Assembly (NCBI GenBank): GCA_022340425.1
Contig: JAJDNY010000133.1
Coordinates: 1-35,028, forward strand
Length of the DNA stretch: 35,028 nt
Reading direction: 5' to 3'
Source: Desulfobacteraceae bacterium
GTDB taxonomy: Bacteria; Desulfobacterota; Desulfobacteria; Desulfobacterales; JAABRJ01
The translations under genes and the position numbers were made by a program. Shown here piece by piece: positions 1-35,028 of the stretch. Under the pieces are notes generated by a model. That model saw only the letters and a list, made by a program, of their open reading frames with translations, was not told where the DNA came from and ran no database searches. Numbering within the stretch: position 1 is the stretch's first letter; the number at the start of each line of letters is the position of its first letter.

Positions 1-259
1 ATACCATGGTATTGTAAAGCTAAAGAAGCCGCGAGGCTGCGGCCATCAAATCCCTCGGCCGGGATCAGATCCCCCTGCCCGCCGGCAGCCATTCGCAACC
101 CCGGGGACGCGGCCGACCCAAGGCCCGTTGTCCGGTCGGCCACCGGGGGTTTTCGGAAAACTTTTTTCCTGTTATGTTCCGATGAGTTAAGGCATCGCGC
201 CGGGCGTCGGGGTGACCATCGTCCGGGCGGTGCCAGCCCACCGGGGGGGCGCTACTTTT
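1..259. other. Left-edge non-coding stretch
   Basis: No convincing gene is seen here. The first 12 bases form a perfect palindrome (ATACCATGGTAT). Bases 30-46 hold a short GC hairpin (GCCGC/GCGGC). The AT-richer segment around 150-185 contains TATGTT at 173-178, a possible -10 box for the following transporter, but no good -35 box is spaced correctly. A 101-residue antisense reading frame here has no recognisable features and looks like chance. Confidence 0.5.
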
Positions 260-1435
260 ATGACGACACCGGTTCAGGCCAACCATTTGCGGTGGGTGAT
301 CCGCTCCCAGTATTTCCTCTACTTCGGGGTGCTGGGCATTTACCTGCCCTTTTTCAATCTCTACTGCCATCGCATCGGCTTCAGCGGCATGCAGATCGGG
401 ACCCTATCGGCCCTGCGGTCGGTGGTTTGGGTGATCTTTCCGCTGGTCTGGGGCATTCTGGCGGACCGCTATGACTGCCGCCGGCCGATTTTCATTTTCT
501 GCCAGTTTGCCGCTGCGGCCCTCTGGGGGCTGTATCTCTTCACCACCGATTTTCACCTCATGCTGGCCATCAGTGCGGGGCACGGAATCTTTTTTGCCCC
601 GGTGATCTCCTTTCTGGAAGCCTTCACCATGGAAGTTCTCGGCGCCCGCAAGCAGGCCTACGGCAAGATCCGCGCCTGGGGCTCCATCAGCTTCATTCTG
701 ACGGTGCTGGTGCTGGGAAAGATCGTCGACCTTTTCACAATCCGCATCATCCTCTACCTGGTTTTGGCCGGTGCGCTGCTGCAGGCCCTGGCGGCCCTGC
801 CGATGCCGGCCGGGGGCCGGCAGAAGCGGCTGACCCCCAGCATGCGCCCCGGCGTGGTGGCGCGTATGGAGGTGCTGGTTTTCCTTGCCAGCGCATTTCT
901 GATGCTGGTCAGCCACGGCACCTACTACGGTTTTTTTTCCATTCATCTGGCCGACCTGGGCTTTGGCGCGGCGTTTATCGGCGCCGCCTGGGCGCTGGCG
1001 GCCAGCGCCGAGATCCTGGTGATGATCCGCTCCGACGTGCTGTTCAAACGCTTTTCCCTGAAAAGGGTCCTGCTCTTCTCCTTTGCCGTGACCGTCCTGC
1101 GCTGGCTGATGCTGGCCGCGTCGGATTCGGCGGCGCTGATCCTGACGGCCCAGGTCCTGCACGCCGTGACCTACGGCGCCTTCCACATGGCCAGCATTCT
1201 CTACATCGACCGTCTGATGCCGGAGAATGCCAAGACCCTCGGGCAGGCCCTCAACAACGCCGTGACCTACGGCCTGGGGATGATGGTCGGGTTTTTCGCC
1301 AACGGATTTTTTTATGAAAGCCTCGGGGCGCACGCGCTCTTCGCGGTGAGCGCCCTGACAGCCCTGAGCGGCGGCCTGGTCTTCGCCGCCGGTTGCCTGC
1401 GGCAGGGCACCGGTTCGCTGCCGGCGGAGTCCTGA
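260..1435 (+). CDS. MFS transporter of the MFS_1-like (LacY/HcaT-type) group
   Basis: This is a 391-residue integral membrane protein with about twelve hydrophobic segments, typical of a major facilitator superfamily proton-coupled transporter in the inner membrane. After the first helix pair comes a loop with an acidic and basic cluster (LADRYDCRRP, about residues 68-77), the position of the conserved MFS loop 2-3 signature. The N-terminus (YFLYFGVLGIYLPFF) resembles the MFS_1-like/HcaT branch. An in-frame GTG lies 48 bp upstream, but the ATG at 260 starts directly at the expected cytoplasmic tail and is preferred. The Shine-Dalgarno sequence is only a G-run. The substrate cannot be told from sequence. 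It stands alone, with 130 bp before the next gene. Confidence 0.85.
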   Translation: MTTPVQANHLRWVIRSQYFLYFGVLGIYLPFFNLYCHRIGFSGMQIGTLSALRSVVWVIFPLVWGILADRYDCRRPIFIFCQFAAAALWGLYLFTTDFHLMLAISAGHGIFFAPVISFLEAFTMEVLGARKQAYGKIRAWGSISFILTVLVLGKIVDLFTIRIILYLVLAGALLQALAALPMPAGGRQKRLTPSMRPGVVARMEVLVFLASAFLMLVSHGTYYGFFSIHLADLGFGAAFIGAAWALAASAEILVMIRSDVLFKRFSLKRVLLFSFAVTVLRWLMLAASDSAALILTAQVLHAVTYGAFHMASILYIDRLMPENAKTLGQALNNAVTYGLGMMVGFFANGFFYESLGAHALFAVSALTALSGGLVFAAGCLRQGTGSLPAES

Positions 1436-1565
1436 TCCCGGGGCTTTCGCGGTGCCGGCGGTTTACACCTCGGGGGCGCTGTGTTATTTTTTGCCATATT
1501 CAGTTGCAGCGCGGGCGGCAGTCCCGTCCGCGACCCCGTGGATACCCACGACGCGCGGAGGCGGC

Positions 1566-2378
1566 ATGTCTTTCAAGGACAATCTTCTTCAAAAGATCGA
1601 AATTGACCAGCTCTACCACGAGGTGCTGCGTTCCATCGGGCCGCCGGACAGCCAGCGGCGCACCGACACGGCCACCATGCGCCGGCTGTTGGCGATCGGC
1701 GGTTTTGCATCGCGGCGGGAGCGGGACCTGGAGCTCTATTTCATCAAGACCGTCTCCGGCGATAATCAGGTCCTGGTGTTGGACAACGATCTTCCGATCT
1801 ATCAAACCGAGGCCGAAGACGTCGCCCTGCGCAAGAGCCCGACCGTCAAGGAAATGCTCAATATCCGCAACGTCATCAAAATTCTCAACGACGCGGACGT
1901 GCTCGTCAGCAAAAAGGAGCGCTCGGCCGCCACCATCCGCCGCCGGTGCCTGAAGCAGCTGGATTTGCGTTTCAAGGCGGCCGATATTGAGGCGCTGGCG
2001 GCCGAGGGCCGGACCGCCCTGGAGCTGGGCGATACCGAAACGGTTTCCCAAAACCTGATGCTTTTTGCAGCCATTCTGGGGCTGCAGCCGCCCCCCAAGG
2101 CGCTTCAGGTCGGCCACTGCGAGGTCTGGAGCGCTGCGGCGACAACCGAAGAGGGCCGGCCGGCTTACGGCCCCCTGATCCTGTTCGATGCGGCCGAAAA
2201 CCACCTGCAGCTCCTGGATCGTAAAATCCCGCCCGATGACCGCGAAGCGCTGGACCACTACCACCAGGTGGCGCTGGGCAAACAGCGGCCCACAGCCTCC
2301 GGCGAGGCCGTCTGGGCTTTTCTGCAGGACGCCGTTTTGGCCCGCGATAGCCGCGAGGTCGCCGTGGAGATGGGCTGA
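1566..2378 (+). CDS. Conserved-looking protein of unknown function, coupled to a radical SAM gene
   Basis: This 270-residue protein has no signal peptide and no membrane segment, so it is presumably cytoplasmic. I recognise no catalytic family. Visible features are a charged N-terminal helix (MSFKDNLLQKIEIDQLYHEV), a segment with a run of hydrophobic strands (QVLVLDNDLPIY, about residues 65-76), and a basic helix-rich stretch (KSPTVKEMLNIRNVIKILND then VSKKERSAATIRRR) that could bind nucleic acid or a partner, though this is only a guess. The ATG at 1566 follows GGAGG with good spacing and was chosen over an upstream GTG. Its stop codon overlaps the next start (TGATG), so it is translationally coupled to the radical SAM protein and probably acts with it. 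Confidence 0.75.
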   Translation: MSFKDNLLQKIEIDQLYHEVLRSIGPPDSQRRTDTATMRRLLAIGGFASRRERDLELYFIKTVSGDNQVLVLDNDLPIYQTEAEDVALRKSPTVKEMLNIRNVIKILNDADVLVSKKERSAATIRRRCLKQLDLRFKAADIEALAAEGRTALELGDTETVSQNLMLFAAILGLQPPPKALQVGHCEVWSAAATTEEGRPAYGPLILFDAAENHLQLLDRKIPPDDREALDHYHQVALGKQRPTASGEAVWAFLQDAVLARDSREVAVEMG

Positions 2379-3247
2379 TGCACTACGAAGGCCATATCAT
2401 CCGGCCCCCCAGCGAGGCCAACAGCATCCTGCTGCAGGTCACCGTCGGCTGCTCGCACAACAAGTGCACCTTCTGCGGGGCATACAAGGGCGAGCGTTTC
2501 CGGATCAAACCGGACGCAGTCATTCTGGAGGACATCGCCTTCGCAGCAGCCCACTGCCGGCGCCAGCGGCGGGTGTTTCTCTGCGACGGCGACGCCCTGA
2601 TCGTTCCCCAGCAAAGGCTTGTCCGCATCCTGGAGGAAATTCGGCGGCAGTTGCCGTGGGTCACCCGGGTGGGGGTTTACGCGAATGCCAAGAGTATCGG
2701 GCTCAAAACACCAGAAGCGCTCGCCGAACTGCGCGAGCTGGGGCTGGGCATCGCCTACATGGGCCTTGAAACCGGGGACGATGCGACCCTCAAGAGGATC
2801 CGCAAGGGGGTCACCGCCGCAACCATGATCCAGATGGGGCGCAAGATCCGCGCGGCCGGAATCAAGCTCTCGATCACGGTGCTGCTGGGTATCGCCGGGC
2901 GCGAGCGGTCCATGGAACACGCCCGGGAGACCGGGCGGGTCTTGAGCGCCATCGATCCCGAATATGTGGGCGCGCTGAGCCTGATGCTGATCCCCGGCAC
3001 CCCGCTGCACGCCGATTTCACCGCAGGGAGCTTCCCGCTGCTCTCCCCGGCGGAGATGCTCCGGGAACTGGGCACCATGATCGCCCACACCACCCTCTCC
3101 CGCGGGCTCTTCCACGCCAACCATGCGTCCAACTACCTGCCCATCAAGGCCCGTCTGCCCCGGGACAAAGAGGCCACCCTGCAGCTGATCGACCGGGCGC
3201 TCTCCGGCGAGGTCGCCCTCAAGCCCGAATACCTGCGCGCCCTGTAA
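2378..3247 (+). CDS. Radical SAM protein with CX4CX2C cluster motif
   Basis: A 289-residue cytoplasmic radical SAM enzyme. The iron-sulfur motif [10 protein letters not shown] places cysteines at 25, 30 and 33, a CX4CX2C spacing instead of the usual CX3CX2C. It is followed by the aromatic and glycine residues normally found after the cluster loop. [15 protein letters not shown] (about residues 121-135) is the typical Elp3/MiaB-type strand contacting SAM, and [14 protein letters not shown] follows. No B12-binding domain, TRAM or SPASM extension is present. The substrate is unknown. The ATG overlaps the stop of the preceding unknown gene by one base. The radical SAM assignment is solid; the reaction is not predictable. 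Confidence 0.88.
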
Positions 3248-3267
3248 CCCCGGCGAGAATCTCCGGC

Positions 3268-3296
3268 GCCCGCGGACCGCCAGGGGGTGCGCGGGC
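3268..3296 (+). terminator. Weak GC hairpin after the radical SAM gene
   Basis: GCCCGCG (3268-3274) pairs with CGCGGGC (3290-3296) around a 15-base loop, 20 bp after the stop codon. There is no real T-run afterwards, so it may be a pause or processing structure, not a true intrinsic terminator. Confidence 0.3.
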
Positions 3297-3423
3297 TTGG
3301 ACGCGCCCTGGTGTCCCACCATCGGCAGCGCCCAAAATGGTTGCAACGGCCCCCAAAGCAGTGTACAGAGGCCTCCAACCGGCTGATCCCCCCTATTTTT
3401 CGACCCTTGCAGGAGGCCCCCAA

Positions 3424-5445
3424 ATGAGCGCAGACCCATCGTCGCACCCGTGCACCCTTGAGGATATATGCATCAACACCATCCGCGGCCTTGCAATGGA
3501 CGCCGTCCAAAAGGCCAACTCCGGCCACCCCGGAGCCCCCATGGGGCTGGCCACGGCGGGGTTCGTTCTCTGGCACCGTTTCCTGGTCCACAACCCCCGC
3601 AATCCGGCCTGGGCCAACCGCGACCGCTTCGTTCTCTCCGGCGGGCACGCCTCCATGCTGCTATACAGCTTGCTGTATCTCACGGGCTACGAGTTGACTT
3701 TGGAAGACCTGATGAACTTCCGCCAGTGGGGCGCCAAGACGCCCGGGCACCCCGAATACCGCCACACCCCCGGTGTGGAAACCACCACCGGCCCACTGGG
3801 CCAGGGGATCGCCAATGCCGTCGGCATGGCCATGGCCGAGCGCCATCTGGCCGCGCGCTTCAACCGCCCCGGGCATGCCGTGGTGGACCACCACACCTAC
3901 GTGATGTGCGGCGACGGCGACCTGATGGAGGGACTGTCAGCCGAGGCGGCCTCGCTGGCCGGACATCTGGGCCTCGGCCGCCTGATCTGCCTGTATGACA
4001 ACAACAGGATCTCCATCGAGGGCAGCACCGATCTGACCTTCACCGAGGACGTTCCCCGGCGCTTCGCGGCCATGGGCTGGCATGTCCAGGAGGTGGCCGA
4101 CGGCAACGACCTCGACGCCATCACGGCCGCCATCACGGCGGGAAAGGCGGAGGAGGCCAGGCCCTCGCTGATCAGCATCCACACCGAGATCGCTTACGGC
4201 AGCCCCAACAAGCAGGGCTCGGCGGATGCCCACGGCGCGCCCCTGGGAGAGGCCGAGGTCTGCTTGACCAAGAAAAACCTGGGCTGCCCTGAAGACGCCC
4301 ATTTCTGCGTTCCCGAAACGACCCTGGCGATCATGCGCGAGAGCGTGGCCCAGGGGGCGGCGGCCGAGGCCGAATGGCGGCGGCGCATGGATGCCTACCG
4401 CAGCGCACACCCCGACCTGGCCCGTGAACTGGAGGCGGCCTGGAGCGGTGTGCTGCCCGATGGCTGGCCGGCGGTTCTGCCGGTTTTTGACCCGGCCGAC
4501 GGCCCGGTGGCCACCCGATCGGCCTCGGGGACGGTGCTAAACGCGCTGGCGGCCAAGATTCCCTGCCTGATGGGGGGGTCGGCGGACCTGGCGCCCTCCA
4601 ACAAGACGATCATCAGCGGGGCCCCCGATTTTCAGAAAACCGCCTACCACGGCCGCAACATCCGCTTCGGTGTGCGCGAACACGCCATGGCCGCGGTGCT
4701 CTCCGGGATGGCCCTCCACGGCGGGATCCGCCCTTACGGGGGCACTTTTCTGGTCTTTGCCGACTACATGCGCCCCGCCATCCGCCTGGCGGCGCTGATG
4801 CAGCTGCCGGTGATCTACGTCTTCACCCACGACAGCATCGCCGTGGGCGAAGACGGTCCCACCCACCAGCCGGTGGAGCACCTGGCCAGCCTGCGGGTCA
4901 TCCCGGGGCTGACGATCATCCGGCCGGCGGATGCCAACGAGACCGCCGCCGCCTGGCAGCAGGCGCTGGCCGCCGAGGGGCCGGTGGCCCTGATCCTGAG
5001 CCGCCAGAAGCTGCCGGTGTTGGACCGCGGGGTCTACCCGCCGCCGGCCGGGCTCTCCCGCGGGGGGTACGTGCTGGTGGACGGCGGGCAAGCGCCAGAT
5101 GTGATCCTGATCGCCACCGGCGCCGAGGTGCACATCACCCTTGAGGCCCAAAAGAAGCTCGCTGAAGTGGGGGTGGCCGCGCGCGTGGTGAACCTGCCCA
5201 GCTGGGAGCTCTTCGAGCGGCAGGACGCGGCTTACCGGGAAAGCGTCCTGCCCCCGGCGGTGGCGGCGCGGGTGGCGGTCGAGGCCGGCGTTCCCATGGG
5301 CTGGGAGCGCTATGCCGGCTGCGGCGGCGCGGTGATCGGGATGACCTCTTTCGGGGCTTCGGCGCCGGGGGCCACCGTGCTGCAAAAATTCGGCTTCAGC
5401 GCCGAGAATATCGTCCAAAAAACCCTGGCGCTGCTCAAGCGCTAG
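3424..5445 (+). CDS. tkt: Transketolase
   Basis: A 673-residue thiamine diphosphate enzyme that moves two-carbon ketol units between sugar phosphates in the non-oxidative pentose phosphate pathway. The length is normal for a full bacterial enzyme. N-terminal signatures include [11 protein letters not shown], the diphosphate/Mg motif GDGDLMEG followed by NNRISIEG, and the [18 protein letters not shown] loop. The middle domain has [13 protein letters not shown] and [10 protein letters not shown], with the catalytic Glu that activates the cofactor. [15 protein letters not shown] is also intact. The start is the ATG at 3424 with AGGAGG at 3411-3416; an in-frame ATG 87 bp upstream lacks a ribosome site. 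The gene is monocistronic, with its own leader and a terminator behind it. It could feed ribose phosphates to purine metabolism, but the link to the neighbouring salvage operon is only positional. Confidence 0.97.
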
Positions 5446-5477
5446 TCCCACCTTTTGCGGGGCAGGATGCTGCCAAG

Positions 5478-5516
5478 GCCCGTCTTTCCGTTCTTCGGCG
5501 AGGCGGGCTTCTTTTT
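5478..5516 (+). terminator. Rho-independent terminator of tkt
   Basis: An 8-bp stem (GCCCGTCT at 5478-5485 with AGGCGGGC at 5501-5508, one G-T pair) is followed by TTCTTTTT. It lies about 30 bp after the transketolase stop, between convergent genes. On the other strand the hairpin is not followed by a T-run, so it mainly serves the plus strand. Confidence 0.75.
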
Positions 5517-5566
5517 GCTCGCGCCAGCGCCCCGAACGTCGACCCCCCTGGTTTGTGGGCCGCCGG

Positions 5567-6907
5567 TCAGGTCGCGGCCAGGCGTTTCAGATAGGACAAC
5601 CGCTCCCAGCTGAAGGGCGCTTTCTGGCAGGGGAGGATGGCGTTGTTGGTGAAGATCGGGTCGGCGGCCAGGTCATAGCGCGAGGAAGCCACCGCCGCCG
5701 GCCACATGGCGGTGTGGGGAATGGGGCTGTAGTAGGCCAGCACCGGCGTGATGCCGGCGGCCTTGACCGTTTCGATGGATCGCGCCACGGCGGCCAGCGG
5801 CTGTCCGGGCAGCCCGGCCAGGAGGTAGGCCCCGATCTGGCGGGCGTCGAATCCCGCCCGTTTCAGGCACCCGATCCCCCGCTGGAACTCGTGGGCCGTC
5901 ACCTTGTGGTCCAGGGCGGCGCGCGCGTCAAAGGCGGTGGTCTCCAGCCCCAGGCGCAGGGTTTCAAAACCCGCCTGCATCATCAGTTCGGCGGTCGGGT
6001 CGTCGATTTCCCGGATGTGGACCGCGTTGGGGGTGTGAAAACGAACCGCCAAGCCGGCCCGGATCACCCCTTCCATGATCGGTCTGAAATGGGCGGAGCT
6101 GTTGGTCAGCAGAGCGTCGTCGTAAAACACGAATTCGCGCACCCCGAATGCATCGTGCCAGTGGCGGATCTCGGCCACCACCGCCGCCGGGCGGCGCTTG
6201 CGGCAGGCGCCCTGCAGGTAGCGCGCGGCGCAGTAAGCGCAGTCGAAGGGGCAGCCCCGGGAGGTGAGCAGACAGACATACGGCACCTGGCGCTGAAGGT
6301 CGAAGGCCGGGTAAGGGTAGGAGTCCAGCTGGTCGGGGTCGAACCGGCGCTCGGGGGTGAAACCGGTGAATTCGGCCACCAGGTCCAGCACCCGGCCCTC
6401 GCCGGGGCCGGTCAGCAGCCGGTCGGCGCCGCAGACCCGCGCGGCGTGCTGCGGGCAGAGGGTCGCGTAGATCCCGCCCAGAATGACGGTGACCTTTGGA
6501 AAGGCGGTTTTCAGGGCGGCGATGGTTTCCACCACGCCGGGGTACCAGTAGGTCATGGTGCCCGAGACCAGAATCAGGTCCGGGGGCGGCAGGGCCGCCA
6601 GGTCCTGCCGCAGCCACGCCGGCCGGATGCCGTAGCGCGAATACTGGCGCGGGATGTCCTCCAGGCCCGGCGGGTTGCCGAGCCGGGTTTTGGGGTAGGC
6701 CCCCCGGCCGTTGCGGGCCAGCGGGTCGGCGGGGGGGGCGCAGGGGTGGAAGCGGTCCAGGCAGTCGAGGTAGGACACGCGGCAGCCGTGCAGGCGCAAA
6801 ATCGCCGCCAGGGTCAAGAGCCCCATGGGTTTGGCCCAGAAATCGAAGGCTGCGAAATCGTGGATCCAGGGGTTGACCAGCAGAATGCGTGGCGCTGCGG
6901 GGGTCAA
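5567..6907 (-). CDS. B12-binding-type radical SAM protein
   Basis: A 446-residue protein with an N-terminal Rossmann-like domain of the cobalamin-binding type (ILLVNPW near residue 8; later VILGGIYATLCPQHAA). The central radical SAM domain carries CPFDCAYC (CX3CX2C), preceded by VCLLTSRG. The canonical DXHXXG cobalamin-ligand motif is not obvious, as in many members of this large group. ETLRLGLETT matches the SAM-contacting strand. The substrate is unknown; it is neither AhbC nor AhbD by architecture. It is the last gene of the minus-strand run, 19 bp after ahbB. The only start available near the N-terminus is a TTG at 6907, without a good ribosome site, so initiation probably depends on coupling to ahbB. 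The TTG assignment is moderately uncertain. Confidence 0.85.
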   Translation of the reverse strand: MTPAAPRILLVNPWIHDFAAFDFWAKPMGLLTLAAILRLHGCRVSYLDCLDRFHPCAPPADPLARNGRGAYPKTRLGNPPGLEDIPRQYSRYGIRPAWLRQDLAALPPPDLILVSGTMTYWYPGVVETIAALKTAFPKVTVILGGIYATLCPQHAARVCGADRLLTGPGEGRVLDLVAEFTGFTPERRFDPDQLDSYPYPAFDLQRQVPYVCLLTSRGCPFDCAYCAARYLQGACRKRRPAAVVAEIRHWHDAFGVREFVFYDDALLTNSSAHFRPIMEGVIRAGLAVRFHTPNAVHIREIDDPTAELMMQAGFETLRLGLETTAFDARAALDHKVTAHEFQRGIGCLKRAGFDARQIGAYLLAGLPGQPLAAVARSIETVKAAGITPVLAYYSPIPHTAMWPAAVASSRYDLAADPIFTNNAILPCQKAPFSWERLSYLKRLAAT

Positions 6908-6926
6908 GGGGGCTTTGGCGGAGGCG

Positions 6927-7412
6927 TCAATCGTCTTCGTCCAGCGCGGGAAAATAGGCCATGGAGGTTTTTTTCAGTTCGCGGCGGCTGAAAAGCAGGG
7001 TGTACTCCGCCACGCCGGCTGCGGCCGACATCCGGCGCGCGGCATTGCGGCAGGCGGCCTCGTCCCTGGCATGGATCATGGTGTAGAGATTGTAGGGCCA
7101 CTGGGGGGTGGGGTTGCGGCGGTAGCAGTGGGAGACCTCGCCGAAGCCCGCCATTTGGTCGCCGACCGCATCGATCTGCTCCTCGTCCACCTGCCAGGCC
7201 ACCATGGCGTTGGCTTCGAATCCGGACTTCTGGTGGCGCAGGGTGGCGCCGAAGCGGCGGATGACCCCCATCCGGCAAAGGCTTTCAAGGCGCTCCAGGA
7301 GCGCTTCCTCGGAGATCTCCAGGCTGCGGGCGATGTCCCGGTAGGGCCGGGCGGTGATCGGCAGGTCCCCCTGGATGGATGAGATGATCTTTTTGTCCAG
7401 TTCGGTCAGCAT
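6927..7412 (-). CDS. ahbB: Siroheme decarboxylase subunit, AhbB-like (Lrp/AsnC fold)
   Basis: A 161-residue protein with an N-terminal winged-helix region (about residues 1-60) and a C-terminal ferredoxin-like domain, the arrangement of Lrp/AsnC-type AhbA/AhbB. AhbA and AhbB form a heterodimer that decarboxylates siroheme to didecarboxysiroheme in the alternative heme pathway of sulfate reducers and archaea. GEVSHCYRRNPTPQWPYNLYTMIHA-like sequence at residues 91-115 (His95, Tyr97, Arg98/99, the WPYNLYTM strand) is characteristic of AhbB and absent from ordinary transcriptional Lrp regulators. No AhbA, AhbC or AhbD partner is in the window. It lies 42 bp after mtnA and 19 bp before a radical SAM gene. 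A role as a regulator of the salvage operon is possible but less likely. Confidence 0.82.
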   Translation of the reverse strand: MLTELDKKIISSIQGDLPITARPYRDIARSLEISEEALLERLESLCRMGVIRRFGATLRHQKSGFEANAMVAWQVDEEQIDAVGDQMAGFGEVSHCYRRNPTPQWPYNLYTMIHARDEAACRNAARRMSAAAGVAEYTLLFSRRELKKTSMAYFPALDEDD

Positions 7413-7454
7413 GGGGCGATTTAAGAATCTCGGGGTCGAAAAGTCAAGGAGGAT

Positions 7455-8564
<1,110 letters not shown>

Positions 8565-8582
8565 GGGGGCGTCCTTGTGGGT

Positions 8583-10295
8583 TCAGGTTACGAAAAGGGG
8601 AACCGGCGCAAACCGGTTGACGTCGATCAGCCCCCGGTCGGTGATCTTCAGCTCGGGGATCACCGCCAGGGCCAGAAAGGACAGGGTCATAAAGGGGTCC
8701 CTAAGGGGTGTGCCGAGGTCCCATGCCGCCCGCAGCAGCCCGTCCAGGGCGGCTTTGACCCTCTCCACCGGCTCCGGCGACATCAGGCCGGCCACCGGCA
8801 GAGGCAATTGCGCCCGGACCCCGCGCCGGCCGACGGCGACCAGCCCCCCGCCGGTCGCCACCAGGGCCGCCAGTGCGGTCCGCATGGCGCCGTCATCGGC
8901 ACCGACAACGATCAGGTTGTGGGCATCGTGGGCCACGCTGGCGGCCAGGGCCCCCCGTTTGAGCCCCAGGCCGCGGACAAAGCCGATGCCGGTGCGGGCG
9001 CTTCCCGTATAGCGCTCGACCACCGCGATCTTGAGCAGGTCGCGCCCGGGGTCGGCAACCGCGGCCCCGTCCCGGGCGGTGACCTCCAGGATCTCCTGCC
9101 GGGTGACGATCTGGTCGGGCACGATCACGATCACCCGCATCCGCTCGCCCTCAAGCGGGACCCGCAGGTCCACCCGCTCCAGGGGAACGTCCATGCGGGT
9201 GGGGAAAACCGCGGCGGCCGGCGCCGGGCGGGCCACGGTCATCCGGCCGTCGCGGGCGACCTCCACGCCGCGGACATAGACCGCCTCGATTCGCGGGCAG
9301 CCCAGATCGGAGAAGACCACCAGGTCGGCCTGTCGGCCGGGCGCGATGGCCCCTAAAGTTTTCAGGCCGAAGTACTCCGCCGGGTTGAGGGTCGCCATCT
9401 GGATGGCGGTCATGGGGTCGAGCCCCAGGCGGATGGCCTGGCGCACGATGCTGTCGATGTGGCCCTCGTCCAGCAGGTCGTGGGGGTGGCGGTCGTCCGT
9501 GCACCACATCATGCGGTGGGCGCTGTGGCGGTCCACCACCGGCAGCAGCGCGGCCAGATTGCGGGCGGCGCTGCCCTCGCGGATCATGATGTGCATCCCG
9601 GCGGCGAGTTTGGCGCGCGCCTCGGCCGCCGTGGCGCACTCATGGTCGCTGGCGATGCCCGCCGCGGCATAGGCGTTGAGGTCCAGCCCGGCCAGGCCGG
9701 GCGCGTGGCCGTCGGCCGGTTTGCGGTGGCTCCGGGCGATTTCGATTTTGCGCAAGACCTCCGGGTCGGCGTGCAGCACGCCGGGGAAGTTCATCATTTC
9801 CCCCAGGGCCACGACCCGCTCGTCTTCAAAATAAGGGGTCAGCTCGCGGGCGCCCAGGGCGGCCCCGGCGGTCTCCATCGGTGTCGCCGGTACGCAGGAC
9901 GGGAGGGTGAAAAAAACGTTCAGGGGCTGGCCGGTGGACGCCCGCAGCATGGTGTCGATGCCCTCCGCGCCCAAGACGTTGGCGATCTCGTGGGGATCGG
10001 CGCACACCGTGGTGGTGCCGCAGGGCACCACCGCCCGGGCAAATTCGGCCACCACCGTCATGGCGCTTTCGATGTGCACGTGGGGGTCGATGAAGCCCGG
10101 GGCCAGGTAGCGGCCCCCCAGGTCGATGCGGCGGCGGCCCGTGTAGGGCCCGATCCCCAGGATCGTGCCGGCGCTCACGGCCAGGTCGCCGTTGACGATT
10201 TGACCGGAAAAGACATCGAGGATGCGGGCGTTTTCAAAGACCAGTTCGGCGGGTTGTTCCCCCCGGGCCGAGCGGATGATGTGGGCAAGTGTCAT
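8583..10295 (-). CDS. ade: Adenine deaminase (amidohydrolase type)
   Basis: A 570-residue metal-dependent amidohydrolase that converts adenine to hypoxanthine and ammonia. The length and motif order match bacterial Ade: APGFIDPHVHIES (metal-binding HXH), PCGTTTVCADPHEIANV, MNFPGVL, the central DDRHPHDL segment, and a C-terminal domain with VAHDAHNLIVVGADD and EPVERV. The start ATG at 10295 is preceded by GAGGAC, which overlaps the stop of the upstream deaminase, so the two are coupled. In this operon it would recycle adenine, for example any released by MTA or SAH nucleosidase, into hypoxanthine, the same product as the predicted phosphorylase route. Confidence 0.95.
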   Translation of the reverse strand: MTLAHIIRSARGEQPAELVFENARILDVFSGQIVNGDLAVSAGTILGIGPYTGRRRIDLGGRYLAPGFIDPHVHIESAMTVVAEFARAVVPCGTTTVCADPHEIANVLGAEGIDTMLRASTGQPLNVFFTLPSCVPATPMETAGAALGARELTPYFEDERVVALGEMMNFPGVLHADPEVLRKIEIARSHRKPADGHAPGLAGLDLNAYAAAGIASDHECATAAEARAKLAAGMHIMIREGSAARNLAALLPVVDRHSAHRMMWCTDDRHPHDLLDEGHIDSIVRQAIRLGLDPMTAIQMATLNPAEYFGLKTLGAIAPGRQADLVVFSDLGCPRIEAVYVRGVEVARDGRMTVARPAPAAAVFPTRMDVPLERVDLRVPLEGERMRVIVIVPDQIVTRQEILEVTARDGAAVADPGRDLLKIAVVERYTGSARTGIGFVRGLGLKRGALAASVAHDAHNLIVVGADDGAMRTALAALVATGGGLVAVGRRGVRAQLPLPVAGLMSPEPVERVKAALDGLLRAAWDLGTPLRDPFMTLSFLALAVIPELKITDRGLIDVNRFAPVPLFVT

Positions 10296-10305
10296 CGACG
10301 GGTCC

Positions 10306-11631
10306 TCAGCTGCCGTTGGAAGGGCGGATCTTGCGGGCGATGGCCGTCACCTGGCGGCGGATTTCGGCCAGATCGAGGCTTTGCAGCCGGCCATCGGCCA
10401 CCAGGCGCCGCCCGGCCACGAGGACTTCCCGGACGTCGTCGCCGCGGGCGGCGTAGACCAGGTGCGAGGCCGGGTGGTAGAGGGGCACCAGGTGGGGCGC
10501 ATCGGCGGCCAAGACGATGATGTCGGCGGCCTTGTCGATTTCAAGCGAGCCGGTGACCGTGCCGAGGCCGATGGCCTCGGCGCCGCGGATGGTGGCCATC
10601 TCGACCACGGTCCGGGCCGGGCAGGCCGTCGGGTCGCCGCTTTTAACCTTGTGGAGCTTGGCCGCGGTGTCCATCTCGTGCAGCAGGTCGAGGTCGTTGT
10701 TGCTGGCGCAGCCGTCGGTGCCCAGGCCCACGCTGATCCCGGCCGCCAGGAAGTCGGTGACCGGCGCAATCCCGCTGGCGAGCTTCATGTTGCTTTGCGG
10801 GTTGTGGGAGATTGCGGCCCCGCCGGCGGCGATGCGCGCGATGTCGCGGCCGTCGGCCCAGACGCAGTGCACCAGGAGGGTCCCCTGGCTCAGAAGGCCC
10901 AAGCGGTCCAGGAAGGCGATGGGCGAGAGGCCGTGGTTGGCGCGGCTTGCGTCGCACTCCTGGCGGGTTTCGGCGGCGTGGATCTGGAAGAGCGCGCCGT
11001 GTTCGGCGGCCAGCGCCTTGGCCGCGCGCAGCGTCTCGGGGCTGCAGGTGTAGGGCGAATGACAGAAGACCGCCGGGGTGATCAGCGGCGTCCGCGAGCG
11101 CCAGCGCACCAGGAAATCGCGGGCCGCGGTGATATTGTCCCCGGGGTCGGGAACGCCCGGGGCCGGGAAATCGATCACCCCCTGGCCCAGCACCGCCCGC
11201 ATCCCCGCGTCCGCCACGGCCGCGGCCACCTGGTCCTCCAGGAAATAGCCGTCGCAGCAGGTGGTCGTGCCCGACAGGAGCATTTCGGCGCATGCCAGGC
11301 GGGCGCCCCAGCCCACCGTAGCAGGGGTGATATGCCGGCCCTCCGCCGGGAAGATATGGTCGTGCAGCCATGTCTCCAGGGGCAGGTCGTCGGCCAGGCC
11401 GCGGAAAAGGGTCATCGGCAGATGGGTGTGGGTGTTGACCAGTCCCGGCATGATGATGCCGCCGCGGGCGTCGATGCACGTTTCGGCCCGCGGTCGTGCG
11501 CCGTCCGGGTCGACCGGTCCCAGGGCGGCGACCCGGCCGCTGCGGATCCCCACATACCCCGGGGAAAAGATGTCAAAGGCCGGGTTGACGGTGAGCACGA
11601 TGCCGTTGTGAACCAGGGTGTCGTAGGTCAT
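10306..11631 (-). CDS. mtaD: MTA/SAH deaminase family amidohydrolase, copy 1
   Basis: A 441-residue amidohydrolase of the 5'-methylthioadenosine/S-adenosylhomocysteine deaminase family, which removes the 6-amino group to give MTI or S-inosylhomocysteine. Metal and catalytic residues are in place: PGLVNTHTHLPM (HXH), the HSPYTCSP segment, IHAAE (His and the proton-transferring Glu), SHNPQSNMKLASG, and GTDGCASNNDLD (Asp ligand). It is the same length as the adjacent copy 2 and clearly homologous, but differs around the substrate pocket (HAAETRQECD against HLAETAGEVA; GQGVIDFPAPG against GEVLFDFPSPN). The pair may therefore split substrates (MTA, SAH, adenosine or another nucleoside). The gap to copy 2 is 10 bp. 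Which substrate each prefers cannot be decided here. Confidence 0.9.
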   Translation of the reverse strand: MTYDTLVHNGIVLTVNPAFDIFSPGYVGIRSGRVAALGPVDPDGARPRAETCIDARGGIIMPGLVNTHTHLPMTLFRGLADDLPLETWLHDHIFPAEGRHITPATVGWGARLACAEMLLSGTTTCCDGYFLEDQVAAAVADAGMRAVLGQGVIDFPAPGVPDPGDNITAARDFLVRWRSRTPLITPAVFCHSPYTCSPETLRAAKALAAEHGALFQIHAAETRQECDASRANHGLSPIAFLDRLGLLSQGTLLVHCVWADGRDIARIAAGGAAISHNPQSNMKLASGIAPVTDFLAAGISVGLGTDGCASNNDLDLLHEMDTAAKLHKVKSGDPTACPARTVVEMATIRGAEAIGLGTVTGSLEIDKAADIIVLAADAPHLVPLYHPASHLVYAARGDDVREVLVAGRRLVADGRLQSLDLAEIRRQVTAIARKIRPSNGS

Positions 11632-11641
11632 GGGGCGGCTT

Positions 11642-12967
11642 TCAGTTCGCCATGGATCCGGCCCCGAGCCGGGCTGCGATCGCCCGGACCTCTGCGGTGA
11701 CCCGTTCGAGATCCAGGCTCCGGAGTCCGCGGTTTTCCATGACCAGCCGCCCGTTGATGATCACCGTGTCCACGTCGCCGCCGCGGGCGGCGTAGACCAG
11801 GTGCGAGGCGGGGTTGTAGAGCGGGGTCAGGTGGGGCTTGCGGCAGTCGATGACGATCAGATCGGCCCGTTTGCCGGGCTCCAACGACCCGGTGATCGTC
11901 TCCAGGCCCAGGGCGCGGGCGCCGTTGATGGTGGCCATTTTCAGCACCTGCTCGGCCGGCAGGGCGGTGGGGTCCAGGGTGGCCACCTTGTGGAGTTTGG
12001 CGGCCGTGTCCATTTCCAGAAAGAGGTCCAGATCGTTGTTGCTGGCGCACCCGTCGGTGCCCAGGGCGACGCACAGGCCGGCAGCCAGGAGTGCCGGGAC
12101 CGGGGCGATCCCCGAGGCGAGCTTCATGTTGCTTTCCGGGTTGTGGGCGATCTTGACATCCGCCGTCTGCAGGAGCGCGATGTCCTCGGGGGTCAGCTGG
12201 ACGCAGTGGCAGGCCAGCAGGCGGGGCTCCAGGATGCCGAGCTGGGCCAGATGGCCCACCGGCGTGCGGCCGTGGCGCGACCTGATCCGGGCTACCTCGC
12301 CGGCGGTCTCCGCAAGGTGGGTGACCAGGGGCAGCTGGAGTTCGCGCGCCAGATCGGCTGACTGGCAGAGCAGCTCGGGGGCGCACAGGTAGGGCGAGTG
12401 GGGTTCCACGGCCACCCCGATCAGGGGATCGCCGGCCCAGCGGGCGGCCATGCGCCGGGTATAGGCCAACCCGTTTTCCGCACGGCCGTAATTGGGCGAG
12501 GGAAAGTCGAAGAGGACCTCGCCCACCACGGCCCGCAGGCCGGCTGCGTGGGCGGCGCGGGCCACGGCATCCGCGAACAGGTACATGTCGCAGAAGCAGG
12601 TGGTCCCCGAAAGGATCATTTCGGCGCAGCCCAGCAGGGCCCCCTGGTGGACGATCTCTTCGGTCAGGCGGGATTCGGCCGGGAAGATGTGGTCGTTTAG
12701 CCAGGTCATCAGGGGCAGGTCGTCGGCCAGCCCCCGGAAGCAGGTCATGGCGGCGTGGGTGTGGGTGTTGATCAGCCCGGGCATGATGATGCCGCCGTGG
12801 GCATCGATGATTTTTTTGGCCGGAATCGCGGCCAGGCGTTCGGCCGGCGCGACCGCCAGGATGCGATCGCCGGCAACCGCCACCGCCCCGTCATCGATCC
12901 GGGTGCCGGCGCCGTCCATGGTCAAAACGGTGCCGTGGGTGACCAGAATATCGACGCCAGGCGGCAT
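11642..12967 (-). CDS. mtaD: MTA/SAH deaminase family amidohydrolase, copy 2
   Basis: A 441-residue amidohydrolase paralogous to its downstream neighbour. Motifs are PGLINTHTHAAM (HXH), PHSPYLCAPE, THLAETAGE, AHNPESNMKLASG and GTDGCASNNDLD, so the metal site is complete. HLAET and the NPESNMKLASG loop are closest to the best-studied MtaD enzymes, which makes this copy the better candidate for MTA/SAH deamination. The ATG at 12967 is preceded by AAGGGA. The upstream leader, only 13 bp from the start codon, is occupied by one copy of the dispersed hairpin repeat, which separates this gene from the phosphorylase gene. Confidence 0.92.
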   Translation of the reverse strand: MPPGVDILVTHGTVLTMDGAGTRIDDGAVAVAGDRILAVAPAERLAAIPAKKIIDAHGGIIMPGLINTHTHAAMTCFRGLADDLPLMTWLNDHIFPAESRLTEEIVHQGALLGCAEMILSGTTCFCDMYLFADAVARAAHAAGLRAVVGEVLFDFPSPNYGRAENGLAYTRRMAARWAGDPLIGVAVEPHSPYLCAPELLCQSADLARELQLPLVTHLAETAGEVARIRSRHGRTPVGHLAQLGILEPRLLACHCVQLTPEDIALLQTADVKIAHNPESNMKLASGIAPVPALLAAGLCVALGTDGCASNNDLDLFLEMDTAAKLHKVATLDPTALPAEQVLKMATINGARALGLETITGSLEPGKRADLIVIDCRKPHLTPLYNPASHLVYAARGGDVDTVIINGRLVMENRGLRSLDLERVTAEVRAIAARLGAGSMAN

Positions 12968-12980
12968 GCGGATCCCTTTC

Positions 12981-13133
12981 TTGACAGCTCCGAAAAAAAT
13001 CCAATTTCCGCGTTGCGCTGCATCTCGAAGTCGCTGCGGCGTACATAAGTACGCCTCACGCCGCTGAGATTTGCACGCCTTGAAATTGGCTTTTTTACGA
13101 AACTGTCTGGTTTTTGACTTATTACCGTTTCAT
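12981..13133 (-). repeat. Dispersed hairpin repeat, copy A
   Basis: A 153-bp non-coding element, read on the minus strand from ATGAAACGGTAA to GAGCTGTCAA. It matches copy B at 25365-25516 along its full length, at roughly 85% by eye. It folds into a long hairpin: outer arms GACAG/CTGTC, then CCAATTTC/GAAATTGG, a middle ATCTC/GAGAT, and an inner GGCGTAC-TTAT-GTACGCC hairpin. It lies between the phosphorylase gene and mtaD copy 2 and ends 13 bp before the latter's start codon. It has no coding potential and no transposase, so it resembles a MITE- or REP-like mobile or regulatory repeat. Confidence 0.88.
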
Positions 13134-13176
13134 CTTTCTTGGCGGCGCTTGGGCCGGAGGGCGACCTGCCCCGGCC

Positions 13177-14031
13177 TCAGGCGCCGGAGAGTTCGGCCGC
13201 GATCCCTGAAATGATGCGGCCCAATTGCGGCGCTGCCTTTTCGGCCACCGCCACAATCGCCTCGAAGCTGGCCGGGGCCGGGCGGTCCGGGTCGTTTAAG
13301 TTGGTGATGGTGGAAACCCCGAGCACCCGCATGCCTCCGTGAACCGCGGCGATGGTCTCCTGGACGGTGGACATGCCGACGGCATCGGCGCCGATGGTCC
13401 TGAGGAATCGGATTTCAGCCGGGGTTTCCAGCGAAGGCCCCTTGAGGCCGACGTAGACGCCTTGGGTCAGGGGAATGCCCGCCGCTTTCGCCACCCTGCG
13501 CGCGGCTGCGGCCAGCGCCGGATCGTACACCCGGCTCATGTCCGGAAATCGCAGCCCCCAGCGGTCGATATTGGGTCCCACCAGGGGGTTTTCGCCGGTC
13601 AGATTGATGTGATCGGCGATCAGCATCAGGTCGCCCGGATGAAAAGCGGGGTTCAGGCCCCCGGCGGCGTTGGACACGATCAGGGTGTCCACCCCCAGCG
13701 CCTGGAGCACGCGCACGGGAAAGGCCACCGCCAGCGGGCTGTGGCCCTCGTAGAGGTGAAAGCGGCCCTGAAGGGCGAGGGTGGGGGTTCCGGCCATGGT
13801 GCCGCACAGCAGGCGGCCATGGTGGCCCTGAACGGTGGTGGACGGAAAATGTGGGATCTGACGGTAAGGCAGCGTCGCGCTGACCGCCAGGTCGCCGATC
13901 ACCCCGCCGAGGCCGGTCCCCGTCATCAGCCCCAGCCGGGGCGGGGCGTTTAGGCGCGCAGCGATGAACTTGGCGGCTTGCTGAACGTGACGCTGATAGG
14001 TTGCAAGCGGTTTACCCGTGGCTATCGGCAC
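13177..14031 (-). CDS. PNP/MTAP-family phosphorylase, predicted to prefer methylthioinosine
   Basis: A 284-residue member of the trimeric purine nucleoside phosphorylase/MTA phosphorylase family. Seen: the phosphate loop GTGLGG (residues 38-43), the GRFHLYEGH segment with His92, VSNAAGGLN, GPSLETPAE with the base-binding Glu202, VGMSTVQE with Met220, and TITN with Asn244. Asn at that site marks 6-oxopurine enzymes, whereas MTA phosphorylases have Asp. Twelve residues later, where PNPs carry the His that contacts the ribose 5'-OH (LSHAEV-type motif), this protein has Phe256 (ASFEAI); MTA phosphorylases have a hydrophobic residue there. I infer MTI phosphorylase activity; plain inosine/guanosine phosphorylase is the alternative. 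The start is GTG, fixed by AGGAGG at 14039-14044. Confidence 0.9.
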   Translation of the reverse strand: MPIATGKPLATYQRHVQQAAKFIAARLNAPPRLGLMTGTGLGGVIGDLAVSATLPYRQIPHFPSTTVQGHHGRLLCGTMAGTPTLALQGRFHLYEGHSPLAVAFPVRVLQALGVDTLIVSNAAGGLNPAFHPGDLMLIADHINLTGENPLVGPNIDRWGLRFPDMSRVYDPALAAAARRVAKAAGIPLTQGVYVGLKGPSLETPAEIRFLRTIGADAVGMSTVQETIAAVHGGMRVLGVSTITNLNDPDRPAPASFEAIVAVAEKAAPQLGRIISGIAAELSGA

Positions 14032-14038
14032 GCGGCGG

Positions 14039-14044
14039 CCTCCT
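14039..14044 (-). promoter_or_regulatory. Shine-Dalgarno site fixing the GTG start of the phosphorylase
   Basis: AGGAGG on the minus strand lies seven bases before the GTG at 14031. No ATG is available nearby in this frame, so this strong site supports the GTG start. Confidence 0.75.
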
Positions 14045-14081
14045 GGGCGGTTGGTGTGGCGCGTTTGGAAAACCGGGGGGC

Positions 14082-14110
14082 ATCATAGTTTAAGGCAGGC
14101 CGGCCGTCAA
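14082..14110 (-). promoter_or_regulatory. Sigma70-type promoter of the salvage operon
   Basis: On the minus strand TTGACG (14110-14105) and TATGAT (14087-14082) are separated by exactly 17 bp. Both boxes match the consensus at five of six positions. The -10 box is about 50 bp upstream of the phosphorylase GTG. This is the best promoter in the window and would drive all seven minus-strand genes down to 5567. Confidence 0.75.
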
Positions 14111-14349
14111 CCCGCCGCCTGCGGCCTGCCCGGGGAGATCCCCAGGCCCCGGGTGCAGCCAAGCGCCGACGATTGACTTTTAACCGGGTTTGTGAAAGAT
14201 TGCAATCTCACGATTTTGCAATGAATATCCGAATCTTGGGAAAGCGATCCGGTCCTGGGGCAGCTTTGGGCCGGAGTCGCCGCGGATCCCCCCAACGGCG
14301 GAATCACCGTGCCGTTTCGCCCCCATGGGGAAGGTGCCGTCGGAGTGCC
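14111..14349. other. Divergent control region between salvage operon and DRTGG gene
   Basis: No gene is seen here. A possible plus-strand -35 box TTGACT lies at 14173-14178, with a poor -10 candidate (AAGATT) 17 bp later. A perfect 12-bp palindrome, AGATTGCAATCT, lies at 14197-14208 and could be an operator overlapping that -10 region. The plus-strand leader to the ATG at 14350 would then be about 140 bases. The promoter on this strand is uncertain. Confidence 0.4.
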
Positions 14350-14703
14350 ATGAAAATATCTGAAATCAAAGAAATACTGAAGGCGGAAGTGCTGGCCGGT
14401 GAAGATCATCTGGACGACGTGGTTGTGGGCGGCGGGGGCGCCGATCTGATGGATGATGTTCTCGCGGCGGTTGCCAAGGGTGCCGTATTGCTGACCGGAT
14501 TGAATTCGGATCAGGTTATCCGGACCGCCAAAATCGCCGGTGTGGGCGCCGTCGTTTTCGTCCGCGGCAAAAAACCGGACGACAGCCTGATCGCCCTTGC
14601 GCGCGAATTCCACCTGCCGCTGCTGCTCACACGCCACACGCTGTTCGTCTCCTGCGGGCGGCTTTACATGAACGGACTGCGGGGGCTGGACGGCTCCTGG
14701 TGA
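14350..14703 (+). CDS. DRTGG-domain protein
   Basis: A 117-residue soluble protein made up of a single DRTGG-type domain (named after a motif in phosphotransacetylases and CBS-domain proteins). Seen: MKISEIKEILKAEVLAGED at the N-terminus, the GGGGADLMDDVLA segment, VLLTGLNSDQVIRTAKIAGVGAVVFVRGKKPDD and the C-terminal TLFVSCGRLYMNGLRG. Single-domain versions are known in anaerobes near hydrogenase and electron-transfer genes; their function is not established, with ligand sensing suspected. Translation from the ATG at 14350 gives exactly the domain. It precedes the RnfB-GltD fusion on the same strand but with a 255-bp gap, so shared transcription is only possible. Confidence 0.82.
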   Translation: MKISEIKEILKAEVLAGEDHLDDVVVGGGGADLMDDVLAAVAKGAVLLTGLNSDQVIRTAKIAGVGAVVFVRGKKPDDSLIALAREFHLPLLLTRHTLFVSCGRLYMNGLRGLDGSW

Positions 14704-14808
14704 CCCACGGCTTGCCGAGATGCGCAAAATCGACCGGCCCGCAAGTCTGCAATTGAAAAACAGCCGCATTTTTGCTAAGCGTTCTCACGCAGGGCGAATT
14801 CGGCAAAG

Positions 14809-14839
14809 GCGGAATTTGGATTTTTAAGGGAACTGTCAA
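14809..14839 (+). repeat. Possible degenerate end of the dispersed hairpin repeat
   Basis: The sequence GCGGAATTTGGATTTTT followed by GGAACTGTCAA resembles the 3' end of the repeat copies at 12981 and 25365 (GCGGAAATTGGATTTTTTTCGGAGCTGTCAA-like). The rest of the element is not recognisable upstream. Like the full copies, it points toward a downstream start codon, here the RnfB-GltD fusion. The match is short and AT-rich and may be chance. Confidence 0.35.
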
Positions 14840-14958
14840 TCCTTGGCGGCCGCATCGGCCGCCGCGCAGACCGTCGCTTGGGCGGGCGGGCTCGCCCCGA
14901 GGCCCCGAGGGACCTGCGCGGGCGGACGCCGGCCATGCTGCAAAGGGGAGAATGCATT

Positions 14959-17019
14959 ATGCTGTCAGCCTTGTTTATGATGGGTGGGCTTGGTCTTCTG
15001 GTGGGTGTGGGTCTGGCCGCTGCTTCCAAAATCTTTTACGTCTATGTGGATCCCAAAATTCTGGCGGTGGAAAGCACTCTCCCGGGCGCCAACTGCGGCG
15101 GCTGCGGCCTGCCGGGCTGCAGCGCCAACGCCGAGGCCATTGTGGCCGGCCGGGCAGCCCCCAACTCCTGCGTTGCGGCAGGCCCCGAGGTAGCCGAGGC
15201 GATCGCCGCCATCCTGGGGGTCTCCATTGAAGCCAAGGAGCCGGACATCGCGCGGCCCGGCTGCACTTACGGGGTTCAGGATGCCGACACCAAATACCTC
15301 TACGATGGTCTGAGCGACTGTCGGGCGGCGGCCCTGCTCAGCGGCGGGATGAAGGTCTGCACCGTCGGCTGCCTCGGGCTGGGCAGCTGCGCCAAGGCCT
15401 GCCCCTTCAATGCCATCACCATGGGGCCCGATGGGTTGCCGGTGGTGGATGAAGCCCGCTGCACGGGCTGCGGCACCTGTGAGCGGGTCTGCCCCAAGCA
15501 TATCATCACCCTTTCGTCGGTCACCCGCCGCATCATGCGCGAATACACCACCGACGAGTGCACAACCCCCTGTCAGCGGGCCTGCCCCGCAGGCATCGAC
15601 ATCTGTGAATATATCCGGCAGATCACCTTGGGCGATTACCACCGGTCGGTTCAGGTGATCAAGGAGCGCAATCCCTTCCCCACCGTTATCGGCCGCATCT
15701 GCCCGCGCCCCTGCGAACAGGAGTGTCGGCGTGGGCTGGTGGATGAACCCGTGGCGATCAACTTTCTGAAGCGTTTTGTGGCGGACTACGAACGGGAAAC
15801 CGGCACCCGCGTTCAGCCTTACAAGGCTCCGGCCACGGGGCGTAAAATCGCGGTGGTCGGAGGCGGCGTGGAAGGCCTGTCGGCCGCCTTCTTTGCCGCC
15901 CGGCTGGGCCACGAGACCACTGTTTTCGAGGCGACCGCCACCCTCGGCGGATTGCTGCGCACCGCCATTGCCCGCAATCGCCTGCCCCAGGACGTGCTCG
16001 ACTGGGACATCCAAGGGGTCCTGGAGATGGGCGTGGCCGCCGAAACCGGCAAAACTTTGGGCAAGGATTTCAGCGTGGCGTCCCTTCTTCAGGATGGTTA
16101 TGAAGCGGTGTTTCTGGCCGCCGGCGGGTGGGACAGCCGGCTGACCCGCCAGACCGGGGCCGCCGTCGAAAGGCCGGCTCCCGGCACCCATCTGCTGATC
16201 GATTTTCTGGAAGCCGAAACGGCCTTTCAGGACCAGCTGGCCAAAAAAGGGGATGTGGTGATCGTCGGCGGCGGGCCGGCCGGGCTGGAGGCCGCCCGTA
16301 TCTGTCAAAAGGCCGGTGCCGGCAAGGTGAGCCTTCTGATCCGCGAAACCCGGGAAAACAGCCCCCTGGGCGACGCCGACCAAGAAGCGCTGGAAGGTGT
16401 CGAGGTCCTTTTCGCCACCGGCGTCACCCGTTTGATGGGCAAAGGCGATCAGCTCCAGGCCCTGGAACTGCTGAGCCTCGATTCTCGCAAGAAGTCCCGC
16501 ATCGCAGCCAAGACCCTGCTGCTGGCGGCCGGGCGGTTTCCCCAGTTTATCTTCGCAGCGCCCCGGTCGGAGGACGGCCAGGAGGCCGCTGCCGGCAGCT
16601 GGGAGGCGATCGAGGCCCACAAACCCCCGGTTTCCGGGTCAACTGAGGGGCTGCTAGCCGCCGGCGACCCACCCTCGGATTTCAGTGCCGCCATCAAGGC
16701 CATCGGCGCCGGACGGCGCGGCGCGGCCGGCATTCACCAGCTGATGTATGGCATCGAGCCGGGGCTGCCCGAAAACGTGATCACGCCGGACGCCTATATC
16801 CAGAACGTCGACACGGTGCAAAACGTACCGACCGCCAGCCGCAAGGTAATGCCGTTGGCGCCTGAAGGTGCGGAACTTGAAAAGGGCTACGACAAGGCCC
16901 AGGCCATGGCCGAAGCCGGCCGTTGTCTGCAGTGCGGCCTGATATGCTACCACGGCTGCGGTGAGCAGGCCGTCCAGACGGAAAAACCGGTTTCGCAAGG
17001 GGCTGTGGCAGCCCATTAA
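14959..17019 (+). CDS. RnfB-like ferredoxin fused to GltD-like NAD(P)H oxidoreductase
   Basis: This 686-residue protein joins two modules. Residues 1-25 form a membrane anchor. Cys46, 49, 54 and 71 make the RnfB-type FeS site, followed by CX3CX5CX3C (134-148) and CX2CX2CX3C (168-178) clusters as in RnfB. From about residue 200 it is like the small subunit of glutamate synthase: a Cys-rich N-terminal cluster region (CTTPCQRACPAG, CPRPCEQEC), an FAD motif GGGVEG near 301, and a second dinucleotide motif GGGPAG near 434. The C-terminus has another CX2CX3CX3C set. It probably passes electrons between NAD(P)H and ferredoxin or a membrane partner. No other Rnf subunit is nearby. The start at 14959 follows GGGGAG; upstream in-frame starts lack a site and would bury the anchor. 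Confidence 0.88.
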   Translation: MLSALFMMGGLGLLVGVGLAAASKIFYVYVDPKILAVESTLPGANCGGCGLPGCSANAEAIVAGRAAPNSCVAAGPEVAEAIAAILGVSIEAKEPDIARPGCTYGVQDADTKYLYDGLSDCRAAALLSGGMKVCTVGCLGLGSCAKACPFNAITMGPDGLPVVDEARCTGCGTCERVCPKHIITLSSVTRRIMREYTTDECTTPCQRACPAGIDICEYIRQITLGDYHRSVQVIKERNPFPTVIGRICPRPCEQECRRGLVDEPVAINFLKRFVADYERETGTRVQPYKAPATGRKIAVVGGGVEGLSAAFFAARLGHETTVFEATATLGGLLRTAIARNRLPQDVLDWDIQGVLEMGVAAETGKTLGKDFSVASLLQDGYEAVFLAAGGWDSRLTRQTGAAVERPAPGTHLLIDFLEAETAFQDQLAKKGDVVIVGGGPAGLEAARICQKAGAGKVSLLIRETRENSPLGDADQEALEGVEVLFATGVTRLMGKGDQLQALELLSLDSRKKSRIAAKTLLLAAGRFPQFIFAAPRSEDGQEAAAGSWEAIEAHKPPVSGSTEGLLAAGDPPSDFSAAIKAIGAGRRGAAGIHQLMYGIEPGLPENVITPDAYIQNVDTVQNVPTASRKVMPLAPEGAELEKGYDKAQAMAEAGRCLQCGLICYHGCGEQAVQTEKPVSQGAVAAH

Positions 17020-17133
17020 GGTTTTGGCGGCCGGCCGCCACCCCGTAGGGCATGACGGGGGCGGCGGCCAATCGCCGGCAGGCTTTCATACCCGGCCTGA
17101 TTGCAAGCTGATTGTTACGCTCACCGTACTACC

Positions 17134-17137
17134 GAGG
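17134..17137 (+). promoter_or_regulatory. Shine-Dalgarno site fixing the TTG start of the RseC-like gene
   Basis: GAGG lies seven bases before the TTG at 17145. An earlier in-frame TTG at 17112 has no such site, and the family normally begins right at the TEEGFVIKV segment. Confidence 0.55.
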
Positions 17138-17144
17138 ACCAGTT

Positions 17145-17633
17145 TTGGCGACTGAAGAAGGATTCGTCATCAAGGTGGAATCGGCGACCACCGCCCGTGT
17201 TAAGACCAACAAGAAAAGCGCCTGCAAGGGCTGTGCTTCCCGGAATTCCTGCAACGCCATGGGAAACGAGATGGAGGTCGAAGCCCTGAATCCGGCCGGC
17301 GCCCAGGAGGGGGACCGGATCCTGCTGCGGATTGAAACCTCCTCCTTACTGAAAGCGACCTTTCTGCTCTATCTGTTTCCGATTATCTGCATGCTACTGG
17401 GTGCGGTTATCGGCCAGCGCACCGCACCGCTTTTGAAGTGGGACGTCTCGGCCCTCTCGGCCCTTCTGGGCTTTCTGTTTTTCTTCCTGTCGATTGCTTT
17501 CGTCAAGTTTAAGGGCAACCGGATGGCGGCCCAAAACGCCTATCGGCCGAAGATCGTCAAAATCCTGCGCCCCCTGAAACCGGAGCCGGACACCCTCGCC
17601 CAGACCGCCGGTGCCGGCGAGGTTTCCGCTTAG
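17145..17633 (+). CDS. RseC/MucC-family membrane protein
   Basis: A 162-residue inner-membrane protein of the RseC/MucC family. The cytoplasmic N-terminal part begins TEEGFVIKVESATTARVKT and holds a Cys cluster, CKGCASRNSCNAMG, a possible metal or FeS site typical of the family. Two hydrophobic helices follow (LLKATFLLYLFPIICMLLGAVIG and LSALLGFLFFFLSIAFV). In enterobacteria RseC occurs in the sigma-E operon and in SoxR-reducing systems with Rnf-like proteins. Here it follows the RnfB-GltD fusion by 125 bp, which favours the redox role. The TTG at 17145 is chosen as start. Confidence 0.82.
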   Translation: MATEEGFVIKVESATTARVKTNKKSACKGCASRNSCNAMGNEMEVEALNPAGAQEGDRILLRIETSSLLKATFLLYLFPIICMLLGAVIGQRTAPLLKWDVSALSALLGFLFFFLSIAFVKFKGNRMAAQNAYRPKIVKILRPLKPEPDTLAQTAGAGEVSA

Positions 17634-17742
17634 CCGGCCCCTTTTGACCGCGTGCCGCTGGCTGTGGTCGCCCTGAAATGCCCGGTCGTGATCCCGCTCC
17701 CCTGCCCTCAATGCGATTGCCGCCACCAGGAGGCGCTTTGAA

Positions 17743-18306
17743 GTGAAACGCCGCTGCCATTGGGCAGGCGACGACCCGCTGATGATCGCCTACCATGACA
17801 CCGAGTGGGGCGTTGCGCTGCACGACGACACCCGGCTCTTTGAATTTCTGATCCTGGAAGGCGCCCAGGCCGGCCTCAGTTGGCGAACCATCCTGGGCAA
17901 GCGCGAAAACTACCGCCGCGCTTTCGACGGCTTCGATCCGGTCAAAGTGGCCGCTTACGGCCCTGAAAAAGTTTCGGCCCTTATGGCCGATGCCGGGCTG
18001 ATCCGCAACCGGTTGAAAATTCTGGCCGCGCGCGACAATGCCCGTGCCTTTCAGGCGGTCCAGGCCCGCTTCGGAAGTTTTGACGCCTATATCTGGAGCT
18101 TTTCCGGCGGCCGACCGATAAAAAACACTTGGCGCGTGCCGGCCGAGGTTCCCGCCCGAACGCCCCTTTCGGCGGCCGTCAGCCGCGATTTGAAAACCCG
18201 GGGGTTCAAGTTTGTCGGGCCCACCATCTGCTACGCGTTCATGCAGGCGGTGGGGATGGTAAACGACCACACCGTGGACTGCTTTCGCCACCGCGAAATC
18301 GGGTGA
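17743..18306 (+). CDS. tag: DNA-3-methyladenine glycosylase I
   Basis: A 187-residue base-excision repair enzyme that removes 3-methyladenine from alkylated DNA. Seen: RCHWAGDDPLMIAYHDTEWG at the N-terminus (the Cys and His zinc ligands and the conserved Glu-Trp), LFEFLILEGAQAGLSWRTILGKRENYRRAF, the helix-hairpin region, and the C-terminal NDHTVDCFRH with the second zinc-ligand His and Cys. All four zinc ligands are present. The start is GTG at 17743, supported by AGGAGG at 17728-17733. The length is normal. It has no evident functional link to its neighbours. Confidence 0.95.
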   Translation: MKRRCHWAGDDPLMIAYHDTEWGVALHDDTRLFEFLILEGAQAGLSWRTILGKRENYRRAFDGFDPVKVAAYGPEKVSALMADAGLIRNRLKILAARDNARAFQAVQARFGSFDAYIWSFSGGRPIKNTWRVPAEVPARTPLSAAVSRDLKTRGFKFVGPTICYAFMQAVGMVNDHTVDCFRHREIG

Positions 18307-18329
18307 GGCCCCCAAAACCCCAAAAAGGA

Positions 18330-18352
18330 GGCCGGCGCCTGCGGTGCCGGCC
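18330..18352 (+). terminator. Hairpin after tag
   Basis: GGCCGGC and GCCGGCC form a perfect 7-bp stem with a 9-base loop, 24 bp after the tag stop. There is no T-run after it, so termination is doubtful. Confidence 0.25.
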
Positions 18353-18419
18353 GTGGGGGACGATCGCCGTCAGGGCTGAGGCGGCTGGACTCTGCAACGT
18401 TCCGCCAGCGGGGTGAAAA

Positions 18420-19703
18420 ATGGATTACTGCGTGACATCCTGTCAGCTCAAGCACGTCGGTTTCATCGCCACCCGCCTGGCGGGAACCGACGGGGTTTCC
18501 CTGGAGGCCGCCAAGTGGGCGCGCATCATGGAGCAGGAGGGCGCCACCTGCTTTTATTTAGCCGGTGAGCTGGCCTATGCGCCCGATCGCTCCTGCCTGG
18601 TGGCCGAGGCCCATTTCAAGCATCCCCTGATTCGCGACACCTACCGCGGCTGTTTCGGGGTCAACGTCCGGGGGCGCAGCATCACCCGCAAAATCCACGC
18701 GGTCAAAGGGCGTTTGAAGGACAGCATCTACCGCTTCGTGGATCGCTTTAAAATTGACTTCATCGTGGTGGAAAACGCCCTCACCATCCCCCTTAATCTA
18801 CCTCTCGGCATCGCCCTGACCGAATTCATCTCCGAAACGGGCATGCCCACCATCGCCCACCACCACGATTTCTTTTGGGAACGCCAGCATTTCAAGACAA
18901 CGGCCGCCTGGGAATACCTCAATATGGCCTTTCCCCCCCATCTGCCGACGATCCGCCACGTGGTGATCAACTCGTCGGCGGACAACCAGCTGAGCCTGCG
19001 GACCGGCATCTCGGGGACCATTATCCCCAATGTGATGGATTTCGCCACCCCTCCGCGGCCGCCCGACAGCTACGCCAGCGACGTTCGGCAGGCCCTGGGC
19101 GTCCGGGACGATGAACTCTTCATCCTGCAGCCCACCCGGGTGGTGAAACGCAAGGGCATCGAACACGCCATCGAGTTGGTGCACCGCCTGGGCCGCAAGG
19201 CCAAGCTGGTAATCTCGCATGCCTCTGGCGACGAAGGGCATGAATACGAGCTGCGCGTGCGGGAATATTCAAAAATGCTGGGGGTCGACACCGTTTTTGT
19301 GTCTGAAATCATCAACGAGTATCGCGGTCAAACCGCCGACGGCCGCAAGATCTACACCCTCGACGACATATACCCGCATGCGGATCTCGTGACCTATCCC
19401 TCCAATTACGAGGGCTTCGGCAACGCCTTTCTTGAGGCGGTTTATTTTTCGAAACCGATCGTGGTCAACACCTACTCCATCTATGCCCGGGACATCAAAC
19501 CAAAGGGGTTCGCGGTGGTGGAAATCGACGGCTATGTGACCGAGGCCGCCGTCGCTGAATCCCTGCGGATCCTGGAAGACCCGGTTCTGCGGGAGAAAAT
19601 GGTGCGCCAGAACTACGCCATCGCGACGCGCCATTTTTCCTTTGCCGTCCTTCATCGCAAGCTCAGCACGCTGATCCCGGATTGCCTCGACAGCCATTTT
19701 TGA
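18420..19703 (+). CDS. GT4-family glycosyltransferase
   Basis: A 427-residue GT-B fold glycosyltransferase with a C-terminal GT4 (Glycos_transf_1) domain. Seen: the N-terminal acceptor-domain loop GFIATRLAGTDGVSLEAAKW, VVINSSADNQL, IPNVMDF, FILQPTRVVKRKGIEHAIELVHRLG (typical donor-domain start with the Lys of the R-X4-K pair) and YPSNYEGFGNAFLEAVYFSKPIVVN (the EX7E motif, about residues 330-342). It uses a nucleotide-sugar donor and probably forms a soluble glycoside or a cell-envelope sugar; no transmembrane segment is seen. The sugar and acceptor are unknown. The stop lies 9 bp from the stop of the convergent GT2 gene. Confidence 0.88.
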   Translation: MDYCVTSCQLKHVGFIATRLAGTDGVSLEAAKWARIMEQEGATCFYLAGELAYAPDRSCLVAEAHFKHPLIRDTYRGCFGVNVRGRSITRKIHAVKGRLKDSIYRFVDRFKIDFIVVENALTIPLNLPLGIALTEFISETGMPTIAHHHDFFWERQHFKTTAAWEYLNMAFPPHLPTIRHVVINSSADNQLSLRTGISGTIIPNVMDFATPPRPPDSYASDVRQALGVRDDELFILQPTRVVKRKGIEHAIELVHRLGRKAKLVISHASGDEGHEYELRVREYSKMLGVDTVFVSEIINEYRGQTADGRKIYTLDDIYPHADLVTYPSNYEGFGNAFLEAVYFSKPIVVNTYSIYARDIKPKGFAVVEIDGYVTEAAVAESLRILEDPVLREKMVRQNYAIATRHFSFAVLHRKLSTLIPDCLDSHF

Positions 19704-19712
19704 CGGTTCCGC

Positions 19713-20402
19713 CTAACGGTAATGGCGCACCAGCCGGTCGGGCGGGTCGCCCAGGAGGAAGCGGGTGACCAGCATCCAGTTGCGCAGGGTGCAGCGCACA
19801 ATTCCCTCCCGGCGCCAGCGGCGCGCCGAGGTCGAAACCCGGCCGGGCAGGATCCGGATGCGGTGGCCGCCCCGCTTCACCCGGCGCATCAGTTCCACGT
19901 CCTCCATGATCGGGATCTCTGAAAAACCGCCGATGCGTTCAAAAAAGCGGCGGTCGAAAAAGAGCGCCTGGTCTCCGTAGGGAATGCGCGTCAGCCGGGT
20001 GCGTAGGTTGGCGGTGGTCTCGATCAATCGGAAAAGTAAGTGGGGCGAGGCGATGGCGAGACGAAAGGCCCCGCCGACGATGCTGGGCTGCCGGAGGGCG
20101 GCGGCCACCGACGCGAGGCCATCAGGCGGCAGGCGGGTATCGGCGTGCAGAAAAAGCAGGATCTCACCGGCCGCCATCGCCGCGCCGCGGTTCATCTGGG
20201 GGCCCCGGCCCCTGGGGGCGACCATTTTGATGACATCCGTGCGGTGGATGGCGGCGAGGGTCTCCGGAAAGGACCCGGCGTCCACCACAATGATCTCCAA
20301 CCGCCCTGAAAAGGGCAGTTTAATCAGATGATCGATGGTGGGATTTATGGTATAGGCCTCTTCGAAGACCGGAATCACAACCGAAATCCTGCGCGCCCTC
20401 AT
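19713..20402 (-). CDS. GT2-family glycosyltransferase (rSAM/selenodomain-associated transferase 2 type)
   Basis: A 229-residue GT-A fold transferase. ISVVIPVFEEAYTI at the N-terminus is the nucleotide-binding strand, LEIIVVDAGSFPET follows, FLHADTRLPP holds the metal-binding Asp region, and IPIMEDVELMRRVKRGG carries the conserved ED pair. The C-terminal RTLRNW-like stretch (RCTLRNWMLVTRFLLGDPP) fits the short family called transferase 2, rSAM/selenodomain-associated. The ATG at 20402 is preferred over upstream in-frame codons because the domain starts immediately. It diverges from the Gate-domain gene with 39 bp between start codons. The substrate is unknown. Confidence 0.85.
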   Translation of the reverse strand: MRARRISVVIPVFEEAYTINPTIDHLIKLPFSGRLEIIVVDAGSFPETLAAIHRTDVIKMVAPRGRGPQMNRGAAMAAGEILLFLHADTRLPPDGLASVAAALRQPSIVGGAFRLAIASPHLLFRLIETTANLRTRLTRIPYGDQALFFDRRFFERIGGFSEIPIMEDVELMRRVKRGGHRIRILPGRVSTSARRWRREGIVRCTLRNWMLVTRFLLGDPPDRLVRHYR

Positions 20403-20441
20403 GCAACCGCCCAAAGTACTGAAAAGAGCCCCATCAAAAAA

Positions 20442-21425
20442 ATGACTCCCGACAACATTTTCTCTCCTTTGGCAGCGGCTGTCGCCGCCGGCAGCCGCAA
20501 GGGATGGCATGGCTTTCTCTGGATGCTGAAGATCCTGGTCCCGATTTCATTCGGCACCGCCTTGCTGGTTTACAGCGGCGTACTTCACCAGCTGGACTTT
20601 GTGCTGAAACCCCTGATGGGGGTACTGGGCCTTCCCGCCATGGCCGCCCTGCCGCTGGTGGCCGGACTGCTGACCGGAATTTACGGGGGCATCGCCGCCA
20701 TTACGGTCCTGCCTTTCACCGCGGCCCAGATGACCCTGATCGCGATTTTCCTTCTGATCTCCCACAACATCGTTCAGGAGGCCATCATCCAGGGGAAATC
20801 CGGTCTCCACCCCCTCAAGGCCACCGCCTTCCGGCTGGTGGTCTCCTGCCTGACGGTGGTCCTCGTGTCCCGTTTGGTCGGCGGGGATGCGGTTGTGATC
20901 GGGCCCCAGGCCCAAGTCGTGACTGCCTCGGCTTCCTTCATGGAGATGATCGCCGCCTGGTGCCGTGAAACCGCGTGGCTGACGGTTAAAATTTTCCTGA
21001 TCATCATGCCGCTCATGATCCTGCTGGAGGCCATGAAACGCTTCCACCTGATTCAGTACCTGGTGAAGCTCATGGGGCCCCTGTTGACGGTGATGGGGGT
21101 GGACCGCAGGGTCGGGCTGCTGTGGCTGACGGCGGCGATTTTCGGGCTTTCCTATGGGGCGGCGGTGATTGTGGAGGAGGCCCGGGAGGGCCAATTCTCG
21201 CCCGAGGAGCTCTCGCGCCTGCAGCTTTCCATCGGAGTCAATCACTCCATGATCGAGGATCCCGCTCTTTTTCTGCCGCTGGGCTTGAGCCCTTTCTGGC
21301 TGTGGGTGCCGCGCCTGGTGGCGGCCATCCTGGTGGTTCATCTTTACAATCTATGGCGTTATTTTCTTCGCCACCGCCTGAAGGCCGCCGCGGCCGCCAT
21401 GGGGTCGCAGCCGCTGTCCAAATAG
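20442..21425 (+). CDS. Gate (nucleoside recognition) domain membrane protein
   Basis: A 327-residue polytopic membrane protein with about eight hydrophobic helices. It contains two Gate-type modules: GWHGFLWMLKILVPISFGTALLVYSGVLHQLDFVLKPLMGVLGLP in the first half, and WLTVKIFLIIMPLMILLEAMKR followed by a GP-rich turn in the second. The family name nucleoside recognition comes from transporter homologues; for the bacterial SpmA/B-like and stand-alone proteins the substrate is unknown. The charged loop VEEAREGQFSPEELSRLQLSIGVNHSMIEDP is typical. The ATG at 20442 starts just before the first amphipathic segment; a longer reading frame from 20328 would overlap the divergent GT2 gene. Confidence 0.8.
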   Translation: MTPDNIFSPLAAAVAAGSRKGWHGFLWMLKILVPISFGTALLVYSGVLHQLDFVLKPLMGVLGLPAMAALPLVAGLLTGIYGGIAAITVLPFTAAQMTLIAIFLLISHNIVQEAIIQGKSGLHPLKATAFRLVVSCLTVVLVSRLVGGDAVVIGPQAQVVTASASFMEMIAAWCRETAWLTVKIFLIIMPLMILLEAMKRFHLIQYLVKLMGPLLTVMGVDRRVGLLWLTAAIFGLSYGAAVIVEEAREGQFSPEELSRLQLSIGVNHSMIEDPALFLPLGLSPFWLWVPRLVAAILVVHLYNLWRYFLRHRLKAAAAAMGSQPLSK

Positions 21426-21471
21426 CATAAACCCCCGGATTAATGAAGGACGATCCCGCTGCGGACGCGGC

Positions 21472-21499
21472 TTGCGCTATTTGAAGGCGACTTTACAAT
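21472..21499 (+). promoter_or_regulatory. Possible sigma70 promoter of recN
   Basis: TTGCGC (21472-21477) and TACAAT (21494-21499, five of six to consensus) are separated by 16 bp, about 115 bp before the recN start. A second -10-like TAGAAT lies further downstream without a good -35 box. No LexA-type box was recognised. Confidence 0.4.
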
Positions 21500-21614
21500 C
21501 CCCCCCGGCTGTGTGATAGAATCCTCCCGTCCAAATCGACCGGCGATACCCTGCGCCCACCGTGGGCAGCGTTCCCAAACCACATTCCACCAGCCCTTGC
21601 GGGTGAGCACGTGT

Positions 21615-23318
21615 ATGCTTGAAGCGCTCTGCATTCGGAACTTCGCCATCATCGACGATTTGCAGATCACCTTTCAGGACGGCCTGACGGTGCTCAGCGG
21701 CGAAACCGGCGCCGGGAAATCCATCATCATCAGTGCGGTCAACCTGCTTTTGGGCAGCCGTGCCAGCGGCAAGCTGATTCGCACCGGCGCCGAATGCGCC
21801 GAATTGCAAGCCCTTTTCCGGATTCCCTCGGGCGCTGCACTGGCCGCGATGATGGCGGCGGCGGACTGCGCCGAGGGGGACGCCTTGGTGGTCCGACGGC
21901 TGATCTCGCGCAACGAGCGCCACCGGGTCTACCTCAACGACCGCCTGTCGACGATGCAGGCCCTCGCTGCGGCAACCGCAAATCTGGCCAGCATATCCGG
22001 CCAGCACGCCCACCAGGGGCTGCTCAACGAGGATCAGCATCTGCTGATCCTGGATCGCTTCGGCGGCCATCTGCCCCTGCGGGAGGAGCTTGGGGCGCGC
22101 TATCGGGCCCTTTTACCCCTGATCCAGGAGCTTAAATCCCTGAACGCCCAAAAAGACCGCCAGACGGAGCGCCTGGAACTGCTGCGATTTCAACACAAGG
22201 AAATTCTGGACGCCGACATCCAGCCCGCCGAAGATGCGCGGCTCGCCCAGGAGCAGCTGCGCCTGCGCAGCGCCGAGACTCTCTTTCGCACCGCCCAGGA
22301 GAGCATCGATGCCCTTTACGCCGCCCAAGGGGCCGTGGTGGAACGCCTGGCGGAAGTTCAGAAAAGCCTGGAAAAAGCCAGCGGCCTCGATACGGGACTT
22401 GTGCCTGTCGCCCGGCGGCTGGCGGAAACCGGCTACCAGCTGGAGGATATGGTCGATGAGCTGCGCCGCTACCGCGACGCGCTGAGCATGGACGAGCGGC
22501 GCCTGGAGGCGGTTGAGGCGCGCCTGGACCTGTTGCGCGCTTTGAATCGCAAATACGGCGGCAGCCTGGCGGCGGTGGCCGAACGGTGCGCCGCCATCGA
22601 AGGGGAACTGGCCCAGATCGGCGATCTGGATAGCAGAATGGCCGCGGTCCAGCGGCAGATCGCGGCCCAGCATGCCCGACTGGCCGACCACTGCCGCAGG
22701 CTTTCAGCGAAAAGGGAAAGTTCGGCCAGACGCCTGGGACAAAAGGTGGAAAGCGAGCTGGCATCACTGAATATGGCCCGGACCCGTTTCGAGGTGCTGC
22801 TGGAGGCCCTTCCGGCAGACCCCCAGTCCGACCCTTTCCTGACGGTGGAGGGCTTCGCGGTTGGGGAAACCGGTTTCGATCGGGCCTGTTTCATGATCGC
22901 CCCCAACGTCGGCGAGGAGCTCAAACCGCTTGCCGCGATTGCCTCGGGCGGCGAACTCTCCCGCGTGGTGCTGGCCCTCAAGGCGATCCTGGCGCAGTCC
23001 GATGCGGTCGCCACGATCATCTTCGACGAGGTCGATGCCGGCATCGGTGGCGGAGTCGCGGAAATGGTGGGGCAAAAGCTGGCCGCCCTGGCGCGCTACC
23101 ACCAGGTTATCTGCATCACCCATCTGCCCCAGATCGCGCGGTTTGCCGACCACCACTATCGTATTTCCAAACACGTCGCTGGGGGCCGGACCCACACGCG
23201 GATCGCGCCGCTCACGGCCGAGGCGCGGGTGCAGGAAATCGCCCGGATGCTGGGGGGCGCCACCATCACCCCCAAAACCCTGGCGCACGCCCGCGAGATG
23301 CTTCACGGGCGCCTGTAG
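21615..23318 (+). CDS. recN: DNA repair protein RecN
   Basis: A 567-residue SMC-like ATPase acting in double-strand break repair on the nucleoid. The N-terminal MLEALCIRNFAIIDDLQITF is the family signature. The Walker A box is GETGAGKS (about residues 31-38), followed by QHAHQGLL near 135. A long heptad-rich coiled coil spans roughly residues 160-370 (LQEL, AEVQKSLEKAS and similar), and the C-terminal half has ASGGELSRVVLALKAIL (ABC signature), IIFDEVDAGIGG (Walker B) and CITHLPQIA. The length is typical. The ATG at 21615 gives the canonical N-terminus and follows GGGTGAG. SOS regulation is common for this gene but no operator is visible. Confidence 0.96.
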   Translation: MLEALCIRNFAIIDDLQITFQDGLTVLSGETGAGKSIIISAVNLLLGSRASGKLIRTGAECAELQALFRIPSGAALAAMMAAADCAEGDALVVRRLISRNERHRVYLNDRLSTMQALAAATANLASISGQHAHQGLLNEDQHLLILDRFGGHLPLREELGARYRALLPLIQELKSLNAQKDRQTERLELLRFQHKEILDADIQPAEDARLAQEQLRLRSAETLFRTAQESIDALYAAQGAVVERLAEVQKSLEKASGLDTGLVPVARRLAETGYQLEDMVDELRRYRDALSMDERRLEAVEARLDLLRALNRKYGGSLAAVAERCAAIEGELAQIGDLDSRMAAVQRQIAAQHARLADHCRRLSAKRESSARRLGQKVESELASLNMARTRFEVLLEALPADPQSDPFLTVEGFAVGETGFDRACFMIAPNVGEELKPLAAIASGGELSRVVLALKAILAQSDAVATIIFDEVDAGIGGGVAEMVGQKLAALARYHQVICITHLPQIARFADHHYRISKHVAGGRTHTRIAPLTAEARVQEIARMLGGATITPKTLAHAREMLHGRL

Positions 23319-23346
23319 GCGGGACCTCGCAGCGACCGGCGGCCGC

Positions 23347-23375
23347 TTGACAAGCCCACTGCGGGATATTACAAC
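23347..23375 (+). promoter_or_regulatory. Sigma70-type promoter before fmdB
   Basis: A perfect -35 box TTGACA (23347-23352), a 17-bp spacer and TACAAC (23370-23375, four of six) lie about 45 bp upstream of the zinc-ribbon gene. It could drive fmdB, the PflX-like gene and the phosphatase. Confidence 0.55.
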
Positions 23376-23394
23376 CCGTGGCATATTTTTTTTT
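23356..23394 (+). terminator. Possible recN terminator overlapping the fmdB promoter
   Basis: CCAC and GGG (23356-23365) can pair with CCC-GTGG (23375-23381) with a three-base bulge, followed after five bases by nine T residues (23386-23394). The same bases contain the promoter boxes, so the two roles overlap. Confidence 0.45.
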
Positions 23395-23417
23395 CCAGGG
23401 CCAAACGGAGGAAACCC

Positions 23418-23666
23418 ATGCCCCTTTACGAATTCAAGTGCCAGGAATGCAGCCAAATATTCGAGCTTCTGGTCATGAACCGGGAACAAGACGTCGAAAT
23501 GAAGTGCCCTCATTGCGGCTCCGAGGCCTTTGAACGCGTTCTCAGCACCACCCATTACGCCATGGGCGGCGGCGGCGCTTCGGCGACCGGCGACCGGCCT
23601 TCGGTTCAGACGCGTACCTGCTCCAGCGGCTCCTGCACCACCTACGATATTCCCGGTCCGGCCTGA
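23418..23666 (+). CDS. FmdB-family zinc ribbon protein
   Basis: An 82-residue small protein of the FmdB putative regulatory family. The N-terminal MPLYEFKCQECSQIFELL holds the first CX2C pair and MKCPHCGSEAFERVLS holds the second, together forming a zinc ribbon at residues 9-37. The C-terminal half is Gly/Ser-rich with two extra cysteines (TCSSGSC), a common tail in anaerobes. The molecular role is unproven; the name derives from a gene next to formamidase. GGAGG precedes the ATG at the usual distance. It is the first of three closely spaced genes. Confidence 0.9.
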   Translation: MPLYEFKCQECSQIFELLVMNREQDVEMKCPHCGSEAFERVLSTTHYAMGGGGASATGDRPSVQTRTCSSGSCTTYDIPGPA

Positions 23667-23697
23667 GCCGGGCCGGCCGCGGCCGCAGGGTGATGCC

Positions 23698-24633
23698 ATG
23701 GCGACCCGCCAGCCGGTTTACATCAACACCTACAAGCAGGGGGCGCTGAAGGCCAAGGTCAGGGCGGCCTGGAAAAAAATGCGCTCCTGCACCCTCTGTC
23801 CGCGGCGCTGCAAGGTCGACCGGTTGGCTGGGCAGACCGGGATCTGCAGAACCGGGCGGGTGGCCGTTGTGGCCAGCTTCGGCCCCCACTATGGCGAGGA
23901 GGCGCCGCTGGTAGGGCGCTACGGGTCAGGCACGATTTTTTTCAGTGGCTGCAGCCTGCTGTGCAGCTTCTGCCAGAATTTCGATATCAGCCGCGGGCAA
24001 GCGGGGGACCCCGCCAGCGTGGCCCAGCTGGCCGCCATGATGCTGGCCCTGCAGCAGGAGGGGTGCCACAATATCAATTTCGTCACCCCGTCCCACGTGG
24101 TTCCCCAAATTCTGGCGGCGGTGGCAGCGGCCGTTCCCAAGGGCCTCAGGATCCCGCTGATATACAACACCAGCGGCTATGACCGGGTGCAAACCCTGGA
24201 GTTGTTGGACGGGGTCGTCGATATCTATATGCCGGACTTCAAGTTTTGGGACCCCGAGGTGGCGCACGCCGTCTGCCGCGCCAGGGATTACCCGGCAGTT
24301 GCACGCGCGGCGTTGAAGGAAATGCATCGCCAGGTGGGCGAGCTGCGGATGGATTCCGATGGCCTGGCCTACCGGGGGGTGCTGGTGCGGCATCTGGTGA
24401 TGCCCCACGGCCTGGCCGGTACCCCCGCGGTCATGGCCTTTATTGCCGGGGAAATATCCCCTGCCACGTACCTCAACATCATGACCCAATATCGGCCCTG
24501 CGGCCGGGCGTTCGAGGACCCGTTGCTGGCGGACATGCCGACCCGTGCCGATTTCGCGCACGCCTTCGAAGCCGCCCGATCGGCCGGCTTGACCAGGCTG
24601 GACAGGCCCCGCCGGGTATGGGGTCTTTTCTGA
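23698..24633 (+). CDS. PflX-like radical SAM protein
   Basis: A 311-residue radical SAM protein resembling the PflA-related PflX group (COG1313 type). An N-terminal Cys region, CTLCPRRCKVDRLAGQTGICRTG (about residues 31-53), could bind a second cluster. The radical SAM motif is SGCSLLCSFCQN (CX3CX2C, about residues 87-94), followed by HNINFVTPSHVVPQIL and YNTSGYD, as in activases. The homologues are predicted activating enzymes, but no glycyl-radical partner gene is nearby, so the target is unknown. The ATG at 23698 follows GGGTGA. It lies 31 bp after fmdB. Confidence 0.87.
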   Translation: MATRQPVYINTYKQGALKAKVRAAWKKMRSCTLCPRRCKVDRLAGQTGICRTGRVAVVASFGPHYGEEAPLVGRYGSGTIFFSGCSLLCSFCQNFDISRGQAGDPASVAQLAAMMLALQQEGCHNINFVTPSHVVPQILAAVAAAVPKGLRIPLIYNTSGYDRVQTLELLDGVVDIYMPDFKFWDPEVAHAVCRARDYPAVARAALKEMHRQVGELRMDSDGLAYRGVLVRHLVMPHGLAGTPAVMAFIAGEISPATYLNIMTQYRPCGRAFEDPLLADMPTRADFAHAFEAARSAGLTRLDRPRRVWGLF

Positions 24634-24693
24634 CGGCGAGCGGTCGAACCGGGCCTGCCATAGCCCCCGGTGTTGAAACTCCGAGCGAATCTC

Positions 24694-25335
24694 ATGACGC
24701 GCCACACCTACGCCATCGGCGACATCCACGGCTGTGCCGACAAACTGCGCGGCTTGATCGATCAACTGGACATCGACCCCCAGCGGGACCAGCTGGTTTT
24801 TGTTGGAGACTATATCGATCGGGGGCCCGCCTCCTTTGAGGTCGTGGAATACCTGCTGGGGCTGAAAACCACGCTTCAGGATGTGGTTTTTCTGAAGGGC
24901 AACCATGAACAGATGTTGGAAGATTACCTCGCCGGACCCGATAAGCTGACCTTTCTGATAAACGGCGGTCAAGCCACCCTGGACAGCTATCTGCGTCACC
25001 GCCAAACCCCCCGGGCGCCTGTGATTCCCCCGCGGCATCAGGCCTTTTTCAAGGGCCTGCGGCTGTTCCATGAAACCGAAAACCACATTTTCGTGCATGC
25101 CGGCCTGAAGCCCAAGGTGCCCCTGGACCGGCAGGACCCCCGCGACCTGCTCTGGATTCGGTCTCGCTTCATCTATTCGGAAGCCGATTTCGGCAAGCCG
25201 GTTGTTTTCGGGCATACCCCGTTTCCCGAGCCCCTGGTGCAGGCCAACAAGATCGGGATCGACACCGGCGCCGTCTACGGCCACCAACTGACTTGTGTAA
25301 AACTGCCGGATCTGGTCTTTTTTCAATCGGCATAA
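24694..25335 (+). CDS. PPP-family metallophosphatase
   Basis: A 213-residue calcineurin-like phosphoesterase of the bacterial PPP group (PrpA/PrpB- or ApaH-like). All metal-binding motifs are present in order: GDIHG (residues 9-13), GDYIDRGP, KGNHEQM, FVHAG and FGHTPF. It could dephosphorylate proteins or hydrolyse diadenosine tetraphosphate; the short length fits the protein phosphatase type. An in-frame GTG lies 24 bp upstream, but the ATG at 24694 starts right at the first strand. It follows the PflX-like gene by 60 bp on the same strand. Confidence 0.9.
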   Translation: MTRHTYAIGDIHGCADKLRGLIDQLDIDPQRDQLVFVGDYIDRGPASFEVVEYLLGLKTTLQDVVFLKGNHEQMLEDYLAGPDKLTFLINGGQATLDSYLRHRQTPRAPVIPPRHQAFFKGLRLFHETENHIFVHAGLKPKVPLDRQDPRDLLWIRSRFIYSEADFGKPVVFGHTPFPEPLVQANKIGIDTGAVYGHQLTCVKLPDLVFFQSA

Positions 25336-25364
25336 CCGGCGCTGATTTCCGGATGGGAAAATTA

Positions 25365-25516
25365 ATGAAACGGTAAAAAGTAAAAATTCAGACGGTTTCG
25401 AAAAAAGGCCAAGTCCAAGGCGCGCAAATCTCGAGGAGTGAGGCGTGCTGCTGCACGCCGCAGCGACTTCGAGATGCAGCGCAACGCAGAAATTGGCCTT
25501 TTTGCGGAACCGTCAA
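25365..25516 (+). repeat. Dispersed hairpin repeat, copy B
   Basis: A 152-bp element beginning ATGAAACGGTAA and ending GGAACCGTCAA, the plus-strand counterpart of copy A at 12981-13133. It can fold into one long hairpin: outer GACGGTT/AACCGTC, then AAAAAGGCCAA/TTGGCCTTTTT, a middle ATCTCGA/TCGAGAT, and an inner GGCGTGC-TGCT-GCACGCC. It begins 30 bp after the phosphatase stop and ends 29 bp before the SH3 gene start. It has no coding potential. Confidence 0.88.
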
Positions 25517-25545
25517 AATTGGTGCCGCCAATCAAGGAGAGCGTT

Positions 25546-26031
25546 ATGGTGATGCGTGTTCTTCAAAAACGGAAAACGGTTTTCGAGAAATGGACCGCCG
25601 GGGTTTGCCCGGTGTTGCCGGTTCTCTTGCTTTTAAGCCTTCTGCCGGCCACGGCGCTGGCCGAGCGTCTCAGTGTGGCGGTACCCATTGCCAACGTTCG
25701 GTCGGGACCCGGCGGCGATCACCAGCTGCTGTGGAAAGTGGAAAAATATCACCCGCTGGAGATTGTTAAAAAATCGGGATCCTGGTATCAGTTCAAGGAT
25801 TTCGAAGGCGACAGGGGCTGGATCAGTGCGCCGCTGCTGGCGAAAGTGCCGGCAGTGATAACCAAAGCCGATAACTGCAATATCCGTTCAGGTCCCGGGA
25901 CCCAGTACGATGTGGTCTTTGTCGTCGACCGCGGGATTCCCTTCAAGGTTCTGGACAAAAAGGATAAGTGGCTTCAAATCCAGCACGCCGACGGTGATAA
26001 AGGCTGGATCCACGACAATTTGGTTTGGTGA
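25546..26031 (+). CDS. Exported protein with two bacterial SH3 domains
   Basis: A 161-residue protein with a signal peptide: a basic start (MVMRVLQKRKTVFEKW), a hydrophobic core VLPVLLLLSLLPATALA, and probable cleavage before ERLSV near residue 40. Two SH3_3-type repeats follow, each starting with ANVRSGPG or CNIRSGPG and ending with the WYQFKDFEGDRGWI or WLQIQHADGDKGWI segment. Such domains often bind peptidoglycan or act as periplasmic adaptors. There is no enzymatic domain, so its partner is unknown. The ATG follows AAGGAG. The leader carries hairpin repeat copy B. The gene precedes a TPR membrane protein by 51 bp, probably as an operon. Confidence 0.9.
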   Translation: MVMRVLQKRKTVFEKWTAGVCPVLPVLLLLSLLPATALAERLSVAVPIANVRSGPGGDHQLLWKVEKYHPLEIVKKSGSWYQFKDFEGDRGWISAPLLAKVPAVITKADNCNIRSGPGTQYDVVFVVDRGIPFKVLDKKDKWLQIQHADGDKGWIHDNLVW

Positions 26032-26082
26032 GTCTCCCCCGGCTGGGGGATCTGAGAGAAATTTGCCCAATTTGGAGGTGGC

Positions 26083-26778
26083 ATGGCCAAGAAGAAAAAA
26101 ATCAGCCGCAAGGAACTCCTCAGCCAGCAGGACGAGTTTTTGACCTATTCAGCCAAACTGCTGCAATACGCGGCCCGGCATAAAAAACCGTTGGCAGTCG
26201 CTTTAGGGGTCGTGTTGGCGGTGGGGATCGCGGTCAGCGGCTACCAATTTTTTTCGGCCCAGAATGAGAAAAAGGCCTCCTCCCGGTCGGCGCAGCTATT
26301 CGAGCGCTACGAAACCCTGGCCTCCGAAAAGTCCGCCGTGGAAGCCTACCGGGCCGTCGAAAAGGATTTCCAGGCGCTTATCAGCGATTTCCCCCGCACC
26401 CAGGCCGCCAGACGCGCCGCCGTGACCCTGGCCAACATCGGTTACCGGGCCGGCGATTACGACGACGCGATGGCGCTTTACCGCCAAAACATCAACGCCT
26501 TCGAAAATGATCCGGCCATCCAAGGCCTCATTTTGAGCAGCCTGGCCTATTGCCAGGAGGCGAAAAAAGAATATGCCGGCGCAGCCCGGGATTTCGATCA
26601 GGTCGTTCAGGGAGACCGTTTTCTAATGAAAGATGACGCCCTTTTCGGCCTGGCGCGGGTTTATGACGGGATGGGGGAAAAAGAAAAGCGGCTGGCGGTG
26701 CTGGACCGGCTTGTTGCCGACCACGAGGATTCGATTTACCATGCTTTGGCGCGCGAAGCGGCTGCCGGCCTGAAGTGA
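26083..26778 (+). CDS. TPR-containing membrane-anchored protein (YfgM-like)
   Basis: A 231-residue protein with a Lys-rich cytoplasmic N-terminus, a single membrane helix (PLAVALGVVLAVGIAVSGYQFF, about residues 36-57) and a periplasmic domain of helical repeats. TPR-like pairs are visible from about residue 100 (AARRAAVTLANIGYRAGDYDDAMALYRQNI; SSLAYCQEAKKEYAGAARDFDQVV; ALFGLARVYDGMGEKEKRLAVLDRLV). The layout fits YfgM/YbgF-type envelope adaptors. GGAGG precedes the ATG at 26083. It runs toward the convergent response regulator, with 70 bp between stops and no clear terminator. Confidence 0.85.
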   Translation: MAKKKKISRKELLSQQDEFLTYSAKLLQYAARHKKPLAVALGVVLAVGIAVSGYQFFSAQNEKKASSRSAQLFERYETLASEKSAVEAYRAVEKDFQALISDFPRTQAARRAAVTLANIGYRAGDYDDAMALYRQNINAFENDPAIQGLILSSLAYCQEAKKEYAGAARDFDQVVQGDRFLMKDDALFGLARVYDGMGEKEKRLAVLDRLVADHEDSIYHALAREAAAGLK

Positions 26779-26848
26779 GGGGGGGCTGAAACGATCCCGC
26801 GGGCGCGATGCCCCGCCGTTGCGCCGGGCGCGGCCCGGTGCCGGCCGG

Positions 26849-28231
26849 TTACTCTTTCGACTTGACCTCCAATCCCAGTTTTTTGATTTTCATATTCAAT
26901 CCGCTCTTGCCGATCCCCAGCAATTCCGCCGCATGGGCCTGAACGTTGTGGGTTGTTTTCAGCGCCCGCAGAATCATCTTCTTCTCGACTATCGTCAGGG
27001 TTTCGTTGAGTTTGGAATTGGCCGGGATGCCGTCCAGGTAAATGGTGGTGGTCAAGTTGTCTTTGAAGTCCTGGGGCAGATCGGCTTCGCGAATGACGTC
27101 ATTAGGACACAAGATCATCGCCCGCTCGATCACGTTCTCTAGCTGGCGCACGTTGCCCGGCCAACTGTAGTCATAAAAGAGCCGCTCCACTTCGGGATCC
27201 AACCCCTTGATGGGGACGTCGGCCTTGCGTTCGCCGGCGTACTTGTCAATGAAGTGCGCCACCAGAAGCCGGAGATCCTCCTGGCGTTTGCGCAGCGGGG
27301 GCAGGGCGATGTGGACAACATTGAGACGGTAAAAGAGGTCCTCGCGAAAACGCCCGGCTTTGACCTCCTTTTCCAGCTCCTTGTTGGTTGCAGCGATCAG
27401 GCGAATATCCACCACAACCGGCTTGACGCCCCCCACCCGTTCAAAAACCTTTTCCTGCAGGACCCGGAGCAGTTTGACCTGTAAATTCGGGGAAAGTTCT
27501 CCAATTTCATCCAAGAAAAGAGTGCCTGTATCGGCCAGCTCAAAACGCCCCTTCTTCATTGAAACCGCGCCGGTAAAGGCCCCTTTCTCGTGGCCGAAGA
27601 GCTCGCTTTCCATGAGGCTTTCGGTCAGGGCCGAGCAGTTGACCGCAATAAAAGGCTTTTTGGCGCGGGGGCTGTTGTAGTGGATCGATTTGGCCACCAG
27701 CTCCTTGCCGGTCCCGCTTTCGCCTTCGATCAGGACGGTTGCCGTGGCCTGGGCCACCTTTTGGATCAACTGGAAAACATCCCGCATCGCCTTGCTTTTG
27801 CCGATGATGTTGCCGAAGCGGTACTGGGACTCAAAAGCGCTCCGGAGATGGCGGTTTTCCTTTATCACCCGGTACATGGCGACGGCCTTTTTCACATGCA
27901 GCACCATGCGCTCGTTGTCAAAGGGTTTCTGAAGGTAGGTGTAGGCGCCCTTCTGCATGGCCTCCACCGCTTTTTCCACCGTGCCGTGGGCCGTCATCAT
28001 GATCACCGGCAGGTCGGCATCGATCGCCTTGATCCGCTCCAGCAGCTCGATCCCATCCATCGTGGGCATTTTCATGTCCGTCAGCACCAGGTCCACATCC
28101 GAGTTTTCCAGCGTGGACAGCGCTTTCTCCGCACTGCCGGCCGTCAGGGTTTCAAAGCCCTCCTCCCCCAAGACGGTGCTGAGAATGGTCAGGTAATTTT
28201 TTTCATCATCAACGATCAGAATGGTTTCCAT
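26849..28231 (-). CDS. Sigma54-dependent response regulator (NtrC family)
   Basis: A 460-residue transcription activator with three domains. The receiver occupies residues 1-120, with acidic pocket DDE (8-10), phosphorylation site Asp52 (LVLTDMKMP) and a switch Lys. The AAA+ domain has Walker A GESGTGKE, the sigma54-contacting loop GAFTGA, and Walker B GTLFLDEIGEL. The C-terminal Fis-type helix-turn-helix contains NVQAHAAELLGIGKSGLNMKIKKLGL; the GKSGLNMK turn differs from the common R-TL-RK form. It activates sigma54 promoters, target unknown. It lies 97 bp downstream of its presumed sensor kinase gene. The adjacent divergent pilus operon is a possible target, though no sigma54 -24/-12 site was found there. 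Confidence 0.95.
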   Translation of the reverse strand: METILIVDDEKNYLTILSTVLGEEGFETLTAGSAEKALSTLENSDVDLVLTDMKMPTMDGIELLERIKAIDADLPVIMMTAHGTVEKAVEAMQKGAYTYLQKPFDNERMVLHVKKAVAMYRVIKENRHLRSAFESQYRFGNIIGKSKAMRDVFQLIQKVAQATATVLIEGESGTGKELVAKSIHYNSPRAKKPFIAVNCSALTESLMESELFGHEKGAFTGAVSMKKGRFELADTGTLFLDEIGELSPNLQVKLLRVLQEKVFERVGGVKPVVVDIRLIAATNKELEKEVKAGRFREDLFYRLNVVHIALPPLRKRQEDLRLLVAHFIDKYAGERKADVPIKGLDPEVERLFYDYSWPGNVRQLENVIERAMILCPNDVIREADLPQDFKDNLTTTIYLDGIPANSKLNETLTIVEKKMILRALKTTHNVQAHAAELLGIGKSGLNMKIKKLGLEVKSKE

Positions 28232-28328
28232 CAGCGAACCACCTGTTGTCGGTTGGTTGTTGGCGTTGCCGTCTCAAGGGTCGGCGCGGGTATCCGATGG
28301 GCGCAAGGCTGGTTTTTGGGGGGCGGCT

Positions 28329-29648
28329 TCACTCCGGCCCCAGGGGCAGGGCCACCGTGACCCGCGTGCCGCCCTCCGGCCGATTGCCGATCCGGATATG
28401 GCCGTCGTGAGATTCGATGATGTTCTTGACGATCCCCAAACCCAGGCCGGTGCCCATTTCCTTGGTGGTGAAAAACGGGTTCCAGATCTTTTCCTTGACC
28501 TCCTCCGCAATGCCCGTGCCGCTGTCGTCGAAATGCAGCAGCGCCTGTTGGCGGTCCATTTCGGTTGTGATTTGCAGCCGACCGCCATCGGGCATGGCCT
28601 GCATCGCGTTGATCAGGATGTTGAGAAAGGCCTGGTAGAGCATGTCGGCGTCTGCGAGGATCGCGGCCAGACGCGGGTCATAGCGTTTCTCCACCGCATA
28701 GCCCTTCTCTTTCAGCTGCGCGTCCAGAAACGTCAGGTTTTTCTCGATGATGTCCTCCACCCGGCATGACTCCCTTTTGGGGTCCTTGGGCTTGGCGTAG
28801 TTGAGAAAGTCGGTGATGATATCGTTCAGCCTGCCGGCTTCTTCGACGATGATGTGCGGAATCCGGTTTTCGGGGTCGAGCTGCGCCATTTTTTTCTGCA
28901 GATGTTCGGCGGAGCTTTGAATAATTCCCAGGGGATTTCGTATTTCATGGGAAATGCCGGCCGTCAATTTGCCCAGCGAGGAGAGATGCTCCGCCCGGCT
29001 CAGTTCCTCCTTCAAGCGCAGGCGTTCCCGGGATCGGCTTTCGATGATGGCCTCGCCCCGCTTGACGACAAAAAGCAGCGAGAGAAAAAGAACGCCCATC
29101 ACCACCGCCGAGGAAACAATAACGCCCATCTGGAACCTGAAAAAGGTCCGGTACTCGTCGGAAAGGTCCTGAACGATCTCAACCACCCCCAGGACCGGCC
29201 CTGAAATTCGGGAGAGAGGTTTTTCGGCCCGCAGCGCGGCAAAGGTGATGATCTTGCTCTCTTTGGGAATTCCAAGGAAAATTTCCAGGAAATTCCCACG
29301 CTGCACCAGCCGGGAGGTGGGGCGGCCCTCCAGGGCATAGCGGTACTCCGGTCCTCCCAGGTCCTTTTTACCGATCAGATCCTTGTCGTAACTATAGGCG
29401 ACGATATTGTTTTTGTCAAAAATATTAACGCTTTCCACCTTAAAGCTGTGAAAGGTGCTGCGCACGACCTTGTCCATCCGATCAAACTGCTCGGGGTTTC
29501 GCAGTTGGATTTTGCCGTATTTGAGGGCCACCGGAATCACAAATTGCAAAAAGACCTGATGGTTGAGGTTTTCCACCAGTGCGAGGGCATAGTCTTCGCT
29601 CTTTTGGCGTTGATTGGCGCGCGCCCAGTGGGTGTTCAAGGCCGCCAA
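28329..29648 (-). CDS. Membrane sensor histidine kinase (N-terminus uncertain)
   Basis: At least 439 residues: an extracytoplasmic sensor region of about 150 residues, a membrane helix ([21 protein letters not shown]), then a HisKA domain with [18 protein letters not shown] (phosphorylated His) and an HATPase domain with the N box ([14 protein letters not shown]), DDSGTGIAE and [12 protein letters not shown]. It should phosphorylate the adjacent NtrC-type regulator. The listed start, TTG at 29648, falls inside an apparent first membrane helix. The frame stays open upstream to a TGA at 29787-29789 and encodes KPFRLVKYFTFSSLIAIFLG, but contains no ATG, GTG or TTG. The real start may be the CTG at 29747, or an out-of-frame ATG at 29758 may reflect a one-base deletion. 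Confidence 0.88.
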
Positions 29649-29789
29649 AACAAGCGTTCCGAGGAAAATCGCGATCAGACTGGAAAAGGTGAAGTATTTG
29701 ACTAGCCTGAACGGTTTGGTTTTTTCTTCAGAGGACGGGGATTTCAGAACCTTCCCATGTCGTTTTGGATTGTGTGCAAGAGGCTTTCA

Positions 29790-30241
29790 TCTAAGAACTT
29801 TTGATAGTCAAAGGCAAGTGAATTTTGAGGCCCGACACGGTTCCGGGCGCGGACGTGCGGTTTTCAGCCTGGAGGGCCCGCCGCCGCGGGCGTTGGAAAC
29901 GCGTCGCACCCCAAAGCACCGCCATTCGGCCGCCCCATCCGGCGCGGAAATGGTATTTGCCACATCATGTGGTGCGGCCAGGCGATCCGCTCTGCCACAT
30001 GTAGCGGCGCAGGTCCTTCCGGGTCTTGATTTTGCGGATGCTAACTAGCTGGGAAAGTTATGTTAAAGTTTGCCAAAGGCGTCTCCGATAACCTTAGTAC
30101 CAGAAACAATCCGCTATCTTTGGCCGCGATTTTACGGGCAACGACAACGGCAGGCACCGGCGCATTAAAGCGCGCGACGTTTTCCTTTCAGCCTTGGCGC
30201 GCGAGGCTGTTTTAATCAATTCACGCCCTGGAACGCAAAGA
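29790..30241. other. Control region between the sensor kinase and the pilus operon
   Basis: A 452-bp non-coding stretch between divergent genes. It holds a symmetric box CCACATCATGTGG (29960-29972) and a second TGCCACAT box (29993-30000) 35 bp away, possible binding sites for a regulator. Neither a clear sigma54 (GG-N10-GC) site nor a strong sigma70 promoter for the plus strand was found by eye. TTGCCA near 30070 is a possible -35 box lacking a partner. The right half is AT-richer. Confidence 0.45.
29960..30000. promoter_or_regulatory. Pair of CCACAT boxes, one palindromic
   Basis: CCACAT-C-ATGTGG is a 6+1+6 perfect inverted repeat preceded by TTTG. CCACAT recurs after TCTG at 29995, in the same orientation and 35 bp on, about three and a third helical turns. 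This arrangement would suit paired activator dimers; it is an inference from symmetry only. Confidence 0.35.
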
Positions 30242-30463
30242 ATGCAAGAAACAGAAAACCTCGAAGCGGGCAAAAATTGTCTTAAGGAAATCCGCGAATC
30301 CCTCCTGATGAGTAAGTCCGAACTTGCCCGAACCGCCCATGTTTCACCGATCACCATCAGCCGTATTGAAAAAGGTATGGCCTGTAGAATGGAGACCAAG
30401 CGAAAAATCATCCTGGCACTGGGTTTCAAACTCAAAGACAAAGACAAAATTTTTAGCGATTAA
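30242..30463 (+). CDS. Small XRE-type helix-turn-helix regulator
   Basis: A 73-residue protein consisting of one HTH domain: CLKEIRESLLMSKSELARTAHVSPITISRIEKGMACRMETKRKIILALGF spans most of it, with the recognition helix at SPITISRIEKG. The C-terminus is short and charged (KLKDKDKIFSD). The ATG at 30242 gives a normal single-domain length; an upstream in-frame TTG would add 16 residues. It ends 11 bp before pilM and is surely co-transcribed with it, so it may control the pilus operon. Base composition is more AT-rich than the surrounding genes. Confidence 0.83.
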   Translation: MQETENLEAGKNCLKEIRESLLMSKSELARTAHVSPITISRIEKGMACRMETKRKIILALGFKLKDKDKIFSD

Positions 30464-30474
30464 AAGAGAATACT

Positions 30475-31530
30475 ATGTTTTTCGGGAAAAAAGATCAACT
30501 TGTCGGCCTGGACATCGGCTCGAGATCCATCAAGGTAGCCGAGTTGGCGGAAACCAAAAAAGGTCCCAGTTTGAAAAAGTTCGGACTGATCGACCTCGCC
30601 CCGGGAGCCATTGAGGAAGGCCTCGTGCGGGACCCCAAAGCCGTTGCGGACAGCATTCGGGAGCTTTTCAAACTCTACAATGTCAGCGAACAGAATGTTG
30701 CCATATCCATCGGTGGCTACTCCGTAATCGTCAAAAAAATCTTTGTGCCCTCCATGACGGAGGAAAAGCTCCAGGAGACGATCCACCTTGAGGCCGAACA
30801 GTACATTCCCTTCGATATCAGCGATGTCAATCTCGATTTCCAGATTATCGGGGAAAGTGAACACAACGCCAACCAGATGGCCGTGCTGCTGGTCGCCGCC
30901 AAGAAGGAAATGATCAACGACTACGTTCAGCTGGTTCAAATGGCCGGCCTGAACCCTTGCACCATCGACATCGATGCCTTCGCGCTGCAAAACATTTTCG
31001 AGATCAATCATCAGGACAATCCGGACAACGTGGCCCTGATCGATATTGGCGCAAGCAAGACCTCCTTGAATATCCTGAAAGGCAAGACCTCCGTTTTCAT
31101 GCGGGATGTTTCCCTGGGATGTGCCCAGATCAATCAAAAAATGGTGTCGCTTTTGGGGTGCTCTTTTGAAGAGGCGGAGCATATCAAGCTCAGTGAGCAG
31201 CCCGAGGGCATTTCACCCGAGAACCTGCGGGAGATCACCTCGGCCATCGTATCCGACTGGTGCACAGAAATCAGGCGGGCGCTTGATTTTTTCTATTCCA
31301 CCTACCCCGACGATCATGTCAAGCGGATCGTTCTCAGCGGTGGCGGGGCCAATATCGGCGAATTCAGGGATCTGCTGGCGGTGGAAACCTCGGCGGATGT
31401 CACGGCGATCAACCCGTTTGCCAGCTACTACGTCGACGACGAGAAGTTTGATCCGGCATATTTGGAAAAAATCGGTCCCCAGGCAGCCATTTGCATGGGA
31501 TTAGCTAACAGAAGAGTAAATGACAAATGA
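30475..31530 (+). CDS. pilM: Type IV pilus assembly ATPase-fold protein PilM
   Basis: A 351-residue actin-fold protein on the cytoplasmic face of the pilus machine, which binds the N-terminal tail of PilN and links the inner-membrane complex to the motors. Seen: GLDIGSRSIKVAEL (phosphate 1), IHLEAEQYIPFDISDVNLDFQII (the classic PilM stretch, about residues 102-124), ALIDIGASKTSLNIL (phosphate 2) and IVLSGGGANIGEF (adenosine loop). The length is typical. Its stop overlaps the pilN start by four bases (ATGA). Confidence 0.96.
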   Translation: MFFGKKDQLVGLDIGSRSIKVAELAETKKGPSLKKFGLIDLAPGAIEEGLVRDPKAVADSIRELFKLYNVSEQNVAISIGGYSVIVKKIFVPSMTEEKLQETIHLEAEQYIPFDISDVNLDFQIIGESEHNANQMAVLLVAAKKEMINDYVQLVQMAGLNPCTIDIDAFALQNIFEINHQDNPDNVALIDIGASKTSLNILKGKTSVFMRDVSLGCAQINQKMVSLLGCSFEEAEHIKLSEQPEGISPENLREITSAIVSDWCTEIRRALDFFYSTYPDDHVKRIVLSGGGANIGEFRDLLAVETSADVTAINPFASYYVDDEKFDPAYLEKIGPQAAICMGLANRRVNDK

Positions 31531-32108
31531 TACGAATCAATCTACTGCCATTTCGGGCGGCGCGCAAAAAGGAAAATGTTCGCAAGCAGGCGTCTATTTT
31601 CATGCTCTCGATTTTTCTGGGCGTCATTCTGCTTGGCTACTTGAGTTTCATGTTCGGCAGCAAGGTCGGCAAGATGTCGACGCGGATCCAGGAGACCAAA
31701 ACTGCCCTGGCGCAATTCGATGTCCAGGCAAAAGAGGTCGACCAAATTCAAAAAGATCTGGAAGTTCTCAAAAAAAAGATAGACGTGATCACCAACCTCA
31801 AATCCAATCGCAAAGGGCCGGTTCTCCTTTTGGATAGCCTGACCCAGTTGGTGATACCCAAGCGCATGTGGCTCACCAATCTGGAGGCCAAGGGCGATGG
31901 GGTCAACATCAAGGGCGTCGCCCTGGACAACCGCACCGTTGCGGATTTCATGACCCAGCTGGAAAAATCCAAACTGTTTGCCAGCGTAAACTTGTCGACC
32001 CTCAATCAGAAGACCATCCGGGACGAAATGAATCTGAAGAGTTTCATCATCACCTGCAACAAAGCGGCGGCAGAAAACACGGTGACCAGCGAGGCCAAAA
32101 AACAATGA
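31527..32108 (+). CDS. pilN: Type IV pilus inner-membrane protein PilN
   Basis: A 193-residue bitopic protein. The N-terminal MIRINLLPFRAARKKEN is the INLLP-type tail that docks into PilM. One membrane helix follows (FMLSIFLGVILLGYLSFMFG, about residues 24-43), then a periplasmic coiled coil (ETKTALAQFDVQAKEVDQIQKDLEVLKKKIDVI) and a ferredoxin-like domain with PKRMWLTNLEAKGDGVNIKGVALDN. It heterodimerises with PilO. It overlaps both pilM and pilO by four bases. Confidence 0.95.
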   Translation: MIRINLLPFRAARKKENVRKQASIFMLSIFLGVILLGYLSFMFGSKVGKMSTRIQETKTALAQFDVQAKEVDQIQKDLEVLKKKIDVITNLKSNRKGPVLLLDSLTQLVIPKRMWLTNLEAKGDGVNIKGVALDNRTVADFMTQLEKSKLFASVNLSTLNQKTIRDEMNLKSFIITCNKAAAENTVTSEAKKQ

Positions 32109-32800
32109 AAAAGTCACGCAATCCCATTCAGATCTTGGATCCGGTTTTCGGAAAATTTGAAAACTTATCGAAGCTGCACCGGATTCTGGTTGTCTGCGGA
32201 ACCATCGCCATTCTTGTGGGCGGCTTCACCTATTTTTCCTACTACCCGAAGCTGAAGACCCTGAATGCCCAGAAGAAGGAGTACACCCTTCTCCATCAAA
32301 AGCTGACCGCGGCCCAGCAGAAAGCGGCCAACCTGGAGAAATTCCGGGAGGAAAAGCGCAAAGTCGAAGCCCACTTCCAGGTGGTCAAAAAAGCCCTTCC
32401 CGAAAAGGAGGATATTCCCTCCCTGCTGGCGGGGGTCTCGCAGTCCGGTCAGGATTCCGGTCTGGATTTCGTTCTGTTCCAGCCCAACCCTGAAGTTCTC
32501 AAGGACTTTTACGCCGAGATTCCGGTTTCCATCAACGTGACCGGCGAGTATCACAATGTGGCGTCCTTTTTTGACCGGGTATCCCGTCTTTCCAGGATTG
32601 TCGACATCAAGGACATCGAAATGACACCGATTTCGGATGTCAAAACGGTCAGGAAGGCCTCGGCCAACAGTTCGCAGGCGGTCCCGGCCAACGTCCTGAG
32701 CACCAAATGCACCGCTGTCACCTACAAATTCGTCGAAAAAGCGCCCCAGCAAACGGCCCCCGACGCCACCAAGTCCAAAAAATCCGAAAAGAAGAAATAA
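32105..32800 (+). CDS. pilO: Type IV pilus inner-membrane protein PilO
   Basis: A 231-residue bitopic protein with a short cytoplasmic tail, a membrane helix (ILVVCGTIAILVGGFTYFSYYP, about residues 27-48), a coiled coil (LNAQKKEYTLLHQKLTAAQQKAANLEKFREEKRKVE) and a PilO periplasmic domain (LPEKEDIPSLLAGVSQSGQDSGLDFVLFQP; VSINVTGEYHNVASFFDRVSRLSRIVDI). The C-terminal tail is Lys-rich. The start ATG at 32105 overlaps the pilN stop; longer in-frame extension into pilN is not expected. Confidence 0.95.
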   Translation: MKKSRNPIQILDPVFGKFENLSKLHRILVVCGTIAILVGGFTYFSYYPKLKTLNAQKKEYTLLHQKLTAAQQKAANLEKFREEKRKVEAHFQVVKKALPEKEDIPSLLAGVSQSGQDSGLDFVLFQPNPEVLKDFYAEIPVSINVTGEYHNVASFFDRVSRLSRIVDIKDIEMTPISDVKTVRKASANSSQAVPANVLSTKCTAVTYKFVEKAPQQTAPDATKSKKSEKKK

Positions 32801-32803
32801 GCC

Positions 32804-33559
32804 ATGGATAAAAAACACGCCATTAAAGTGACTTCCGCCTGTTTCGTCCTTTCGCTGCTGATCCTTACGGGCTGTGAAACGCGCACCAAAACGGCCCGAA
32901 ACCCGGAGGTGGTCAAAAAGAAGATCGTCGTGGCCCAGGCCGACAACCGGTCGGTGGCGGTGGCGCAGACCGACACCGGGGCCGGCAGCCCAGGTGCGAT
33001 CACCTTGGACAAAACAGCCGATGGACTGGAAATCAACACCCTGGAAACCGCCGAGCTCTACAATCCGGAAGGCAAAACCGATCCTTTCGCACCGCTTTTC
33101 AGAGAAGAACCGGTGGCGGCCTCCGGAGCCCTGGCGGTCAAGACCCAGCGGGCGCAGCAGCGGATTCCGTTGACGCCGCTGGAAATGGTGGATCTCAGCC
33201 AGCTCAAACTGGTGGGTATCCTGCGTGCGGACAGTGGCAACAAGGCCCTCGTCGAAGAGTCCAACGGAAAGGGGTACGTCGTTAAAAAGGGCGTTTATCT
33301 GGGGTCTCGCGGCGGGCGTCTGGAAAAGATCCTCAAAGACAGCATCGTTGTCTACGAACCCCTGCTGCCGGTGCATGAGGTCGACGAAAAGTCAATTTAC
33401 GACGTCGAGGGCAAAAATTTCTCGATCTTTGAGGCCGAGGGCAAAAAATTCGCCAATGTCGATGGAAAGAAGTTCGAGGCGCTCGTCAGCACCATAGACG
33501 GTAAAGCTTTTTTTGTTGATCCCAAGGAACTGAAACTTCAGAAACCTGCTGGAGAATGA
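32804..33559 (+). CDS. pilP: Type IV pilus lipoprotein PilP
   Basis: A 251-residue lipoprotein that links the PilNO complex to the secretin. The lipobox is LLILTGC, with the acylated Cys at about residue 24. A disordered linker follows, then the PilP domain (NPEGKTDPFAPLF; LTPLEMVDLSQLKLVGILRADSGNKALVEESNGKGYVVKKGVYLGSRGGRLEKI). A C-terminal extension of about 60 residues contains near-repeats (NFSIFEAEGKKFANVDGKKFEALVS), longer than in gammaproteobacterial PilP. It begins four bases after the pilO stop. Confidence 0.93.
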   Translation: MDKKHAIKVTSACFVLSLLILTGCETRTKTARNPEVVKKKIVVAQADNRSVAVAQTDTGAGSPGAITLDKTADGLEINTLETAELYNPEGKTDPFAPLFREEPVAASGALAVKTQRAQQRIPLTPLEMVDLSQLKLVGILRADSGNKALVEESNGKGYVVKKGVYLGSRGGRLEKILKDSIVVYEPLLPVHEVDEKSIYDVEGKNFSIFEAEGKKFANVDGKKFEALVSTIDGKAFFVDPKELKLQKPAGE

Positions 33560-33563
33560 CAAC

Positions 33564-35028
33564 ATGAACTACCCAATGGCAAACATCTTTTCGAAACGGG
33601 CGCTGAGACTCTGTGCGGCAATTTTGGCGGTGGTTTTTTGCGGCTGCGCCACCCAAACGGCCAACAACACTCCCGGGGACGCGTTGCAGGCCCCATCAGC
33701 GAAGCAGACGATTTCAAAAATCACCACCAGCGAAGAGGGCGGGACAGTCACGGTAACACTGGCGGCCGATCAGAAGCTGGCCTACACCGCCATTAAACAG
33801 GCGAAACCGCTGGCGGTGGTGCTGTACTTTCCGGAAACCCGGATGGACCAGGTGGCGTCCGTTTTGGCGCCCGCCCCCAACGAGGTCATTTCCTCCATCA
33901 GGGTAGCCGGAAAAGATGTCGGCGGTACTCCGGCGCGCGTTGAAATCCTGCTGAAAAAGGATGTGCGCTATGATGTCGACGCCGATGACCAGAACCTCCG
34001 TTTGGTGTTCAGCAAAACCGCGACCGCTGCGGCCCCGGTTTATGCCGCGGCGCCCGCTTCGGAGGCCGCCCGGTCTGCCAGGCGATTTGAACAAATTGAA
34101 ATCGTTCCCGGGAAAGATCGCGTCGATCTATTGATCCAAGCTGACGGGCCGGTGGATGATTACAAAACATTTTCAATCGAAACACCGCCGCGAATGGTTT
34201 TTGATCTGCCCAAAGTCACGCTCGCGGGCAATAAAGAGCAACACTTTGCGGTCAAATCCCCCTTGATCAGTCAGGTCCGGGTGGCGGGTTATCCGGATCG
34301 TACGCGGATCGTCCTGGACACCGACCCGAAGTATTTCAAAGGGTTTTCCGCCAAGGTGAGTGATAAAGGGCTGATGATCCAGGTGGTCGATCCGGCCAAA
34401 CCCGTGACGGCCGTAGCCGCAGGACCCGTCGCCGCGCCCCTTGCAGTGGCCGCCGGTGAGCCGGCCTGGGTCAACCGGGTCGACTTTTCAAGCGAAGCCG
34501 ACGGTAGATCGGCCATCATCATCGGGACCACCCAACCCGTCAAGTTCAAAATTGCCAAGGCCGGCGATAAAAAGCTCGATCTGAACCTGTTCAATACCAG
34601 TCTGCCGGCGCATCGCAAGCGCCCCCTGATCACGACACGCTTTGAGAGTGCCGTGGACCGGATCCTTCCGGTTCAAACCAAGGAGATGACTGACCGCTCG
34701 CTGATATCCATCGAGCTGCGTGAAAACGTGCCGTATTTTGTCGAGCAAAAGGACAACCTGCTGACCCTGCGCTTTGAGAAGTCTGCGATTGCGCCCCGGC
34801 CGGTTGAGGCCGCCAATCTGCCCGGCTGGCAAAAGGCGTTGACGGAAAGCGACGTCCGGGATGAGGGCCCCACCGCCCGGGCGGCTGCAGCGCGGCCTGC
34901 CCCGGCCGAGGCCCCCAAGGCGGCGCAGCCCCTGATGCCGGCGACCAAGTGGGAAGAACTCGAAAACGGCGTTACCTATGCAAAGGCCCAAAGCGGACCT
35001 GAAGCCTATGATTTGCAGCGGCTGGAGA
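33564..35028 (+). CDS. pilQ: Type IV pilus secretin PilQ, N-terminal part (runs off the window)
   Basis: An open frame of 488 codons without stop to the right edge, the start of the outer-membrane secretin. A signal sequence ends with a possible lipobox (VVFCGC, Cys about residue 28). Three AMIN-type peptidoglycan-binding domains follow: about residues 50-150 (VTVTLAADQKLAYTAIKQ, VVLYFPET), 175-275 (RVDLLIQADGPVDDY, RMVFDLP, RTRIVLDTDP) and 300-410 (WVNRVDFSSEADGRSAII, LRENVPYFVEQ, LTLRFEKS). A Pro/Ala linker follows. The secretin core lies beyond the window. The ATG follows GGAG at 33551-33554. It begins four bases after the pilP stop. Confidence 0.93.
   Translation, partial: MNYPMANIFSKRALRLCAAILAVVFCGCATQTANNTPGDALQAPSAKQTISKITTSEEGGTVTVTLAADQKLAYTAIKQAKPLAVVLYFPETRMDQVASVLAPAPNEVISSIRVAGKDVGGTPARVEILLKKDVRYDVDADDQNLRLVFSKTATAAAPVYAAAPASEAARSARRFEQIEIVPGKDRVDLLIQADGPVDDYKTFSIETPPRMVFDLPKVTLAGNKEQHFAVKSPLISQVRVAGYPDRTRIVLDTDPKYFKGFSAKVSDKGLMIQVVDPAKPVTAVAAGPVAAPLAVAAGEPAWVNRVDFSSEADGRSAIIIGTTQPVKFKIAKAGDKKLDLNLFNTSLPAHRKRPLITTRFESAVDRILPVQTKEMTDRSLISIELRENVPYFVEQKDNLLTLRFEKSAIAPRPVEAANLPGWQKALTESDVRDEGPTARAAAARPAPAEAPKAAQPLMPATKWEELENGVTYAKAQSGPEAYDLQRLE

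Follow-up and report, generated by a model that had tools for sequence, protein, structure and literature searches.

The window, a stretch of 35,028 nucleotides, carries an operon on the minus strand in which five genes follow one another in the order phosphorylase, D1, D2, ade and mtnA. The first ORF (13177..14031, minus strand) encodes a phosphorylase of the purine nucleoside phosphorylase (PNP) family with 284 amino acids, for which activity on 5'-modified inosines, namely 5'-methylthioinosine (MTI) or 5'-deoxyinosine, is proposed. It has a GTG start codon with an AGGAG motif 8 nt upstream, matches the Pfam domain PNP_UDP_1 (PF01048; E 8e-55) and yields a confident AlphaFold model (pLDDT 92, modelled as a monomer); the ORF is accepted as real.

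D1 (11642..12967, minus strand) and D2 (10306..11631, minus strand) encode MtaD-like amidohydrolases, whose nearest solved relatives are the deaminases 4DYK/4GBD and 4F0R, of which only 4F0R bears the title of a 5'-methylthioadenosine (MTA)/SAH deaminase; the match of D1 to these has an E of about 5e-97. Both remain below the NCBIfam cut-offs of the MTA/SAH deaminase equivalog profiles, with 501 bits against 609 for NF004701 and 308 against 779 for NF012037 in the case of D1. From profiles, solved relatives and genome distribution, D1 is proposed as an MTA deaminase that functionally replaces MTA phosphorylase (MTAP); from the first two of these and from its place beside the phosphorylase in MTAP-only genomes too, its paralogue D2 is proposed to deaminate another 5'-modified adenosine, most likely 5'-deoxyadenosine. 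The remaining genes, ade (8583..10295, minus strand; TIGR01178, 621.6 bits, cut-off 472.5) and mtnA (7455..8564, minus strand; TIGR00512, 409.4 bits, cut-off 279), encode adenine deaminase and S-methyl-5-thioribose-1-phosphate isomerase, respectively.

The phosphorylase and D1 genes are separated by 209 bp and D1 and D2 by 11 bp, and the gaps after D1 range from 11 to 43 bp. Here as in many relatives, mtnA is closely followed by genes for an AhbB-like siroheme decarboxylase subunit (6927-7412, minus strand) and a B12-binding radical SAM protein (5567-6907, minus strand), with no evident tie to nucleoside salvage. The whole order, from the phosphorylase through D1, D2, ade and mtnA to the AhbB and radical SAM genes, is repeated in many loci. 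A search of a literature collection for a cluster of this kind in sulfate reducers gave no relevant report.

Family and active site of the phosphorylase

The phosphorylase belongs to the trimeric PNP subfamily and not to the MTAP family. It exceeds the cut-offs of the NCBIfam models PRK08202 (355.1 bits, cut-off 218), TIGR01697 for the trimeric PNP subfamily (301.6 bits, cut-off 197.1) and TIGR01700 for inosine/guanosine PNPs (310.8 bits, cut-off 293.35), and the nearest folds to its model are trimeric PNPs, with 4M1E, 4LNA and others at Z 39-42. Scores below cut-off for the MTAP model TIGR01694 (65.3 bits against 274.85) and for NF006599, the family of the Pseudomonas aeruginosa MTI phosphorylase PaMTIP (51.9 bits against 223), ruled out membership in either family; the base site also holds Asn rather than the Asp of MTAP. 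Standard models such as PRK08202 and TIGR01700 thus label the protein plain PNP, as had been expected; given the function proposed below, many enzymes of this kind probably carry the wrong label.

An alignment with human PNP and PaMTIP (3OZB), both checked against their PDB chains, showed that the catalytic, phosphate-site and base-site residues are kept (T39, R90, H92, N121, A122, E202, S221 and N244). Asn244, within the motif TITN (codon 13300-13302), corresponds to N243 of human PNP and N209 of PaMTIP, in agreement with its earlier placement at the 6-oxopurine position. In trimeric PNPs, a base site with an Asn of this kind and a Glu of the Glu202 type selects 6-oxopurines.

Exactly twelve residues further on, Phe256 (codon 13264-13266) corresponds to His257 of human PNP and Met221 of PaMTIP. 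The His that contacts the ribose 5'-OH in inosine/guanosine PNPs is therefore absent, and the earlier alignment by eye is upheld, with no His placed at this site. An independent check of the register came from the human mutants: because H257F (2A0X, by its PDB title) matches the phosphorylase with 238.8 bits, against 235.6 for the wild type and 234.7 for the H257G/D mutants, Phe256 is taken to be in register with His257. The spacing of twelve given in the earlier note holds for bacterial PNPs and PaMTIP; it is 14 in human PNP and 13 in human MTAP (D220 to V233).

Leu201, Met220 and Tyr94 were noted as well. Leu201, which the earlier note does not mention, corresponds to Phe200 of human PNP and Leu166 of PaMTIP, while Tyr94 and Phe162 correspond to Y88 and F159 of human PNP and are kept, as in a PNP. 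Human PNP resembles the protein in fold, catalytic residues and Asn, and its H257F mutant shares the Phe; the wild type differs by His257 and Phe200. The combination pointed out earlier is real, and PaMTIP has the same pair of Asn and hydrophobic 5' residue (Asn209, Met221 at +12). PaMTIP also has Leu in place of human Phe200 and resembles the phosphorylase in the proposed chemistry, but belongs to the MTAP family and not to the PNP subfamily.

Residue pairs and gene neighbours among relatives

A survey of 213 distinct relatives from several phyla gave three main classes by the residues at the base site and the 5' site: Asn/hydrophobic (159), Asp/hydrophobic (38, including the 4M1E/4LNA type) and Asn/His (11). 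The other five have Asn/Glu or Asn/Ser or, in two proteins of the MTAP type, Asp/Trp. With 159 of 213 relatives, the Asn/hydrophobic pair is no chance occurrence. In the order and phylum it characterises a large clade, with V, L or I and rarely F as the second residue, and is not a peculiarity of one protein. Nor is Phe256 meaningful in itself, since the nearest relative, of the same genus and 82% identical, has Val, and V, L or I prevail elsewhere. At position 201, the two hydrophobic classes have L or M, and PaMTIP has L, while most His-type PNPs have F or Y. Among the collected sequences, the His is not regained anywhere in the clade; the closest case (L226) is an Asn/His protein with Leu201. 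Three loci (L043, L051 and L110) have Glu or Ser at position 256, yet an MtaD gene still adjoins.

The closest solved structures by both sequence and fold are those of Planctomyces (4M1E) and Spirosoma (4LNA, 'PNP I'), with Z 41.6 and 40.9 and 47-48% identity. Like the phosphorylase, they have this Leu and, twelve residues after the base-site position, a hydrophobic residue, but the base site itself holds Asp, and no MtaD neighbour was found for their type. This Asp/hydrophobic sister branch, found in Planctomycetota, Gemmatimonadota, Omnitrophota and Rhodothermia, has an MTAP-like pair; mtnA occurs in 23 of 25 of its genomes, and in four of eight genomes checked the phosphorylase is the sole PNP_UDP_1 gene. 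The branch may represent a PNP-family MTA phosphorylase. In one planctomycete of the Pirellulaceae (L113), two PNP-family genes stand in tandem, the first (10001-10807) of the Asp/Val type and the second, starting at 10851, divergent with Gly at the 5' position.

Among loci with enough flanking sequence, 106 of 145 Asn/hydrophobic cases have an MtaD homologue no more than 3 kb from the phosphorylase gene, against none of 35 Asp/hydrophobic and none of 11 Asn/His cases. In a tree of the hydrophobic sequences, Asn and Asp interchange only twice, so that this correlation amounts to two independent contrasts and is weakened as independent statistical proof. One natural switch from Asn to Asp was seen at L207 (genome G404), where an Asp-type phosphorylase nested in the Asn clade has no MtaD neighbour and lies about 2 kb from an MTAP gene. 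In five loci (L054, L061, L097, L110 and L188), an MTAP gene lies on the opposite strand just past the phosphorylase and D2; in another (L035), it stands between them on the same strand. An in-frame joining of phosphorylase and D1 (L008, 1495-3258) was set aside as evidence of a natural fusion, both parts being truncated at the joint, which makes a deletion or misassembly likely.

Distribution across the order

Of the 194 genomes of the order, 148 have the phosphorylase and 164 have mtnA. With D1 called at E < 1e-145, a threshold chosen at a gap in the scores, D1 and MTAP largely exclude each other: 4 genomes have both, 106 only D1, 63 only MTAP and 21 neither (Fisher p 1.6e-27, for genomes that are not phylogenetically independent). 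Since families f8, f16, f22, f36, f67 and partly f29 contain both kinds, with D1 and MTAP alternating inside them, the replacement of MTAP took place repeatedly. Among near-complete genomes, the phosphorylase occurs in 82 of 83 with D1 and in 30 of 45 with MTAP only. The common factor for its presence is an MtaD-type deaminase. It was found in 135 of 143 genomes with such a deaminase and in 13 of the 51 without; 135 genomes have both, 8 the deaminase only, 13 the phosphorylase only and 38 neither (p 1.8e-21, for the same set of related genomes).

The genome of the window (G000) has no MTAP, and no MTA nucleosidase was recognisable among its PF01048 matches. That search returned two genes only, the phosphorylase and a remote second gene (contig C127, L004), which is short, resembles DeoD and AMP nucleosidases, stays below every NCBIfam cut-off, and with the MTA nucleosidase model reaches 31 bits where 169 would be needed. 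The D1/MTAP exclusion and the co-occurrence of D1 with the phosphorylase are most simply read as D1 and the phosphorylase doing the work of MTAP, by converting MTA to MTI and MTI to hypoxanthine and methylthioribose-1-phosphate.

The residue pair extends beyond these genomes. The 63 MTAP-only genomes include 28 without the phosphorylase, and among the 35 phosphorylases of the others, 34 are Asn/hydrophobic and one has Ser; their visible neighbour is D2, often with MTAP nearby. The pair is thus equally conserved where a true MTAP is present and D1 is absent, which does not support the earlier proposal that it predicts MTI specificity and rules it out as an MTI-only marker. What stands of that proposal is MTI as a likely physiological substrate, to which the operon, the lack of MTAP and of a recognisable nucleosidase, and the D1/MTAP exclusion all point; here the context carries more weight than the residues. 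Because the pair is also kept in genomes in which MTI does not have to be formed, we associate it with 5'-modified or 5'-deoxy inosines as a group and not with MTI alone.

Proposed function and alternatives

We consider it probable that the phosphorylase is a trimeric-PNP-family enzyme adapted to 6-oxopurine nucleosides that lack the 5'-OH, namely MTI and probably 5'-deoxyinosine, fed by D1 and D2. We infer the substrates of D1, D2 and the phosphorylase, together with a later aldolase step, as follows. The deaminases would convert MTA to MTI and probably 5'-deoxyadenosine to 5'-deoxyinosine; with phosphate, the phosphorylase would release hypoxanthine and 5-methylthioribose-1-phosphate or 5-deoxyribose-1-phosphate, and MtnA would isomerise the sugar phosphate. 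In the pocket, Asn244 and Glu202 would hold the 6-oxo base, and the hydrophobic residue in place of the 5'-OH histidine would leave room for an S-methyl or methyl group. For a subsequent DHAP shunt, the single class II aldolase of the genome, which is FucA-like, could be a candidate; in Rhodopseudomonas palustris, a class II-type aldolase acts after MtnA in this shunt (PMC5893883).

D2 also occurs in most genomes with D1; its most likely role is to provide a further 5'-modified inosine. For this route, 5'-deoxyinosine was chosen on three grounds: the pairing known from Methanocaldococcus jannaschii, the formation of 5'-deoxyadenosine as a by-product of radical SAM enzymes, and the fit to a pocket without His; it is probably a substrate. 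The M. jannaschii system resembles the proposed pathway in placing a deaminase before a shared phosphorylase, but is of a separate lineage, its MtiP being an archaeal MTAP-type enzyme. There, a 5'-deoxyadenosine deaminase acts first, and MtiP serves as one promiscuous phosphorylase for MTI and 5'-deoxyinosine (PMC6302742). In Pseudomonas, too, the MTI phosphorylase step is preceded by an MTA deaminase (PMC6302742). The Plasmodium PNP uses inosine and MTI nearly equally, the latter made by a deaminase (PMC3885546); it is comparable in having a hydrophobic 5' pocket and in splitting MTI that comes from a deaminase, but it belongs to the hexameric family, with another fold branch and other residues.

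Several points count against the preferred reading. Only one residue of the 5' site is clearly non-PNP, Tyr94 and Phe162 being kept; the family models, TIGR01700 among them, score the protein as an inosine/guanosine PNP; ade in the operon would also fit an enzyme that frees adenine directly from MTA or adenosine; and the genome counts come from related genomes, with a D1 threshold taken from a gap in the scores. The family scores also favour the leading alternative, an ordinary PNP whose main substrates are still inosine and guanosine and in which the hydrophobic residue is tolerated and merely also admits 5'-deoxy substrates. This we regard as unlikely. It would agree with the protein being the sole PNP of its subfamily in the genome and with the persistence of the pair in MTAP genomes. 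Human PNP without His257 retains 5-11% of its inosine activity, the His being called important yet dispensable (PMC7338719), and for this reason some use of inosine is likely to remain in the phosphorylase as well. An ordinary PNP, however, leaves unexplained why no collected sequence of the clade shows a return of the His, why Leu201 changes along with it, and why the gene accompanies MtaD-type deaminases and sits in an mtnA operon; absence from 28 of 63 MTAP-only genomes would also be odd for a housekeeping PNP.

A phosphorylase for which MTI is the sole relevant substrate, as the earlier note proposed, would suit the pair shared with PaMTIP, the D1/MTAP exclusion and mtnA in the operon, but we find it rather improbable, since the pair also stands beside D2 in MTAP-only genomes, where MTI need not arise, and most D1 genomes have D2 as well. 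A direct MTA or adenosine phosphorylase that feeds adenine to the neighbouring adenine deaminase is very improbable despite ade in the operon and the MTAP-like pair and frequent mtnA (23/25 genomes) of the sister Asp clade, since Asn244 with Glu202 selects 6-oxopurines and, in the sample, MtaD genes adjoin phosphorylase genes of the Asn type but none of the Asp type.

Extending the preferred reading of an enzyme for 6-oxopurine nucleosides without the 5'-OH, we put forward a broader model only tentatively, at somewhat less than even confidence. In sulfate-reducing Desulfobacterota, a separately evolved PNP-family phosphorylase would serve a hub that deaminates first: two deaminases would feed MTI and 5'-deoxyinosine to one phosphorylase and one isomerase, repeatedly replacing MTA phosphorylase, and an Asn/Asp switch in the hydrophobic-pocket branch would part the MTI type from the MTA type. 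If so, many Desulfobacterota genes annotated as plain PNP would serve the disposal of MTA and 5'-deoxyadenosine, which would explain how these anaerobes, with their many radical SAM enzymes, remove two inhibitory by-products while having neither MTA phosphorylase nor a recognisable nucleosidase. A PNP-family route to MTI phosphorolysis would be added to the MTAP-family and Plasmodium hexameric routes, and a simple two-residue rule combined with a gene-neighbour rule would be available for reannotation.

A copy of a dispersed palindromic repeat (12983..13130, core 13037-13063) lies in the 209 bp that separate the phosphorylase gene from D1. An automated inverted-repeat search of 12960-13180 reported none; the palindromic core was seen by a pattern search. 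With up to 3 mismatches allowed, the 27-bp core matches 55 places in the genome, against 0 for the reversed control, and a second copy on contig C141, 91% identical over 151 bp, precedes the FucA-like aldolase domain by about 120 bp. The copy in the gap is probably incidental.
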